A stretch of 64,000 nt of DNA from Eggerthellaceae bacterium (GTDB lineage Bacteria; Actinomycetota; Coriobacteriia; Coriobacteriales; Eggerthellaceae). This document shows, one piece after another, positions 1 to 64,000 of the stretch. Numbering within the stretch: the first letter of the stretch is position 1; the number at the start of each line of letters is the position of its first letter. The stretch is from assembly GCA_015062605.1 (NCBI GenBank), contig SUUI01000002.1, positions 1 to 64,000 on the forward strand. The letters are read 5' to 3'. A program made the translations under genes and the position numbers. Below the pieces are notes generated by a model. The model was not told the DNA's origin and ran no database searches. It saw nothing but the letters and a program-made list of their open reading frames with translations.

Positions 1-134
1 CGTGCGCCCCGCGCGTCCGGCTCCGCGAACGCGCAAGGAAGAATATTAGCCAACCTCGGCCGCCACGTCAAGGAAAAGTTTGCTCTTCACAAGGCGTTCA
101 CGTCTTAACGGTAGCTATTCTTCCGAAAAACAAA
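1..134. other. Left edge, possible 3' end of an upstream gene
   Basis: No gene can be assigned with confidence. On the plus strand one frame is open from base 1 to a TAA at 106-108 and another to a TAG at 47-49. Either could be the last codons of a gene that starts outside the window. The hairpin just downstream is consistent with a plus-strand transcript ending here. Confidence 0.3.
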
Positions 135-162
135 CCGCATCATTAAAATGCGGGTCTTTTAT
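135..162 (+). terminator. Rho-independent terminator before cca
   Basis: The stem CCGCAT/ATGCGG has a short A-rich loop and is followed by GTCTTTTAT. It probably ends transcription of the gene cut off by the left edge. Confidence 0.55.
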
Positions 163-209
163 GATAGCCTTAAAGGACAAAAAGAACAAGTAATTTTTTA
201 AGGATTCAT

Positions 210-1619
210 ATGCCTTTTTACGAGGTTTTCGACCATACGGATCACGAATTCCAAGCCGCGTTGCGCGTTGTCTCGTGCATTGAGTCAAATGGGCATGAAG
301 CATGGCTTGTCGGAGGCTGCGTTCGTGATGCCATCCTTGGCCGGAAAATCTCAGATATAGACATCGCAACGAGCGCCTCTTGGGAGCAGGTCGAGTCTTA
401 TGCACAAGAGGCGGGATTGACGACCCATCGAACCGGCATCCCTTATGGAACGATCACGGTTTGCGTTCCTTCAAAGGCCGAAAACGCAGAAAGTAAAGAC
501 TCCTACGCATACGAAGTCACGACCTATCGCTCGGAAGGCACTTATGGCGACGGACGCCATCCCGATTCCGTTTCCTTCTGCGCAACGATACAAGAGGACT
601 TGTCACGTCGCGACTTCACTATGAATGCCTTGGCTTGGCACCCGATACGTGGTTTGGTTGATCCCTACGGTGGAGCAGACGATATCGAATTGAAGGTGAT
701 TCGCGCAGTCGGGAATCCCATCGAACGTTTCTCAGAAGATGCCCTTCGTATCATGCGTGCTTGCAGATTCGAGAGCCAATTGGGCTTCACGATTGATAGT
801 ACCACCCTGCAGGCGATGCGCGAGAAGAAGCATCGTCTCACGCATGTCGCTACAGAGCGCATCGTAAAAGAGCTCGATGCATTCGTCTTAGGCGATTATA
901 TCCGGCAAGCGCTTCTCGACTGCGTTGATGTAATCTCCCCTATCCTCCCAGAGCTTGCCGCAATCAAGGGTTTCCCGCAAAACACCCCATACCATTGCTA
1001 TGACGTCTTAGAGCACACGGCGTATACGATGGAAAACGTCGAGACATCGCTTCTTTTACGTTGGGCCGCCCTTCTGCATGACATCGGAAAGCCTGCCGCC
1101 CACTTCACGAGGGAAGATGGCATAAGCCATTTCTTCGGACATGCCCAGATGGGCGCTGCGCTTACGGAAGGAATCTGCATACGCCTCGGCTTCCCGAAGA
1201 AGTTCGGCGAACAACTCGTTACGCTTGTGACCATGCATGACGACAGGCTTGAACCCGCTCCTAAGCCCATAAAACGCGTCCTTATGCGCCTTGACGGGGA
1301 TGAGGACCTCTTCCGTGCGCTTTGTGCCCTCAAACGAGCTGACAGCCTAGCGCATGCCCCCGATTTCCGCCAGCGCGCCAAATCAGCCAACGAGGCGATC
1401 CGGGTTTTCGAGGAGATGAAGGAACGTAACGAAGCGTGGTGCATCAAGGATCTTGCGATCAACGGAGACGACCTTATTGCAATCGGTTACGAGCAGGGAC
1501 CAAAACTCGGTGCCGTACTGAATGACGCGCTTGAAGAGATTGTTAACGAACGCATCGAGAACGAACGCGGCGCGCTTCTTTCGTGGGTGCAACAAAGACT
1601 TGATTCCAAAACCACCTAA
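210..1619 (+). CDS. cca: CCA tRNA nucleotidyltransferase with HD domain
   Basis: Adds or repairs the 3'-terminal CCA of tRNAs from CTP and ATP. The N-terminal class II nucleotidyltransferase head carries a GGCVRD motif near residue 36, followed by a DID metal-binding motif. An RNA-binding region with the typical RRDFTMNA segment comes next. A C-terminal HD domain (ALLHDIGKP near residue 290) suggests an added phosphohydrolase activity. The length (469 aa) fits bacterial HD-type CCA enzymes. AAGGA lies five bases before the ATG. The gene converges with the next one and overlaps it by four bases. All six tRNA genes in this window already encode CCA, so a repair role is likely. Confidence 0.95.
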   Translation: MPFYEVFDHTDHEFQAALRVVSCIESNGHEAWLVGGCVRDAILGRKISDIDIATSASWEQVESYAQEAGLTTHRTGIPYGTITVCVPSKAENAESKDSYAYEVTTYRSEGTYGDGRHPDSVSFCATIQEDLSRRDFTMNALAWHPIRGLVDPYGGADDIELKVIRAVGNPIERFSEDALRIMRACRFESQLGFTIDSTTLQAMREKKHRLTHVATERIVKELDAFVLGDYIRQALLDCVDVISPILPELAAIKGFPQNTPYHCYDVLEHTAYTMENVETSLLLRWAALLHDIGKPAAHFTREDGISHFFGHAQMGAALTEGICIRLGFPKKFGEQLVTLVTMHDDRLEPAPKPIKRVLMRLDGDEDLFRALCALKRADSLAHAPDFRQRAKSANEAIRVFEEMKERNEAWCIKDLAINGDDLIAIGYEQGPKLGAVLNDALEEIVNERIENERGALLSWVQQRLDSKTT

Positions 1620-2566
1620 GCGGCTTTCTGCTCGCTTTCCTGATCAGCGGCGGCGTCTTCGATTGCAAGCACGGTGCATTTCAAGAGCACATCGGAATCC
1701 TTCACCGTAAACGATTGCGAACCTGGAACGATTCGGTAAGCAAGCGCTGCGCTCGTCCCATTCTCTGAAGAGACCCCGTTCCCTGATGCGGTAGGATCGT
1801 CAAGGATGACAAGCATATACTCCCCCGGATCCGCTTTGCATATTTCCACAGGGTCCCCATAGCCGACCTCAACGTTTTCGACGAGAACAGTAGAGCTTTT
1901 CTGCTGCGTAACAGAGACGACAACCGGGTTAAGCTGCTGGCCGATTTGACGAGCAACCGAATCATCGATTGTCAGCGATATGGTGTAGGCGCCTTCGTCG
2001 CCAGCGCCCGTGCCGCCCGGTACTGGTGCCCCAATACCGAGTATGGAAGCTGCACATCGGGTAACCAAGAACATAAGCAGCAATAAAACGATGACCGCGA
2101 AGCCAAGCAGGAGCTTCTTAAAGAAGGAAAGGCCAGACTTCGACTTATCCTGATCGTCATCGGTAATGGCAGCTTGGATATTGTCTGGCGGATCATCAAG
2201 CTGGATTACTTGGACGATGGGCACGGGATCAGGCTCGGTGATTTCAGCAGCGAGCACAGCGCCAGGAGCCACCAAAGTCGCCGCCAAAGTCGCTGCGACC
2301 GCTGCACGACCGACAGCATGGCGATGATCGATGCCCTCATGATGCTCAGCGTGCTGGCTATACGGACGATTCAACAGGTTGTCCTCGATGGCCTCGTCAT
2401 CGAGTTGCTCGCAATCATCGCCCTGCTCGTATTCGTCAGGAAAAACCACGGAGTAATCCTTCTTCGCATACGGATAGCTTTCGTGACCATGATAAGGCTT
2501 TTTAGAAAAAACGTCACGAGCGGTCATTCTTTCGCCATAACGGTATCTGCCCTTTTCATGATGCAC
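1616..2566 (-). CDS. Uncharacterised membrane protein
   Basis: I do not recognise a family. The 316 aa protein has a His/Tyr/Asp-rich hydrophilic N-terminus. A hydrophobic Ala-rich segment follows near residues 86-108, then a clear transmembrane helix near 150-172, then a Gly-rich linker and a beta-rich C-terminal domain of about 130 residues that is probably outside the cell. The predicted start is a GTG at 2566 with a poor ribosome site; an ATG at 2527 is an alternative. It overlaps the end of cca by four bases. Its layout resembles secreted or anchored envelope proteins, but no function can be given. Confidence 0.7.
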   Translation of the reverse strand: MHHEKGRYRYGERMTARDVFSKKPYHGHESYPYAKKDYSVVFPDEYEQGDDCEQLDDEAIEDNLLNRPYSQHAEHHEGIDHRHAVGRAAVAATLAATLVAPGAVLAAEITEPDPVPIVQVIQLDDPPDNIQAAITDDDQDKSKSGLSFFKKLLLGFAVIVLLLLMFLVTRCAASILGIGAPVPGGTGAGDEGAYTISLTIDDSVARQIGQQLNPVVVSVTQQKSSTVLVENVEVGYGDPVEICKADPGEYMLVILDDPTASGNGVSSENGTSAALAYRIVPGSQSFTVKDSDVLLKCTVLAIEDAAADQESEQKAA

Positions 2567-2581
2567 CTTAGCGATAGCTTC

Positions 2582-2610
2582 TTGACGAAGTTCTTAAGAA
2601 GACATATTAT
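2582..2610 (+). promoter_or_regulatory. Promoter of tRNA-Gln
   Basis: TTGACG and TATTAT are separated by exactly 17 bases and lie about 40 bases before the tRNA. This is a near-consensus housekeeping promoter. Confidence 0.75.
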
Positions 2611-2650
2611 CCATTCTTGCGCTGTTCAAACGAATGCGCAACGGGCACAA

Positions 2651-2724
2651 TGGGGTGTCGTCTAATGGTAGGACAGCGGTTTCTGGTGCCGTATGTGAGG
2701 GTTCGACTCCTTCCACCCCAGCCA
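2651..2724 (+). tRNA. tRNA-Gln (anticodon CTG)
   Basis: A full cloverleaf can be drawn. The acceptor stem is TGGGGTG/CACCCCA, the anticodon loop TTCTGGT gives CTG, the T loop is GTTCGACTC, the discriminator is G, and CCA is encoded. Confidence 0.95.
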
Positions 2725-2725
2725 C

Positions 2726-2755
2726 TTGACTTCGCAGGCCGCATACGTTTACAAT
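2726..2755 (+). promoter_or_regulatory. Promoter of tRNA-Glu
   Basis: TTGACT and TACAAT are separated by 18 bases. The site starts two bases after the CCA of tRNA-Gln, so tRNA-Glu may be transcribed from its own promoter as well as by read-through. Confidence 0.65.
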
Positions 2756-2791
2756 ACGCAGGCGGTTTCGACGAATGTCAAACCACGATGT

Positions 2792-2868
2792 GGCTCCGTC
2801 GTCTAGCGGTTTAGGACGCCGCCCTCTCAAGGCGGAGGTCGAGGGTTCGAATCCCTTCGGAGCTACCA
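2792..2868 (+). tRNA. tRNA-Glu (anticodon CTC)
   Basis: The anticodon stem-loop CCGCC-CTCTCAA-GGCGG gives the anticodon CTC. The acceptor stem is GGCTCCG/CGGAGCT with a G-U pair at 1-72, the discriminator is A, and CCA is encoded. Confidence 0.95.
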
Positions 2869-2878
2869 GCTAACTCGG

Positions 2879-2910
2879 GGTCAGCCTTTACGGCTGACCT
2901 TTTCTTTTTG
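2879..2910 (+). terminator. Terminator after tRNA-Glu
   Basis: GGTCAGCC pairs perfectly with GGCTGACC across a five-base loop and is followed by a T-rich run. This is a classic Rho-independent terminator for the tRNA unit. Confidence 0.9.
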
Positions 2911-2930
2911 CCTATTAGACGGAAGACGTT

Positions 2931-3569
2931 CTAGATGAGGGCAGCTAACGGCACAAAAACGGCAAGTGTTCCCGCCTCCACCGAAATACGCGCTGAAGAC
3001 CCTATGAATTCATTCGAAAGCCCGAGCGTCGTTCGATTGCTTATATCGGCATGATCGAGCGGGTATTTCAATCCATCGATACTTAAGCCGTAAACGCAAT
3101 CGTTCATCGCGAAAACGGAAACGATGCCAGCGTCCTGGGCGGGAAGCTCGAGCTCGGCGGGTCCAGTAAGGAACCGAATTGCGCAATCATTGTCCACGAT
3201 GACGACCGAAACGCCGGCATCGCTAATCGCCGCTGAAACCTGCAAGTTTCCAATCGTATGATCGAGCCGACCGGAAAGCGCACCGTATACGAACACCCTA
3301 TCGCAGCCTGCATCCCGTGCGGCTTCGAATGCGAGCTCCAGATCGCTCGCGTCTTTTTCAGTCGGGAATTCGATGACATGCAAAACATCGGGCACATAGC
3401 CTAAAGAGTCAAAATCGCCGAGCACGATATCGGGCTCGCGGCCGATATCCTCGAGATGTTTAAGTCCCGCATCGACCGCGATGACCGTTCCGAAGATACC
3501 TCGAGCGTCAAATGCCCTGAAATGCTCGTCATTGAAATCGGCGGCAGCGACAAGCGCACATGTTCTCAT
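2931..3569 (-). CDS. thiN: Thiamin pyrophosphokinase
   Basis: Converts thiamin and ATP to thiamin diphosphate in the cytoplasm. The motif VLGDFDS near residue 50, TEKDASD near residue 71 and GRLDHTIGN near residue 100 match the catalytic and binding motifs of the family. The length of 212 aa is normal. The start chosen is the ATG at 3569, which has GGGGAGGG six bases upstream; a longer frame runs to 3596. It lies just downstream of rnpB on the same strand and may be partly read through from it. Confidence 0.92.
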   Translation of the reverse strand: MRTCALVAAADFNDEHFRAFDARGIFGTVIAVDAGLKHLEDIGREPDIVLGDFDSLGYVPDVLHVIEFPTEKDASDLELAFEAARDAGCDRVFVYGALSGRLDHTIGNLQVSAAISDAGVSVVIVDNDCAIRFLTGPAELELPAQDAGIVSVFAMNDCVYGLSIDGLKYPLDHADISNRTTLGLSNEFIGSSARISVEAGTLAVFVPLAALI

Positions 3570-3622
3570 GATGCCCTCCCCTTCCCATGCATGCATCGGC
3601 TCGCGATAAAGCGGAACAGATG

Positions 3623-3978
3623 GCGAGCGGGTCTATAAGCCGGGTTCTGTCGTTGGACGGCCATTTATCTCGAACGTACGTCACCGCACGTCTCAAGCGC
3701 GCAACCCGAATGCACGAAAGGGCTAATCGTATGGCATTCCTATTTGCGCTTGCTCGGGATGGGGTTTACCAAGCCGTGCCGTTGCCGGCACGCTGGTGCG
3801 CTCTTACCGCACCGTTTCAGCTTTTCTCATGGGCCAAAGCCGCATGGGAGTCTTCTTTTCTGTGGCACTTTCCGTCGGGTCGCCCCGCCCAGCCGTTAGC
3901 TGGCATCCTGCCCTTACGAGCCCGGACTTTCCTCACGCCGCGACATGCACGGCGCGCGGCCGTCTGGCCCGCTCGCGG
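3623..3978 (-). ncRNA. rnpB: RNase P RNA (bacterial type A-like)
   Basis: Catalytic RNA that removes the 5' leader of pre-tRNAs. Read on the minus strand, it contains the conserved GAGGAAAGTCCGGGCTC near the 5' end, GGAAAGTGCCACAGAAA in the middle, and ACAGAACCCGGCTTATAG near the 3' end. The outer helix P1 pairs GCGAGCGGG (3968-3976) with CCCGCTCGC (3624-3632). Ends are set from P1 and are accurate to a few bases. Open frames reported across it on the plus strand are not genes. Confidence 0.93.
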
Positions 3979-3983
3979 AAAGC

Positions 3984-3989
3984 ATTGTA
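3984..3989 (-). promoter_or_regulatory. -10 box of rnpB
   Basis: TACAAT on the minus strand lies about seven bases upstream of the expected 5' end of RNase P RNA. No good -35 box is visible. Confidence 0.6.
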
Positions 3990-4051
3990 CCAAAGATTTC
4001 AGGGATTAGTCCGAGAAGCGGTTCTTACAGGATGGGAACGAGATGCGTCGT

Positions 4052-4336
4052 TTAGCGAAAACGCGTAAGCCACTCTTTAACGAGCCCTTCATCGGCATCG
4101 ACAGCCAATCGTTTATATCGCGATGACGCACCGCTCGCAACTGAAACTGCGGTTTTCGGAAGACGAAGCTCGGAGGCGATCAGCTTGCAAACCGCCTTGT
4201 TCGCCTTTCCGTCCGCAGGAGGTGCCGTGATGCGCACCTTAAGCACCTCGCCCTGGGGACCTTCTTCAAAACCCACGACTTCATCGCGCCCGGACTTGGG
4301 CGTGACATGCACTGTTATGTATGTGGGAGCGTTCAT
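4052..4336 (-). CDS. DUF167/YggU family protein
   Basis: A small 94 aa protein of the UPF0235 family, with the signature ITAPPADGKANKAV near residue 36 followed by a Leu-rich helix and the SGASSRYK segment. The biochemical role is not established. In Escherichia coli the relative yggU sits with yggS and yggT. Here yggS, proC and yggT lie a short way upstream on the same strand, so the old gene neighbourhood is kept with sepF and divIVA inserted. Confidence 0.88.
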   Translation of the reverse strand: MNAPTYITVHVTPKSGRDEVVGFEEGPQGEVLKVRITAPPADGKANKAVCKLIASELRLPKTAVSVASGASSRYKRLAVDADEGLVKEWLTRFR

Positions 4337-4379
4337 ACTCTAACTCTCGTCATCCATGTAAATCAGAATGCCCCTTGCA

Positions 4380-4415
4380 ATAAAAAGAACCTGTGCTCAA
4401 AAGCGGGCACAGGTC
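4380..4415 (-). terminator. Terminator after divIVA
   Basis: On the minus strand ACCTGTGC pairs with GCACAGGT and is followed by TCTTTTTATT. It closes the yggS-to-divIVA block. Confidence 0.85.
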
Positions 4416-4438
4416 CTTCTGAAGACATTCGATAGAAA

Positions 4439-5308
4439 CTAGTCGATCTCGCCGAACTCGAAATCATCCTCGACATCACCATACCCGGACAGGTCCTTCT
4501 CGATGACAGACGCAGTCGGTTGAGCAGCCGCAACGGGAACACTATCGAATTGCGGCGTCGTGTACGACATCGCGATGCCAGCCGACTCCTGACGAACGGG
4601 AACTTGATTCGTCACGATTGGCTGAGCTTCAGCCTGAGGAGCCACGAACTCCTCAACTGCAGCAGCGGCATTCTGAGCAGCCTGCGCAGCACGCCTGTGG
4701 GCGCCAATCGCGGTCTGGGCCATGCTTGCCTCGATGTTGGCGAGCTTCTTGGTTGCATCAGTGATGAAATCCTTAAGGATGTCGTGATATTCTTCACGAG
4801 TGTCATCGCGCTCATCTTCGAGTTCGCGGATGATGTTCGTGATCTTCTGCTTTTCCTTCTCGGCATTCTCGACGATACGGTCGGCATCATCCTCGGCATC
4901 CTGGATGATTTGCGCGGCCTCGTCGTTTGCCTGCGCAATGATGTCCTCTGCGGAACGTTGCGCAGAAATCAATGCCCGGGAAATAGCTGCGTCATCGAGC
5001 TTGCGCTCTTCTAAGAGGCTTTCTAGCTCGATGATGCGAGCCTTCGCATCGGCGAGTTCACCGGAAGCGGCTTCTTCTGTAGCGGGAACAGCTTCCGCAA
5101 CTGCCTCGACAACGGGAGCGGTCTCGACAACTACAGGCTCTCCGTCCGATAATTCGGCGATACGCGCCTGGAGACGGTCGATCGTTGCGTTGAGCGCGTC
5201 GATTTCGTCTGCAACGAATTCTAGGAACACGTCAACTTCGTCGACATCATATCCTTTGCGATCAATGGAAAAGCTTTGGTTATTAATGTCGGCAGAGGTG
5301 ATAGCCAT
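4439..5308 (-). CDS. divIVA: DivIVA cell-pole/septum scaffold
   Basis: Membrane-curvature-sensing coiled-coil protein that recruits growth and division proteins to septa and poles. The N-terminal lipid-binding domain (residues 1-60) has the usual pattern, with KGYDVDEVDVFL near residue 18. An Ala/Glu/Val-rich linker (about 65-90) and a long coiled coil (about 90-200) follow. The tail is Gln/Ala-rich and ends in acidic residues. The length of 289 aa is like actinobacterial Wag31-type proteins. It is the last gene of the division block and is followed by a terminator. Confidence 0.93.
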   Translation of the reverse strand: MAITSADINNQSFSIDRKGYDVDEVDVFLEFVADEIDALNATIDRLQARIAELSDGEPVVVETAPVVEAVAEAVPATEEAASGELADAKARIIELESLLEERKLDDAAISRALISAQRSAEDIIAQANDEAAQIIQDAEDDADRIVENAEKEKQKITNIIRELEDERDDTREEYHDILKDFITDATKKLANIEASMAQTAIGAHRRAAQAAQNAAAAVEEFVAPQAEAQPIVTNQVPVRQESAGIAMSYTTPQFDSVPVAAAQPTASVIEKDLSGYGDVEDDFEFGEID

Positions 5309-5346
5309 AACATGCTCCCTTCGTTTCGGTTTCGTTTAATCCCTGA

Positions 5347-5610
5347 TTACAGCAAAAAATTCACAATCAGCCTTGTAGCAAATTGTAATACAAGCAAAGC
5401 GATAATGGGAGAAATATCTATCATCCCTCCAATAGGCGGCACCATTTTCTTGAAGAGGTTGAGATATGGGTCGCAAATCTTGCCCAGGAACTTATTAATG
5501 CTCGAAAGAATGCCGCCCTCGGTCATCGGTATCCACGACATCAACACATACACCACGATGATGGTGCTATAGAAATTTACCAGCCGGATGAGAATATAAG
5601 CGAAGGTCAT
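5347..5610 (-). CDS. YggT family membrane protein
   Basis: A short 87 aa membrane protein with a first hydrophobic helix near residues 5-25 and a second near 62-85. The conserved MSWIPM segment near residue 24 and the FLGKICDPYLNLFKK-like loop near 40-55 identify the family. Its molecular role is unclear; in many Gram-positive bacteria it sits beside sepF and divIVA, as here. AGGAAGAG precedes the ATG. Confidence 0.9.
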   Translation of the reverse strand: MTFAYILIRLVNFYSTIIVVYVLMSWIPMTEGGILSSINKFLGKICDPYLNLFKKMVPPIGGMIDISPIIALLVLQFATRLIVNFLL

Positions 5611-5663
5611 GCTATCTCTTCCTGTCTTTCAAACCTTACGCACCTTCAGCGCAAAACCGCGCT

Positions 5664-6518
5664 TTAAGATGCTCCCAACTCGCGCGAGCGGTTCGCGCAT
5701 GCCCGCTCTCCTGCGATAACCGATTCCGTAAAGCCCTTCTCCTCCATCGCAGCGAGACCCGCGATCGTCGTGCCCCCAGGGCTGCAAATCGATTCCAGCA
5801 CCTCGTGGACGGGAATGCCCGACTCTTTTATGTAAGCAGCCGTTCCAAAAACGGTTTGAATCGCCAATTGCTCACTCACTTCACGTGAGAGTCCTTCTTG
5901 CACTCCCCCGTCTCGCATAGCTTCGATCAACGCGCAAACATAGGCGGGGCCAGAACCGCTGACAGCGGTAACGGCATCGAGGTCTCCCTCTGCAACGATG
6001 CTTGATGCACCGAAGCAAGAGAACAACTCATTGACAAGCGAGACATCCGCCTCGTTTTCCCCGTCACCAGCAACTCCGCTTGCACCCTCCATCACCTGGA
6101 GAGGCATGTTCGGCATGACCCGTACCACGCGGGCCCCTTCGGGCAAGTGGGACTTGATATCGGCAATCGAGACACCGGCCGCAATGGATACGAACAAGGG
6201 AGATTCTTTATTTATTATCTGCCCACCGAGCACGCTTTTGGCTACATCGTCGAGCACGCTCGGAAGAATCTGGGGCTTCACGGCGAGAAATACGACGTCC
6301 GCTTCCGACAGATGCGAAACGTCTTCGACGCATGCAACGCCATATTTCTCCGAAAGCATGGTGCGGCGTTCCTGACCAGGATTAACCACGACGATATTAT
6401 CCGCACAAAGAGCGGATGCAGGGTTCTGCGAGGATGCGATCATGCCGCCGACTAAGGCAGCACCCATCTTTCCCCCGCCAATGACCGCAATGCGCGTATG
6501 CGCATCGAATTCGGGCAT
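5664..6518 (-). CDS. proC: Pyrroline-5-carboxylate reductase
   Basis: Catalyses the NAD(P)H-dependent last step of proline synthesis. The N-terminal Rossmann motif IAVIGGGKMGAALVGG spans about residues 10-25. The C-terminal dimerisation domain contains SGSGPAYV near residue 166 and SPGGTTIAGL near residue 250, both typical of ProC. The length of 284 aa is normal. Its ATG overlaps the stop of sepF by one base (TAATG), so the two are translationally coupled. Its place between division genes repeats the yggS-proC-yggT grouping of many bacteria. Confidence 0.95.
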   Translation of the reverse strand: MPEFDAHTRIAVIGGGKMGAALVGGMIASSQNPASALCADNIVVVNPGQERRTMLSEKYGVACVEDVSHLSEADVVFLAVKPQILPSVLDDVAKSVLGGQIINKESPLFVSIAAGVSIADIKSHLPEGARVVRVMPNMPLQVMEGASGVAGDGENEADVSLVNELFSCFGASSIVAEGDLDAVTAVSGSGPAYVCALIEAMRDGGVQEGLSREVSEQLAIQTVFGTAAYIKESGIPVHEVLESICSPGGTTIAGLAAMEEKGFTESVIAGERACANRSRELGAS

Positions 6519-7255
6519 TACAAGACCCCTTGGGTAATAAGCCGCGCCCTCTCGTCATCGGTCAACGCGATGCCCGTAGATAGCGCGAACACCTTTTCGC
6601 CGACACACTCGACGCGCGCATCAATCATGCTTGCGGCACCGAAAGAGAAATCGAGAATGCGTTTTGCGAGGTCGGCGGGAGTGCTTTTCATGTTCAACAC
6701 GACCATGTCCCCGGCGCGAAGATAACGAGCAACTTGTTCGACTTCGCTGTAAGCGGCGGGGCGAATCACGCTCAGCGAGCGCGAAGGAGCATGCATCGTC
6801 TCACCTTCGCCTGCATAAGCGGCGTGCGGATCGAAGCTTATGCGTGAACCCTCGAATGATGATTCGCGATCGTAGCTTGGACGTCGATCGGTATCTGCGA
6901 ACGAATCTGCTGCACGCGTGCGGGCACGGACGTCATCGATGTTGACGAGATTGGAGGAAACAGAACGCACCGATGAACGCGTCTGCGCAGCATCGCGGCT
7001 CTGATCACCTGTCACGCGATCACGCAGACGTTGGAACGCCGCACGACCGAAGCGATTCTCGTTGCGGCGATCATCTTCTTCGTAGTCGTCATCGTACTCG
7101 TCGTCATCGTACTCGTCGTCATAGTCGTCATCGTATTCGTCATCATAGTAGTAATCATCGTCAAGCGGCTCTTCCTTGTCGTTTGAGAAACCAAGCTTCG
7201 ACTTGATATTGCTAAGAACTCCATTTTCGCCCAGAGAAATCTTCGGTAGCTCCAT
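6518..7255 (-). CDS. sepF: SepF cell division protein with long acidic linker
   Basis: Membrane anchor and bundler of FtsZ filaments; it replaces FtsA in bacteria that lack it, and no ftsA is seen here. Residues 1-23 could form the amphipathic membrane helix. Residues 32-62 are almost only Asp, Glu and Tyr. A disordered Arg/Ser-rich stretch follows, then the conserved SepF core from about residue 160 to the end (VIRPAAYSEVEQVARYL and VLNMKSTPADLAKRILDF). At 245 aa it is longer than the Firmicutes form. The start at 7255 is chosen because GAGGGG lies upstream; the frame extends further to 7291. Confidence 0.93.
   Translation of the reverse strand: MELPKISLGENGVLSNIKSKLGFSNDKEEPLDDDYYYDDEYDDDYDDEYDDDEYDDDYEEDDRRNENRFGRAAFQRLRDRVTGDQSRDAAQTRSSVRSVSSNLVNIDDVRARTRAADSFADTDRRPSYDRESSFEGSRISFDPHAAYAGEGETMHAPSRSLSVIRPAAYSEVEQVARYLRAGDMVVLNMKSTPADLAKRILDFSFGAASMIDARVECVGEKVFALSTGIALTDDERARLITQGVL
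7070..7162 (-). repeat. Degenerate tandem repeat coding the Asp/Tyr tract of SepF
   Basis: Short units of the form GAC/GAT, GAG, TAC/TAT are repeated with variations and encode DDEYDDDY-type units. The DNA probably grew by slippage. It lies within sepF. Confidence 0.8.
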
Positions 7256-7326
7256 GATATGCTTCCCCTCGATTCGCCGTCCACAACCCAAGATGACCGG
7301 GGTGGAACGGTTCGGATAATACCAAC

Positions 7327-8025
7327 CTATACTCGTGCATCCTCGAATGCTTCGCTGAAAATCGCCCTTCCTATGCGCACCATTGTGGACCCTGCACGAA
7401 CAGCTTCGCGCCAGTCTTCACTCATGCCCATGGAAAGCTCAACGAAACTCTGAGCATACTTATCATTTAGTTTACCATGAATATCGCTTTTAAGGGCAGC
7501 GAGCTGCTCAAAACACGCGTAAGCGACTTCTGCATCCCCTTGCGGCGCCATGGTCATAAGCCCGCACACGCGCACGTTCGGCAAAGCGCAGCAATATTGC
7601 ACTAGTTCGAGCGCATCCTCTGGATGGCATCCGCCTTTGCTCGTTTCACCTGACACGTTTACTTCTATGAGGACATCCTGGGTCTTGCCAAGCATGCGAG
7701 CACTCGAAGAGACCTTATCCGCATGAGAGGATTTGCACAGTGAATGAATCAGCGTCGCAGAACCCACGATATCTGGAATACGTCGCGATTGGATATTGCC
7801 GATGAAATGCCAATTCGCTTCAGAAACCGCAAGGGCTTTCTCGCACAGGCATTCTGGACGGTTCTCCCCGAAATCGCGTGCGCCCTCCCCGAAAGCAGCA
7901 TACGCTGTCTTCGCGTCAACCGTTTTGGAAACGGCGATCAGCCGCACTTCATCAGGTTTCCTACCACATGCGATTGCCTGGTCTCGTACAAGTTCGTTTA
8001 TCGCGGCAAAACGTGTAACGGGCAT
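7327..8025 (-). CDS. YggS/PLPBP family PLP homeostasis protein
   Basis: Single-domain PLP-binding protein that controls vitamin B6 and amino/keto acid balance and has no known catalysis. IAVSKT near residue 30 holds the PLP lysine, and HFIGNIQSRR near residue 74 and LMTMAP near 158 are family signatures. The start at 8025 is preferred (AAGGTG upstream and normal family length of 232 aa), although the frame opens at 8046. It leads the yggS-sepF-proC-yggT-divIVA block, just after the ftsZ terminator. Confidence 0.92.
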   Translation of the reverse strand: MPVTRFAAINELVRDQAIACGRKPDEVRLIAVSKTVDAKTAYAAFGEGARDFGENRPECLCEKALAVSEANWHFIGNIQSRRIPDIVGSATLIHSLCKSSHADKVSSSARMLGKTQDVLIEVNVSGETSKGGCHPEDALELVQYCCALPNVRVCGLMTMAPQGDAEVAYACFEQLAALKSDIHGKLNDKYAQSFVELSMGMSEDWREAVRAGSTMVRIGRAIFSEAFEDARV

Positions 8026-8047
8026 GTTCGTCACCTTCATTATCATT

Positions 8048-8083
8048 TCCCAAAAGGAAACGGGCGCTTTTCGAGCGCCCGTT
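8048..8083 (-). terminator. Terminator after ftsZ
   Basis: On the minus strand AACGGGCGCT pairs with AGCGCCCGTT across a short loop and is followed by TCCTTTT. It separates ftsZ from yggS, so the downstream block may depend on read-through or its own promoter. Confidence 0.8.
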
Positions 8084-8146
8084 CGGCTTTCAATGATTTG
8101 CGCACCTCAAGACCTTGCTTTCTTCAGGCAGCTGCGCGTTTTCGCA

Positions 8147-9280
8147 TTAGCGCTGACGCTTCAGGAACTCAGGGATGTAATCCTCGTCAGCGAAGCGGCC
8201 ACCGGCCGTCGAAGCATATTGGGAGGCAATCGACGTCTGATACTGCGGAGCAGCGGCCTTAGCAGGCTGATCCGTGGAAGCGAACAAGCTGGAAGCCGAG
8301 AAGTCCTTGTTGGACTGACGACCAGGGTTCATCTTGAAACCGGTTGCGATAACCGTGATGCGTACGGCATCGCCTGCGCTCTCATCGATAATCTGACCGT
8401 AGATGATGTTGGCATTCTCGTCAGCGCACGCCTCGACGACAGAGGCAGCCTCGGCGATTTCGGCAAGGGTGAGATCCGGACCACCAGAGATGGAGAACAG
8501 GACGCGCGTTGCACCTGCGATGGAAGACTCGAGCAAGCGGGAGTTAGTAGCCTGTTGCGCAGCGTCGACAGCGCGATTCTCGCCAGAAGCGATGCCGATG
8601 CCCATCATGGCGGAACCGGCGTCCTTCATGACCGTGCGGATGTCCGCAAAGTCGAGGTTGATCAGACCAGGGATGGTAATCAAGTCGGTAACACCCTGAA
8701 TGCCCTGACGGAGCGTATCGTCAGCGATGCGGAACGCATCGAGCATGCTCGTCTTCTTCTCGACGATTTCGAGCAGGCGGTCGTTCGGGATGACGATGAG
8801 CGTGTCAACCTTCTGGGAGAGCAGATCAATGCCTTGCTCAGCCTGGTTGCGGCGCAAACGGCCCTCGAAGGAGAACGGCTTGGTAACGATGCCAACCGTC
8901 AGCGCGCCAATTTCCTCGCGTGCGATCTCGGCTACGACGGGGGCACCGCCTGTACCCGTGCCGCCACCCTCGCCAGCGGTGACGAACACCATGTCAGCAC
9001 CGGCAAGTGCTTCGCGGATCTGCGCACGGCTCTCTTCGGCAGCCTGGCAACCAACCTCAGGATTCGCACCTGCGCCGAGACCACGGGTCAATTCCTCACC
9101 GATATGGATGGTGACATCTGCGTCGGACATCAACAAAGCTTGGCGATCGGTGTTGACGGAGATGAACTCCACACCCTTGATTCCAGCTTCGACCATACGA
9201 TTCACGGCGTTTGTGCCGCCGCCGCCAACGCCGACGACCTTAATGACGGCCAGATGGTCAGGTGCGATATTGTTAGGCAT
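8147..9280 (-). CDS. ftsZ: FtsZ, tubulin-like division GTPase
   Basis: Polymerises into the Z ring at midcell. The GTP-binding part has [12 protein letters not shown] near residue 17, the tubulin signature GGGTGTG near residue 104, and the T7 loop NLDFADI near residue 204. A variable linker follows, and the conserved C-terminal peptide [13 protein letters not shown] is the expected binding site for SepF and FtsW. The true start is the ATG at 9280, seven bases after AGGGAGGG; an in-frame extension to 9343 is unlikely to be translated. It is preceded by ftsQ with no ftsA. Confidence 0.98.
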
Positions 9281-9332
9281 TTTTCCCTCCCTGATTGAAG
9301 TGCTCAACTCATTTCTATGCTCATTTTTTGTA

Positions 9333-9343
9333 TGTGAACACAC
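9333..9343. promoter_or_regulatory. TGTGAACACAC motif upstream of ftsZ
   Basis: This 11-base word lies in the ftsQ-ftsZ gap and is found again inside a palindrome upstream of mraZ (23877-23887). A TTGACA box lies at 9363-9368 on the minus strand, but no good -10 box follows at 17 bases. The function is unknown; it may be a binding site. Confidence 0.35.
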
Positions 9344-9395
9344 ATGCCCTCATTCTACACATTGTCAACCCCTTTTTGCGGACTCGTATGCGCGT

Positions 9396-9435
9396 CCACA
9401 TGGGATTATCATAAGCTGCGCCACATGGGATTATC
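9396..9435. repeat. 15-bp direct repeat across the ftsQ stop codon
   Basis: CCACATGGGATTATC occurs at 9396-9410 and again at 9421-9435, 25 bases apart. The second copy codes the end of FtsQ and the first overlaps its stop codon and 3' flank. It looks like a small local duplication. Confidence 0.75.
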
Positions 9436-10419
9436 GACCACGCGCACGTTGATGTAGGCTATCTCGCCTTCGTATTCCTCAAGCAGCTGCAAACATACGC
9501 GTTCCTTGTCGCGTATGTTCTCTGCAGAGCCGAAAGCGATTTCTACGCCATTATCCAAAACAAGGGTTGTAGAATCGGTGTCGGTAGCCTTAACCTCACG
9601 TACCCTATCGGCAAGGCTCGTGGTCATACCGGACACGATAGAGAGCGCGCAATTAACGTTCTCGTTCGTGCAAACGCCGCCGATCTCGGGCTCTTCCCCA
9701 TATGAAACATCGGAGATATGTAGAACCTGCTCGGCGTCCTCGTAAATCTTAGGGCTGATCATCTTGCCCGCCTCAGAGTTCTTATCAGGAATGGGCATCA
9801 GCCAAATATTGTCAGAAGAGATGGCCCAGTTCCGTACACCGGTCGTATCGACAACCGGCACCTCCACAACCGCTACGATAGTTCGCTCGGAAACCGAGAT
9901 ATCAAGCGTTGACGGGAACATGCGGAGTATCTGTACAGACTGGATCCACGCATCTTTGAGCAAGCGTTGCTTGATCATGTCGGTGTCAACGTTAAGAAGC
10001 GTCGCATCCTTGGGAACCGCAGCGAGTTCGGATACCTCCTCGGCGGTCAGATGTTCAACGCCTTCGACAGTCACTTGCTTGATGGTGAAGGCGTTCGTGA
10101 AGGAAAGAACCGCGAATGCGACAGCGAGAACGGCAACAAGCGTGCCGATTGATATGAGAACGATCCTCAAACGCTTGCGGAACTTCGATTCCGGCGCTTG
10201 GGATGCACGCTCGGCCCTCTGTGCATTGCGGATGTCGCCGATGCGCACCGACGAAACGGAACGGGAAGAATATCTGCGTCTGCCCGAACGGCCGCCCTCA
10301 ACCGCCCGATAGCCATCACGCCGCGTATTTGAGAAACGCGTAGACGTACGCGAAGACGCCGAGCTACGGCTTCTGCGCGTACTCGAGGAATCGTAGCGTC
10401 GGCTGTCATTCGATGCCAT
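9409..10419 (-). CDS. ftsQ: FtsQ/DivIB division protein
   Basis: Bitopic membrane protein that links FtsL and partner proteins in the divisome. Residues 1-83 form a Ser/Arg-rich cytoplasmic tail with about 20 Arg, much longer than in the classic protein. One transmembrane helix spans about 84-108. The extracytoplasmic POTRA domain starts with FTIKQVTVEGVEHLTAEEV, and the FtsQ beta domain follows. The short spacing after murC (28 bases) fits an operon. Confidence 0.92.
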   Translation of the reverse strand: MASNDSRRYDSSSTRRSRSSASSRTSTRFSNTRRDGYRAVEGGRSGRRRYSSRSVSSVRIGDIRNAQRAERASQAPESKFRKRLRIVLISIGTLVAVLAVAFAVLSFTNAFTIKQVTVEGVEHLTAEEVSELAAVPKDATLLNVDTDMIKQRLLKDAWIQSVQILRMFPSTLDISVSERTIVAVVEVPVVDTTGVRNWAISSDNIWLMPIPDKNSEAGKMISPKIYEDAEQVLHISDVSYGEEPEIGGVCTNENVNCALSIVSGMTTSLADRVREVKATDTDSTTLVLDNGVEIAFGSAENIRDKERVCLQLLEEYEGEIAYINVRVVDNPMWRSL

Positions 10420-10447
10420 GGGTCTTTAGGACTTTCTCACATCGCCA

Positions 10448-11878
10448 CTATGCATTGGCTGTCTTTTTCAGGGCATCGGCGAGTTGGGGGCCAAGCGCGA
10501 CAACATCGCCTGCACCCATCGTGATGACCAGATCGCCAGGCAGCACCTTGCTCGCAAGATACGGAACGACATCGATACGGCGCGGAACGTATGCCGCTTG
10601 CGGATGACCCTGATGATCGAGCACGACGTTGAGGAATGTCTTTCCCGAAACACCTGGAACAGGCACCTCACCTGCAGGATACACATCCATGAACGTCACG
10701 TAATCCGCCTCGTCGAAGGCACTGGCGAACTCATCATGCAGCACTTCTGTGAACAGGGGCGCACGAGAATAGCGGTGCGGCTGGAACAGGACATGCACTC
10801 GCTTGAAATCCAACTGCTTCGCCGCTTTAATGGTCGCGGCGATCTCGGTTGGATGATGCGCATAGTCGTCAACGATCGTAACGCCGTTCACGGTTGCCAC
10901 CAAATCGAAACGGCGGCGGACGCCGGCAAATTCGCCAAGCGCCGTGGCTGCTGCCTGCACGTCAAGCCCCAGCGCATAGATCATCGCGAGGACTCCAGTT
11001 GCGTTAAGCGCATTATGGATGCCTGGATTCTGCTTGACAGACCCCTGCACGGACGTCTCATCGGGGAACGTCACGGTGAAGGTGCTACCCACACCATGCG
11101 GAGCGTAGCCACTAATCCGCACATCGCACGAATCATCGAACCCATACGTCAGCATCGGGCATCGGCAGCACTTCCGCGCGAATTCAACCAAGGTCGGATC
11201 CTGCCCGCATATGATCGCGGTGCCGTCTTCGGGAACAGAACCGATGAACACCCCGAATTGCTCACGAATCTCATCGATGCCGCTGTAATGGTCGAGATGG
11301 TCGGCTTCGACGTTCGTTACGATTATGGCTTTCGGAGAAAGATAGGTGAATGACTTATCGCTCTCATCTGCCTCGACTACATAGTACGAACCTGAACCGG
11401 AATGCGCATTCGTGCCATATGTGCGCACGATGCCGCCGATAAGGAACGTCGGATCGAATCCGAGCGCGTCGATGACGCTGGCAAGCATCGAAGACGAGGT
11501 CGTTTTGCCATGCGTTCCCGCTACAGCAAGCGTGTCGAGATCGCGACCTAGATATGCAAGCATCTTCGCGCGATGCCAGATTTCGATACCGCGCGAAACT
11601 GCTTCGCAGTATTCGGGATTGTTCTCCATAATCGCCGTCGACACGACGACGATGTCAGGCTGCGCCTCCCCTGTTGCGATATGCGCTGCGTCATGCCCGA
11701 TGTACACCTTGATGCCAGCTTCAACCAATTGATCGGTGTAACGGCTCTGCCGGACGTCGGAACCGCTGACGGAAAAGCCCTGATCATGCGCAACGCGAGC
11801 AATACCGCTCATACCCACACCACCGATTCCGATGAAATGGATGTTCTTTATCGTCTTTACTTCTGTTTGCTCGGACAC
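10448..11878 (-). CDS. murC: UDP-N-acetylmuramate--L-alanine ligase
   Basis: Adds L-Ala to UDP-MurNAc, the first stem-peptide step. The N-terminal Rossmann motif HFIGIGGVGMSGIA lies near residue 13, the ATP loop GTHGKTTSS near residue 120, and the conserved DDYAHHPTEI near residue 340. The length of 476 aa is normal. The start is GTG at 11878 with AAGGAG upstream. MurB, often nearby in other bacteria, is not present in the window. Confidence 0.97.
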   Translation of the reverse strand: MSEQTEVKTIKNIHFIGIGGVGMSGIARVAHDQGFSVSGSDVRQSRYTDQLVEAGIKVYIGHDAAHIATGEAQPDIVVVSTAIMENNPEYCEAVSRGIEIWHRAKMLAYLGRDLDTLAVAGTHGKTTSSSMLASVIDALGFDPTFLIGGIVRTYGTNAHSGSGSYYVVEADESDKSFTYLSPKAIIVTNVEADHLDHYSGIDEIREQFGVFIGSVPEDGTAIICGQDPTLVEFARKCCRCPMLTYGFDDSCDVRISGYAPHGVGSTFTVTFPDETSVQGSVKQNPGIHNALNATGVLAMIYALGLDVQAAATALGEFAGVRRRFDLVATVNGVTIVDDYAHHPTEIAATIKAAKQLDFKRVHVLFQPHRYSRAPLFTEVLHDEFASAFDEADYVTFMDVYPAGEVPVPGVSGKTFLNVVLDHQGHPQAAYVPRRIDVVPYLASKVLPGDLVITMGAGDVVALGPQLADALKKTANA

Positions 11879-11958
11879 GGACGTCTCCTTTTTAAAACCT
11901 AACTCGCATTAATCTATCGCCAACCGCTAGAAAACCTGCGTGCGATAGGGCATCTTCA

Positions 11959-13065
11959 TCATTTCACCGCACTTGAAGAGGCGATGCTGAGCACGGCATC
12001 GGCTAAACGAGATGATGCGCTCGCCGTCTTTTGAGCAAGTGCAGCTGCGTGCATGGATTCGCGTACGGACGCATCATCGATTAGAGAGCGTACATATTGC
12101 TTGAACTCCTCACTTTCAGCTTGATCATCTGCGATCAGGTAGGCGCACCCGGCTTCGACGTATGCCTTTGCATTCGTCGTCTGATGGTCGGCAGTTGCAT
12201 ATGGGAATGGTACGAGAAGCGCAGGAATCGCACGGGCAGAGATCTCGGCAAGCGAGGTTGCGCCCGAGCGGGACACGATACAATCCGCGGCAGCAAGCGT
12301 TTCGCCCATGCGGTTCTGATAGCCCATCACGATGTAGCGTTTTGCCTCACCATCGGTTAACGCAAGAGCCTCTTGGACCGACTCGAGCTCCTTGGGACCC
12401 GTGATATGGACAACATACAGGTCGGGGCGTTCCAAAAGCTCGTCTTTCATCGCGCAGATGGCTTGGTTGATATGTCGCGCGCCTAAGCTACCGCCGAACA
12501 CGAGCAGCATGCGCGCCTCATCGGGTATGCCAAGCATCTCGCGTCCTTGATCACGCGTCGCCTCAAGCACCTGCTTACGAACGGGGTTGCCCGTCACCTC
12601 AACCTTGTTTTCAGGAAGCCCGGGATTCGAGCACGCGTACGTCAAGCAAACCTTGCTTGCCTTGCGGGAAAGCTGTTTGTTCGCAAGTCCCATGACGGAA
12701 TTCTGCTCATGAAGCACGAGCGGAATGCCTAGCTTCTCCGCTGCCCTTCCCACGGGAATCGAGACATAACCGCCAAAGCCGACTACGCAATCGGGCTTTA
12801 TATCGGAAAGCCACGCTTTAGCCAAACCAGTGCTTTTGGAAATCTTGATGAGCGCTTTCGGAAGAGTCGTCGGATGATTCCGATTGAAACCAGATGCCTC
12901 GAATGGCTGGAACGGGATACCCGCCTCCGGCACGAGACGAGCTTCAACGCCCTTCGGTGTTCCCGCGAAGCGGACATCGCATCCACGGTCCTTGAGCGTT
13001 TCAGCCAAGGCGAGCGCAGGATTGATGTGACCCGCCGTTCCACCGCCCGACAATACGATGAGCAT
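11959..13065 (-). CDS. murG: MurG, lipid II-forming GlcNAc transferase
   Basis: Transfers GlcNAc to lipid I on the inner face of the membrane. It has the N-terminal GGTAGHINPALALAE loop, HEQNSVMGLANK near residue 122, GGSLGARHIN near residue 190, and SRSGATSLAEI near residue 265, all MurG signatures. The start at 13065 is chosen because AGGAGGGG stands just before it; a start at 13080 would place that site inside the gene. Length 368 aa. Confidence 0.96.
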   Translation of the reverse strand: MLIVLSGGGTAGHINPALALAETLKDRGCDVRFAGTPKGVEARLVPEAGIPFQPFEASGFNRNHPTTLPKALIKISKSTGLAKAWLSDIKPDCVVGFGGYVSIPVGRAAEKLGIPLVLHEQNSVMGLANKQLSRKASKVCLTYACSNPGLPENKVEVTGNPVRKQVLEATRDQGREMLGIPDEARMLLVFGGSLGARHINQAICAMKDELLERPDLYVVHITGPKELESVQEALALTDGEAKRYIVMGYQNRMGETLAAADCIVSRSGATSLAEISARAIPALLVPFPYATADHQTTNAKAYVEAGCAYLIADDQAESEEFKQYVRSLIDDASVRESMHAAALAQKTASASSRLADAVLSIASSSAVK

Positions 13066-13158
13066 GATGCCCCTCCTCATCTATTCCCTTATCCCTCGCG
13101 CATCGAAGCCGTGCGCGGAAGAGGAAAGCGCCTCTCCTACCTGCGATTGCGCTGTGCG

Positions 13159-14355
13159 CTAGTGCGCCCTGATGACACGCAGGTCATCACGTCGTTTCTC
13201 GTACACTTTCGACTTATCTGATGCATTCGACACACCGAGTATCAACCCGACCATGATGAGCGTGGCGATCATGGACGAACCGCCCGAAGAAATGAACGGA
13301 AGCGGCTTGCCCGTCGTTGGAAGCAAGCCGATAACGCACGCGATATTCAAGAACGCCTGCGCGACGATCATGATGACCAGACTGCCTGAAAGCATGGCAT
13401 CGAATCCCGTCGTCGCCGAGCGGCAAATGCGCATGCCAGCCCATAAGAACACGAGGAACAGCACGATGACCAGTGTAGCGCCGATGAGGCCGAGCTCCTC
13501 GCCGATGACGGCGAAGATGAAGTCGGTCTCCGCCTCGGGAAGGTACTGGAATTTCTCATGCGAGTTGCCCAAACCGACTCCAGTCACGCCACCTTCGGCA
13601 AGCGCATAGTACGAATGAATAATCTGGTAGCCCGCGCCATATCCCCCTTCACCGTCGTTCCACGGGTCGGAAAGGATATTGAAGCGATTAGAACGATAAC
13701 CCGTGCCGAATACCGCGATCAGAGCGAAAATGACAAGACCCAACACGATGAGCGCGAACCATTTCGTAGGAACTTCGCCTATCCAGAGCACGCTAAGCAG
13801 GCCAACGCCGATGATGAGCGTCGTGCCGAGGTCGGATTGAAAAACGTAAAGGAATCCGATGGGAATGAGAAGGCCGACGAAAGCCCAGACGACAGTATCT
13901 TTAAAGGAGAACTCTCCCGATCGGTAGCGGTCGAGGATATATGCGCCCATGATGGCAAAGGCGATCTTTGCGAACTCGGATATCTGAAAGCTGAAGCCAG
14001 CTATGAGGATCCATCGGCGTGCGCCGTTAACTTCATCTCCTGTGAAACGCGTGAGTAAGATGAAAAGCGCAACGATAGCGACGACAGTTATCGATGCGAA
14101 TCTCGTATTGAACCACGAGCTAGGGATGACTTTCCATAAAATGATAGCGAGAACAACGCCGATAGCGACCGCGATCAACTGCTTACGTAGAAAATAAAAT
14201 GGGCCAACTTCATCCTCAACGGTCTCCATGGTCCCGGCAGAAAAAACCATGACCAAGCCGAATAGCACCAATGCGAGCGCCGTTAGCAGAAAGACGATGC
14301 GCGGCAGGAGCACATTGACATCATCGGAGGTTGCTGTTCGCGATTGGCGGGCCAT
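13159..14355 (-). CDS. ftsW: FtsW septal glycan polymerase (SEDS family)
   Basis: Polytopic glycosyltransferase that polymerises lipid II with FtsI at the septum. About ten hydrophobic helices are visible. The NGARRWI segment near residue 110 and the C-terminal GLLPTTGKPLPFISSGGSS region near residue 345 are typical of FtsW/RodA. Its position between murD and murG and the neighbouring ftsI argue for FtsW and not RodA. Confidence 0.94.
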   Translation of the reverse strand: MARQSRTATSDDVNVLLPRIVFLLTALALVLFGLVMVFSAGTMETVEDEVGPFYFLRKQLIAVAIGVVLAIILWKVIPSSWFNTRFASITVVAIVALFILLTRFTGDEVNGARRWILIAGFSFQISEFAKIAFAIMGAYILDRYRSGEFSFKDTVVWAFVGLLIPIGFLYVFQSDLGTTLIIGVGLLSVLWIGEVPTKWFALIVLGLVIFALIAVFGTGYRSNRFNILSDPWNDGEGGYGAGYQIIHSYYALAEGGVTGVGLGNSHEKFQYLPEAETDFIFAVIGEELGLIGATLVIVLFLVFLWAGMRICRSATTGFDAMLSGSLVIMIVAQAFLNIACVIGLLPTTGKPLPFISSGGSSMIATLIMVGLILGVSNASDKSKVYEKRRDDLRVIRAH

Positions 14356-14357
14356 CG

Positions 14358-15887
14358 TTACACGGCACCGCCCTGCCCGGCTTCAGAATCGCCGTCAGAC
14401 GCGATGCGGGCTGCATACTCCGCAACGAAGCGCTTGAACGTATCGCCGCGCTCCTCGAAGCACGAGAATTCATCGAAGGAGGCGCATGCGGGGGAAAGCA
14501 GGACTATCTGCCCAGGTTTTGCCAGCGTGCAAGCCATATCGAACGCATCGCGGAGATGATCGGCTTCGTACACGGCTAGCTTGCAACCAGCAGGGACATC
14601 GCTCGTGAACGCCTCGACGAATCGCTCACGCGCTTCACCGAAGCAGATCACTGCACAGCTGTTCTCACGCGCTGACTGGACGAGCGGCTTAAGATCGGTG
14701 CCTTTGTCACGACCGCCCAAAAGCACGATCGAGCTGCCTGGAGCGAATGCGTTGAACGCTACGAGCGTAGCATCGACATTCGTAGCCTTGGAATCGTTGT
14801 AAAAGCCCACGCCATTCACGGTGCCCGCTGGCTCGATGCGATGCTCGAGCGGTGCAAACAAACGCAATCCGCGAGAAACATCCTCAGCCGAAACACCGAC
14901 CGCGAGGACACTCGAAGCAGCGGCAAGCGCATTGGAAACGTTGTGCGGTCCCTTTATTTGAAGCTCATCGACGCGTACAAGTTCATCGCGAACACCATTG
15001 AACTCCACAACCAGCTTGTCATCGTCAAGATACGCGGCATTGGAGCTTCCGCACCGCGCGATCATGCTCTCGCCTAAGCCGGAAGCAGTTCCGATGGGAA
15101 TGTAATCGAAACCGCGCTTATCATCGCCAAGCGCCTTCAGGGCGCGTACCGTGGCGCGCACCGTCTCGTCCGTTGCATCGAGCACGGCAACGGCACCCTT
15201 GATCTGAGAGAGATTTGCGAGCACCTTGAGCTTGGCATCCACGTATGCTTCGTGCGAACGATGCCACGAAAGATGATCAGGCGTGATGTTGAGCAGCACG
15301 GCGACTTTCGGAGCGAACAGCTTCGTCGAAGCGAGTTGATAGGATGACACCTCCACCACATAGTAGGAGGCGCTCCGTTGCGCCACGGCAGAAAGACATA
15401 CATCGCCGATGTTTCCAACTGGTGCTGCGGAAAGACCTGCGGTCTTCAAAAGGTGCGCGGCAAGCGCAGTCGTCGTCGTCTTGCCATTCGTACCCGTTAT
15501 CGCGATCCATATGCGATCATCAGGGCATTCGCGCCATGCGAACTCGATTTCGCTGATGATCTCGGTGCTTGCTTCCTGCGCGTTTTTGTAGAAGTCGCTG
15601 AATTGCGAGATACCAGGACTCGCGATGCACAGATCGTATGTCTCCTCGAAATGCTCGTGCTCGAAGAGCACGCGGGCCCCCAGCTTTTCCATCTCGCGAC
15701 CGAATGCACACGCCTCATCGTTGCGCGCACCGGCTGCGATCGTCAGAGAATCGATGCGGGAACCAAGCAAGCCTGCGCAATACGACGATGCCGCCTTGCC
15801 GCTTTTTCCTAAACCGAGAATGAGCACACGCCCGAGCGAAGCGGGCGCATGGTTGAAACCGTCTATGAGTCCTTCTTGCATTGCCAT
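14358..15887 (-). CDS. murD: UDP-MurNAc-L-Ala--D-glutamate ligase
   Basis: Adds D-Glu to the growing precursor. The N-terminal VLILGLGKSGKAA motif lies near residue 20, the ATP loop TGTNGKTTTT near residue 130, and NDSKATNVDAT near residue 346. At 509 aa it is slightly longer than E. coli MurD, mainly by its tails. It is separated from mraY by six bases and from ftsW by two, so translation is likely coupled. Confidence 0.96.
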   Translation of the reverse strand: MAMQEGLIDGFNHAPASLGRVLILGLGKSGKAASSYCAGLLGSRIDSLTIAAGARNDEACAFGREMEKLGARVLFEHEHFEETYDLCIASPGISQFSDFYKNAQEASTEIISEIEFAWRECPDDRIWIAITGTNGKTTTTALAAHLLKTAGLSAAPVGNIGDVCLSAVAQRSASYYVVEVSSYQLASTKLFAPKVAVLLNITPDHLSWHRSHEAYVDAKLKVLANLSQIKGAVAVLDATDETVRATVRALKALGDDKRGFDYIPIGTASGLGESMIARCGSSNAAYLDDDKLVVEFNGVRDELVRVDELQIKGPHNVSNALAAASSVLAVGVSAEDVSRGLRLFAPLEHRIEPAGTVNGVGFYNDSKATNVDATLVAFNAFAPGSSIVLLGGRDKGTDLKPLVQSARENSCAVICFGEARERFVEAFTSDVPAGCKLAVYEADHLRDAFDMACTLAKPGQIVLLSPACASFDEFSCFEERGDTFKRFVAEYAARIASDGDSEAGQGGAV

Positions 15888-15893
15888 TGTGCA

Positions 15894-16934
15894 CTACCCT
15901 ATCAACGTGCCTGCAAAGTAAAGAACGAAACCGCAGGTGGCAAGCAAACCGGAGATGATCCAGAAACGGATGACGACCTTCGTCTCGCTCCACCCCTTCT
16001 TCTCGAAATGATGATGCAAAGGCGCCATCAAAAACACGCGCTTATGATGGCGTTTGTAATAGAAGACCTGGATCATAACGGAAAGCGCTTCGGCAACGAA
16101 CAGGCCACCGATGATAATCGAGATGAACTCGGTCTTCGTCACCACAGCAAGACAACCTAATGCCATGCCGAGAGAAAGCGATCCCGTATCGCCCATGAAA
16201 ATGTCAGCGGGATAGGAGTTGAACCATAAGAATCCGATGCACGCGCCCGCAATCGCTGCTGAGAAGACGGCAGGCTCGAGCATGTTGGAGCGGAATGCGA
16301 TGGCAGCCATGACCACCATCACAACCATAACGGTTCCACTTGCAAGACCATCGAGTCCATCGGTTAAGTTGACGGCATTGCACATGCCCATCAGCAGGAT
16401 GTCGACTACGATGACGTACAACCACGGGATATCGAAACCTGAGCCTATCGGAATCGTCGTGGTAAGGATCCCGAAATCGAGCGTCACGATGAACGGGATC
16501 TCAATGGTTGGGGCTATGTCTAAGTAGTTCACCGCTACGAGGACGAATACGGTAGAGATCACGAACTGACCAACGAGCTTTGCCTTCGGGGTCAAACCGA
16601 GCGATTGCTCTTTGATGACCTTCGAAGCATCATCGATCAGACCCAAAGCGCCCGTGAGCATGGTAGCTACAACCAAGGCGATCGTCGCAAGGTTCAACTT
16701 GCACGTCAACAGCACCGCGATGATCACAGCGATGAGCATGATGACGCCGCCCATCGTCGGGGTGCCCTGCTTGACCAGGTGGCTTTCGGGCCCATCGGCG
16801 CGAACTTGCTGCCCGATATGGCTTGATTTCAGGTATTTGATCCACGCGGGCATGAGCGCCATGGTTATCACCATGGCGAACGCAAGAGCCATGAACACGA
16901 GGAATGAAGGATATTGTGCTACGTTCGCAATCAT
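15894..16934 (-). CDS. mraY: MraY phospho-MurNAc-pentapeptide transferase
   Basis: Integral membrane enzyme that makes lipid I from UDP-MurNAc-pentapeptide and undecaprenyl phosphate. About ten hydrophobic helices are present. The aspartates of the catalytic centre are in LIDDASK near residue 100 and NLTDGLDGLASG near residue 190. FMGDTGSL near residue 250 and the His-rich APLHHHFEKKGW loop near residue 307 are further signatures. It begins immediately after murF. Length 346 aa. Confidence 0.97.
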   Translation of the reverse strand: MIANVAQYPSFLVFMALAFAMVITMALMPAWIKYLKSSHIGQQVRADGPESHLVKQGTPTMGGVIMLIAVIIAVLLTCKLNLATIALVVATMLTGALGLIDDASKVIKEQSLGLTPKAKLVGQFVISTVFVLVAVNYLDIAPTIEIPFIVTLDFGILTTTIPIGSGFDIPWLYVIVVDILLMGMCNAVNLTDGLDGLASGTVMVVMVVMAAIAFRSNMLEPAVFSAAIAGACIGFLWFNSYPADIFMGDTGSLSLGMALGCLAVVTKTEFISIIIGGLFVAEALSVMIQVFYYKRHHKRVFLMAPLHHHFEKKGWSETKVVIRFWIISGLLATCGFVLYFAGTLIG

Positions 16935-16935
16935 A

Positions 16936-18405
16936 TCAGTTCAGAAGTCCTTCTACTATTTTCGAAAGCCCCATGCAGTTCGAAGCTTTCACCAGAACCG
17001 CGTCGCCTGGACGCAGGAGAATGTCTAGTTCCTGGAAGATATCGGCATAGGTGGAAACGTGCATGACGTTCCTCTCATCCATGCCTTCGGCAACAGCGGA
17101 ATCCGAGATACGCGCTCCCAGTTCGCCGATGGTTATAAGGACATCGATTGGCTGGCTTGCCACGAGCCGCCCGATCTCGTCATGGCATGCTGGTCCGAAA
17201 TCGCCCAACTCCGCCATGTCACCGAGCACCGCAACGCGCTTTCCTGCTACGCGCATGCTCGAGAACATCACAAGGGATGCGCGCATGCTATCGGGGTTTG
17301 CGTTGTAGGCATCGTTTACGATGGTGAATCCGCCACGGGCCATAAGAACTTCCTGACGACCCGCTTCAGGCTGCGCCTCATGAAGCGCTTGCGCGATGAC
17401 GGAGATATCTAAGCCGCATTGCATGCCGAGCGCTGCAGCAGCGCATGCGTTGAGAACGTTATGCATGCCGCGGAGGTTGAGAGAGCAGGATGCCTCCTGA
17501 ACCGCATCAACTCCCCCTTTGTGTGCGCACAACGTAAACTGCGGGCAACCCTGCTCGTTCAAGGACGCATCTCTTGCCCACACGGTCAATCCCGCATCGA
17601 GCTGGTCTTTAGACGGTTCGCGACCATCTATCATGCCGAACAGAGTCACCGCGATGGCGCGATTGTCGAGCTGAGCATAGTCGCGAACATAGTCCGTGTA
17701 GTCATCCGATGCGCATAGAAACGCGCGGCCCAGGCCTTTCGGCAGTGCCTGTAACAGCTCCGCTTTGGCCTTCGCGATGTTCTCACGGCTGCCCAAAAGC
17801 TCGATATGGCTCTCTCCAACATTGGTTATCAAACCCCAGTCGGGACGAACGAACTCGCACAACTCATCTAGCTGTCCTAAACCGCGCATGCCCATTTCGA
17901 CCACGATGAAGTCGGTTTGGGGGTCAGCCGAAAGCAGGGTCTTGGGAACCCCGAGCTCGTTATTCTGATTGCCTTTCGTCGCGATCACGCTTCCCGCGCA
18001 TGAAAGGACATCGCGAATGAGATTCTTCGTCGTGGTCTTGCCCGATGAGCCCGTCAACCCGATGACGCGGCCTTTCAGGAAACCGCGCCATGCGCGGGCA
18101 AGGTCGCGCAATGCCGTCTCGGTACGCGAGACCTCGATGATTGCAGCGCCCATCTCCTTGGCGAGCAGGCACGTGGAAGCATCCGGAGGCATCATGACCA
18201 AAGCGACATTCGCACCTGCGCGGAGCGCGCTTGCAACGAAATCATGGCCATCGACACGCTCTCCTTGCAAGGCAAGATACACGTCGTTTTGCTTCACATC
18301 GCGAGAATCCCACGTGATGCCCGTCGAAAGGATGCCCGCATCGATTGGGTCGACGAGGAACGTACCCCCTGTGTAATTAGCGATTTGTTTCGCGTTCAAC
18401 TGCAT
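16936..18405 (-). CDS. murF: MurF D-Ala-D-Ala adding ligase
   Basis: Adds the D-alanyl-D-alanine dipeptide to the UDP-MurNAc tripeptide. The ATP loop TGSSGKTTTKN lies near residue 118, EMGMRG near residue 170, and NDAYNANPDSMRASL near residue 363. The length of 489 aa is slightly above average. No ddl ligase gene lies in the window. Confidence 0.96.
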   Translation of the reverse strand: MQLNAKQIANYTGGTFLVDPIDAGILSTGITWDSRDVKQNDVYLALQGERVDGHDFVASALRAGANVALVMMPPDASTCLLAKEMGAAIIEVSRTETALRDLARAWRGFLKGRVIGLTGSSGKTTTKNLIRDVLSCAGSVIATKGNQNNELGVPKTLLSADPQTDFIVVEMGMRGLGQLDELCEFVRPDWGLITNVGESHIELLGSRENIAKAKAELLQALPKGLGRAFLCASDDYTDYVRDYAQLDNRAIAVTLFGMIDGREPSKDQLDAGLTVWARDASLNEQGCPQFTLCAHKGGVDAVQEASCSLNLRGMHNVLNACAAAALGMQCGLDISVIAQALHEAQPEAGRQEVLMARGGFTIVNDAYNANPDSMRASLVMFSSMRVAGKRVAVLGDMAELGDFGPACHDEIGRLVASQPIDVLITIGELGARISDSAVAEGMDERNVMHVSTYADIFQELDILLRPGDAVLVKASNCMGLSKIVEGLLN

Positions 18406-18483
18406 GACGTGGGCTTTTCTCTCCTTCGTTTAATCAGCGTTTCGTTTGCGCCACTCTGCGCGTCTTTCCGTGCTAAAGGCTCT

Positions 18484-19962
18484 CTAGGCAAATCGGCTTT
18501 CAAGCTCTTCTGCGGCAACGACGACATCGTCGAACCAATGCTTCTCGTCTCCGATGATCTGATAGTCCTCATGACCCTTCCCCGCCACCAAAATGGCATC
18601 TCCGGGATTCGCTATGGCGATTGCGCGACGGATGGCACAACGACGATCGGGCTCGATTTCAAAGCGATCCTTATCCGCACCCATGCCGGCAACGATGTCC
18701 TCGATGATGGCAAGGGGATCCTCGCTGCGAGGATTATCGCTCGTAACGACCGCATAGTCGGCGGACAAGGCAGTCCGACCCATGATGGAGCGCTTCGTCG
18801 CATCGCGATCGCCACCACACCCGAATACGACGATCAACCGTTGCGGCTTCAACTCGGCAAGCGAGCCGATGGCCTTCTCGAGCGCATCGGGAGTATGTGC
18901 GTAATCGACATATACGGACACGCCACCATCATGCTGCGTGTTGACGCGCTGCAACCGCCCTGGAACGCCAGGAACATCCGGTAACGTACGGATAATCGCC
19001 TCGGCGGAATATCCCAAAGAAAGTGCGATAGCGAAGGCGGTCATAACGTTGGAAACGTTAAAGCGACCGACAAGCGGATATTCGAACGAATACTTTGCGC
19101 CGCGTACGGAAAGCGTCACTTTCGTCTTGCCATGGTGGTAATCGATCTCGACAGGATGGATCTGGGCATCTTCGCTAAAGCCAGTCGTGATGATGGAATC
19201 CTCGGCTGCGGTGCAACGCTTGAGCAGCTCACGGCCCCATTTATCATCAATGCAGATAACGCGTTTCGCGGGATAATCACGAGAGAACAAGAGAGCCTTC
19301 GCTTCGAAATACGCCTCGAAGGTGTGATGGTAATCGAGATGATCTTGGGTAAGGTTGGTAAACGCCGTTACCGCAAAATCCGTCCCCCATGTGCGCATAA
19401 GGTCAAGCGCATGCGAGCTCACCTCCATGGCAACGACATCACACTGCGCATCCCTCATACGTGCAAACAAAGCTTGCAAATCGGAGGATTCTGGCGTCGT
19501 ATGCTCGGATTTCTCACGAACATCCCCGATTGTGATGCCCACGGTGCCGATGACCGCACAACGCTTGCCGATTGAATTCACGATATGATTAACCAGATAC
19601 GTGGTCGTAGTCTTGCCATTCGTGCCCGTAATGCCCACAAGCGCCATGTTTTGCGAAGGATGGCCGTAAAAGGCATCAGCAGCCTGTGCAAGCGCCTTGC
19701 GAGAATCCTTCACGATGATCTCTGTGACATCCGTCGCGTCAGCAAGGTATACTTTCCGCTCGACCACCAGCACTTTCGCACCTCGGTTGATGGCATCTTG
19801 CGCAAACGAATGGCCGTCGGTCTTCAAGCCGACGATGCAGAAGAACGCGTAACCCGGCTCGACCTTGTCGCTTCGGTATGCGAGACCCTCGATACTCTCC
19901 TCGGCATTCCCGATGATCATGCCGCCCATGGCGGCGCACAGTTGCGCGCATGTTTTGCTCAT
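18484..19962 (-). CDS. murE: MurE, meso-diaminopimelate-type ligase
   Basis: Adds the third stem residue. The ATP loop TGTNGKTTTT lies near residue 116. Residues 409-412 read DNPR and the later GKGHEDYQ is also present; both are known determinants of meso-diaminopimelate recognition, whereas lysine-adding enzymes usually carry DNPA-like motifs. The specificity call is therefore inference from motif, supported by a diaminopimelate dehydrogenase gene at the right end of the window. Length 492 aa. Confidence 0.95.
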   Translation of the reverse strand: MSKTCAQLCAAMGGMIIGNAEESIEGLAYRSDKVEPGYAFFCIVGLKTDGHSFAQDAINRGAKVLVVERKVYLADATDVTEIIVKDSRKALAQAADAFYGHPSQNMALVGITGTNGKTTTTYLVNHIVNSIGKRCAVIGTVGITIGDVREKSEHTTPESSDLQALFARMRDAQCDVVAMEVSSHALDLMRTWGTDFAVTAFTNLTQDHLDYHHTFEAYFEAKALLFSRDYPAKRVICIDDKWGRELLKRCTAAEDSIITTGFSEDAQIHPVEIDYHHGKTKVTLSVRGAKYSFEYPLVGRFNVSNVMTAFAIALSLGYSAEAIIRTLPDVPGVPGRLQRVNTQHDGGVSVYVDYAHTPDALEKAIGSLAELKPQRLIVVFGCGGDRDATKRSIMGRTALSADYAVVTSDNPRSEDPLAIIEDIVAGMGADKDRFEIEPDRRCAIRRAIAIANPGDAILVAGKGHEDYQIIGDEKHWFDDVVVAAEELESRFA

Positions 19963-19972
19963 AGCTGCATCC

Positions 19973-21814
19973 TTAGTCCGGCAGAATCCTGTAGTGGCTA
20001 ATAGCGTATTCCATTATATCCCTAAAGACCCCTACGGTATTTCGCTCGTACGGAACCTTCGTAGCACCTACAAAACATACTAACTTGCTGTTGGTATCAG
20101 GCAGGTAGCCTATAAACGACAGATTGTAGAGCGACTCCTCGTATCCACCGCTTTCAGACGCGATCTCAGCTGTACCCGTTTTTCCGGCGACAGTGTAATC
20201 ATCGATTTGCGCATCGGTACCCGTGCCGTAATCCACAACGCTCTCGAGCACGTCTGTCGTATTGGCAAGCGCCTGCTTATTGACCACTATTTCCTTCTTC
20301 TCGTATTGGTTTTTCTCCCCAGTTGAGAGGTTCTCGATGAGGAAATGGGGCTGGCAGCGAACACCATTATTGAGCATCAAGCCATACGCACTCACCATCT
20401 GCAGAGGCGTGACCGTAATGCCTTGCCCGAACGTGATGTTAAACGCTTGAATGAGCGCCCAATTGCTCGGGTCATTAAGGAATCCGGCAGATTCACCAGG
20501 ATAATCGATGCCCGTGGGTTGCCCGAAACCGTATTTGACCAGGTATTTGTAATACGGGGCAAAGCCCATTTTCTGCACAGCGAGCGAGATACCGACATTG
20601 GACGAATCAGCGATAATCGTGCGGAAGCTCATGGTCATATCGGGACGCGGATGTGCATCCGAAATGTAATACTCGTCTGCTTCCAGGAAGGCAGGGCAAT
20701 CGAATTCGGTATCCGCAGTAACCGTCCCCTCCTCGAAAAGCGCAAGCGCGGAAACAGCCTTGAAGATGGATCCGGGCTCAAACGCCATCGTGATGGTCTG
20801 CACCGACGTCGCGCCTTCTTCCACGACGCTCGTATCGGCAGGATTGAACAGAGGCAACGATGCAGTCGCGTAAATCTCACCCGTACCCGCATCGAGCATG
20901 ATGCAGCTCGCTGATGTGCCCTCGATATCCTCCTGCGCTTGGATGAGGCGATTCTCGACCTCTTCCTGCAGCTCGACATCGATGGAGATCATGATGTCCT
21001 TGCCATCAACGGCGTTCACCTGTTCCTTGACACTGCCAGGAATCGGAACGCCATCGCGGCTGCGCTCCATGATCAAGCGCCCTGGAGTGCCTTTCAGGAT
21101 TTCATCGTAATACAGCTCGAGGCCTGCAATGCCCTCACCGTCGATGTTGCAGAACCCTACGATCTGCCCGCCAATCCGACCGTAAGGATACTCTCGGCGA
21201 ACGTCATCGAGGAAGTAGATGCCGTCAAGTTGAAGGTCCTTGACCTGCTGCGCCACTTCAACATCAGCCTTGCGCTTGATGTAGACGAAAGAGGATTCCT
21301 TGCTTTCGAATTTCTCGAGGTATTCAGACGCCTCGCCGCCGAGGACGTTGGCGAGCATCTCGGCCTCGGCCTGGGGTTTCGTAACCTTTGTCGGGTCTGC
21401 GTAAATGGTCGTCGCATCAACGCTCATTGCGAGCACGTTGCCGTTGCGATCATAAATAGTCCCACGGCGGGGGGAGATTTCTATGTCCGCAGTCCGTAAG
21501 GTTGCCGCCTTCTCGGAATATTCGTCTGCCTTGATGACCTGCAGGTAAACAAGTCGCCCGAAGCAAATCAGTGCAACGACGGCAAAAACGAGAATGGGTA
21601 TGAATGCACGCATCGAGCCAACCGCCACACCCGAGTCTTGGATACGCGCAGTCGGGCGTCTGCGGGATCTCCGCTCGTCACGGTAATCGTTTCGGGAAGT
21701 TACATGAAAATCATCACGCGAAACGGAAGACCGCACGTTCGATGAACGATATGCGCCGCGGCGCGATTGCGATCGATTAGGATAATCGCGGCTGTCATGG
21801 CCATTTCGCGCCAT
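19973..21814 (-). CDS. ftsI: FtsI/PBP2-type septal transpeptidase
   Basis: Class B penicillin-binding protein that cross-links septal wall with FtsW. Residues 1-65 are a basic, Arg/Ser-rich cytoplasmic tail. A single membrane helix spans about 68-90, followed by the pedestal domain. The transpeptidase has SIFK with Ser349, SSN near residue 405, and KTG at Lys545. The length of 613 aa is normal with no PASTA repeats. It is nine bases downstream of the ftsL-like gene. Confidence 0.95.
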   Translation of the reverse strand: MARNGHDSRDYPNRSQSRRGAYRSSNVRSSVSRDDFHVTSRNDYRDERRSRRRPTARIQDSGVAVGSMRAFIPILVFAVVALICFGRLVYLQVIKADEYSEKAATLRTADIEISPRRGTIYDRNGNVLAMSVDATTIYADPTKVTKPQAEAEMLANVLGGEASEYLEKFESKESSFVYIKRKADVEVAQQVKDLQLDGIYFLDDVRREYPYGRIGGQIVGFCNIDGEGIAGLELYYDEILKGTPGRLIMERSRDGVPIPGSVKEQVNAVDGKDIMISIDVELQEEVENRLIQAQEDIEGTSASCIMLDAGTGEIYATASLPLFNPADTSVVEEGATSVQTITMAFEPGSIFKAVSALALFEEGTVTADTEFDCPAFLEADEYYISDAHPRPDMTMSFRTIIADSSNVGISLAVQKMGFAPYYKYLVKYGFGQPTGIDYPGESAGFLNDPSNWALIQAFNITFGQGITVTPLQMVSAYGLMLNNGVRCQPHFLIENLSTGEKNQYEKKEIVVNKQALANTTDVLESVVDYGTGTDAQIDDYTVAGKTGTAEIASESGGYEESLYNLSFIGYLPDTNSKLVCFVGATKVPYERNTVGVFRDIMEYAISHYRILPD

Positions 21815-21822
21815 GAGAGCCC

Positions 21823-22296
21823 CTATGATGCGGTTTGGTACGCGCGCTCTACGCTGAGTGCGAACGACAGATTGCCCGCATCATCGGTGGCGATGACGTC
21901 AGGCTCGAGCGAAATCAGGTCGGAATACACAGGAGCCGCCATTCCGAGCTCGGATGCCATTTGCTTGATGCGAACGGAATTGTCAAGCGTGCCTTTCAGG
22001 GAATCAAGCACATTGCCCTGAGCGCGCGCCTTCGTGATCTGCTCGCTGTAGTTTGAAGAAATGACCGTCGCGCGCAAGGTTGCGGAGTTAAGCGAAATGC
22101 TAGCAATACCAAGCACGGCGATGAGTACAAGCACTACGGCAAAGACGCGGGCAAGCGTAATGAGCATCGTGGCTTGGCTCGTCTGCTGTTCGCGCTGCCT
22201 CCCTCCGGGCACGACACGGATATCGGGGCGCGTACGACGAGGTGCGCGATATGCGCGCTCTTCTCCGTAACCGTATGCACGTGCTGCCTGTGCCAT
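21823..22296 (-). CDS. FtsL-like bitopic septum protein
   Basis: 157 aa with a basic N-terminal tail, one strong membrane helix at about residues 45-68, and an extracytoplasmic region that can form a short coiled coil (about 70-115). The place between rsmH and ftsI is the usual place of ftsL, and such proteins diverge strongly in sequence. The call rests mainly on topology and synteny. AAGGGC precedes the ATG. Confidence 0.75.
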   Translation of the reverse strand: MAQAARAYGYGEERAYRAPRRTRPDIRVVPGGRQREQQTSQATMLITLARVFAVVLVLIAVLGIASISLNSATLRATVISSNYSEQITKARAQGNVLDSLKGTLDNSVRIKQMASELGMAAPVYSDLISLEPDVIATDDAGNLSFALSVERAYQTAS

Positions 22297-22371
22297 GATG
22301 CCCTTCTTGCTGCGATTGAACTTGGTTTACTGGGCCAAAAGTTCTATGCGTCCTATTAATGCTTCGTTTCT

Positions 22372-23334
22372 CTAAACATCTAATTTGCACGCAACGCGAA
22401 GTTTCGCGCTCCGTGCGCGAGGATTCTCCTCGACCTCTTTTGCTGACGGAATGATCGGCTTACGTGTAATCACCTCGAGCACAGGCTTCCTACCGCATGC
22501 GCATACCGGAAGATCTGGCGGACAGATGCAACGATTCGCATACGAGGAGAACATGTCCTTCACGATTCGGTCCTCAAGCGAGTGATAGCTGATAACCAGC
22601 ACTCGCCCACCGGGATTCAACCAGCGAATGGCCGCATCGAGTCCTCTACGCAATACATCGAGTTCGCCGTTCACCTCGATTCGAAGCGCTTGGAATGTTC
22701 GCTTCGCAGGATGACCTCCAGCCCTACGGGCCCGTGCGGGAATCGCGTTCTTGATGATCTCGACAAGCTGCGCGCTCGTTTCGATAGGCGCTTTCTCGCG
22801 GGCTGACACGATGAAATGAGCAATACGGCTTGCCCATTTCTCGTCCGAGTTATCGCGGATGATCCGAGTGAGATCTGCTTCGTTGTAAGTGTTGATGATC
22901 TCTGCTGCGGTTAAGGGTGTGTTTCCCGGATCCATCCGCATGTCAAGAGGGCCGTCTTCCTTAAAGGAGAAGCCTCGCTGTGGCATATCTATCTGCATGG
23001 ACGAGACGCCTAAATCGAATAGCGCGCAATCGATTCCAGGGATTTCCGCGCTTACGAGTAAATCATCGAGGTCGCCGAAATTACCCCGAAGAAGCTTAAG
23101 CTGCGGTCGTATCGCGCTTGGCAATGCGGCAAGCCGCTCGGAAGCCGCTGATAAAGCCACCTCGTCTTGATCGATCCCGATGAGCAGCCCGTCTTCGCCA
23201 AGGCGCTTGGCCAACTCAAGGGAATGTCCTGCTCCGCCGAGTGTTGCATCCACGAGTGTTTGCTGCGGTTTGAGGTTCGATTGCTCGAGGCACTCGGCGA
23301 GCAGAACAGGAATATGCCGATATTCGTCAGTCAA
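22372..23334 (-). CDS. rsmH: 16S rRNA m4C1402 methyltransferase
   Basis: Methylates N4 of C1402 in the ribosomal P site. It begins with YRHIPVLLAECLE, has the SAM motif VDATLGGAGHS near residue 28, FDLGVSSMQID near residue 106, and RTFQALRIEVN-type sequence near residue 210, all typical of RsmH/MraW. Length 320 aa. The likely start is TTG at 23334, with a poor ribosome site; coupling to mraZ 15 bases upstream could compensate. Confidence 0.95.
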   Translation of the reverse strand: MTDEYRHIPVLLAECLEQSNLKPQQTLVDATLGGAGHSLELAKRLGEDGLLIGIDQDEVALSAASERLAALPSAIRPQLKLLRGNFGDLDDLLVSAEIPGIDCALFDLGVSSMQIDMPQRGFSFKEDGPLDMRMDPGNTPLTAAEIINTYNEADLTRIIRDNSDEKWASRIAHFIVSAREKAPIETSAQLVEIIKNAIPARARRAGGHPAKRTFQALRIEVNGELDVLRRGLDAAIRWLNPGGRVLVISYHSLEDRIVKDMFSSYANRCICPPDLPVCACGRKPVLEVITRKPIIPSAKEVEENPRARSAKLRVACKLDV

Positions 23335-23349
23335 TGTGCTCGCGTTTGT

Positions 23350-23781
23350 CTAGTCACGAAGGAACGATGACAAATCGATGTCGTTTTCGCCTTCAGCTTC
23401 CAAACGCTTCTTATCCCAAATCTCGAAGTAACCCGTGTTGCCGATCAGCACGACCTCTTTGTCAATGCCAACCGTCTTCCTCATATCAGCCGGGATGCTG
23501 ATACGCCCAGCGCTATCCTGCGCCACATCGAATGCAAGGCGCTTCAAAGCACGACGGAACTTCAGATGGGTCTCGCTACGCTGGTCAAAACCGCCGTCCA
23601 TTTCGAAGAACGACGCAACCCAGTCGCGATGCCCCTCCTCGTCGAAGACATACAGGCATTCCTTCTTGAGGTCGTAGGTCACAACAAGATCGGTGGGAAG
23701 ACTCTTGCGGAATTTCGCAGGAAGGGCGATGCGTCCCTTCGAATCGACGTTGTGTGTATATTCTCCGTTTAAATCGAACAC
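23350..23781 (-). CDS. mraZ: MraZ transcriptional regulator
   Basis: Doughnut-shaped DNA-binding repressor of its own dcw operon. It has two AbrB-like SpoVT domains, each with a DSKGRIALPAKFR-type or DSAGRISIPADMR-type motif (near residues 13 and 90). Length 143 aa is standard. The start is GTG at 23781, with GGGGGG about ten bases upstream. Four putative binding repeats lie 40 bases upstream. Confidence 0.95.
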   Translation of the reverse strand: MFDLNGEYTHNVDSKGRIALPAKFRKSLPTDLVVTYDLKKECLYVFDEEGHRDWVASFFEMDGGFDQRSETHLKFRRALKRLAFDVAQDSAGRISIPADMRKTVGIDKEVVLIGNTGYFEIWDKKRLEAEGENDIDLSSFLRD

Positions 23782-23820
23782 GATGAGACGCCCCCCTTTC
23801 TGTTTGACCGAAATCGTCTG

Positions 23821-23860
23821 TGCAACATTCTATGACACTATGCAACACTTTGCAACACAA
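23821..23860 (-). promoter_or_regulatory. Four-unit MraZ box array overlapping the mraZ promoter
   Basis: Four adjacent 10-base units read on the plus strand as TGCAACATTC, TATGACACTA, TGCAACACTT and TGCAACACAA. On the coding strand this gives GTGTTGCA-like units every 10 bases, one helical turn. MraZ is known to bind short direct repeats with 10-base spacing upstream of mraZ. On the minus strand TTGCAA (23850-23855) and TAGAAT (23827-23832) are 17 bases apart inside the array, so bound MraZ would block RNA polymerase. Confidence 0.8.
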
Positions 23861-23873
23861 ATTGATGAAAATA

Positions 23874-23889
23874 CAGTGTGAACACACTG
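23874..23889. promoter_or_regulatory. CAGTGTG-AA-CACACTG palindrome upstream of mraZ
   Basis: Two perfect 7-base arms flank AA. It lies between the end of the Xer recombinase gene and the mraZ promoter. It could be a regulator site or a weak hairpin ending the upstream transcript; the T run after it is poor. Confidence 0.45.
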
Positions 23890-23932
23890 CATTTGTGCAG
23901 AAAAAAAGGTGAGTGAATTGTCCTGGCTAGCG

Positions 23933-24835
23933 TTAGCCGCGAGAGTGGGCGCGCGGGTGCGCGTTACAATACTCTTCCCGTATGTGGGTACGGTTCACAT
24001 GCGTGTAGATCTGGGTCGTGGAAATATCGGAATGACCGAGCAACTCCTGGATGACGCGCAGATCAGCACCGCCTTCCAACAAGTGCGTTGCAAACGAATG
24101 GCGCAATGTATGCGGATGCAGGCCATCGACACCGATGATCAAGCCGGCTCGCGCGACGATCGAGTGAATGCTCTGCCTCGTCAGACGCCCGCCGCGGGCG
24201 TTTAAGAAAACCGCCGCGCAAGGTTTTTTCTGCTTACGGGCAAGTTCAGGCCTTCCGTATTCCAAATAGTCATTTAGCGCCTTGAGGGCGGTTCCCGATA
24301 TGGGAGCAATCCTCTCCTTATTACCCTTGCCGGAGATGAGAAGATACTCTTCTGGAAGCACTGCGTTATATAGATCGAGCCCGCTTGCCTCGCTTACGCG
24401 CAATCCGCACCCGTAAAGCATTTCGAGCAGGGCATGATCGCGCCAACCTGCGGGGTTTTTCTCAAACGGCGCATCGAGAATAGCGTTGACTTGCGCTATG
24501 GAAAGCACGTCCGGCAGAGCCTGCGGAGTCTTCGGTAGAGGAATCGTGTCAGCAGGATTACGATCTATGATGCCTTCGCGAACGAGGAACCTGAAGAAAC
24601 CCTTGAGCACTGAGAGGCGGCGCTTGATGCTCGCAGCTGCGTAGCCTTTTTGATGCTGCATCGCCTCGTAAGCGGAGACATCATCGCGCGTGATGCTTGA
24701 AAGACTGCCGATCGAGCGGTTTTCTACGAATGAAGCAAAATCTTGGAGGTCGCGTTCGTATGCGGAAACGGTAAGCGCCGAACTTCCACGCTCAACGCGC
24801 AGATACGATAGGTAATCGCGTATCTCCCGCTCCAT
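23933..24835 (-). CDS. Tyrosine recombinase XerC/XerD type
   Basis: Site-specific recombinase that resolves chromosome dimers at dif. The N-terminal SAM-like core-binding domain (residues 1-85) is followed by the catalytic domain. The catalytic Arg is in [13 protein letters not shown] near residue 143, [12 protein letters not shown] near 240, [15 protein letters not shown] near 265 contains the second His and the nucleophilic Tyr. Length 300 aa. The start at 24835 follows GGGAGGG. XerC and XerD cannot be told apart from sequence alone, though the second Xer gene is not in this window. Confidence 0.93.
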
Positions 24836-24951
24836 ACAACACCCTCCCTTCAAATCTGCAAACGCATGATTACTCTGTCATGATACCGCGCCAGCCCTTT
24901 GTTTGGAGCAGCGATTTTGCATGCGTGAAACACTAACCTAAATGATTGGGA

Positions 24952-24957
24952 TATAAT
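24952..24957 (+). promoter_or_regulatory. -10 box of the DUF1846 gene
   Basis: TATAAT lies 34 bases before the start codon. No matching -35 box is evident. Confidence 0.5.
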
Positions 24958-24991
24958 CTTCGAGGCATGTTTTTCTAGGAGGTTCATGACT

Positions 24992-26476
24992 ATGCGCATC
25001 GGTTTCGACAACGAAAAGTACATCAAGCTCCAGGCTCAGCACATTCGCGAACGCATCAACCAATTCGGCGGGAAGCTGTACTTGGAATTCGGTGGAAAGA
25101 TCTTCGATGATTACCATGCATCGCGTGTGCTCCCCGGCTTCAAGCCCGACTCCAAGATGCGCATGCTGCAAGCGCTCGCCGATGATGTCGAGATCATCAT
25201 CGCCATCAACGCGAATGACATCGAGAAGAATAAGATTCGTGGCGACCTGGGCATTACATACGATGATGATGTCCTGCGCTTGATGGATGTGTTCCGCGGA
25301 CTGAACCTCTATGTCGGCAGCGTGGTCATCACGCGTTATGCTGGACAACCTGCCGCAGATGCATTCCGCAAGCGCCTTGCCGACCTGGGAATCAAATGCC
25401 ACTTGCATTATCCGATTCCAGGATATCCGTACGATATCGACACCATCGTGAGCGAAAACGGATACGGCAAGAACGATTACATCGAGACCACGAAGCCGCT
25501 CGTCGTCGTCACGGCTCCAGGACCCGGAAGCGGCAAAATGGCAACATGCCTTTCGCAGCTGTACTACGAGCATAAGCATGGCGTGAACGCCGGCTATGCG
25601 AAATATGAGACCTTCCCGATTTGGAACCTGCCCCTGCAGCATCCAGTCAACATCGCGTATGAGGCTGCAACCGCCGACCTCGATGACGTGAACACGATCG
25701 ACCCGTTCCATCTGGAAGCCTATGGCAAGACAACGGTGAATTACAACCGTGACGTCGAGATCTTCCCAGTGCTCAAGGCACTGATGGAACGCGTCAGCGG
25801 CACCTGCCCCTACAAGTCGCCTACCGACATGGGCGTCAACATGGCAGGCATGGCCATCGTCGACGACGAAGCCGTATGCGATGCCGCGAAGATGGAGATC
25901 TGGCGACGCTACTTCCAGACAGCTGAAATCGCCAAGCGCACGGGCGGAAGCAATAACGAATTGCAAAAGATCGAGCTGCTCATGAACCAAGCGGGCATCA
26001 CGGCGAATTATTGCCCTGCACGAAGCGCCGCACTGTTGCGGGAGCAAATCACAGGCGCACCCGCAGGTGCCATGACCCTTCCCGATGGCACTGTAATCAC
26101 GGGTAAAACCTCGACTTTGCTCGGTTGCGCTTCATCGCTGCTCATGAATGCGCTCAAAGCCGTTGCGGGCGTCGAGGATGTTGATGTCATCAGCGATGAG
26201 GTCATCGAGCCGATTTGCCACCTTAAGACAGAGGTTTTGAACAGCAAGAATCCGCGACTCCATTCAGATGAAACGCTGATTGCGCTCTCCATCACCTCCG
26301 CAACCGACAATTTGGCCGCGCAATTGATCGAGCACGTCTCCGACCTTCGCGGATGCGATGCTTTCTTCTCGGTCATCATCTCCCCCGCCGACGAGAAGCT
26401 CTACAAGACGCTCGGGATCAATTTGTGCTGCGAGCCAAAGTTCGAGCAACGCGCGTACTACCATCCGCGTCAGTAA
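24992..26476 (+). CDS. DUF1846 family protein
   Basis: A 494 aa cytosolic protein of the DUF1846 family, recognised by GFDNEKYIKLQAQHIRERI at the N-terminus and the long conserved central region with VVTAPGPGSGKMATCLSQLY near residue 170, which contains a possible nucleotide-binding loop. The structures of this family are known but the biochemical role is not settled. The start is set at the second ATG, nine bases after AGGAGG; the first ATG at 24986 is only three bases away from that site. It stands alone, with its own promoter and terminator. Confidence 0.9.
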   Translation: MRIGFDNEKYIKLQAQHIRERINQFGGKLYLEFGGKIFDDYHASRVLPGFKPDSKMRMLQALADDVEIIIAINANDIEKNKIRGDLGITYDDDVLRLMDVFRGLNLYVGSVVITRYAGQPAADAFRKRLADLGIKCHLHYPIPGYPYDIDTIVSENGYGKNDYIETTKPLVVVTAPGPGSGKMATCLSQLYYEHKHGVNAGYAKYETFPIWNLPLQHPVNIAYEAATADLDDVNTIDPFHLEAYGKTTVNYNRDVEIFPVLKALMERVSGTCPYKSPTDMGVNMAGMAIVDDEAVCDAAKMEIWRRYFQTAEIAKRTGGSNNELQKIELLMNQAGITANYCPARSAALLREQITGAPAGAMTLPDGTVITGKTSTLLGCASSLLMNALKAVAGVEDVDVISDEVIEPICHLKTEVLNSKNPRLHSDETLIALSITSATDNLAAQLIEHVSDLRGCDAFFSVIISPADEKLYKTLGINLCCEPKFEQRAYYHPRQ

Positions 26477-26500
26477 TACCTCGATGCAACGCCAAACACT

Positions 26501-26535
26501 ACGCCCCCGATAACATGTTCGGGGGCGTTTTTGTT
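26501..26535 (+). terminator. Terminator between DUF1846 and M23 hydrolase genes
   Basis: ACGCCCCCGA pairs with TCGGGGGCGT and is followed by TTTTTG. It ends the DUF1846 transcript; the hairpin may also serve the convergent gene. Confidence 0.9.
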
Positions 26536-26561
26536 CGATATTCCGAGCGAAAACGAAAGAA

Positions 26562-27698
26562 CTAGAAGCTCATGATGAGACGCGGATTGATGGGAATGCC
26601 ACCGATCTCTACCTGGAAATGCAAATGGGGTCCAGTGGAAAGACCAGTGGAGCCGACATATCCGATAAGGTCGCCGGCCGACACGCTCTGCCCGACCGAA
26701 GCTGCGATTTCACTCTGATGCATGTAAATGGTACGCACGCCGCTACCATGCGAGATGATGACCGCATTACCGCCCGTGCCATACCATCCCGTATACGTCA
26801 CAGTACCAGGACCGGCAGCGTAGATGGGAGTGCCCGATGAGGCACCCAAGTCGATGCCGTTGTGCGAATACGTGATGGGCGAATAACCGAACTCGCAGGT
26901 CACACCATAATAGCTGGTCGGACGAATCCATCCATCGAAAAACGATGCATCGAAATTCGGGTTCGATGCCCCGCCGTATGACCCCGAAAGATACTGCTGT
27001 GCGAGAGCCTCTCTTCGTGCAGCCTCCTCGGCAGCGATGCGCTCTTCCTCCTCGCGAGCCAGCAGGACGGCGATCTCCTCGTTGATCTTATCGAGCTCTT
27101 CTTCTAGCGCGGCCTTGTCGGCGGCAATCCGCTCTTGCGCCTCTTGCGCCGCTTCCATCTCCTCGGCGGCACGTTGCTGCTGCTCGCGGAACTCGGCTTC
27201 AGCGGCTTCCGCCTCGGCGCGTGCTGCCTTGCTTTGCGCAACGAGATTGGCATCCTGGCCCGAGATGGTCTCGATAGCATCCCATGAAGTCAAGAACTCT
27301 TCGAAGCTGGCCGCGCCGAGCAAGACGTCGAAGAATCTCATGCTTCCGCCATTGCGGTACATCGAGGTAACACGACTGCTCAAACGCTCTTGGATTGATT
27401 TCACGCGTGCTTGAGCTTCTTTAGCACGAGCTTCGGCAGCATCCGCTGCGGCAAGAGCCTCTTCGTATGCCTGAGATGCGCGATCGTATTCGGCCGCAGC
27501 CTCATTGAGGCTTGTCTGCAGATCGTCGATGCGTGCAGAAATCTCGTCTGCTTCGGCCTGCTTCTCTGATGACGTCTCAGCAAAAGCGAAAGGCGCACCG
27601 AATGCGGCGTAGCAGACCGCCCCGATAGTCAACGCGCATATGAGCGCGATAAGCGGAAACAGGAATCGTTTTGAAGAAGTGCCTGCTGCAATTACCAT
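26562..27698 (-). CDS. Secreted M23 peptidase with CwlO-like coiled coil
   Basis: Wall hydrolase or amidase activator. A signal peptide or membrane anchor lies at residues 10-40, then a long coiled coil to about residue 235 that contains the conserved MYRNG...FFDVLLG...FEEFLTSWD segment of the CwlO/PcsB N-terminal domain. The C-terminal LytM/M23 domain carries HNGIDLG near residue 280 and GPHLHFQVE near residue 360, so the zinc ligands appear intact. The start at 27698 removes an unlikely N-terminal extension. A second gene with the same coiled-coil region occurs at 40.2 kb. Confidence 0.9.
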   Translation of the reverse strand: MVIAAGTSSKRFLFPLIALICALTIGAVCYAAFGAPFAFAETSSEKQAEADEISARIDDLQTSLNEAAAEYDRASQAYEEALAAADAAEARAKEAQARVKSIQERLSSRVTSMYRNGGSMRFFDVLLGAASFEEFLTSWDAIETISGQDANLVAQSKAARAEAEAAEAEFREQQQRAAEEMEAAQEAQERIAADKAALEEELDKINEEIAVLLAREEEERIAAEEAARREALAQQYLSGSYGGASNPNFDASFFDGWIRPTSYYGVTCEFGYSPITYSHNGIDLGASSGTPIYAAGPGTVTYTGWYGTGGNAVIISHGSGVRTIYMHQSEIAASVGQSVSAGDLIGYVGSTGLSTGPHLHFQVEIGGIPINPRLIMSF

Positions 27699-27841
27699 AA
27701 CGTGTGCACCCTTGCGTAAATCTAATAAACCTTGGCATAAGAGCATATCAAGCAGCCGCGATTATTGCAAACGACCTCATAGCGAGCACACATTTGCTCG
27801 ATAACTTATGCGCAAAAATCCATATGGTTACCAGCGAAACG

Positions 27842-28774
27842 CTATTCTAAGGAAGGTGCCTCGAAGAACACGCGGGAGATCTTGGAATAGAACGGCTCTT
27901 TGCGATAATCAAGCAGGGTCGTCGCGATAGCGCCCTGACGGATGATGACGCGTTTGACTGGATGAGCGAACGAAAGGGCTTCGCCATCGATGAACAGTGA
28001 GACCTCTTCGTTTCCGTATTCTTGAGGAATATCGAGCTCGACGATATCGTGTGGCGCCGTCACGATCGCCCGCGATAGCAGGGTATGCGGAGCGAGCGGC
28101 ACGATGATAAGACCCCGGTAGCTCGGAGCAACAAGCGGACCACCGGCAGAAAGTGCATAAGCGGTCGAGCCCGTTGCCGTGGATACTACAACGCCATCAG
28201 CACGCAAAGACACCACATGGTCGCCCGAGACGGAGAGGTCGAAAGTAACAATCGCGCCAGAACCGCCACGCGTGAGCGCGAACTCGTTGAGAGCGAAGAA
28301 CATGCGCTCTTCCCCATCGAGCTCGGCAAGCTCGCCCGTCTCGATTGCATCGATCGTTTCCTCGTCATCGCCTTCACATACGACGTGAACGCTGAGATTC
28401 ATGCGTTCCTCGGCGGTAACGTCCCCAGCAAGGGCGGCAGCGACCATAGGGATGACGCCTGGATCACTCACGTTGGCCAAGAAACCCAAATGCCCGAAAT
28501 TGATGCCCATGATGGGCGTGCGCTTTCCTGCAAGGATGCGCGCGGTGCGCAGGATTGTGCCATCGCCGCCTAAGACGACGGCTAGGTCGAAGTCGAGGGC
28601 GCCATCGCATGTATCGACAACATCTACCAGACGTGTTCCGATTGGAATATCATGCGCAGGAATGAAGACCCCGGCGATACCTTGCGACGCGAAATACGCG
28701 GAAAGCATCGCCGCAGCATCTTGCGCGGCGCCGTTGTGCTCGTTCACTACAACCAGAATGTTCAATCCGCTCAC
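27842..28774 (-). CDS. nadK: NAD kinase
   Basis: Phosphorylates NAD to NADP in the cytoplasm. GGDGTILRTARI lies near residue 70, the NEFALTRGG segment near 172, and the Gly-rich STATGSTAYALSAGGP motif near 204; all are family signatures. Length 310 aa. The start codon is uncertain: GTG at 28774 is close to AAGGA, and a TTG at 28765 is better spaced. It follows asnB by 19 bases. Confidence 0.95.
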   Translation of the reverse strand: MSGLNILVVVNEHNGAAQDAAAMLSAYFASQGIAGVFIPAHDIPIGTRLVDVVDTCDGALDFDLAVVLGGDGTILRTARILAGKRTPIMGINFGHLGFLANVSDPGVIPMVAAALAGDVTAEERMNLSVHVVCEGDDEETIDAIETGELAELDGEERMFFALNEFALTRGGSGAIVTFDLSVSGDHVVSLRADGVVVSTATGSTAYALSAGGPLVAPSYRGLIIVPLAPHTLLSRAIVTAPHDIVELDIPQEYGNEEVSLFIDGEALSFAHPVKRVIIRQGAIATTLLDYRKEPFYSKISRVFFEAPSLE

Positions 28775-28793
28775 TTCCTTATGCGCGACCCTG

Positions 28794-30680
28794 TCATTCG
28801 CCCGCTTGGGCTAACGAACGGCATTGCGCACGTTCGCCATTTCCGAAGAACTCCCGATACCACACGATGAATGTGTAGAACGACCATATCTTTTGCATGT
28901 GGGAGACTTGCCCAGCCCTATGTTCGTCAAGCAATTGCATGAGCTTCTCTGGAACGAAGAACTCAGCTGCGATATCGCTCTCAAACGCCTCTTTGACCAG
29001 TTCGTAATACGTATCCTCTCGCAGCCATGCAGCGAGCGGAGATGGGAATCCCAGCTTTGCCTTGTTGAATACCCGCTCAGGCAGGCGCTTGGAGGCAGCA
29101 CGGCGTAGCACGACCTTCGACTCGTCATCTTTGACGCGGTATTGATGCGGTATCGAAAGCGCCAGCTCGAGCACCTTGCGATCGAGGAACGGAACCCTCA
29201 GCTCGAGCGAATGAGCCATCGACATGCGGTCGGCTTTGAGGAGGATGTCATAAGCCATCCAGGTCTTTATATCGACGTATTGAAGCTGTGACACAGGATC
29301 GACGTTGTTCGACTCGTCATAGTAGCGCTTCGAGTATTGTTGCGGATCGCCGCTTGTGATGGGGTCTTTAAGGTATTGCTGACGCTCCTCGTTTTCGAAC
29401 ACGTAATCGGCGCGTGAATTGCGTTCCCACGGCTCCATCGCGCCATGCGTGAGGAAATGCTTGCCTTTAATCGCAGGGAACTTCTCTGCCAAGGCGCCAA
29501 GCGCCTTACGTATTACCGCAGGCGTTTTGCGCTCGTAGTTAGCCAGATGGTCTTCCGCAAGATAATTCGGATAACCGCCGAACAGTTCGTCCGCCCCCTC
29601 GCCAGAAAGCACGACCTTCACATGTTTCGCTGCGTTTTGCGCAAGGAAGTACAGCGGATTCTCTGAAGGATTCGGCAACGGCTCATCCATGTAATACTGG
29701 ATATCGGGCATGGCACCGAAGAAATCTTCCGCAGAGATCTTGTTCGCTATGTTTACCGCGCCGAGCTCGGCTGAGAAGCTCTGGGCGTACGGAAGCTCGC
29801 TGTACTGCTCCTCCTCGTAGCCGACCGAGAACGTCCGGATGGTCGAACCGCCGTGGAACACGCGCTCGATGACATAGCTCGAATCAACGCCCGAGGAGAG
29901 AAATCCTCCGACTTCGACGTCAGCGATCTGATGCGCCTTGACCGACTCAGTGAAGACCTCGTCTAAGATTTTCGCCCACTCATCCAGGCTCTTGCTCTCG
30001 TCGATGTCGTAGCGCATGGTGTAATAGCAGCCAGTTTCGAAGCTATCCGGTGTCCATTCGCACCAATGGGCTGGCAGAAGCTTGTACACGCCTTTGAACA
30101 GGGTGTTCTCATAGGGGATGTATTCGTATGACAGGTATTCCGGGATCTTTGTGCGGTCGATCTCCTTCACGAATCCCGGATGGTCGAGGAAGCACTTGAT
30201 CTCGGAGGCGAACATGAACTCGCCATTCTCGCGGTAGTAATAGAACGGCTTGATACCGAAGATGTCACGTGCGCAGAACAGCTTCTGCGCTTTTTTATCC
30301 CAGATGGCGAACGCGAACATGCCGCGGAGCTTCTCGACGATGCCCCGACCGTATTCCTCATAGCCGTGCAAAATGACCTCAGTATCGGTATGCGTCGAGA
30401 ACACGTGCCCGCATGCAACAAGGTCCTCGCGCAGTTCTTGGAAGTTGTACACCTCGCCGTTGTAAACGATGACGCAGCTTCCATCCTCGTTGTAGATAGG
30501 CTGCTTGCCGCTTTCCAAGTCGATGATGGAAAGACGGCGATGCACGAGCGCAACGGAATCATCGATGTAATAGCCCACGTCATCGGGACCGCGATGCTTG
30601 ATACGCTCTCCCATCAAGTCAATGACACGCTTTGGGTCGCGCACTGAATCCGTCAGGGCAAAGCCGGTTATTCCGCACAT
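28794..30680 (-). CDS. asnB: Glutamine-hydrolysing asparagine synthetase
   Basis: Makes asparagine from aspartate, glutamine and ATP. The start is the ATG at 30680, because the catalytic Cys must be residue 2 (MCGITGF). Class II amidotransferase motifs RGPDD near residue 30 and YNGEVYNF near 75 follow. The synthetase half has the PP-loop SSGVDSSY near residue 260 and the SGEGADELFGGY segment near 355. The length of 628 aa fits the B. subtilis AsnB/AsnO type. It lies between the D-Asp genes and nadK on one strand. Confidence 0.95.
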   Translation of the reverse strand: MCGITGFALTDSVRDPKRVIDLMGERIKHRGPDDVGYYIDDSVALVHRRLSIIDLESGKQPIYNEDGSCVIVYNGEVYNFQELREDLVACGHVFSTHTDTEVILHGYEEYGRGIVEKLRGMFAFAIWDKKAQKLFCARDIFGIKPFYYYRENGEFMFASEIKCFLDHPGFVKEIDRTKIPEYLSYEYIPYENTLFKGVYKLLPAHWCEWTPDSFETGCYYTMRYDIDESKSLDEWAKILDEVFTESVKAHQIADVEVGGFLSSGVDSSYVIERVFHGGSTIRTFSVGYEEEQYSELPYAQSFSAELGAVNIANKISAEDFFGAMPDIQYYMDEPLPNPSENPLYFLAQNAAKHVKVVLSGEGADELFGGYPNYLAEDHLANYERKTPAVIRKALGALAEKFPAIKGKHFLTHGAMEPWERNSRADYVFENEERQQYLKDPITSGDPQQYSKRYYDESNNVDPVSQLQYVDIKTWMAYDILLKADRMSMAHSLELRVPFLDRKVLELALSIPHQYRVKDDESKVVLRRAASKRLPERVFNKAKLGFPSPLAAWLREDTYYELVKEAFESDIAAEFFVPEKLMQLLDEHRAGQVSHMQKIWSFYTFIVWYREFFGNGERAQCRSLAQAGE

Positions 30681-30750
30681 GTAACCTTTTCCTTTATCCG
30701 CACAAGCCAACGAGGCTTATATCATTTTCCTACGAAACCATCCATGATGC

Positions 30751-31488
30751 CTAATCGGCCAAACCGTATAAAGGATACGCCGGAGCACCGCATGCGAGCA
30801 CGCATCGCTGCGCTAAAACGTCAAGCGCATCGATGATGGGCACACCATCATAGTGAGCCGGGCATCCAATGACCGATAGCTCCGTGCAGGCTAAGATGAT
30901 GCCGTCGCAGCCATCCGCGATCAGCGCGTCGATTACCACATCAAGCGAATGACCGTCGAAGTCGCCTCCTGCCTTCACCTTGTCATATATCACGCCAGTG
31001 ACGATATCCTGCCCCATATCATCAGGCCAAACAGCCTTGATGCCATGGGCTTCGCACACATCATCGTATACACGTGTCGCACGCGTGCCGCTCGTCGCCA
31101 AAATGCCGCACCGCGTGCATCCGAGTCTCGAAGCAACTAAGAGCGTCTCGCTTATCATCTTGACAAAATGCGCGCTTGTGAGCGGACGGGCAATGTCGGA
31201 GATGCGGGCATGGGCGGTGTTGCACGGCGTCGCGAGCACCGTACATCCCATTTTCTCCAATTCGAGCGCAGCTTCCTGCATCGGCTCGATGAACGACTCC
31301 GCATGAGGTTGCTTCAAAAGATACGCTGTACGGTCAGGAATCTGAGGACGGCTGAGCAGCGTGATATCGAGATGATCTTGATCGCACGTCACACGTGTGA
31401 ACTCCGTGACGCGCCGAAGCAGACGCGCCGAAGCAGCAGGCCCGAGCCCGCCGATGATACCCAGTTTCTTGAACATCTCGTTAGTCAT
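30751..31488 (-). CDS. Aspartate/glutamate racemase family protein
   Basis: PLP-independent two-cysteine racemase. It begins with LGIIGGLGPAAS. The catalytic cysteines are Cys89 in ATPCNTAH and Cys201 in LACTELS. Length 245 aa fits aspartate racemases. Its ATG overlaps the end of the D-aspartate ligase gene by eight bases, so both are coupled and it most likely supplies D-Asp to that ligase. Racemisation of glutamate cannot be excluded from sequence. Confidence 0.9.
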   Translation of the reverse strand: MTNEMFKKLGIIGGLGPAASARLLRRVTEFTRVTCDQDHLDITLLSRPQIPDRTAYLLKQPHAESFIEPMQEAALELEKMGCTVLATPCNTAHARISDIARPLTSAHFVKMISETLLVASRLGCTRCGILATSGTRATRVYDDVCEAHGIKAVWPDDMGQDIVTGVIYDKVKAGGDFDGHSLDVVIDALIADGCDGIILACTELSVIGCPAHYDGVPIIDALDVLAQRCVLACGAPAYPLYGLAD

Positions 31489-32716
31489 TGATGTGCCTAT
31501 GCCCGAAGCATTCCTTGTATTGCCTGCGATAGTTGCGCTGATTCATCTGGAAACTAATCCAACGAAGCAGCGAGCGATCGTCGCGAGACCAGTACGATTG
31601 GCTTACCTTGCCCGCCTTGATGAGACGCTCAGCACGGGCAAGCGCTTCTTCGTTTTTAACATAAGTGCGGATGACCGATAGGGGCACCATGGTCCACAGC
31701 ACCTCGTCGTCGAGCGTGGCGATGTCGCACGCACGATCGGTGCCGTATACGACATCCTCGACCAGATAACGGGCAAGATTCATACCCGATGCCGAGCTGA
31801 AATAGCTCGAACGTCCCTGGCGCGGATTGATCTCGAACAGCTTGTACGAACCATCTCGGCTATCGAATTTCATATCGAAATTCGAGAAGCCGATATAGCC
31901 TATCTCCTCCAGAAAGCCCTTGATCCGCTCGTTGATCGCCGGATCATAGCCCGTCATGATCGCACCGTAGCTGCCGATGCCCAAAGGAGTGTGCTCTTCT
32001 AGGAGCACATCGCCCAAGCACATCATCTTGACTTTGCCATCCTGGTCGCTGTAGCAGTTCATCACGCGCATCGCGGTATCATCGCCGGGAATGAAATCTT
32101 GGACGATCATCACATCGTCGTAGGACGAGGAATACACGCCTTCGAGTATCGTGCGCAGCTCAGATGAATCACGCACCTCGAAGACCTTCTTCTTGCCAGG
32201 ATATTCGCAATTCCAATAGGCAACGCTGTTGGCGGGTTTGACGATAATCGGGTAATCGAATGGGGGCTCGTAGCCTTCATAGGTTTCTTTCGAGACCTCA
32301 TCGGTCAAGGGGAAGTTCAGGCCATGCTTCTCGCATGTCGCGTAGAAACGGTCCTTCGTGGAGAGCAGATCGAACTGCTCAGGTGTCATGATGCTGAAAC
32401 GGTATGCATCACGCAGCGCATCTTGATTACGCACGAGCAGCTTGGTGTAGTTATCGCCGCAAGGAGCCAATACGAGCGTCTGCCCTTCAAAGCGCTTAGC
32501 GAAATCGAGAACGGTACGCGTGAACACCTCGTCATCTTCGATGTTCGGCTCGGTGACATCGCATGTCATGATCTTCGAGTTTTGGCAGATATGGAATGCA
32601 CCTTTGCCAATGGCATGCGAAACCGTCCCATACTCCTCGAAGAAAGAACGCGCCATGCCATAGGCATTCGCATCGCCGCCCAAGAGCACGGGTATGAAAT
32701 CTGCCTTCTGCGCCAT
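31481..32716 (-). CDS. ATP-grasp D-aspartate ligase (Asl family)
   Basis: Probably joins D-Asp through its beta-carboxylate to an amino group of the peptidoglycan precursor. The N-terminus has FIPVLLGGDANAYGMARSF, which closely matches the Enterococcus faecium D-aspartate ligase as I remember it. The ATP-grasp fold follows, with IIVKPANS near residue 157, VQDFIPGDDTAMRV near 206, and the metal-binding FEINPRQGRSS near 295. Length 411 aa. The next gene is an aspartate racemase, an arrangement also known from E. faecium. In that species the acceptor is lysine; here MurE suggests diaminopimelate. Confidence 0.85.
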   Translation of the reverse strand: MAQKADFIPVLLGGDANAYGMARSFFEEYGTVSHAIGKGAFHICQNSKIMTCDVTEPNIEDDEVFTRTVLDFAKRFEGQTLVLAPCGDNYTKLLVRNQDALRDAYRFSIMTPEQFDLLSTKDRFYATCEKHGLNFPLTDEVSKETYEGYEPPFDYPIIVKPANSVAYWNCEYPGKKKVFEVRDSSELRTILEGVYSSSYDDVMIVQDFIPGDDTAMRVMNCYSDQDGKVKMMCLGDVLLEEHTPLGIGSYGAIMTGYDPAINERIKGFLEEIGYIGFSNFDMKFDSRDGSYKLFEINPRQGRSSYFSSASGMNLARYLVEDVVYGTDRACDIATLDDEVLWTMVPLSVIRTYVKNEEALARAERLIKAGKVSQSYWSRDDRSLLRWISFQMNQRNYRRQYKECFGHRHIND

Positions 32717-32789
32717 AGAAGCCCTCTTATTAGCTGGAAAAATCTACGTTCTTTAGATGGATTTCCCATCCATCCGTTCTGCATGCATC

Positions 32790-32795
32790 ATTATA
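32790..32795 (-). promoter_or_regulatory. -10 box of the D-Asp ligase/racemase operon
   Basis: TATAAT on the minus strand lies about 75 bases before the ligase start. The -35 region is weak. A small hairpin (GATGG/CCATC near 32756-32770) lies in the leader. Confidence 0.5.
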
Positions 32796-32874
32796 GTCAA
32801 GTTGGGTTGCGCAAATAGCTCGCTTAAGGTCATGTACGTTAAAGCTTCATAGAAGGAAAGGGCCGATAAGACGC

Positions 32875-34503
32875 ATGGATAAGGAATTGCAAGGCAAAGG
32901 TGCGCCCGATTCCGTGTCTGACGATGTCGCGCAGTCTGTCGCGAAATCGACCCTGCTCATGACCATAGCCACGCTCGGTTCGCGTGCAACGGGGCTCATC
33001 CGCACCTGGGCGATGGCTTTCGCCCTCGGCAACACCTTCTTAACCTCGGCATACCAGGTTGCGAACAACATGCCCAATGTCATTTTCGAGCTGGTCGCAG
33101 GCGGTATCTTAGGCGCCGCCTTCATCCCGGTGTATCTGCTGCAGAAAGAGAAGTTCGGCCCCGAAGGCGGCAATCGATTCGGCAACACGATCCTCAACCT
33201 GACGATCATCGTGCTTGGCATCCTCACGATTTTGGCAACGATATTCGCCCCGCAAGTCATTGCGACGCAGACGTTCACGGTCGAAGATACCGCGCAGGTC
33301 ACACAGTATTCGATCATGTTCTTCAGGATCTTCGCCATCCAGATCGTGTTCTACGGCATCGGCGGCGTGGTCACCGGCATCCTCAATGCGAACCGCGTGT
33401 ACTTCCTGCCCTCTCTCGCACCTGCGCTCAATAACGTCGTGGTCATCGCATCGTTCTTCGCATACATCCCGCTCTCATCGGCAAACCCCGAGCTGGCGCT
33501 GTGGGTGTTGGGCGTAGGAGCCTCGTTGGGCGTGCTCGTGCAGTTCGTCATACAGATTCCCGCGCTCAAGAAGATGGGATTTTCCTGGTCGCTTTCAATC
33601 GACCTGCATGACCCAGCCCTAATCGAAGCGCTCAAAATCGCCATCCCGACCTTCGTCTATATCGTCGGTATGATGGTATCGTTCTCATGCCGTAACGCCT
33701 TCTCGCTCGAGGCGAGCGAGAATGGGCCGAGCACGCTCATCTATGCTTGGACCTGGTTGCAGCTGCCCCACGGTGTTGTCGCCGTCTCGCTATCGCGTGC
33801 GCTATTCACCGAGATGAGCGAAGCGGTTGCCAAGGATGATTGGAATGCCATGCGCGCGCATGTACGCGCAGGCATAGCGGGCACGCTCGTGCTCATCATC
33901 CCGCTCGCCGTGCTCATGGGCCTGTTCTCCCCCAACCTGATCCAGCTGTTCCGTGCAGGCGCGTTCTCCGCAGATGATGTCGCCTATGTCGGGCACGTGC
34001 TGATGCTGTGGGTCATCAGCCTGCCGTTCTACTCGGTGCTCATGTATCTGTACAACGTGTTCGCGAGCATGCGCAAGTTCCATATCTTCGCTATCGTGAA
34101 CTGCCTGATGGTAGTCGTTCAATGCGTGCTCTACAGCATGCTCTGCTCGACGATCGGACTTTCCGGCGTACCTGCTGCGGATTTCGTATTCTATGCGGGC
34201 TGCACCATCATCATGATCATCATCCTCCATCGCTACATCGGCAACTTCGGCATCGCGACGATACTGTGGACGATGGTGCGCGTCGTGGCCGCTTCAGCAA
34301 TCGGCCTTGTCGCCGCATGGGCTGTAACGCTCGTCATCCCGACCATCGGCACCTCGATGGTAAGCGGACTTTTGCAGCTCATCGTAGCCGGTTGCATTGG
34401 CCTGATCGTTACGTTCATCTTCTGCTATATCTTCCGTATTCCCGAAATGAAGATCGTCACGGATCTTCTCGGGAAAGTGAAGCGCAAAATCGCGCGCAAG
34501 TAG
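32875..34503 (+). CDS. murJ: MurJ lipid II flippase
   Basis: Moves lipid II across the membrane. It is 542 aa with about 14 hydrophobic helices. The N-terminal region (TLGSRATGLIR near residue 33, AYQVANNMPNVIFELVAGG near 58) is typical of MurJ/MviN. It is divergent from the D-Asp ligase operon, which modifies the same lipid II, and does not carry the extra pseudokinase domain found in mycobacterial MviN. AGGAAAGG precedes the ATG. Confidence 0.94.
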   Translation: MDKELQGKGAPDSVSDDVAQSVAKSTLLMTIATLGSRATGLIRTWAMAFALGNTFLTSAYQVANNMPNVIFELVAGGILGAAFIPVYLLQKEKFGPEGGNRFGNTILNLTIIVLGILTILATIFAPQVIATQTFTVEDTAQVTQYSIMFFRIFAIQIVFYGIGGVVTGILNANRVYFLPSLAPALNNVVVIASFFAYIPLSSANPELALWVLGVGASLGVLVQFVIQIPALKKMGFSWSLSIDLHDPALIEALKIAIPTFVYIVGMMVSFSCRNAFSLEASENGPSTLIYAWTWLQLPHGVVAVSLSRALFTEMSEAVAKDDWNAMRAHVRAGIAGTLVLIIPLAVLMGLFSPNLIQLFRAGAFSADDVAYVGHVLMLWVISLPFYSVLMYLYNVFASMRKFHIFAIVNCLMVVVQCVLYSMLCSTIGLSGVPAADFVFYAGCTIIMIIILHRYIGNFGIATILWTMVRVVAASAIGLVAAWAVTLVIPTIGTSMVSGLLQLIVAGCIGLIVTFIFCYIFRIPEMKIVTDLLGKVKRKIARK

Positions 34504-34523
34504 CTAAACCCTCAAAGGGATTA

Positions 34524-34560
34524 AATGAAAAACCCGCCCCCATTGACTGGAGAGCGGGTC
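34524..34560 (-). terminator. Terminator between murJ and map
   Basis: ACCCGC and GCGGGT form a stem; on the minus strand it is followed by TTTTTCATTT. It terminates map and may act for murJ too. Confidence 0.8.
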
Positions 34561-34588
34561 TTGATGCATCTGATGTGAAACCGATCGC

Positions 34589-35362
34589 TTACACGGGACG
34601 CTCATGATCGGGCTCGGTCGTTAAGATAAGCGGACCGTCGGCAGTGATGGCTACCGTTTTCTCGAAGTGCGCGGAAGGCTTGCCGTCACGTGTAGTGACG
34701 AGCCAACCATCGCTGTGACGACGCGTCCAACGCGAACCCATGTTGATCATCGGCTCGATGGCGATGACCATACCAACCCGCAGAAGCTCACGACCGCCCT
34801 TTCTTCCGAAATTCGGCACATTGGGATCTTCATGCATTTGCCGTCCGACACCATGACCGACGTATTCGCGCACGACGCCATAGCCCTTCGATTCAGCAAG
34901 CTTCTGGACGGCATGGCCGATATCGCCGACATGATTGCCTGCCACGGCTTCGTTGATGCCAGCCCACATGCATGCTTCCGTCGTTTCAAGCAGGCGCTGC
35001 TTATCGGCGGAGATGGCACCGACAGGATAAGTCCATGCATTATCGCCGACCCAGCCATCGACGGTAGCGCCCGTATCGATGGATATGATGTCGCCTTCCC
35101 TCAAAATGGTCTTGGCACTTGGGATGCCATGGACGATCTGCTCATTGACGGAGGCGCAGATCGATGCAGGGAACCCATACAGCCCCTTGAATGCGGGGAT
35201 GCCGCCCTCGAGGCGGATGAGCGTCTCCGCGATGCTATCGAGCTCGAGCGTGCTGATGCCAGGCTCGACTCGCGCACCTACCTCGCGCAGAACCTTTGCC
35301 GAGATGCGCCCCGCTTCTTTCATCGCCTCGATTTCCTGAGGCGATTTGATGATGATTGCCAT
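34589..35362 (-). CDS. map: Methionine aminopeptidase type I
   Basis: Removes the N-terminal Met from new proteins. Metal ligands are visible in DTGATVDGWVGDNAWT (two Asp), GHGVGRQMHEDPNVPNFG (His and His-support), IEPMI (Glu) and the later IEPM-like HFEKTVAI segment. Length 257 aa. It stands alone between the rplA terminator and murJ, not in the adk-map-infA arrangement of many bacteria. Confidence 0.95.
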   Translation of the reverse strand: MAIIIKSPQEIEAMKEAGRISAKVLREVGARVEPGISTLELDSIAETLIRLEGGIPAFKGLYGFPASICASVNEQIVHGIPSAKTILREGDIISIDTGATVDGWVGDNAWTYPVGAISADKQRLLETTEACMWAGINEAVAGNHVGDIGHAVQKLAESKGYGVVREYVGHGVGRQMHEDPNVPNFGRKGGRELLRVGMVIAIEPMINMGSRWTRRHSDGWLVTTRDGKPSAHFEKTVAITADGPLILTTEPDHERPV

Positions 35363-35447
35363 AGTGGACTGAAGCCTCCTTAGATTGCCTTTACGCCATT
35401 ATAGACGAGGTATTGTTAGTCATGACATACATTTCTATCAGGGGAAC

Positions 35448-35483
35448 AGAAAGGTCCTGGCGCATACGTGCCAGGACCTTATC
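35448..35483 (-). terminator. Terminator after rplA
   Basis: AAGGTCCTGGC pairs with its complement across a short loop and is followed by TTTCTG. It ends the rplK-rplA transcript, so rplJ and rplL are not in this unit. Confidence 0.85.
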
Positions 35484-35524
35484 CTTCATGTAGCTCACAG
35501 CGTTCTGAAACGCTCGTTGCACGC

Positions 35525-36238
35525 TTACTGGGCCGCAGGAACGGTGTAGTTGCGCGTAACGCTCGAGTCGACGGGGACGCCAACGCCCATCGTCGATGCC
35601 ATCGTAACGCTCTTGACGTACTTGCCCTTGGAAGCAGCAGGCTTCATGCGCAGAAGCTCGTCATATACGGCACCGTAATTCCCGGCAAGCTGCTCGGCTG
35701 AAAAGCTCACTTTGCCGATGATCACATGGGCGATGCCATAACGGTCTGCACGATACTCGACCTTGCCGCCCTTGAGTTCGGAGATGGCCTTAGCGACATC
35801 CTTGGTAACCGTACCGAGCTTCGGGTTGGGCATAAGGCCACGGGGACCTAAGATCCTGCCCAGACGACCGACCCTCGGCATCATATCCGGCGTTGCGATA
35901 GCAGCATCGAAGTTGATGTTACCAGCCTGGATATCGGCAACGAGGTCGTCGGAACCGACGATATCGGCACCAGCCTCTTCGGCCTGGCGGGCGAACTCGC
36001 CCTCGGCGAACACGGCGACGCGCACCGTCTTGCCGGAGCCATTCGGAAGGCTTACCATGCCACGGACCTGCTGGTCTGCTTGGCGGGTGTCGATGCCAAG
36101 ACGGAAATGAACCTCGACGGATTCATCGAACTTGGCGGTGTGGATGTCCTTGACCAGCTGTGCCGCCTCATATGGGGCCAGCGGGGTCTCGGGGACCTGT
36201 GCGAGCATTGCGCGATGGTTCTTGGATTTCTTTGCCAT
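35525..36238 (-). CDS. rplA: 50S ribosomal protein L1
   Basis: Binds 23S rRNA at the E-site stalk. The L1 signature [23 protein letters not shown] lies near residue 125 (only partly listed here), followed by [13 protein letters not shown]. Length 237 aa from the ATG at 36238, which has AAAGGA upstream; an upstream extension of 12 codons is not supported. It follows rplK. Confidence 0.97.
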
Positions 36239-36321
36239 GATACATTCCTTTCGTGGTAATGGCGGATGTGGCACATCCTTCCACTTCTATTCAAGCTCTA
36301 AGAGCTTTTCTAACTACGTGA

Positions 36322-36822
36322 TTAATCCTCAACGGTCTTGCCCTGAAGCATAGCCGCGACCTTCTTTGACGGGATATACTTCTTCTTCATTGCGCGACCC
36401 TCGATGCGCACGCCCATGCTGCGAGCGGTACCGGCGATGATCTCCATAGCGGCCTCGATATCGTTCGCATTCAAGTCGGGCATCTTCGTCTCGGCGATCT
36501 CGCGGAGCTGATCTAGAGTCAGCGTGCCAACGACCTGCAGCTGCGGGATACCAGCGCCGCTCTCGATGCCGAGAGCCTGCTTGATCAAAAACGCCGCAGG
36601 AGGGGTCTTGCATACGAAGGTGAAGGACTTATCTTCGTAAACGGTAATCTCAACAGGGATGATGGTGCCAGCCTTGTCCTTCGTCTCGGCATTGAATGCC
36701 TGGCAGAACTGCATGATGTTGACACCTTGGGAACCGAGTGCAGGACCGACCGGAGGAGCCGGGTTCGCTGCACCAGCAGGGATTTGAAGCTTGACAAACC
36801 CCGTTACATTCTTCTCAGCCAT
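36322..36822 (-). CDS. rplK: 50S ribosomal protein L11
   Basis: Forms the GTPase-associated stalk base. [19 protein letters not shown] lies near residue 13 and the C-terminal domain has GTARSMGV near residue 140. At 166 aa it is a little longer than usual (about 141) owing to an extension after the C-terminal domain ([20 protein letters not shown]). About 110 bases separate it from nusG. Confidence 0.96.
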
Positions 36823-36933
36823 TGTGTGAACCTTTCAACCAAATTCATAGAACTAGTTCGTTTTATCGACAAGACGCTGCATGCGAGAAGCCCTGGTCCA
36901 CTCAGGCACATACAGTGTCATTGCTTTCCTCTT

Positions 36934-37464
36934 CTATACCCTCGCCACCTGATCGAACGATAGCTCAACAGGGGTCTCACGCCCGAAGATGGATACGAGC
37001 ACCTTGACCTTGCCAGCATCCGGGGAAACCTCGGAAACGACTCCGTCGAACTCTGCCAGAGGACCGGAGACGACCTTGATCGCCTGACCGACCTCGAGGC
37101 TCGTGGAAGTCTTCTTGGGGGCTTCCGGGCTCGTGCGCTTCATGATCTTGTTGAACTCCTCGCGCGTCAACGGCGCAGGGTTGCCTTGGCTTCCCACGAA
37201 GCCAGTCACGCCCGGAGTGTTGCGGACCGCTGCCCAGCAACGGTCATCAAGCTCCATGCGGACGAGCACATAGCCCGGGAAAACCTTGCGTTCGGTTTCC
37301 ACGCGGCGGCCACCTTCCTTGATCTCGGTAACCACCTCAGTGGGAATCTCGATGCCGAAGACGTTATTCTCGAGACCCATGGTCTCGATGCGCGTCTCCA
37401 GATTCTTCTTCACCTTATTCTCGTACCCAGAATACGTGTGAAGCACGTACCATTTCTTAGTCAT
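36934..37464 (-). CDS. nusG: Transcription factor NusG
   Basis: Binds RNA polymerase and links transcription to Rho or ribosomes. The NGN domain starts KKWYVLHTYSGYENKVKKNLE; the KOW domain lies in the last 55 residues (EVGQAIKVVSGPLAEFDG). The length of 176 aa is normal. It directly follows secE with a two-base gap. Confidence 0.97.
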   Translation of the reverse strand: MTKKWYVLHTYSGYENKVKKNLETRIETMGLENNVFGIEIPTEVVTEIKEGGRRVETERKVFPGYVLVRMELDDRCWAAVRNTPGVTGFVGSQGNPAPLTREEFNKIMKRTSPEAPKKTSTSLEVGQAIKVVSGPLAEFDGVVSEVSPDAGKVKVLVSIFGRETPVELSFDQVARV

Positions 37465-37466
37465 TG

Positions 37467-37868
37467 CTATGCTCCAAGACTCGAAATGCCGACGAGCAGC
37501 GGGGTGATGATTGCATTATCGAGCAGCGCGACGAAAACGCCGAAGAACAGAAGCGCACCGATAACAACGCCCGACCACTGCAGCACGTCCTTACGGGTAG
37601 GCCATGTCACGCGCTTTAACTCTGCGCGGATGTCCTTGAAGAACTGGAAGCGCTTCTTTTTGGGAGGCTCAGCCTTCGGCTTCACCTTCGGCTCCGGCTC
37701 TTCCTTCTTCTCGCTCTTCGCGAAGATGCTCTTGACCTTGCTGGTCTTCTCTTCGACGGGTTGCTCGATTATAGGCTGCGGCTCCTCAGCCTCAAGCTTC
37801 GCAAGTTCCTTGCGCGCTTGGCGTGCTGCGGATGCCTTCGCCCTTTGGGTTTTAGATTTCTTAGCCAT
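37467..37868 (-). CDS. secE: SecE preprotein translocase subunit
   Basis: Essential clamp of the SecYEG channel. Residues 1-75 are a Lys/Glu/Ala-rich cytosolic extension; the conserved SecE core follows with FFKDIRAELKRVTWPTRKDV near residue 78 and one membrane helix near 100-122. Length 133 aa from the ATG at 37868, which has AAGGAAT upstream. It sits between tRNA-Trp and nusG. Confidence 0.94.
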   Translation of the reverse strand: MAKKSKTQRAKASAARQARKELAKLEAEEPQPIIEQPVEEKTSKVKSIFAKSEKKEEPEPKVKPKAEPPKKKRFQFFKDIRAELKRVTWPTRKDVLQWSGVVIGALLFFGVFVALLDNAIITPLLVGISSLGA

Positions 37869-37953
37869 ACGATTCCTTCGAATTACTCGAAAAAAACCAA
37901 ATCCTTTTAACGCCAAACAAGCAGTCTATGTCAGACTGCTCGTACCAACAAGC

Positions 37954-38029
37954 TGGCAGGCCAGGAAGGACTCGAACCCTCAACTTTCGGTTTTGGAGAC
38001 CGACGCTCTACCAATTGAACTACTGGCCT
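37954..38029 (-). tRNA. tRNA-Trp (anticodon CCA)
   Basis: The acceptor stem is AGGCCAG/CTGGCCT, the anticodon loop CTCCAAA gives CCA, the discriminator is G and CCA is encoded. It sits between rpmG and secE, as in other actinobacteria. Confidence 0.95.
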
Positions 38030-38049
38030 GTTCGTTTCAACTCCGAGAC

Positions 38050-38199
38050 TTAACGAGTCTCACGATGCACGGTGTGATGACCACACCACTTGCAATACTT
38101 CTTCAACTCGATACGCTCAGGATTATTCTGCTTGTTCTTCTTGGTCGTATAGTTGCGGCGCTTGCACTCAGTGCATGCCATCGTGACCAACGTACGCAT
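38050..38199 (-). CDS. rpmG: 50S ribosomal protein L33
   Basis: A 49 aa ribosomal protein. It has the zinc-binding pairs Cys9-Cys12 and Cys36-Cys39 (CTEC and CKWC), so it is the zinc-containing form. The body contains [20 protein letters not shown], typical of L33. An AAGGAGAATTC site stands before the ATG. It lies between tuf and tRNA-Trp. Confidence 0.95.
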
Positions 38200-38253
38200 G
38201 AATTCTCCTTTACATCTTTTCAGTTAGCTGGGATATCTACACATGAATCCGCC

Positions 38254-38281
38254 CGCGGGGCTCTTGTGCGAGCCCCGCGAA
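38254..38281. other. GC-rich hairpin downstream of tuf
   Basis: CGCGGGGCTC pairs with GAGCCCCGCG across a six-base loop. No T run follows on either strand, so it is not a standard terminator; it may stabilise the 3' end of tuf mRNA or attenuate transcription. Confidence 0.5.
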
Positions 38282-38303
38282 TCATTGCGAACGTTTTCGA
38301 GTA

Positions 38304-39500
38304 TTACTCGATGATCTTGGTCACGCGACCAGAACCAACGGTGCGGCCACCTTCGCGGATAGCGAACTTGAGGCCCTCTTCCATGGCGATCGGGTGGATG
38401 AGCTCGCCAGTGATGGTGACGTTGTCACCAGGCATGACCATCTCGGTGCCCTCAGGAAGATGCGCAACGCCGGTAACGTCGGTGGTGCGGAAGTAGAACT
38501 GCGGACGATAACCATCGAAGAACGGGGTGTGACGGCCGCCCTCTTCCTTCGTGAGGATGTAGACCTGACCCTCGAACTTGGTGTGCGGGGTAACGCTACC
38601 CGGCTTGCAGAGAACCTGGCCGCGCTCGATCTCGTCGCGCTTGATGCCACGGAGCAGGCAGCCGATGTTGTCGCCAGCCTGAGCCTCGTCGAGCAGCTTG
38701 CGGAACATCTCGATGCCGGTGCAAGTCGTCTTCTGGGTCTCCTTGATGCCGACGATTTCCAGCGGGTCGCCCATGTGCAGAACGCCACGCTCGACACGAC
38801 CGGTGGCGACGGTGCCACGACCGGTGATGGTCATGGTGTCCTCGACAGCCATCAGGAACGGCTTGTCGACGTCGCGAGCAGGAGTCGGGATGTACTCATC
38901 GACGGTGTCGAGGAGTTCCCAAATCGGGGGCTCCCATTCCTTGTCGCCCTCGAGGGCCTTCAGCGCGGAACCGCGGATGATCGGGCAATCCTCGAAGCCG
39001 TAGGACTCAAGCAGCTCGGAGACTTCCATCTCGACGAGCTCGATGAGCTCTTCGTCATCGACCATGTCGCACTTGTTGAGGAACACGACGATGTAGGGAA
39101 CGCCGACCTGACGGGCGAGCAGGATGTGCTCGCGGGTCTGAGCCATGGGGCCGTCGGTGGCGGCGACGACGAGGATCGTGCCGTCCATCTGAGCAGCACC
39201 CGTGATCATGTTCTTGACGTAGTCAGCATGACCAGGGCAGTCAACGTGAGCATAGTGACGAGCATCAGTCTCATACTCGATGTGAGCGATGGAGATGGTG
39301 ATGCCGCGCTCGCGCTCTTCAGGAGCCTTGTCGATCTGATCGAAAGCAGTGAAGTCAGCCTTCGCGGTGCCGTGGGAGCCATCGTTCTCGGAGAGAACCT
39401 TGGAGATAGCGGCGGTCAGCGTGGTTTTGCCATGGTCAACGTGACCGATGGTGCCGATGTTAACATGCGGCTTTGAACGCTCAAATTTTTCCTTAGCCAT
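38304..39500 (-). CDS. tuf: Elongation factor Tu
   Basis: Delivers aminoacyl-tRNA to the ribosome. G1 GHVDHGKT (residues 19-26), DCPGHADYV near residue 81, and NKCDMVD near residue 136 form the GTPase site. The length of 398 aa is normal. AAGGAGG precedes the ATG. It is not in the str operon arrangement with fusA but downstream of three tRNA genes. Confidence 0.98.
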
Positions 39501-39536
39501 GTGAGTGCCTCCTTAAAGGAATCGCTAAGTCTCTTT

Positions 39537-39563
39537 ACAAAAAGACGCGCCTTTGCGGCGCGA
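39537..39563 (-). terminator. Terminator/attenuator between tRNA-Met and tuf
   Basis: On the minus strand CGCGCC pairs with GGCGCG and is followed by TCTTTTT. It stands after the tRNA genes; tuf has no visible promoter of its own in the 70-base gap, so partial read-through is likely. Confidence 0.7.
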
Positions 39564-39573
39564 AAGTTTTTTA

Positions 39574-39650
39574 TGGTAGCGGTGACTGGATTCGAACCAG
39601 TGACAACACGGGTATGAACCGTGCGCTCTGACCAACTGAGCTACACCGCC
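39574..39650 (-). tRNA. tRNA-Met (anticodon CAT, elongator)
   Basis: The anticodon stem-loop CACGG-TTCATAC-CCGTG gives CAT. The acceptor is GGCGGTG/CACCGCT with a G-U pair at 1-72; there is no mismatch at 1-72 or GGG-CCC anticodon stem typical of the initiator. An Ile tRNA with a modified CAT cannot be fully excluded. CCA is encoded. Confidence 0.9.
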
Positions 39651-39660
39651 AATAAGCAAA

Positions 39661-39737
39661 TGGAGCCTGCGACCGGAATTGAACCGGTGACCTCTTCGTT
39701 ACCAACGAAGTGCTCTACCGAGCTGAGCTACACAGGC
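39661..39737 (-). tRNA. tRNA-Thr (anticodon GGT)
   Basis: The anticodon stem-loop CTTCG-TTGGTAA-CGAAG gives GGT. The acceptor stem is GCCTGTG/CGCAGGC, the discriminator is T and CCA is encoded. Confidence 0.95.
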
Positions 39738-39742
39738 GAAAA

Positions 39743-39827
39743 TGGTGGGAGCGCTAGGATTCGAACCTAGGTAGGCAACGCCAACGGGTTTACAGCCCGT
39801 CCCCTTTAGCCACTCGGGCACACTCCC
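39743..39827 (-). tRNA. tRNA-Tyr (anticodon GTA)
   Basis: A class II tRNA with a long variable arm. The anticodon stem-loop ACGGG-CTGTAAA-CCCGT gives GTA. The acceptor is GGGAGTG/CGCTCCC with one non-canonical pair, the discriminator is A and CCA is encoded. Confidence 0.95.
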
Positions 39828-39937
39828 AAATTCGTCGCTCAATTCATGTGTATTTATCAAGCTGCCTGCTTTACGGATTCCCACTTCATGCACTACATTT
39901 ACAGCGCGTGAAGATATCGAAACCACAAAGCGTATGA

Positions 39938-39966
39938 ATAATACGCTAGTAATCCGGGCATGTCAA
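39938..39966 (-). promoter_or_regulatory. Strong promoter of the tRNA-Tyr/Thr/Met-tuf unit
   Basis: On the minus strand TTGACA and TATTAT are separated by exactly 17 bases, the best promoter in the window. It lies 110 bases upstream of tRNA-Tyr and faces away from the NlpC/P60 gene. The rest of the 39828-40155 gap holds no other gene that I can see. Confidence 0.85.
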
Positions 39967-40077
39967 CACTTTACACGCCTCCGGGCGTATCATTTTCTGC
40001 GAACGAAGCGGTTCGTAGTATTCGTATGAATCTTATGCGCAAAAGCGCTTCGATACTGTAAGTTGACGCGTCCAAAG

Positions 40078-40086
40078 TGGTATGAT
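40078..40086 (+). promoter_or_regulatory. Extended -10 of the NlpC/P60 gene
   Basis: TGG-TATGAT is an extended -10 box 70 bases before the start codon. The -35 region is weak (a TTGACG at 40063 is too close). Confidence 0.4.
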
Positions 40087-40155
40087 GCTTGTTCAATATG
40101 GATGGGCGCGCGTACGTAGGCGCATATGCGTTGAGGCGCATTCGAAAGGGAGACG

Positions 40156-41184
40156 ATGGATTCATCGCAAAAACATATCCGCACATCGCTTTTGGCGATT
40201 TTTGTGAGCATCGTTTTAGCATGCTCTCTTGCGCCCGCCCTCGCCTTCGGCACCCCTGCTTCCGAAAAGCAGGCCGAAGCCGAAGCCGCGCTCGCAACAC
40301 TCAACTCCTTGCAAGAAGAACTCGACAAGGCATCCAATGATTACTTCGCGGCGCTCGCCGAGCAGGAAGCTGCTCAAGCGAAGATGGATGAGGCGCAGAA
40401 GCGCATCGATGTAGCGACCCTGCGCATCAGCGAACTGCAGACGCAGCTTTCCACCCGCGCACGCAGCATGTACCGCAATGGCGTCACCACGTTCTTCGAC
40501 ATCCTCCTAGGATCCTCCACATTCACGGAATTCGCCACGAATTGGGATCTTCTCGATCAGATGAACGAGAAGGACGCCTCGATGGTCCAGGAGACAAAGA
40601 AGCTCCGCGCCGAAATCCAAGAGCAGAAGGATGAATTCGCGCGGCAAGAGAAAATAGCCGCTGAGAAGAAGGAAGAGGCCGAGAAGGTCAAGGACGAGGC
40701 GCAGCGTCTCGTAGACGAGATGCAGGCAACCTACGATAGCTTAAGCGAAGAGGCTGCCGCACTGCTCGAGCAGGAGCGCGCTGCCCAATCCGCTGCGGCA
40801 GCTGCCAACGCAGTCAACTCCATCAATAGCAATTCGGGCGGCAACTCCGGCTACCTCCCCCCTGCCGATGATGGCACTATCGTCGGACGTGCAATGGCCT
40901 ATGTCGGTAACGGCGAATACGTATGGGGCGCATGCAGCCCTGGCGAGTTCGATTGCTCGGGTTTTGTGAGCTACTGCCTCACCGGATCCTATTCACGTCT
41001 CGGTACCACCTACACCTTCCTCGGATGGACTGAGGTCGACGATCCCCAGCCAGGCGATGTCTGCGTAAACGAAGGCCACTGCGGAATCTACGTCGGCAAC
41101 GGCATGATGGCGCATGCGGCCTCCCCTGGCGAAGGCATCATCGTAAGTGGCGTCCAGGGCGGCATGATCTACGTCCGTTACTAA
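40156..41184 (+). CDS. Secreted NlpC/P60 peptidase with CwlO-like coiled coil
   Basis: Peptidoglycan endopeptidase. A signal peptide spans residues 1-36 with the cleavage area SLAPALAFG. A long coiled coil (about 37-210) includes the MYRNG...FFDILLGSSTFTEF segment shared with the M23 protein at 26.6 kb. A Ser/Asn/Gly linker leads to the catalytic domain with Cys267 in DCSGFVSY and His308 in GHCGIYVG. Length 342 aa. AAAGGGAG precedes the ATG. Confidence 0.93.
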   Translation: MDSSQKHIRTSLLAIFVSIVLACSLAPALAFGTPASEKQAEAEAALATLNSLQEELDKASNDYFAALAEQEAAQAKMDEAQKRIDVATLRISELQTQLSTRARSMYRNGVTTFFDILLGSSTFTEFATNWDLLDQMNEKDASMVQETKKLRAEIQEQKDEFARQEKIAAEKKEEAEKVKDEAQRLVDEMQATYDSLSEEAAALLEQERAAQSAAAAANAVNSINSNSGGNSGYLPPADDGTIVGRAMAYVGNGEYVWGACSPGEFDCSGFVSYCLTGSYSRLGTTYTFLGWTEVDDPQPGDVCVNEGHCGIYVGNGMMAHAASPGEGIIVSGVQGGMIYVRY

Positions 41185-41210
41185 GCACCTTGCAAACAAC
41201 GAATCCCCGA

Positions 41211-41237
41211 AGGCGCGTTTTAAACGCGCCTTTTTGA
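41211..41237 (+). terminator. Terminator after the NlpC/P60 gene
   Basis: AGGCGCGTTT and its exact complement form the stem, followed by a TTTTT tail. Confidence 0.9.
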
Positions 41238-41401
41238 TGCAATGGCACTTGCATGCGATTCGTGACGGTTACGGCGCTCAAAAAGCCCCTGATGGACTTT
41301 GGACGAGGTCGGAAACACCACATATGACAACACTAAGCACCCGTATTCTCTTATTCAACGCGCTTTGCAATCTGGGAGGAAAAGCTCCGACCCAGTGAAA
41401 C

Positions 41402-41445
41402 AAGAGGGCGTGCGGATCTTACCGATCAGCACGCCCTCTTTATAA
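41402..41445 (-). terminator. Terminator after the sodium symporter gene
   Basis: AAGAGGGCGTGC pairs with GCACGCCCTCTT over a 15-base loop, 17 bases after the symporter stop codon. The T tail on the minus strand (TTGTTTC) is modest. The 164 bases before it hold no gene that I can see. Confidence 0.75.
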
Positions 41446-41461
41446 GAAGCTTTTAGGATTG

Positions 41462-43120
41462 CTACGAGACGGGTTCTTTCTCGAAGAACTCGACTGCAAC
41501 CTCGGTAGGCTCTACAGCATTCGCCTCGATGGCCTTCTCGAGCGAGTCGGCCTCGAGCACGGGTTCGTCTTCCATATACGTGTCGAATTCAGCATAGACA
41601 GACGCATCCGGCTCTTTCGTGAGCTTCGACACCAAAACAATCAGGATGCAGCTCGTCAAGAACGCGGGCAAAAGCTCGTAGATGCCGAAGATGCCACCGA
41701 TAGGCTTGATCAGGTTGTGCCAAATCAAAACCATGGCAGCACCGCCAAGCATGCCAGCGACAGCACCGTACTTGTTCGTACGACGCCAATACAGCGAGAA
41801 AAGCATCAGGGGGCCGAAGGAAGCACCCAGACCGGCCCATGCGTACGAGACGACACCGAAGATCGAGGAGTTCTCGTCGAATGCAACGAAGATGCCGAAC
41901 AGAAGGACGACGACGAGCGTGATGCGGGATACAACCAGAACTTGATTGTCGGTAGCATTCTTCTTGAAGATGCCGCGATAGATGTTCTCGGCAACGGACG
42001 AGCCAGTGATGAGCAGATAGGAAGAAGCAGAGCTCATGGAGGCTGCCAAGATGCCGCACACGACAACGCCGCACACAAAGCTCGGGAGAATCATGCGAGA
42101 GAGGACGATGAAAATCGTCTCGGCATCAGGATTCGTGAGCAGAGCACCTGGAATGACTGCACGGCCGATAATACCGATGCCCACGGCGCAAGCCATGGAA
42201 ACGACAACCCAAACGATGGCGATACGACGGGAAACCTTGACTTCCTCGTTGCTGCGAACGCCCATGAAGCGGACGAGAATCTGCGGCATACCGAAGTAAC
42301 CGAGACCCCAGGACATCGTCGAGATGATGGTGAGCAAACCGTAGGAAGCCGCAGAATCGAACAGAGGCATGCCATCTTCAACCACTTGGAGGCCATCAGA
42401 TCCCACAGTAGGCACCGCTATCGATGTCATTGACAAGAAGCCGGGGATATCCGAGAGGAACGCGACGGCATTGTCGAATCCGGATGCGGCGACGACAGTG
42501 CCGACCACGACGACCGCGAGCGCGAAGAACATCAAGCAACCTTGTACGAAGTCGGTTGCGACGACGGAGAGGTAGCCGCCGATCAAAGTGTAGAGGAATA
42601 CGATGAGAGCACCTAAAATCATCATCGTGGAGTAGTTCAAACCGAACAGCGTATTGAACAAACGACCGCAGGTTACGAAGCAGCTGCCGACATAGACGCA
42701 GAAGAAGATGAGAATGATGATGGCACATACGGTGCCGACGATATTCTTCTCATCGTGGAAGCGCTTGCTAAAGAAGCCGGGGACGGTGATGGCATCGCCA
42801 GCCTTAATGGAGTAACGGCGCAGGCGCTCTGCGACAAGCTTCCAGTTCAGGTACGTGCCGATGGCAAGACCGATGCAAGTCCAACCGACATCGGAAGCAC
42901 CGCACCAGTATGCCAAGCCCGGCAAACCCATCAACAGATAGCCCGACATGTCCGACGCCTCGGCGGAAAGCGCCGTAAACCACGGACCGACTTTACGACC
43001 GCCAAGGAAGTACTCAGACGCAGAGGAGTTCGAACGCCTCGCGTATATGAAACCAATCGAAATGACCACGATGAAGTAGATCAACATCGCGAGCATTACC
43101 AAGAAGTCGCCAGATTCCAT
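41462..43120 (-). CDS. putP: Sodium/proline-type solute symporter
   Basis: Member of the sodium:solute symporter family with about 13 membrane helices. FLGGRKVGPWFTALSAEASDMSGYLLMGLPG near residues 35-65 matches PutP, including the sodium and proline site region. The C-terminal cytosolic tail is acidic. At 552 aa it is of usual length. The ATG at 43120 with TAGGAAT upstream is preferred over a longer frame. Proline is the likely substrate, but related carboxylates cannot be excluded. Confidence 0.88.
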   Translation of the reverse strand: MESGDFLVMLAMLIYFIVVISIGFIYARRSNSSASEYFLGGRKVGPWFTALSAEASDMSGYLLMGLPGLAYWCGASDVGWTCIGLAIGTYLNWKLVAERLRRYSIKAGDAITVPGFFSKRFHDEKNIVGTVCAIIILIFFCVYVGSCFVTCGRLFNTLFGLNYSTMMILGALIVFLYTLIGGYLSVVATDFVQGCLMFFALAVVVVGTVVAASGFDNAVAFLSDIPGFLSMTSIAVPTVGSDGLQVVEDGMPLFDSAASYGLLTIISTMSWGLGYFGMPQILVRFMGVRSNEEVKVSRRIAIVWVVVSMACAVGIGIIGRAVIPGALLTNPDAETIFIVLSRMILPSFVCGVVVCGILAASMSSASSYLLITGSSVAENIYRGIFKKNATDNQVLVVSRITLVVVLLFGIFVAFDENSSIFGVVSYAWAGLGASFGPLMLFSLYWRRTNKYGAVAGMLGGAAMVLIWHNLIKPIGGIFGIYELLPAFLTSCILIVLVSKLTKEPDASVYAEFDTYMEDEPVLEADSLEKAIEANAVEPTEVAVEFFEKEPVS

Positions 43121-43180
43121 ACCTAGATTCCTATCTCTTGTGCCTCTCCCACCGATTATAAGGTGATACCTGTATTTCAC

Positions 43181-43234
43181 CTTGCAATCACGCTGGAATA
43201 AATTGCAAGGATTATACTTTACTTCATTAAAGTA
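43181..43234. promoter_or_regulatory. Two inverted repeats in the putP/aminotransferase gap
   Basis: CTTGCAAT and ATTGCAAG flank 13 bases (43181-43209). TACTTTA and TAAAGTA flank six bases (43215-43234). The second overlaps a TATAAT (minus strand, 43211-43216) that could serve putP and a TATACT (plus strand, 43213-43218). These are good candidates for regulator sites. Confidence 0.45.
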
Positions 43235-43285
43235 AACGTACTGTTCGGCTTACGAAATAGGTAGACGGAACGTAAAGGAGCAGCT

Positions 43286-43327
43286 ATGTTTGCGAACTGG
43301 GTGAATAAAGCGTTGAAAGGATATTGA
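43286..43327 (+). CDS. 13-codon leader ORF before the aminotransferase
   Basis: The peptide reads MFANWVNKALKGY. AAAGGAG stands five bases before its ATG, a better site than that of most genes here. Its stop is four bases before the aminotransferase ATG, and its last codons contain that gene's AAAGGA site. It contains one Phe, one Trp and one Tyr, which hints at aromatic amino acid sensing, but there is no clear terminator hairpin. Confidence 0.5.
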   Translation: MFANWVNKALKGY

Positions 43328-43331
43328 CACC

Positions 43332-44618
43332 ATGCCCACGTATGCGGAAATGACAACAGAAGAGCTTCTCGAGGCAAAGCGCGCGCTCTTGGCGCAATAC
43401 GAAGCCTACAAGGCCAAAGACCTCAAGCTGAATATGGCACGCGGTAAGCCCTCGAGCGCACAGCTAGACTTGAGCCTCCCCCTTCTTAACGCGATCACCT
43501 CAGCAAGCGACCTGCATGCAGCCGATGGCACCGACTTGCGCAACTATGGCGTGCTCGATGGCATTCCCGAAGCCAAAAAGCTCATGGCGAGCATGCTCGA
43601 CGACGACCCTGAAAACGTCATCGTATTCGGCAATGCAAGCCTTCCAATCATGTATGACACGCTTGCGCGCTGCATCGATTTCGGGACATGTGGATCTACG
43701 CCATGGCATACCTATGATTCGCTCATCTGGATTTGCCCAGTACCCGGTTACGACCGTCATTTCGCCATCACTGAGACCTTCGGTATCACGATGATTCCCG
43801 TGTGCATGGACGAGAACGGACCGGACATGGACGAGGTCGAGCGCATCGCGGCATCAGATGAGCGCGTTAAAGGCATCTGGTGCGTCCCCAAATACTCCAA
43901 TCCTGGTGGTGTGACCTATTCCGATGAGGTCGTACGCCGTCTCGCATCCATGAAAACCGCAGCAAAAGATTTCCGGATCTTCTGGGATAACGCATATTGC
44001 GTCCATCATCTCTATGATGAAGCCGACAAACAGGACCAGCTTTTGGATATCGGCAAGGCATGCATCGAGGCAGGCAACCCGAATCGCTACTTCAAGTTCG
44101 CCTCCACAAGCAAAATCACCTTCCCCGGTGCGGGCATCGCAGCCATGGCAGCAAGCCCCGAAAACATCGCGGAAGCAAAGAAGCGTATAGGTATCCAAAC
44201 CATCGGCTACGACAAGATCAACCAGATGCGCCACGTGCTCTTCCTGAAAGACGCGCAAGGCATCGCTGCGCATATGTCACAGCATGCAGCCATCATTCGT
44301 CCGAAATTCGAATTGGTATGCAGCAAGCTCGAGGAAGGGTTGAAAGATGCAGGTGTCGGATCATGGACGAATCCGAATGGCGGTTATTTCGTCTCGTTCG
44401 ATGCGCCTTCGGGCACGGCCAAGCGCATCGTTTCGCTCGCGAAGGAGGCTGGCGTTGTCATGACGGGTGCCGGTGCTACGTGGCCTCACGGCGAAGACCC
44501 ATACGATTCCAATATCCGCATCGCACCAACGCTACCCCCGCTCGAGGAGCTTGATGTCGCTATGGACGTCTTCGTATGCTGTGTGAAGCTCGCTTCGATA
44601 GAGAAGATGCTCGCGTAA
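43332..44618 (+). CDS. PLP aminotransferase, aspartate aminotransferase-like
   Basis: Fold type I aminotransferase of the group that includes the large actinobacterial aspartate aminotransferases. NMARGKPSSAQLDLS near residue 35, NPGGVTYS near residue 190, an Asp/Tyr pair in WDNAYCVHH near 219, and the PLP lysine in STSKITFPGAG near 255 are visible. Length 428 aa. Substrate is inferred from family only; an alanine or aromatic substrate is possible. Confidence 0.85.
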   Translation: MPTYAEMTTEELLEAKRALLAQYEAYKAKDLKLNMARGKPSSAQLDLSLPLLNAITSASDLHAADGTDLRNYGVLDGIPEAKKLMASMLDDDPENVIVFGNASLPIMYDTLARCIDFGTCGSTPWHTYDSLIWICPVPGYDRHFAITETFGITMIPVCMDENGPDMDEVERIAASDERVKGIWCVPKYSNPGGVTYSDEVVRRLASMKTAAKDFRIFWDNAYCVHHLYDEADKQDQLLDIGKACIEAGNPNRYFKFASTSKITFPGAGIAAMAASPENIAEAKKRIGIQTIGYDKINQMRHVLFLKDAQGIAAHMSQHAAIIRPKFELVCSKLEEGLKDAGVGSWTNPNGGYFVSFDAPSGTAKRIVSLAKEAGVVMTGAGATWPHGEDPYDSNIRIAPTLPPLEELDVAMDVFVCCVKLASIEKMLA

Positions 44619-44654
44619 CGAAACGGCGCATCGCATACGGTATTCTACGTACAA

Positions 44655-44692
44655 GAAGGGGCCCGCAACTATGAAGCGGGCCCCTTCCTTTG
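44655..44692. terminator. Bidirectional terminator
   Basis: AAGGGGCCCGC pairs with GCGGGCCCCTT over a nine-base loop, with CCTTT on the plus side and CTTGT on the minus side. It separates the aminotransferase from the convergent binding-protein gene. Confidence 0.85.
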
Positions 44693-44710
44693 CTATCACG
44701 TATTCGTGTC

Positions 44711-45805
44711 TTATGCCGCCGGGCAGTACTTCGTCATCTCGGCATACTCCGCATCCGAGATCTTATAGCCATACATCGTCTCGAAGTAATTCTTCACAAC
44801 ATCTTTCGCACCTGCACCCACAAGTTCTGGATACAGAAGATGAGGCAACCATTGCGCGCCGAGCACCTGGTTGACCGATGGAGGCGAATTCAGCCAGCCA
44901 TAGGGTACGCTCGGCACCAGATAGTACTTGCCGTTCTGCACTGCTGAAAGCGAAGACCAAGCGGGATCGCCAGCGATCTTCGAATACAGATCAGCGCTCT
45001 GGATCAGCAGAACATCAGGATTCCACACGGCAAGCTGCTCGAGGCTGATCTCGTTACCGAATCCGTTGCCGACGACGTTCTCGGCAACGATGGCGTTGTT
45101 AGCGACCATATCGATGAGAGCCGCATGGAACGAGCCTTGCGCGAGGCCATGGGTCTCATCGGTTAGAAACGCAACGCTCACACGCTTATCATTGGGCACC
45201 TTCGCCATAGCGGCCTGAGAATCGCTTATAGCCTTCTTGCAGTAGTTCGCCAACTCGCTTGCACGCTTCTCGTTGCCTAAGATCTTACCCAACGTGGTGT
45301 AAACCTGGTCGTAGGTGTCGAGCGTCGCTTCGATGTGGATGACGGAAATGCCCAGCGACTCTTGAAGTTTGTCAAGATCCTCGACGATGCCCTTCTTAGC
45401 CTCGCCGATATCGATGACGAGCTCGGTGCCCGCCGCAACGACCTCTTCCTTGTTGAAGCTGCCCTTCGTACCATACAGAGCACCGAAGACCTTGTAGTTA
45501 GCGCTCTTAATGCCGAAGCATTTCTCCTCGTCAGCCGTAAGCTCGCTGGAAAGACCGCACAGAACCTTCGGATCGAAGGTCATGATGACCTGTTGGGCCA
45601 TCGAACCCGAAGGCGCAACTTTCGTGGCCTTCGCGGGAATCTCGACGGTACGGCCGCACGAATCCGTGAATTGAACGGTCTTCTGTGCGGAACCGCCTGA
45701 CCCAGATGAGCATGCCCCTAACGCAAGCGCGCAGACCGCGCACAGGATGCATGCGAAGATCACGCTTACGAGTCGTGAGGTTTGAGTTGTCCTGAATGAA
45801 ACCAT
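44711..45805 (-). CDS. ABC transporter substrate-binding lipoprotein (iron-type)
   Basis: Cluster A-II/BtuF-like binding protein anchored by a lipid. Residues 10-33 form the signal, with lipobox ALGACSS (Cys about 33). The TDSCGRTVEIPAKATKV segment after the lipobox is typical of the FepB/FecB group. Length 364 aa from the ATG at 45805 with AAAGGA upstream. That start lies 40 bases inside the ATPase gene. Iron-siderophore, haem, cobalamin or molybdate-type oxyanion are possible substrates. Confidence 0.88.
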   Translation of the reverse strand: MVSFRTTQTSRLVSVIFACILCAVCALALGACSSGSGGSAQKTVQFTDSCGRTVEIPAKATKVAPSGSMAQQVIMTFDPKVLCGLSSELTADEEKCFGIKSANYKVFGALYGTKGSFNKEEVVAAGTELVIDIGEAKKGIVEDLDKLQESLGISVIHIEATLDTYDQVYTTLGKILGNEKRASELANYCKKAISDSQAAMAKVPNDKRVSVAFLTDETHGLAQGSFHAALIDMVANNAIVAENVVGNGFGNEISLEQLAVWNPDVLLIQSADLYSKIAGDPAWSSLSAVQNGKYYLVPSVPYGWLNSPPSVNQVLGAQWLPHLLYPELVGAGAKDVVKNYFETMYGYKISDAEYAEMTKYCPAA

Positions 45806-46605
45806 CTCGTTCCTTTCTTGTCCATTTTTCCCAATTCCTTTACGGGCACGCACACGCGCACCTTATCGCCATAGAGAGAAGTAACCTCCACATCGACGCC
45901 GTAGATGGTTCCCACCAATTCCTTGGTGATGACGTCTCTGGGATCGCCGTAGGCATACAGCGCTCCCTCGTGGATGACCAATACGCTATCCGAATAGAGG
46001 AATGCATGATCGGGTTGATGCGTTGATTGGATGATCGACATGCCCTCGCTCGATAGCTCGCGCACGCATGAGAGCACGCGCACCGTGTTGCCATAGTCGA
46101 GCGCGCTCGTCGGCTCATCCATGATGATGGTCTTCGCGTTCTGTGCGATGGCACGTGCAATCAACGTAAGCTGCTGCTCGCCACCTGAGATCTGCGTGTA
46201 CGGACGCTTCGCTAGGTTGGCGATGCCAACCTTCTCGAGCGCCGCGTAGGCACGGTCTTTGTGCTCGGCCTTCGGCTGCCCGATATATCCGACATCGGAG
46301 GCCGCACTCATGAGCACCACATCAATCACATCGTAGTCGAACACGGAAGAGTGCGATTGCGGGATGTAGGCTATCTCCTTCGCGCGTTGGCGCACCGAAA
46401 GCGAACGCATATCCTTCCCATTCACGAGAATGGTCCCCGTATAGTTCCTATAGAGCCCGAGCAGGCACTTGAACAACGTCGTCTTGCCCGCTCCGTTGTG
46501 GCCTAGGACGTTGACGAGCGTCTTGTCGGGAATCGTGAAATCAAGCCCCTTGAGCACTTGGTTGTCCCCGAAGGCGAATCCGAGATTCTTCACTTCGATG
46601 CTCAT
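45766..46605 (-). CDS. ABC transporter ATP-binding protein (iron-type)
   Basis: Energises the importer. Walker A is GHNGAGKTTL near residue 38, the signature ISGGEQQL near 137, and Walker B TIIMDEPTSALD near 155. Length 279 aa; its ATG overlaps the permease stop (ATGA). The longer frame up to 46821 is out of the permease frame and not a gene. It is closest to FepC/BtuD-type ATPases. Confidence 0.93.
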   Translation of the reverse strand: MSIEVKNLGFAFGDNQVLKGLDFTIPDKTLVNVLGHNGAGKTTLFKCLLGLYRNYTGTILVNGKDMRSLSVRQRAKEIAYIPQSHSSVFDYDVIDVVLMSAASDVGYIGQPKAEHKDRAYAALEKVGIANLAKRPYTQISGGEQQLTLIARAIAQNAKTIIMDEPTSALDYGNTVRVLSCVRELSSEGMSIIQSTHQPDHAFLYSDSVLVIHEGALYAYGDPRDVITKELVGTIYGVDVEVTSLYGDKVRVCVPVKELGKMDKKGTRWFHSGQLKPHDS

Positions 46606-47654
46606 CTGAGTTTCCTCCTCGTTATCAGATAGAGGAAGAACGGAGCGCCGATGAATGCAGTCAGGATGCCGATGGGGATCTCCGCCGTCGTCAAGAGACG
46701 GGACACGTCGTCGACGATAAGCAAGAAGCCAGCACCCATGATCATCGATGCAGGCAAAAGCCTGCGGTAATCGGCTCCGACGAGCATGCGACATAGGTGC
46801 GGAACGACCAGTCCGACCCAACCGATCATGCCCGTCACCGCAACGCTTGCCGCAGTTACGAGCGTCGCAGCGAGGATGACGACGAGACGAACGACCTTCG
46901 TGTTGACGCCAAGGGTTTCCGCCTCCTCATCGCCCATTGTGAGAATGTTGATACGCCAGCGCATGAGATACAAGGCAACAAGACCTAATACCATAGGAGC
47001 GATCACCATCGCGATGTCTTTGAGATTCGCACTGGTAAGCGAGCCCATGAGCCAGTACGTGATTGCAGGAAGCGTATTGGCAGGATCGGCAATCAGCTTG
47101 GTGAACGAGACGCCAGCCGACATCAGCGAGCTTATCATGACGCCGGAAAGCACTACCACTAGGACCTTGTTCCCTCGTGCATGGCTGCTTATGAGAAGCA
47201 CGAGCAATACTGCGATGATCGCGAAAACGAACGCCATACCCGAAATCGCAACGGAGCCCCAACCGAGAAGGATGGCGATCGCCGCGCCGAGCGCTGCCCC
47301 TTGCGAGGCACCGAGGATGTCAGGTGACGTGAGCGGATTCTGGAATGTGCCCTGGAACGCCGCGCCGGCGGCGGACAGGCAACATCCCACGAGCAAGGCA
47401 AGGATGATTCGCGGCAAACGGACGTTGTAGAACAAAGCCTCCGCCTGAGTAGTAGCACCTGTTTCGATATCAACGAAGGGAATGAGATTCAAAAGCATGG
47501 CAAGAGCATCGCCTGGAGCGATCGGATACCTGCCGAGAAGAAGCGAGACGCATGCAGCCGCGACCATGATGACTGTGAGCACGATGATAACGGTGCGAGC
47601 ACGCCGGTTCGTGAATACGTCAGCTGGTGCTTTTTCCCTTGGCTCGTCCGCCAT
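46602..47654 (-). CDS. FecCD-family ABC permease
   Basis: Membrane channel of a siderophore/cobalamin-type importer with about ten helices. LPRIILALLVGCCLSAAGAAFQG near residue 80 and the C-terminal GFLLIVDDVSRL near 308 are family motifs, and the coupling segment GMIGWVGLVVPHLCR near residue 262 contacts the ATPase. It is first in the permease-ATPase-binding protein operon. Length 350 aa. Confidence 0.93.
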   Translation of the reverse strand: MADEPREKAPADVFTNRRARTVIIVLTVIMVAAACVSLLLGRYPIAPGDALAMLLNLIPFVDIETGATTQAEALFYNVRLPRIILALLVGCCLSAAGAAFQGTFQNPLTSPDILGASQGAALGAAIAILLGWGSVAISGMAFVFAIIAVLLVLLISSHARGNKVLVVVLSGVMISSLMSAGVSFTKLIADPANTLPAITYWLMGSLTSANLKDIAMVIAPMVLGLVALYLMRWRINILTMGDEEAETLGVNTKVVRLVVILAATLVTAASVAVTGMIGWVGLVVPHLCRMLVGADYRRLLPASMIMGAGFLLIVDDVSRLLTTAEIPIGILTAFIGAPFFLYLITRRKLR

Positions 47655-47708
47655 GAAAACGTTCCCTTGATGATTCTTCTCTATGACCCTACTTGAATTA
47701 TCTATTTT

Positions 47709-47733
47709 TAGAATATTAAGAAAATAGAATATT
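47709..47733. promoter_or_regulatory. TAGAATATT direct repeats upstream of the ABC operon
   Basis: Two exact 9-base copies (47709-47717 and 47725-47733) are 16 bases apart in an unusually AT-rich patch, each overlapping a GAATATTC-like palindrome. A TTGACG box lies upstream on the minus strand near 47770. This is a possible metal-responsive operator. Confidence 0.4.
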
Positions 47734-47815
47734 CATTTTCATGAAGTTTATTCCATGCGGAGAATAACCGTCAAGGGTTTCCGAAAAAGAATTCTTGGTT
47801 TTTCAGCAGACGGGT

Positions 47816-48457
47816 TTACTCGTGCGCCGTAAGCGTTTCGAAAAGCATCGAAGCCGATGCCTCGTCAGGAGCGATATCGACGATCTCGCCTTGCCAAGCT
47901 TCGGCGAAACGTTGGTGCGCAAAGGCAAGCAGCCAATCGCGAACGACGATGAGAGCGTGGGGATATGCCTTGGTCGGGCCCGCATCCAACATGGATAGAG
48001 CACTCGTCAATCCCCCGTTGCGCTCGAGCTCCAACCTTCCCAGCTCATCGACGACGAGAAGACCAGGTTTTTCAGCCGACTCTGCTTGGGTGAAAAGCGC
48101 ATCGAAATGAGCGTTGATCGCAGCGAGCGCATCCTCGGAGATGTTCCATCCGAGCTTCGCTTCCCTGCTCTGGTTTGCGCGCTGCGAATCGGCTCCGTCT
48201 GCGTCCCAAGATGCTGGCCGCGCGAAAGATATCCGCCCGCGTTCGGGAAGCAAAAGCGCATCGATGCCAAGCTTCTCGTATTCACCGCCCGCATCCACGC
48301 CGCCGGCTTCAGCGATTTCTTGAGGACTGCGATGACGCCATATCCCAGGAGTCAGCACGCCGCTCACCAACACGCCTGCCTCCTCGAGCGCAGCTAACGT
48401 TCGCATGAGCCAACGAGTCTTTCCGACTTGGATATCACCTGTCAACACGAACAGCAT
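47816..48457 (-). CDS. P-loop nucleoside-triphosphatase, THEP1-like
   Basis: 213 aa protein with Walker A GDIQVGKTRW at residues 7-16 and a Walker B-like LLVVDELGRLEL near residue 137, a combination typical of the NTPase/THEP1 group. Its biological role is unknown. It sits ten bases after pcrA and upstream of the iron-type importer on the same strand. Related NTPases occur near metal or cofactor transporters, so a link to the importer is plausible but unproven. Confidence 0.7.
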   Translation of the reverse strand: MLFVLTGDIQVGKTRWLMRTLAALEEAGVLVSGVLTPGIWRHRSPQEIAEAGGVDAGGEYEKLGIDALLLPERGRISFARPASWDADGADSQRANQSREAKLGWNISEDALAAINAHFDALFTQAESAEKPGLLVVDELGRLELERNGGLTSALSMLDAGPTKAYPHALIVVRDWLLAFAHQRFAEAWQGEIVDIAPDEASASMLFETLTAHE

Positions 48458-48466
48458 GCGTAAGCC

Positions 48467-50815
48467 TCAGTTCTCGATTTTGACGATGGGCGCGTAATCG
48501 CGCAAAAGCTTCTTCGTCTGACCGGACTTGACGAATTTGATGTAGAGCACGTCACCGTCGACCTTGGTCACTTTGCCGCGACCGAAGGTCTTATGGTCGA
48601 CCTCATCGCCCACGGAAAACGTCATGCGTGCAGCATCCTTCTTCCCGGCGCGCGGGTTGGTTGTATCCTTCGACCCAGTTCGAACGAAAGCATGCGAGAA
48701 GCTGCTTGATGCGCCTGAGCCTTTGCCGAATACTCGGCCCTCTCCAGCTTCTGTGCCCGAACCTGAGATGCCGCGGCGGCTACCGCGCTTCTCCCAGCCG
48801 ATTCCCGCGTACCCGATTGAACCGACACCGCTCGCCTTCCTCAACTCAGGAGGTATCTCTGAAATGAAGCGCGATGGCGGATTCGCATTGGTCGTACCGA
48901 AGAGCTGGCGCGTCATCGCATTCGTCATATACAGAAGCTTGCGAGCTCGGGTGATTGCGACGTAGGCAAGACGGCGTTCCTCCTCGAGTCCTTCTTGGTC
49001 TATCGAAGAAGAGATATGCGGGAATAGGGATTCCTCCATACCGGTTATGAACACGCAGTCGAATTCCAAGCCCTTCGATGCATGGACCGTCATCAGGGTT
49101 ACCGCGCTCGCGCCTTCGCCGAGCGTATCCAAATCGGTGCGCAAACGCACCCACTCGATGAAATCCGCGAGCGAATCGCCGCGAAGGACGCGCGCAGGTT
49201 CACTGTCGGTTTCTTCATCATCTGCGGTCGGTGCATCGTAGAACACCTCATCGAAATCATGGGTTTGCGCATATTCATCGACAACGCTATAGAACTCTTT
49301 GATGTTCTCAATGCGCCCACGCGCCTCATCGGTCCGCTCTGCCTCATATGCCTCGATCATGCCGCTCTTTGTGATGATCGCCTCGACGACCTTGCGCAAT
49401 TCGCCGCTTATGCTCGCAGCTTCCTTGATCAGGTCGGAGAATTGTTTGAGTGACTTGCGTGTAGAAGACCGAAGCTCGCCTGAAGCAATGATCTCCTCTA
49501 TCGCCTGCATGAATGTGCAGTCATTCTCGCGGGCAACGCCCTCAACGTATTGGATGGTCGTTTTGCCGATGCCGCGTCGAGGAACGTTGATGACGCGATG
49601 CGCCGCCACATCGTCGGCAGGATTCACCGTAAGACTCAGGTATGCCATCACGTCACGGATCTCAGCGCGTTCGAAGAATCTCACGCTGCCGATCAGACGA
49701 TACGGTACGCCCGCGCGCAGCAGCATATCCTCAAGCGAACGGCTTTGCGCATTCGTTCGATAGAATACAGCCATATCCGAATACGACATGCCACCCCGAT
49801 GGAGGCGTTCGATCTCGCCAGCGATCCATCGGCCTTCATCGCGCCCATCTTGCGCGGTGTATATCGAGACGAGCTCCCCTTCCTTGTTCTGGCTGAAGAG
49901 CCTCTTCTCTTTGCGACGCTCGTTATGGGCGATAACTGCATTCGCAGCCGCAAGGATGTTCTCCGTGCTGCGATAATTCTGCTCGAGCTTGACCACCGTC
50001 GCATCAGGATAGTCCTTCTCGAAATCGAGGATGTTGCGGATGTCGGCACCACGCCACGAGTAAATCGACTGATCGTCATCGCCGACGACCATGATGTTGC
50101 GCTCTGCCTGTGCGAGAAGCTGAGTCAGAGCGTATTGCGCCTTATTCGTGTCCTGATACTCGTCGACCAGAAGGTAGCGGAAACGCCGCTGATATGCCGC
50201 AAGCACATCAGGGTTGTTCTTGAGCAGAAGGTATGCGTACAGAAGAAGGTCATCGAAGTCGAATGCATTCGCCTGCTTAAGGCGCTGTTGCATGATCACA
50301 TAAACGCGTGCGGCGATCCTGCCAACAGGATCGTGCACCGACATCTCGAATTCATCGGGCAGGATAAGCTCGTTTTTCGCCTCGGAGATGCGATTGCGCA
50401 CTGTATTTACGGGGATGCGCTTCACATCGATATCGAGTTCTTCCATGATGCCTTTGACGAGGCGTTTGGAATCATCCTCATCGTAGATCGTGAAACGTTC
50501 GGTGAACCCGAGCACGTGCGCGTTGGCGCGGAGAATGCGCACGCACATGCTGTGGAACGTTGAGACCCACATGCCGCGCACGCGGGGTCCAACAAGATCG
50601 CCAAGACGCTCGCGCATCTCATTCGCAGCCTTGTTCGTGAAGGTGATGGCTAAGATCTGCCATGGAGCGACGCCCAGATCATCGACCAAATGCGCGATGC
50701 GGTATGTGAGCACGCGCGTCTTTCCCGAACCTGCGCCAGCCAAGACGAGCAGAGGGCCATCCGTCATCATGACGGCTTGCAATTGCGGTTCGTTCAGAGA
50801 CGAATAGTCGATCAT
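48467..50815 (-). CDS. pcrA: PcrA/UvrD DNA helicase
   Basis: Superfamily 1A 3'-5' helicase for DNA repair and plasmid replication. Motif I AGAGSGKTRVL lies near residue 26, motif II VDEYQDTNKAQ near 220, motif III GDDDQSIYSWRGA near 245, motif V VTLMTVHASKGLEFD near 577, and motif VI YVAITRA near 622. The C-terminal region ends with the tudor-like GDEVDHKTFGRGKVTKV segment that contacts RNA polymerase. Length 782 aa. Confidence 0.96.
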   Translation of the reverse strand: MIDYSSLNEPQLQAVMMTDGPLLVLAGAGSGKTRVLTYRIAHLVDDLGVAPWQILAITFTNKAANEMRERLGDLVGPRVRGMWVSTFHSMCVRILRANAHVLGFTERFTIYDEDDSKRLVKGIMEELDIDVKRIPVNTVRNRISEAKNELILPDEFEMSVHDPVGRIAARVYVIMQQRLKQANAFDFDDLLLYAYLLLKNNPDVLAAYQRRFRYLLVDEYQDTNKAQYALTQLLAQAERNIMVVGDDDQSIYSWRGADIRNILDFEKDYPDATVVKLEQNYRSTENILAAANAVIAHNERRKEKRLFSQNKEGELVSIYTAQDGRDEGRWIAGEIERLHRGGMSYSDMAVFYRTNAQSRSLEDMLLRAGVPYRLIGSVRFFERAEIRDVMAYLSLTVNPADDVAAHRVINVPRRGIGKTTIQYVEGVARENDCTFMQAIEEIIASGELRSSTRKSLKQFSDLIKEAASISGELRKVVEAIITKSGMIEAYEAERTDEARGRIENIKEFYSVVDEYAQTHDFDEVFYDAPTADDEETDSEPARVLRGDSLADFIEWVRLRTDLDTLGEGASAVTLMTVHASKGLEFDCVFITGMEESLFPHISSSIDQEGLEEERRLAYVAITRARKLLYMTNAMTRQLFGTTNANPPSRFISEIPPELRKASGVGSIGYAGIGWEKRGSRRGISGSGTEAGEGRVFGKGSGASSSFSHAFVRTGSKDTTNPRAGKKDAARMTFSVGDEVDHKTFGRGKVTKVDGDVLYIKFVKSGQTKKLLRDYAPIVKIEN

Positions 50816-50873
50816 GACCTACGAAAAGACCTTTCTTCTCACATCGAAAAGACGCATAAACGCTGCACGCAAG

Positions 50874-51644
50874 CTAACGAAGTTCACGGCCTAAGGCAGC
50901 TGCAAGCGTGCGCAGCTCATCAACAAGCTGCGTAAATTGCGACAACGTCAATTGCTGCGGGCCATCGGAAAGCGCATGGAGTGGATCGGGATGAACCTCG
51001 ATCATAAGCGCATCGCATCCAGCAGCAACCGCCGATTTAGCCAATGCGGGCACCAGATCGCTTTGCCCCGCAGGATGAGACACATCCACGCAAACGGGCA
51101 GGATGCTCAACTTGTGCACGATGGGCACCGCAGTGATATCGAGGGTAAAGCGCGTGGCGGTCTCGAAGGTGCGAATGCCACGCTCGCATAGCATCACATG
51201 CGTGCTTCCCGCCGTCGTGAGGTATTCGCTCGCAGCAAGCCATTCTGAAATCGTTGCAGCCATGCCGCGTTTGAGCAAAACATGCTTACCGCTTATCGCA
51301 GTCGCGTTGCCGACCGCTTTGAGAAGCTCGTAATTCGCCATGTTGCGCATGCCGATCTGCAGGCAGTCAACGCTTCTATCAATCATCTCGACATGAGCGA
51401 CATCGACCACTTCGGTAATCGTCGAGAGTCCGAATTCCTTGCCAATAGCAGAAAGGATAGAAAGGCCCTCATCACCGAGGCCCTGGAACGAATACGGCGA
51501 GGTGCGAGGCTTGAACGCGCCTCCGCGCAGCCAAGAGAGGCCCGCTTCGCGAATCGTCTCTGCTACCCTTGAAAGCTGCTCTTCGCTCTCAACAGCACAC
51601 GGGCCGGCGATAATCGTTATGGGACGCTGCGTTTGCTCTGCCAT
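50874..51644 (-). CDS. DAHP synthase, type I beta, catalytic core only
   Basis: Makes DAHP from phosphoenolpyruvate and erythrose 4-phosphate, entry to the shikimate pathway. IAGPCAVES near residue 12, RGGAFKPRTSPYSFQG near residue 40, and the KRG loop HVLLKRG near residue 120 are typical of the I-beta class, as is PVCVDVSHPAGQ near 182. Length 256 aa, without an N-terminal regulatory domain. Its ATG overlaps the stop of a chorismate mutase gene by one base. Confidence 0.93.
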   Translation of the reverse strand: MAEQTQRPITIIAGPCAVESEEQLSRVAETIREAGLSWLRGGAFKPRTSPYSFQGLGDEGLSILSAIGKEFGLSTITEVVDVAHVEMIDRSVDCLQIGMRNMANYELLKAVGNATAISGKHVLLKRGMAATISEWLAASEYLTTAGSTHVMLCERGIRTFETATRFTLDITAVPIVHKLSILPVCVDVSHPAGQSDLVPALAKSAVAAGCDALMIEVHPDPLHALSDGPQQLTLSQFTQLVDELRTLAAALGRELR

Positions 51645-51913
51645 TACAACTTCCTCATGACGCGCAGGATAGTATCGTAAATCTCAGCGATGTTCTCGTT
51701 ATAAAGGGGACCTTCGTTGGCATCCTGAAGCGCTTTAACGATGGATGCCTCGCGTTTCGGAACATACAGACTCATGCCGATCTGGGCCTTGAGCTCACGC
51801 ACAGCAAGCGAAAGCGTCGCGCGATCGTTTAAAAGCTCAAGCAGTCGTCCATCGATGTTGTCGATTTCGCTACGAAGCTGCTCGATGCGATCAATCGTCT
51901 CTTGCTCATCCAT
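51644..51913 (-). CDS. Chorismate mutase, AroQ type
   Basis: All-helical 89 aa chorismate mutase. The pattern of Arg11-like, RLLELLNDRATLS and KRE (VPKREASIV) near residue 53 fits the AroQ fold. In many Gram-positive bacteria this domain is fused to the N-terminus of DAHP synthase; here it is a separate gene with one-base overlap (TAATG). It may regulate the synthase in trans by binding prephenate. Confidence 0.93.
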   Translation of the reverse strand: MDEQETIDRIEQLRSEIDNIDGRLLELLNDRATLSLAVRELKAQIGMSLYVPKREASIVKALQDANEGPLYNENIAEIYDTILRVMRKL

Positions 51914-51932
51914 CTTGAGATTCCCCTTCTCC

Positions 51933-52853
51933 TTACCACAGGCCGAATGCCTTCAGGCCGAAGTAGCCGAGTACGAGCACGCCTAAGATGATGCGATACC
52001 AGCCGAATGCCGTGAAGTCGTTCTTCTTGACATAGCCGACGAGGAATTTAATTGCGAGAATGGAGACGACGAAGGATACCACCGTGCCGATGCCGAGGAT
52101 GATCCACTCGGCTCCCGTGAAAGCCAAGCCATGCTTGATGAGCTTCACGATGCTCCAGCCGAACATGATCGGGATGGCCAAGAAGAACGCGAACTCTGTC
52201 GCAATCGAACGCGATGTACCGGCGATCATCGAGCCGATGATGATGGCACCTGAGCGGGAGGTTCCCGGAATGACCGCCAGACTCTGGAAGATGCCGATCA
52301 GAAACGCCTTGCCAAAGGACATCTCCTCGAACGAATTGACCTTGAAAATCGATTCTTCTGTGACGTTCTCGTCAAGGCGCGCATGCTTGCCTCGTGGTTT
52401 GGCTTGATCCTTCAAGGCAGCCTCGCGCTTGCGGTTGAAACGTTCCAGCACGATGAAGATTATGCCGTAGAGGATGAGCGTGCAAGAAACCACCACGTAC
52501 GCGTTCGGCGAGTTCATGATGTGCTCTTCCATCCAGTCATCGAGCAGAACGCCGACGATGCCTGCTGGAATCGTGCCGATTACGACACGTGCCCAAATCC
52601 CCCATGTATTGCGACGCTCTTGGGGCGTCTTCTTGAACGAGAAAGGATTGAGCTTCTTGAAATACAGGATGATGACCGCCATGATCGCGCCCAGCTGCAC
52701 GACGACGAGGAATGTGTCGTAGAACTCCGGTGAGACATCCAGCTGCACAAATTGGTTGAACAGCATCATATGGCCGGTCGATGAGATCGGCAGCCACTCG
52801 GTAATGCCTTCCACAATACCGAAGAAGAATGCTTTGATTGCTTCGATGATCAT
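51933..52853 (-). CDS. uppP: Undecaprenyl-diphosphatase
   Basis: Recycles the lipid carrier for wall synthesis. [15 protein letters not shown] near residue 15 and the [12 protein letters not shown] motif near residue 187 form the active site. About eight membrane helices. A cytosolic loop of about 45 residues (near 135-185) is longer and more basic than usual. The start at 52853 has GAGGG upstream. Length 306 aa. Confidence 0.95.
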
Positions 52854-52886
52854 GTTCAAACCCTCAAATCGTGCATAGGAAAAGCA

Positions 52887-54524
52887 TTATGCTTTCGATT
52901 CCCTGCCGACCAGCTGCTCTGCGCCATAGCGCTGACGCAAAACGGGCTTCTCTATCTTGCCCGTAGGATTGCGCGGCACGTCGGCGAAGATGATCTTACG
53001 CGGACGCTTGTAGCGCGGAAGACCCAGGCAGAACTCGTTGATGTCTTCTTCAGTCACATCAGCGAAGTCGGGCTTGAGCTCGATGACCGCCGCTGCGATT
53101 TCCCCAAGACGCTCGTCAGGAAGACCGACAACGGCCACATCCTTGATGGCGGGATGCGCAGCCAAGAAGTCTTCGATTTGCACGGGGTAAAGGTTCTCGC
53201 CACCAGAGATGATGACATCCTTCTTGCGGTCGACCAGCCAGATGAAACCCTCTTCGTCTTGCATGGCCATATCGCCGGTATGGAGCCAACCGTCCACGAT
53301 CGTCTCGGCCGTTGCCTCAGGATTGTTGTAGTAGCAGGTCATGACTCCAGGGCCTAGCACGCACAGCTCGCCGACATCGCCTTGGGCAACCTCAACGCCT
53401 GCCTCGTCGATGATCTTCGTCTTCCAACGATAGCCGGGAACGCCAATGGCACCCACATGGTCGACGTTCTCGATGCCCAAATGCACGCACCCGGGACCAG
53501 TCGACTCGGAAAGACCGTAGTTCGTGTCGTAGTCATGGTGCGGGAAGATGCTTCTCCACTTCGCAACAAGGCTGCGCGGTACGGGTTGTGCACCGATGTG
53601 CATCAGACGCCATTGATCGAGTTCGTAATCTTCAAGCTTGATGTCGCCGTTTTCGAGGGCAAGCAGGATATCTTGCGCCCACGGGACAAGCAGCCATGCG
53701 ATGGTGCAATGCTCGCTGCTTATTGCCTCGAAGATCGACTTCGGGGTCACGCCACGTAAAAGCACCGCCTTCGAGCAGCTGATGAGACTGCCGAACCAAT
53801 GCATCTTCGCACCCGTGTGATACAGCGGCGGGATGCAGAGGAACACATCGTCGTGCGTCTGACCGTGGTGCACCTGCTCCATCTCGGCAGATTGGGTCAG
53901 ACTGAGCTGCTTATGCAGAATCGCCTTCGGGAAACCGGTCGTTCCGCTCGAGAAATAGATGGCTGCGAAATCATCCTCCGTGCATGGGAGCATCGGATCT
54001 ACGCTCGAGCAGTTCGCCGCAAGTTCACCGTAGTCCTCCGCGAACGAGGGGCAATCATTGCCGACATAGAAGAACAGGCGGTTACGCTGGATCTTCGGCA
54101 TGATCTCCTCGACACGTCCGATGAACTCGGGCCCGAAGATGAGCACATCGACCTCTGCAAGGTCAAGGCAGTACGCGATCTCGTCAGAGGTATAGCGGAA
54201 ATTCAGAGGAACGACCGTCGCGCCGCTTTTGAGCACACCGAAATAGATGGGCAGCCACTCAAGGCAGTTCATGAGCAGGATAGCGACCTTGTCGTCGGCT
54301 CCGATGCCGCGGCCGATCAAAAGGTTCGCCAAGCGGTTCGACTTCTCGTCGAAAACGCTCCACGTGATCTCACGGCGGTAATACTGGGTTTCGGTGCTCT
54401 CTACGAGATCGAAATCGCGCCAGGTCACACGACGTGGCTCTAAAATCTCGGGGTTGATCTCGACCAGCGCGACCTCATCCCCGTGCTCGGCAGCATTACG
54501 CCTCAAAAAATCAACGATAGGCAT
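52887..54524 (-). CDS. AMP-dependent acyl-CoA synthetase
   Basis: Activates a carboxylic acid to its CoA thioester via an adenylate. The P-loop-like FSSGTTGFPKAI lies near residue 193, TGDMAMQDEEGF near 409, GGENLYP near 434, and the catalytic Lys in NPTGKIEKPVL near 525. Length 545 aa. The substrate is probably a medium or long fatty or aromatic acid; the sequence does not decide. AGGAGAAGGAA precedes the ATG. Relation to the next gene, thrH, is unclear. Confidence 0.9.
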   Translation of the reverse strand: MPIVDFLRRNAAEHGDEVALVEINPEILEPRRVTWRDFDLVESTETQYYRREITWSVFDEKSNRLANLLIGRGIGADDKVAILLMNCLEWLPIYFGVLKSGATVVPLNFRYTSDEIAYCLDLAEVDVLIFGPEFIGRVEEIMPKIQRNRLFFYVGNDCPSFAEDYGELAANCSSVDPMLPCTEDDFAAIYFSSGTTGFPKAILHKQLSLTQSAEMEQVHHGQTHDDVFLCIPPLYHTGAKMHWFGSLISCSKAVLLRGVTPKSIFEAISSEHCTIAWLLVPWAQDILLALENGDIKLEDYELDQWRLMHIGAQPVPRSLVAKWRSIFPHHDYDTNYGLSESTGPGCVHLGIENVDHVGAIGVPGYRWKTKIIDEAGVEVAQGDVGELCVLGPGVMTCYYNNPEATAETIVDGWLHTGDMAMQDEEGFIWLVDRKKDVIISGGENLYPVQIEDFLAAHPAIKDVAVVGLPDERLGEIAAAVIELKPDFADVTEEDINEFCLGLPRYKRPRKIIFADVPRNPTGKIEKPVLRQRYGAEQLVGRESKA

Positions 54525-54550
54525 GGTTCGTTCCTTCTCCTAGTTGTACG

Positions 54551-55150
54551 TTACAGGGCCGCTTTGATGGCGGCGAGCAGGTCTTCAAAGGTTTCGTATG
54601 CGGTGATTTCGGGATGGTCGGCCTTGATCTCGTCGGTGCTGCGGAATAGAAATCCCGCCTTGCTTGCGGCGATCATGCCCAAATCGTTATAGCTGTCTCC
54701 GCTTGCGATGGTGTCATAGCCGATGGATTGGAGAGCACGCACCGTCGTGAGCTTCGTGTTGTCGGTACGGAGAACAAAGCCCTCGATCATGCCATCGTCG
54801 CCGATTTCAAGCGTGTTGCAGAAGATCGTCGGCCAACCGAGCTTTCTCATGAGCGGAGTTGCGAACTGCTCAAAGGTATCGCTCAGCACGATGACCTGGG
54901 TAACCGAGCGAAGCTCGTCCAAAAACTCCTTCGCGCCTGGCATTGGGTCGATCGTTTCGATGACATCCTGGATCTCTTTGATGCCCAGGCCATGCTCGCG
55001 CAAAACCCCGAGGCGCCAATTCATCAACTTGGTGTAATCGGGTTCATCACGCGTAGTACGCGTCAATTCGGGAATGCCGCTAGCCTCTGCGAACGCGATC
55101 CAAATCTCGGGGACCAAAACGCCTTCCATGTCCAAGCACACGATATTCAT
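54551..55150 (-). CDS. thrH: ThrH: phosphoserine phosphatase / phosphoserine:homoserine phosphotransferase
   Basis: HAD-superfamily enzyme. CLDMEGVLVPEIW near residue 4 is the variant of the DxD motif found in ThrH (second Asp replaced by Glu). LSDTF near residue 82 is motif II, and ASGDSYNDLGM near residue 150 motif III. The length of 199 aa fits ThrH. It likely feeds serine or threonine synthesis. The start at 55150 follows AAAGGAGAG. Confidence 0.9.
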   Translation of the reverse strand: MNIVCLDMEGVLVPEIWIAFAEASGIPELTRTTRDEPDYTKLMNWRLGVLREHGLGIKEIQDVIETIDPMPGAKEFLDELRSVTQVIVLSDTFEQFATPLMRKLGWPTIFCNTLEIGDDGMIEGFVLRTDNTKLTTVRALQSIGYDTIASGDSYNDLGMIAASKAGFLFRSTDEIKADHPEITAYETFEDLLAAIKAAL

Positions 55151-55425
55151 TTGCAGATCTCTCCTTTGCAAAAGACCTCGCACGTTTCCTTACATGCCCG
55201 ACGGCTCACATAAAACCATATTGGGCATCCGATGTATTATCCCTCAACCTTTCCTAGGTTGAAAAGGTCATGATGGGTAAAACCACAATCCTATCGGTCA
55301 GGCAATACCTAACTGCGCGCATCCTCTCAAAACGCTGGATTCGCAGCAAGATCCCATATCCAAAAAGCGCGAGCGATGATATAGGTATTCCCATCTATGC
55401 TGCATCAAGATTTAGCGAAAAGCAT
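55151..55425. other. Intergenic gap without an assigned gene
   Basis: A 275-base stretch between thrH and the methyltransferase. It contains a CCTTTCC/AAAAGG-type short inverted repeat near 55247-55268 and one 69-codon open frame on the plus strand (55270-55479) that enters the methyltransferase gene. No ribosome site or known protein pattern supports that frame. Confidence 0.5.
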
Positions 55426-56256
55426 TTAGCGCTTCTGCAACACAAGATATTCGTTCAAGCTGTCCGAACGCCCGTCTGACCGAAAACGTGCAACGAGTTT
55501 TGCACGCGGTGAAATCTCCTCGATAAGAGCTTCGACGTCATCGTCGGAAAAGCTGTGGGCATAGCGATACACGCCGCTTCGCTCCTGCCAGCCGAGGAAA
55601 GCGTCACCTTGCTCGAGCATATCGAGATCGAATGCATCCGCAAGATCGATCCGCACTAGTTCGGTCGTCTCGGCAGCCTTGCGCGCAAGGCGCTCGTCCT
55701 CCATGAAACGCCATAGCGAGATCGCAACCTCACCACCAGGGCGCACGGCATCGCACAGCCGATTAAGCAAATCTGCGCGCGCCTTGCGTCCTGGCACATG
55801 GTGGAAAAACCCGAAGCAAGCGGCGAGATCGAATTCCGAAAAGCCCATCTGCGCACCTGCAAGCACACGCGAGATGACATCGCATGTGCAAAACAGCATC
55901 TCGCCCACAGCGAGGTTTCCTGCTGACAACGGCTGGTCGATCTCGCCTGCAAATCGCACGGGCAACCCGAACGCCTCCGAGCCGGTACGCGCAAGGGATT
56001 CGCAGGTATCGATTGCGCAGACTGCAAAAGGATAATCCCCCATCTCGTCAGAAAGGAACGATTCGAAGCGCATATTCCCGCACGCCACATCGAGAATGCG
56101 GATCATATCGCCATCCCTGCGCATGGCATCGGCAGCATCAAGGCATGTTCGCCATCCCGGCCATGCCGCGTCGCGCGTATCGGAAAACGATGACGCGCAA
56201 GCATCGTAGAAATGCTGGTTAAGTTCATTGAGGAAGAGGACGGTTTCGGTGTTCAT
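55426..56256 (-). CDS. SAM-dependent methyltransferase, Trm9/ALKBH8-like
   Basis: Class I methyltransferase of 276 aa. The SAM loop is LDVACGNMRFE near residue 54, an acidic residue pair in AIDTC near 83, then FGFFHHVPGRKARADLL and LCDAVRPGGEVAISLW, similar in order and spacing to Trm9/ALKBH8 tRNA methyltransferases. The end of the protein has VYRYAHSFSDDDVEALI, again like that group. Assignment is by eye. It is divergent from elp3, 30 bases apart. The start is ATG at 56256 or GTG at 56265; neither has a ribosome site. Confidence 0.7.
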   Translation of the reverse strand: MNTETVLFLNELNQHFYDACASSFSDTRDAAWPGWRTCLDAADAMRRDGDMIRILDVACGNMRFESFLSDEMGDYPFAVCAIDTCESLARTGSEAFGLPVRFAGEIDQPLSAGNLAVGEMLFCTCDVISRVLAGAQMGFSEFDLAACFGFFHHVPGRKARADLLNRLCDAVRPGGEVAISLWRFMEDERLARKAAETTELVRIDLADAFDLDMLEQGDAFLGWQERSGVYRYAHSFSDDDVEALIEEISPRAKLVARFRSDGRSDSLNEYLVLQKR

Positions 56257-56276
56257 AGTGCGCACTATTATATAAT
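56255..56276. promoter_or_regulatory. Compact bidirectional promoter with 14-bp palindrome
   Basis: ATAGTGCGCACTAT (56255-56268) is a perfect palindrome. It is joined to ATTATATAAT (56267-56276), which contains TATAAT for both strands: 56271-56276 (plus) and 56267-56272 (minus). The start codons lie only about 10 bases from each box, so both mRNAs would be almost leaderless. The palindrome overlaps the methyltransferase start. Confidence 0.6.
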
Positions 56277-56285
56277 GGCTTCACT

Positions 56286-58115
56286 ATGGAAGCTATCATC
56301 TTGGATATCGCGAACAGGCTCAAAGCAAACGAGACCATCGACGCCAACGAACTCGCACGTATCATCCGCGCGCACAACGAAGGCATCGTCGACGTCTCTA
56401 GGCATATAGCCAAAAAGAAGCTTCTTCCCTTTTATCTGCATGCCCAAATAATCGACCCTGCTTTCTGGTCCAATCGCGGCATAGACGATGAAACGGAAAC
56501 AAAGCTTTTGAGTCTCCTGCAGGTCAAGCCGCGAAGAACCGCAAGCGGCGTTGCAACTATCACGGTCATCACAAAGCCGCATACCTGCTCGAGCGCCTGC
56601 ATCTACTGCCCGAACGATATACGGATGCCAAAGAGCTATCTTTCGGACGAGCCGGCATGCCAGCGTGCTGAACGCGCGTATTTCGATCCGTATCTCCAAG
56701 TCGTCTCGCGCATGAAAGCGCTTACCGAGATGGGACACCCGACTGACAAAATCGAGCTCATCGTGCTCGGTGGTACGTGGAGCGATTATCCGCTCGATTA
56801 CCAATATTGGTTCATGACGGGATTGTTCCGTGCGCTCAACGACATGTCCGATACAGCGCTTTCAGAAGACGCCGTGTATGCCCAAGTGAACATGCTTACC
56901 GAACGATATCGTCAAGCAGGCATAAGCCGCGATCGTAGCGAGTTGGCAGAACAGACGCGCAGCATGCAGGCGCGCATCGATGCCGGAGAGCTTACATACA
57001 ACCAAGCGTTCGCCGAGCAATACGACAGCAAAAGTCCGTGGTCGCGCATCGCCTCATGGCAGAAGGCGGACTCTTCCGATCTTGCGGCTGAGCATGAGCG
57101 CAACCACAGCGCCGGCAAACGCGTTGTAGGACTCGTGGTGGAGACCCGCCCCGACCTCATCACGCCAACGACGCTCACCCAACTTCGGAGCTTCGGATGC
57201 ACCAAGGTCCAAATCGGCATCCAGAGCCTTGATGAAAGCATCCTACGTGCCAACCATCGCGCAATCGACCTTGAGCAGCTGACACGAGCATTCGATCTGC
57301 TCCGGCTGTTCGGATTCAAAACCCATACCCATTTCATGGTGAACCTGTACGGATCTAATCCAGAACATGACAAGGCGGACTACGAACGCTTCGTGACCGA
57401 TGCGCGCTTCTTGCCCGACGAGGTCAAGCTGTACCCATGCGTCTTGGTCAAAGGCACCCCTCTTGCCTCACTGTACGAATCTGGCGCATGGCAGCCATAC
57501 GATGAAGAAACGCTCATAGACGTATTAGCGCATGATGTCACCATCACGCCTCCCTACACGCGCATCTCCCGAATGATCCGCGACATCTCAGCGAAGGACA
57601 TCGTCGCAGGCAGCAAGAAGACGAATCTGCGGCAACTAGTGGATGGGAAGCTTTCAAACGAGAATGCGGACGTTTCCGAAATCCGCACGCGTGAAATCAA
57701 TGATGCAAAAACCGTTGCTGAGACGCTCGATTTGGATGATGTTGTTTATGAGACGCATGCGACCACCGAGCACTTTCTGCAGTGGGTGACCCCAGAAGGC
57801 CTCATCGCAGGATTCTTACGCCTGTCACTTCCCCATCCAGATGCATGGGATATCTACGATGGACTGCCCACGCTCCCTGATGAGGCGATGATCAGAGAGG
57901 TTCATGTGTACGGGAAAGCTGCAAAACTCCATACGCTCGGCAAGGGAGCGCAGCACCATGGTCTCGGGAAAGCGCTTATCGCCCGCGCATGCGAAATCGC
58001 GCAAAAAGCAGGTTATGGGCGCATTAACGTGATCAGTGCGATCGGCACATACGAATACTATTCACGTCTAGGATTCCGCGATTCCGGCTTATACCAACAA
58101 AAAGGATTGGATTGA
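56286..58115 (+). CDS. elp3: Elp3 radical-SAM/acetyltransferase tRNA-modifying protein
   Basis: Catalytic Elongator subunit homologue, which makes the carboxymethyl group at C5 of wobble uridine. The radical-SAM cluster ligands are Cys101, Cys105 and Cys108 (CSSACIYC). QIGIQSLDESILRANHR near residue 317 and ARFLPDEVKLYPCVL near 377 are typical. The C-terminal GNAT domain has IREVHVYGKAAKL near residue 536 and GLGKALIARACEIA near 560. Length 609 aa. Elp3 is the usual route to mcm5U in eukaryotes and archaea and is scattered in bacteria. Confidence 0.95.
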   Translation: MEAIILDIANRLKANETIDANELARIIRAHNEGIVDVSRHIAKKKLLPFYLHAQIIDPAFWSNRGIDDETETKLLSLLQVKPRRTASGVATITVITKPHTCSSACIYCPNDIRMPKSYLSDEPACQRAERAYFDPYLQVVSRMKALTEMGHPTDKIELIVLGGTWSDYPLDYQYWFMTGLFRALNDMSDTALSEDAVYAQVNMLTERYRQAGISRDRSELAEQTRSMQARIDAGELTYNQAFAEQYDSKSPWSRIASWQKADSSDLAAEHERNHSAGKRVVGLVVETRPDLITPTTLTQLRSFGCTKVQIGIQSLDESILRANHRAIDLEQLTRAFDLLRLFGFKTHTHFMVNLYGSNPEHDKADYERFVTDARFLPDEVKLYPCVLVKGTPLASLYESGAWQPYDEETLIDVLAHDVTITPPYTRISRMIRDISAKDIVAGSKKTNLRQLVDGKLSNENADVSEIRTREINDAKTVAETLDLDDVVYETHATTEHFLQWVTPEGLIAGFLRLSLPHPDAWDIYDGLPTLPDEAMIREVHVYGKAAKLHTLGKGAQHHGLGKALIARACEIAQKAGYGRINVISAIGTYEYYSRLGFRDSGLYQQKGLD

Positions 58116-58148
58116 TCGGACGATCCGAAGCAGCATGCGCTGCGGCGG

Positions 58149-58841
58149 CTATTCCTCCTCGCCTTCCCCGCTCTCATCGCCGACCTCGCCTTCTACGCTC
58201 TCCTCGATGACCTCTTCACTCGCAGGTTGCTCGACCTTCTTGAATACGACAGGCAAATCGGGGATCTTCATCGTTAGCAGGCCATCGGCAAGGATAAGGC
58301 TATACGTCTCTTTCTGAGGTTTGCCCTCGTTTTGCACAATGAGTTCAACGCTTGCCTCATTGGCAGACTCCATCTTCCAGGTCCCCTGATACCGATCGCC
58401 ATAGAAATTGAATGTGCACGTGCCATCATCTGCAAGTGTAAGGTCGCTTGTAAGCCCCCATTCCTTATAAAGCAGAACGTCGAACGTCGATAGCTGCTTT
58501 TCCTTGGCTGCCTTCTCCTCTTCGGTTTCCTCGGGCTTTGTGCTCTCTTCGGATTCTTCCCCATCCTCGGATGCACCCTCTTCTCCATCGCCCTCTTTCG
58601 GAGAGGTTTCATTCGTTGTTTTCTGCTCAGGTTCGACCCCGAAGCTTACAAGCTCCCAACGACCCGCGAAAGCCGCCTTATCCTCGTTGGTGAATGCCGG
58701 TTTGCATGCGGAACATATGAAGACAAGCAGCAAGAGGCAAAGCGCACAGATGATAAGCAACACGGCACGTGAAATCGGCATGCAGCGCCTTGCGGACGCC
58801 TCGATGCCCGATACGAAACCTTCTGCCTGCATGTTGTCCAT
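58149..58841 (-). CDS. Membrane-anchored hypothetical protein, lipocalin-like
   Basis: 230 aa. A single membrane helix or lipoprotein-type signal spans about 24-46, ending CSACKP, which departs from the classic lipobox. A Glu/Ser/Asp-rich linker (about 72-112) is followed by a beta-rich domain (FAGRWELVSFG before the linker and GTWKMES after) that resembles small lipocalin-like domains. The C-terminus is again very acidic. No function can be assigned. Confidence 0.65.
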   Translation of the reverse strand: MDNMQAEGFVSGIEASARRCMPISRAVLLIICALCLLLLVFICSACKPAFTNEDKAAFAGRWELVSFGVEPEQKTTNETSPKEGDGEEGASEDGEESEESTKPEETEEEKAAKEKQLSTFDVLLYKEWGLTSDLTLADDGTCTFNFYGDRYQGTWKMESANEASVELIVQNEGKPQKETYSLILADGLLTMKIPDLPVVFKKVEQPASEEVIEESVEGEVGDESGEGEEE

Positions 58842-58855
58842 CCTACCGTCTTCTC

Positions 58856-59308
58856 CTATTGGGCATCGGCCGAAGCCATGTCTGCAAGGCGTGCGACGAT
58901 CGCCTCATGCGCCCTCTTGGGATCCTCGATGCCAGAAACCGCCTCTTCCATCGGGCAACAACCTGTATTCGTGCGGTTCACGATATGGTCCACCAGCTGC
59001 CCGTAGCTTGCAACGATGCCGAAGCGTGAAAGCGTTTGCAATGCCGCATCGCTCATGACCGCTCCGTATACCTCGCTCACGCCGAGCAGCACGTACAGAA
59101 ATGCTGCCCCGTTCCCCACCACGCGATCGGCCGCCGCGAATCCAGCTGTATCGATGCCATCGTCGAGCCATGCAAGCAACGGAGCAACGCCGCGGCGCAT
59201 GCTCGTTAAAATCGTTTCGCCATGCTTGAGTACGCAGGTGAAGTTGCCTTCTTCAAGCAAGGCACGCGCTTTTTGCAAATCCATCGTTCCGAGGTTTTCC
59301 TGCCTCAT
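58856..59308 (-). CDS. DUF1893 family protein
   Basis: 150 aa, deaminase-like small domain of the DUF1893 family. The family pattern is visible in LKHGETILTS near residue 26, DRVVGNGAAFLYVLLG near 58, and NRTNTGCCPMEE near 113. Function unknown. The frame opens at 59497, but the family starts later; the ATG at 59308 has a weak GAGAGA upstream. It is divergent from dtd. Confidence 0.85.
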   Translation of the reverse strand: MRQENLGTMDLQKARALLEEGNFTCVLKHGETILTSMRRGVAPLLAWLDDGIDTAGFAAADRVVGNGAAFLYVLLGVSEVYGAVMSDAALQTLSRFGIVASYGQLVDHIVNRTNTGCCPMEEAVSGIEDPKRAHEAIVARLADMASADAQ

Positions 59309-59511
59309 CGCATTATCTCTCTCGTTCACAGTTTGATTGCCGCACGCAGATCGCATCAAGGATAGCACAGTGCGAAGATCTACCGCGCCAAAGAAGCGCG
59401 CCTTCGGCAATCCTCCACTTGCCCGCAACAGAACATGCACGGTATTATCAGGACGGCTCTCGAGCACCGATGACATATCGGTTGCCGCCGCACACAAGAA
59501 AGGATGCTGCC

Positions 59512-59964
59512 ATGCGCGCGATCATCCAACGAGTCAGCTCCGCAAGCGTCACGATCGACGGAGAGGTAACCGGCTCTATCGGAGTGGGATACCTTATCTT
59601 GCTCGGTGTGAGCAAAACCGATACCGACGAAGAAGCGAGGAGGCTTTGGAGCAAGATCTCGAAGCTGAGGCTTTTTAGCGACGAGGAAGGCAAGACGAAC
59701 TTAAGCCTGCATGATATCGGCGGATCGGTACTGGTGGTGAGCCAATTCACCTTGTACGCTAACTGTAAGAAGGGCAATCGCCCATCATTTACCGATGCCG
59801 GGTTGCCCGATGAAGCGAATAGACTCTACGAGGCGTTCTTAGCGCTCGCGCGTACCGATTTGGGAGACGCGTGCGTAGCACATGGAAGCTTCGGGGCCGA
59901 AATGCAGGTCGAGCTTGTAAACAATGGACCCTTCACAATCCTGCTCGATACCGATACCCTGTAA
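59512..59964 (+). CDS. dtd: D-aminoacyl-tRNA deacylase
   Basis: Removes D-amino acids and Gly wrongly attached to tRNAs. MRAIIQRVSSASVTIDG at the start, VSQFTLYANCKKGNRPSF near residue 78 and the C-terminal NNGPFT (a variant of the NxGP motif) form the active site. The length of 150 aa is normal; AAAGGAT stands upstream. It may be relevant here because D-Asp, D-Glu and D-Ala are made in quantity. Confidence 0.95.
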   Translation: MRAIIQRVSSASVTIDGEVTGSIGVGYLILLGVSKTDTDEEARRLWSKISKLRLFSDEEGKTNLSLHDIGGSVLVVSQFTLYANCKKGNRPSFTDAGLPDEANRLYEAFLALARTDLGDACVAHGSFGAEMQVELVNNGPFTILLDTDTL

Positions 59965-60035
59965 ACAAGCATAAGCAATACGAACCGCGCAACGACAAGC
60001 AATGCGTAGATGAAACGCTATGGAGGCTGATACCA

Positions 60036-60311
60036 ATGTCAAATCCGATTCTTGACCTCATCGAGCAAGTTCCCAAAAGCGAGCGCCTCGGCATCGTCAA
60101 GGAGATCATGGGCTGTGCCCATACGCAAGACGCCTTAGAAGTTGCGAAGAATCACGGCATCAAGCTCACCGCTCAGCAATTCGAGGATATCAAGGCGTTC
60201 CTGAAATCGAAGCCTTCCGATGCCGAACTGAAGAAGATCGTCGAGGCAGTCGTGCCGAAGATCCTCGTTGGCCCGACCCTGAAAGCGTTTAAGTCGAAGC
60301 TGGGCCTTTAA
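60036..60311 (+). CDS. Small hypothetical protein, Nif11-like fold possible
   Basis: 91 aa, Lys-rich and all-helical by its pattern. The segment ALEVAKNHGIKLTAQQFEDIKAFL near residue 33 resembles the second half of Nif11-type domains, but there is no Gly-Gly cleavage site or Cys/Ser-rich core, so a peptide precursor role is not supported. GGAGG lies nine bases before the ATG. The gene overlaps the end of helD by four bases, tail to tail. Confidence 0.65.
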   Translation: MSNPILDLIEQVPKSERLGIVKEIMGCAHTQDALEVAKNHGIKLTAQQFEDIKAFLKSKPSDAELKKIVEAVVPKILVGPTLKAFKSKLGL

Positions 60312-62422
60312 GGTTTAAGAAGCGGCGTCATCTTGCCGCAACAGAGCACGGTAACGTTATGCGTCGCGCGTGAGATGGCTGTGTACAAACGGTTTTTCGC
60401 CAACTGCTCATCGGGATAGGTTGCCGCATCGGCATCCGGGATTATGACGCTATCGAATTCGAGGCCTTTGGCGAGCTTCACGCTCATAACGTTTATGCCA
60501 TTAAGGTCAAGATCGCTCGCTGAGTCTGTTAAGCAGACCGGTATTTTCTGCTCAGCAAGCAAAGCGTAGATGCGTCGCGCATTCCTCCCGCTCGAGGTGA
60601 TGACCGCGGCGCTTCCCTTCCGTGCGTATGCTGCCTCGACCTGCGCGATCAATCCATCCCGATATGCCTGCTCATCATCGAATGCGACGGTTACGGGAGG
60701 CTCCTCGTCACGTTGGACGGATTGCACGCTGATGCGTGACTCTTCATCGAGCAACGATGCGAACAGCTCGGTGATTTGCGGCGTCGATCGATAGCTCGTC
60801 GCCAGGAAGCATTCGTCCACGCTTCCACGCGTGAGCATGAACACCTCACGTATCTCATCGAAACTCGCGCTCGATGCGCTTATCGCCTGATGCCTATCGC
60901 CAAGCATCAGGAAATTCGCATGTGGGAAATACTCGCTAAGAAGCAGAAGCTCGGAAGCCGTGTAATCCTGCACCTCATCGATGGTCACGTAGCGCGTTTC
61001 CCTATCCGAAAAGCCCGTCAGGCGAAGCTTGATATACGCCCATGTCACACGGCTCAATCCTGTCACTTTCGCAAGGCGGCAACCAATGCGGTCGATGCGA
61101 AGCCAGTCAGCTTGGACGATGCGATCGAACACGGAAGCATACTTGTCACGCAAGTATTGCTGAGAGAGCTCTATCAGTTCCTCATCACTCATCGGGTAAA
61201 GAGGTTGGCCGAAAAGACGACGCTGCTCCTCCGCCGACATGCCGAGCAGCTCATCATGGACTTCCTCTTCACGGGAACGTGATTTGATGCGCGACTCGGT
61301 CTGTTCGAGCAGCTCCTCGACCATGAGGGCGAACACGCCGTGGCCGGAAAGACGGCTGCTCAGCTTCTTGTATAGACGCCGAAGTTGCGGGATGCTCACG
61401 ACAACCTCGCCATCCACTGCAAGCTCATAAAAGTCGTCCATGTCAAGCTCGCACGACTCCGCCCTATCTCCCAATTTGCGCAACTCGGCAACTGAGATGC
61501 CCGCATCAGCAGCCCTATCAAGCCTGCTTATGCGCGCCATCAATTCCTCTTTGGTCACCAGGCGGGGATTCGCCTCCCCCAACTGCGGAAGTACGTTGTC
61601 GATGTAAGCACGGAAGACGGGATTCGGCGTGATGAGGCAAACCTGGGAAGGGTCGAGCGTGTCGCGATACGTATAGAAAAGATACGCGATACGTTGCAAG
61701 AGCACACTGGTCTTCCCACTGCCCGCAATGCCTTCGACGAGCAGGGCGGGCACATCCGGATGGCGGATTACCTGGTTCTGCTCGCGCTGGATGGTCATCG
61801 TGATCGCACCCATCTTGTCGGAGTGCGTGCGCATGAGCGCCTCGAGCAGAAGCTCATCTTGGATGGCAACCGTGGTGTCGTAATAAGCTTTGAGCGTATC
61901 CTTCTCGATATCGAACTGGCGGCGAAGCTTCAAATCGCACGTGATCGTGCGCCCGTCAGCCACATACGACGTGCGCCCGTTCTCGCGGTTGTAATACAGC
62001 TCGGCAACGGGGCTTCGCCAATCTAAGATGAAATGGCGACGATACTCATCGACCATGCCCGCCTCGCCAATGTAGAGCTCACGCGCAGGCGCATCTGGCT
62101 TGAACTGCACAGTGATCTTTGCGAAATACGGTCGCTTAAGCAGGAGCAGCGCACGAGAAAGCCTCTCGGCGTTCACATCACGGGTCAGATTGTATTGGTC
62201 CATCAGATGGTTGAGATACTCGTACTCGATATGCATCTCGAGGCGCTGGTCGTCATCCGCGCTTCCCAAGAACAGCTCGTCGCGGAATGCCGCAAAATCC
62301 TCCCCTGCCTCCTTCGCCAAAGCATCGAGACGCGCTTCGAGAAGATCTCGAATCTCTTCTAGCTTGGCATAGGTGGTGCTCAGATGCTCTTGCTCGAGTA
62401 TGAATACTTCATCAGTCGGCAT
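60308..62422 (-). CDS. helD: HelD-like RNA polymerase-recycling helicase
   Basis: UvrD-like ATPase that removes stalled RNA polymerase. The N-terminal coiled coil (residues 1-70) and DWRSPVAELYY near residue 143 are typical HelD elements. Walker A VEGIAGSGKTSVLLQR lies near residue 230, VDEVQDYTASELLLL-type motif II near 492, and SVKLAKGLEFDSV near 650. Length 704 aa. AAAGGGC precedes the ATG, and an extended -10 TGCTATACT lies upstream near 62460. Confidence 0.93.
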   Translation of the reverse strand: MPTDEVFILEQEHLSTTYAKLEEIRDLLEARLDALAKEAGEDFAAFRDELFLGSADDDQRLEMHIEYEYLNHLMDQYNLTRDVNAERLSRALLLLKRPYFAKITVQFKPDAPARELYIGEAGMVDEYRRHFILDWRSPVAELYYNRENGRTSYVADGRTITCDLKLRRQFDIEKDTLKAYYDTTVAIQDELLLEALMRTHSDKMGAITMTIQREQNQVIRHPDVPALLVEGIAGSGKTSVLLQRIAYLFYTYRDTLDPSQVCLITPNPVFRAYIDNVLPQLGEANPRLVTKEELMARISRLDRAADAGISVAELRKLGDRAESCELDMDDFYELAVDGEVVVSIPQLRRLYKKLSSRLSGHGVFALMVEELLEQTESRIKSRSREEEVHDELLGMSAEEQRRLFGQPLYPMSDEELIELSQQYLRDKYASVFDRIVQADWLRIDRIGCRLAKVTGLSRVTWAYIKLRLTGFSDRETRYVTIDEVQDYTASELLLLSEYFPHANFLMLGDRHQAISASSASFDEIREVFMLTRGSVDECFLATSYRSTPQITELFASLLDEESRISVQSVQRDEEPPVTVAFDDEQAYRDGLIAQVEAAYARKGSAAVITSSGRNARRIYALLAEQKIPVCLTDSASDLDLNGINVMSVKLAKGLEFDSVIIPDADAATYPDEQLAKNRLYTAISRATHNVTVLCCGKMTPLLKP

Positions 62423-62613
62423 GATGCCCTTTCGAGTCGCACTGAAAAACTGGACGAATTAGTATAGCACGCTCAGGCATGCGAACGAAAGACCCTCTAT
62501 GAGCAGCCAGTCATCTGTCCGTTTCCTGCACATGCGCAAAAACCCGCTCATCGCAGCGGCTAAATCGCTATGCTTTACCCAGATGAAACGAACCACGAGA
62601 AAGGCTTGCTAAC

Positions 62614-63594
62614 ATGATTCGCATCGGCATCCTGGGATACGGCAACCTCGGTCGCGGCGTCGAACTCGCGGCCGCCAAGAACGCAGACATCGAGCTTGTC
62701 GGCATCTTCACTAGGCGCGACCCGGCATCCATCACCCCGAAAACTGAAGGCTTGCCCGTCTATAGCGCAAGCGAGCTAAAAAACCGCGCAGGCGACATCG
62801 ATGTTCTCGTCATCTGTGGAGGCAGTGCAACCGACCTGCCCACGATGACGCCTGAGTATGTAAAGCTCTTCAACGTCGTCGATTCCTTCGATACCCACGC
62901 ACGCATCCCCGAACATTTCGCGAACGTGGACAGTGCTGCGAAAGCAACCAACCATGTGGGTATCATCTCCACGGGCTGGGATCCGGGCCTGTTCTCGCTC
63001 GCACGCCTCTATAGCAACTGCGTGTTAACCGATGGATGCGATTACACCTTCTGGGGACGCGGCGTTTCTCAGGGGCATAGCGATGCTATCCGTCGCATCG
63101 AGGGGGTTGTCGATGCGCGGCAATACACCGTCCCCGTTCAAGCGGCGCTCGATTCCGTACGCGCAGGTGAGAATCCCGAGCTTTCGACGCGCGAGAAGCA
63201 CACGCGCGAATGCTATGTCGTCGCCGAGGACGGAGCGGATCTTGCCGCCATAGAAAAAGCCATCGTGACCATGCCGAATTATTTCGCTGATTACGATACG
63301 ACAGTCACGTTCATCAGCCAGGAGGAACTCGATCGCGACCATGCGGGCATCCCTCATGGCGGCTCGGTCATTCGCACGGGTGCAACGGGTGATGGCACAA
63401 ACAAGCACGTGATCGAATTCTCCTTAAAGCTTGATTCGAACCCGGAATTCACGGGAAGCGTGCTCATCGCATGCGCACGCGCTGCAGCCCGTCTTGAGAA
63501 GGACGGTCAATACGGATGCAAGACGCTGTTCGACATTCCGCCTGCGATGCTCTCCCCGCTTTCGGGAGATGAGCTGCGCGCTCATATGCTGTAA
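62614..63594 (+). CDS. ddh: meso-Diaminopimelate dehydrogenase
   Basis: NADPH enzyme that makes meso-diaminopimelate in one step from tetrahydrodipicolinate. It starts IRIGILGYGNLGRGVELA, then ICGGSATDLP near residue 69, VVDSFDTHARIP near 90, ISTGWDPGLFSLARL near 118, and GRGVSQGHSDAIRRIEGV near 150, a clear family series. Length 326 aa. It supplies the third residue used by MurE or lysine synthesis. Confidence 0.96.
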   Translation: MIRIGILGYGNLGRGVELAAAKNADIELVGIFTRRDPASITPKTEGLPVYSASELKNRAGDIDVLVICGGSATDLPTMTPEYVKLFNVVDSFDTHARIPEHFANVDSAAKATNHVGIISTGWDPGLFSLARLYSNCVLTDGCDYTFWGRGVSQGHSDAIRRIEGVVDARQYTVPVQAALDSVRAGENPELSTREKHTRECYVVAEDGADLAAIEKAIVTMPNYFADYDTTVTFISQEELDRDHAGIPHGGSVIRTGATGDGTNKHVIEFSLKLDSNPEFTGSVLIACARAAARLEKDGQYGCKTLFDIPPAMLSPLSGDELRAHML

Positions 63595-63616
63595 TTTCGC
63601 GCTATCCGCACTTGAA

Positions 63617-63654
63617 ACGAGGAGCTCCTTTTTCAGGAGCTCCTCGTGTTTTTG
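63617..63654 (+). terminator. Terminator after ddh
   Basis: ACGAGGAGCTCCT pairs with AGGAGCTCCTCGT over a short T-rich loop, followed by GTTTTT. Confidence 0.92.
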
Positions 63655-63674
63655 AATCGCATTTCTCAGCAGAG

Positions 63675-64000
63675 CTACTCGCCGAACAACTCGACTGCCC
63701 GTTCGAGCTGAGCGATGATGTCGATGTGTTGCGGGCATGCCGCCTCGCAATTGCCGCACTGCAGGCATTCAGATGCCTTTGGGCCGCCCATTGTGTTGAA
63801 CCTATACCCGAATGTCCCGTTTCTCACGGAAAACGCATCTGCGCGGTTGATTGCCTGCATGATGCCGGGAATATTCATCTCAACTGGACAGTTATCCATG
63901 CAGTAATGGCAATTCGTGCAGGGAATCGCCTTCTGGGCAGCGTAAGCCTCTTGGGCGCGCGCGAGGATCTTGCGCTCATCGTCCGTAAACGGTTTGAAGT
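63675..64000 (-). CDS. Aldo/keto reductase with C-terminal 4Fe-4S domain (partial)
   Basis: Only the last 107 codons are in the window; the gene continues beyond the right edge. The visible part has PCTNCHYCMDNCP and CLQCGNCEAACPQ, two CxxCxxCxxxCP motifs for two 4Fe-4S clusters, in the arrangement of the ferredoxin-type aldo/keto reductases common in anaerobes. The reductase barrel itself is not seen, so the call rests on this tail. Confidence 0.75.
   Translation of the reverse strand, partial: FKPFTDDERKILARAQEAYAAQKAIPCTNCHYCMDNCPVEMNIPGIMQAINRADAFSVRNGTFGYRFNTMGGPKASECLQCGNCEAACPQHIDIIAQLERAVELFGE

Follow-up and report, generated by a model that had tools for sequence, protein, structure and literature searches.

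It is a question whether some bacteria modify the wobble uridine of tRNA in the same way as eukaryotes do. In eukaryotes, Elp3 makes cm5U34, and Trm9 or ALKBH8 methylates it to mcm5U. The usual bacterial route at U34 is the MnmEG system including MnmG, which leads to xm5U34, and MnmA is the thiolase for s2U34. Two reviews make the eukaryotic route unexpected in bacteria: mcm5U was treated as a eukaryotic signature (PMC2584109), and a review of 2017 described no detectable bacterial relatives of the Trm112-dependent methyltransferases (PMC5372719). In archaea, homologues of Elp3 and Trm9 were predicted in Haloferax volcanii and Sulfolobus solfataricus (PMC2584109, PMC5372719), the clustering of the two genes in S. 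solfataricus was noted in 2008, and mcm5(s2)U was predicted to occur (PMC2584109). With regard to Elp3 itself, a 2026 paper reported that numerous bacteria keep only this subunit, which likely acts alone (PMC13315578).

Here, we analyzed a stretch of 64,000 nucleotides from a bacterium of the family Eggerthellaceae (the window). A preliminary description had suggested that an elp3 gene and a divergent gene for a Trm9-like methyltransferase in this window form a two-step unit of wobble modification. The genetic linkage and the sequence comparisons support this suggestion well, and we consider it quite probable that the two enzymes constitute a tRNA wobble-uridine pathway from cm5U34 to mcm5U34.

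Results

Organization of the locus

Both genes are intact and divergently oriented. The elp3 gene (56286..58115, + strand) encodes a radical SAM/GNAT enzyme of 609 aa. The neighboring gene (55426..56256 including the stop codon, - strand) encodes a class I SAM methyltransferase of 276 aa. We place its start at the ATG at 56256 and not at the GTG at 56265, because a start with MN or MD is common to nearly all relatives and the GTG lies one base from a promoter-like -10. Both genes lie where the preliminary description had placed them, and 29 bases separate the two ATGs. Within them, the palindrome ATTATATAAT (56267..56276, strandless) reads TATAAT in each direction, 9 and 10 bases ahead of the two ATGs, and it is identical in the other two genomes of the genus (G092 and G093). 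It looks like a putative symmetric -10 that is shared by the two genes for near-leaderless transcripts in both directions. In the neighborhood, a gene for Dtd (D-aminoacyl-tRNA deacylase) is located at 59419-59964 (+), about 1.3 kb from elp3, with a DUF1893 gene ahead of it on the opposite strand. The tRNAs encoded within the 64-kb window are all without U34.

Elp3

The elp3 product scored 409.3 bits with TIGR01211 (cut-off, 350) over model positions 43-521 of 522, and solved Elp3 structures in PDB matched it at E values of 1e-71 to 1e-78. The radical SAM cysteines C101-x3-C105-x2-C108 (CxxxCxxC) and the motifs KLYP, QHHGLG (QHxGLG, for acetyl-CoA in the GNAT domain) and EYY/YY are present and kept in the relatives, and the GNAT domain is complete, confirming the intact Elp3 of the preliminary description. 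From the TIGR01211 and PDB matches and these motifs, the enzyme is predicted to make 5-carboxymethyluridine at U34 of tRNA. In the linker (window 57671-57710), it has VSEIRTRE where zinc-cysteine Elp3s have CRCIRCRE, and the three zinc-binding cysteines (CRCIRC) were not found in the Coriobacteriia Elp3s that we compared, namely the one in the window and its relatives. These cysteines have been described as conserved in bacterial and archaeal Elp3 and missing in eukaryotic Elp3 (PMC6367351). They are thus not a defining feature of the Elp3 family, since the eukaryotic enzymes also lack them.

Trm9 likeness of the methyltransferase

The methyltransferase of the window matched only generic models in Pfam and no model in NCBIfam, and searches with the single sequence weakly favored generic UbiG-like cores, without Trm9 among the matches. 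An identity as a quinone methyltransferase (UbiG or RquA) was rejected, as the NCBIfam scores of 14-15 bits fell far short of the cut-offs (103 and 175). Alignment of 29 relatives revealed the invariant or near-invariant motifs SFSxTRxxxWxGW, DxxCGNxRF, FGFxHHxP, SxWxF, GDxxLxW, RYxH and N-x-Y. When the profile of this alignment was compared with 177,635 distinct PDB sequences, the top match was Trm9 of the yeast Yarrowia (5cm2) at E 8e-8, followed by the next match at 3e-5; the UbiG structure 4kdc was matched at E 0.009, and no chain of CmoM, MnmC or MnmM was recognized among the matches up to E 0.01. The preliminary description had named a small-molecule or quinone family as the competing assignment for this protein. 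The family profile instead puts Trm9 first among solved structures, and the UbiG-like matches of the single sequence are weak.

Alignment of the window family with 5cm2 by hhalign gave E 7e-13 at about 20% identity, with TR..W, DxxCGN, HH, PG..W, GD..xW and RYxH in register. The hallmarks of Trm9 outside the SAM core (Y-x6-FSxTRxxxW, RYxH and the C-terminal Asn) also align in register. To separate the Trm9 likeness from the shared SAM core, N- and C-terminal sub-profiles were scored against Trm9, an intermediate family described below and 14 generic methyltransferases, selected as the outsiders with the highest scores. Positive scores beyond noise were seen for Trm9 and the intermediate family, and for none of the 14 generic controls; with the full profile, one generic outsider reached 36.0 bits, near the 38.7-39.5 bits of Trm9. 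The yeast Trm9 sequence used in this test and for residue numbering was partly checked by its 239-bit match to 5cm2.

In yeast Trm9, the substitutions R29A, H115A, R241A, Y243A and N271A cause loss of tRNA affinity and activity (PMC5372719). Our alignment places these sites at the R of FSxTR, the first H of HH, the R and Y of RYYH and the N of DNWW. Four of the five (R29, H115, R241 and N271; the numbering was set on this yeast sequence with an offset of one or two and partly checked against 5cm2) correspond to R28, H152, R231 and N268 here, which are all invariant among the 29 aligned sequences. The residue equivalent to Y243 is usually Cys or Ala in the window family, giving RY(C/A)H as against RYYH.

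With regard to Trm112, no free-standing protein (PF03966) was matched in the genome of the window. PF03966 matches across Coriobacteriia were only zinc-ribbon stretches inside ORFs of at least 141 aa, none of which tracked the gene pair, and they were rejected as Trm112. Other comparisons were less specific. When a two-sequence Trm9 profile was searched in the own genome, the window methyltransferase was found at E 0.26 and a generic methyltransferase at 1e-4. An AlphaFold model of the methyltransferase alone was confident (pLDDT 92.6), and in Foldseek, Trm9 was at rank 3, with similar scores for many other class I methyltransferases. In a tree with the generic controls, the window family joined neither side firmly on its long branches, the controls formed one group in 34% of bootstraps, and the intermediate family was grouped with Trm9 (98/90); a clade restricted to Trm9 and its like was neither shown nor rejected by this tree. 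We therefore file the enzyme as Trm9-like and not as a Trm112-dependent Trm9, considering the Trm112 result, the placement in the tree, the Foldseek rank and the reverse search. Judging from the profile, the hhalign result, the terminal motifs and the intermediate family, the methyltransferase is Trm9-like beyond the common class I fold, as had been suggested by the preliminary description.

An intermediate family in other Actinomycetota

A phylum-wide search found homologues of 240 aa in three other families of Actinomycetota (f53, f44 and f82) at E 1e-19 to 1e-22. In f53 and f44, whose members we call the intermediate family, elp3 is the divergent next-door gene in all four genomes with a long enough contig, and the Elp3s carry the CRCIRC zinc cysteines like Elp3 of Dehalococcoides mccartyi (DmcElp3). 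One intermediate methyltransferase, searched as a single sequence against PDB by phmmer, matched Trm9 best over the whole length (E 1e-17), and the family profile matched Trm9 in PDB at E 2e-20. By hhalign, the intermediate family was aligned with the window family at 4.5e-29 over 234 columns and with Trm9 at 7.5e-26. As the pair in these other families is more archaeal-like, the pathway may be old or may have moved as a unit. Next to the pair in one genome (G373), an NAD synthetase-like gene (L133:8678-10549 (-)) has a long insert inside the synthetase, which appears from its sequence to be an intein.

Co-occurrence of the two genes

We surveyed 140 genomes of the same family and 166 other Coriobacteriia. 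Conservation of the pair, which had been proposed as a check on the suggested unit, was very strong. In the family, 114 genomes have both genes and 19 have neither, with the methyltransferase alone in four and Elp3 alone in three; several of these seven single-gene cases are at contig ends or in incomplete genomes. G111 and G065 are examples of genomes with one gene only. Among the 114, the two genes are neighbors in 107 (91 divergent and 16 on the same strand, nine of the latter in one genus). Both genes are present in 74 and absent from 91 of the other Coriobacteriia, one has Elp3 only and none has the methyltransferase only; they are divergent neighbors in 73 of the 74, and the remaining genome has them on different contigs. 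A supposed relative from Oscillospiraceae (L067) was rejected as a chance match on the strand opposite a TrmK-like gene.

The pairing is far beyond chance, with Fisher values for co-occurrence of 1e-16 (family) and 3e-47 (other Coriobacteriia), which ignore phylogeny and overstate independence, because adjacency makes joint loss easy. Better evidence than these values is the joint absence in three genera (g25, g46 and g53), in each of which one genome of at least 93% completeness lacks both genes while its sisters have both, together with the survival of the pair in both orientations. In one genome (G071), the 5' halves of both genes are gone, a pattern expected from one deletion that spans the intergenic region between them. 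This truncation is a caveat that neighboring genes can vanish together for mechanical reasons.

Two genomes showed further peculiarities. G092, of the same genus as the window, has a second Elp3-methyltransferase pair of about 50% identity on another contig (C26:4447-7082; also contig C2), either because the unit was duplicated or because the bin is chimeric. In G065, a relative of 1.1 Mb that is assigned to this family, the methyltransferase gene (L122:1712-2407 (-)) is intact only when TGA is read as Trp, with six TGA codons mostly at conserved Trp positions. The adjoining pheT (L122:4860-5999 (-)) has two TGA codons, and lysS and greA there have none. These codons may indicate a lineage recoded to UGA = Trp or a mis-binned contig; such a lineage is missing from the bacterial examples that PMC8629427 lists.

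Other enzymes for U34

MnmG (TIGR00136) was above the cut-off in none of the 140 family genomes and in one of 200 Coriobacteriia (absent from 199). Matches to TIGR00136 occur in 134 family genomes but were rejected as MnmG, as they cover only the FAD domain locally and score far under the cut-off. MnmG is missing from Coriobacteriia with or without the pair, and so a mutual exclusion of MnmG and the pair was not seen. All eight genomes that we checked for MnmA have it, whether or not they carry the pair.

Discussion

In the pathway that we propose, Elp3 would use acetyl-CoA and radical SAM chemistry to carboxymethylate U34 at C5, giving cm5U34. The neighboring enzyme, a predicted cm5U34 carboxyl O-methyltransferase, would then methylate the carboxylate with SAM to give mcm5U34, or mcm5s2U34 in the case of tRNAs that MnmA thiolates. 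The pathway would resemble that of eukaryotic Elongator and Trm9/ALKBH8, except that Elp3 is a single subunit and Trm112 apparently takes no part. In this scheme, the substrate (cm5U34) and the product, as well as the choice of tRNAs and the sequence of the two steps, are our inference.

The methyltransferase may instead act in the same pathway on another wobble product, such as an amide or amine derivative or a cmo5U-type carboxylate like that of CmoM, so that the final nucleoside would not be mcm5U. The genetic linkage fits this reading equally, and the deep divergence from Trm9 (about 20% identity) and the replaced Y243 site would be in line with it. Nevertheless, we think it unlikely, given that Trm9 came first among the PDB matches of the profile, without any chain of CmoM, MnmM or MnmC, and that the partner gene encodes Elp3, which makes the substrate of Trm9.

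It is very improbable that a generic small-molecule or quinone enzyme merely lies beside elp3, a disfavored reading in view of the near-perfect co-occurrence and adjacency in about 190 genomes with both genes, in both orientations, and of the Trm9-specific N- and C-terminal motifs, which occur in none of the 14 generic controls. It draws on the single-sequence searches, in which no more than generic models of Pfam and weak matches to UbiG/RquA were obtained, and on the reverse Trm9 search, which did not single out the window methyltransferase. Least probable in our estimation is that the methyltransferase regulates or stabilizes Elp3, or that its substrate is a protein, Elp3 itself or a different one, and not tRNA. 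The strict partnership with Elp3 could be explained in this way, and a methyltransferase in genomes with no free-standing Trm112 detected could itself contact Elp3, but the residues of the SAM site and of the Trm9 tRNA site are invariant and the precedent of Trm9 is methylation of tRNA (PMC5372719).

The proposed mcm5U pathway shares the two enzyme types with eukaryotic Elongator and Trm9/ALKBH8-Trm112, and the hallmarks of Trm9 and four of the five tested substrate-site residues are kept. On the other hand, Elp3 is a single subunit here, no free-standing Trm112 was found, the genes are divergent neighbors, and the methyltransferase has only about 20% identity to Trm9 and RY(C/A)H in place of RYYH. 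The pair of enzymes is the same as in archaea, where clustering of the genes has been reported in few genomes, whereas here the pair is the normal state in several families within a single bacterial class. DmcElp3 (5l7j) is of the same single-subunit form with the rSAM and KAT motifs, although it has the CRCIRC zinc cysteines that the Coriobacteriia enzymes lack, and the accessible part of its description mentions no methyltransferase partner (PMC6367351). MnmEG, which makes xm5U34 in most bacteria, has the same target, C5 of U34, but consists of different enzymes with different chemistry. No report of a bacterial Elp3/Trm9-like pair was found in our literature search, which covered a minority of subscription papers.

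These results suggest that some bacteria use a eukaryote-type mcm5U pathway in place of the usual bacterial route. With somewhat less confidence than for the locus itself, we believe it likely that two genes, elp3 and the one for a Trm112-free Trm9-like enzyme, suffice for making mcm5U34 in Coriobacteriia and some other Actinomycetota, in genomes without MnmEG. If so, the mcm5U pathway would be extended to gut bacteria, as many Coriobacteriia live in the human or animal gut, and the role of Elp3 in genomes without MnmEG would be explained. The methyltransferase would offer a Trm9 that can be studied structurally and enzymatically without Trm112, and the system would bear on the origin of the eukaryotic mcm5U pathway.
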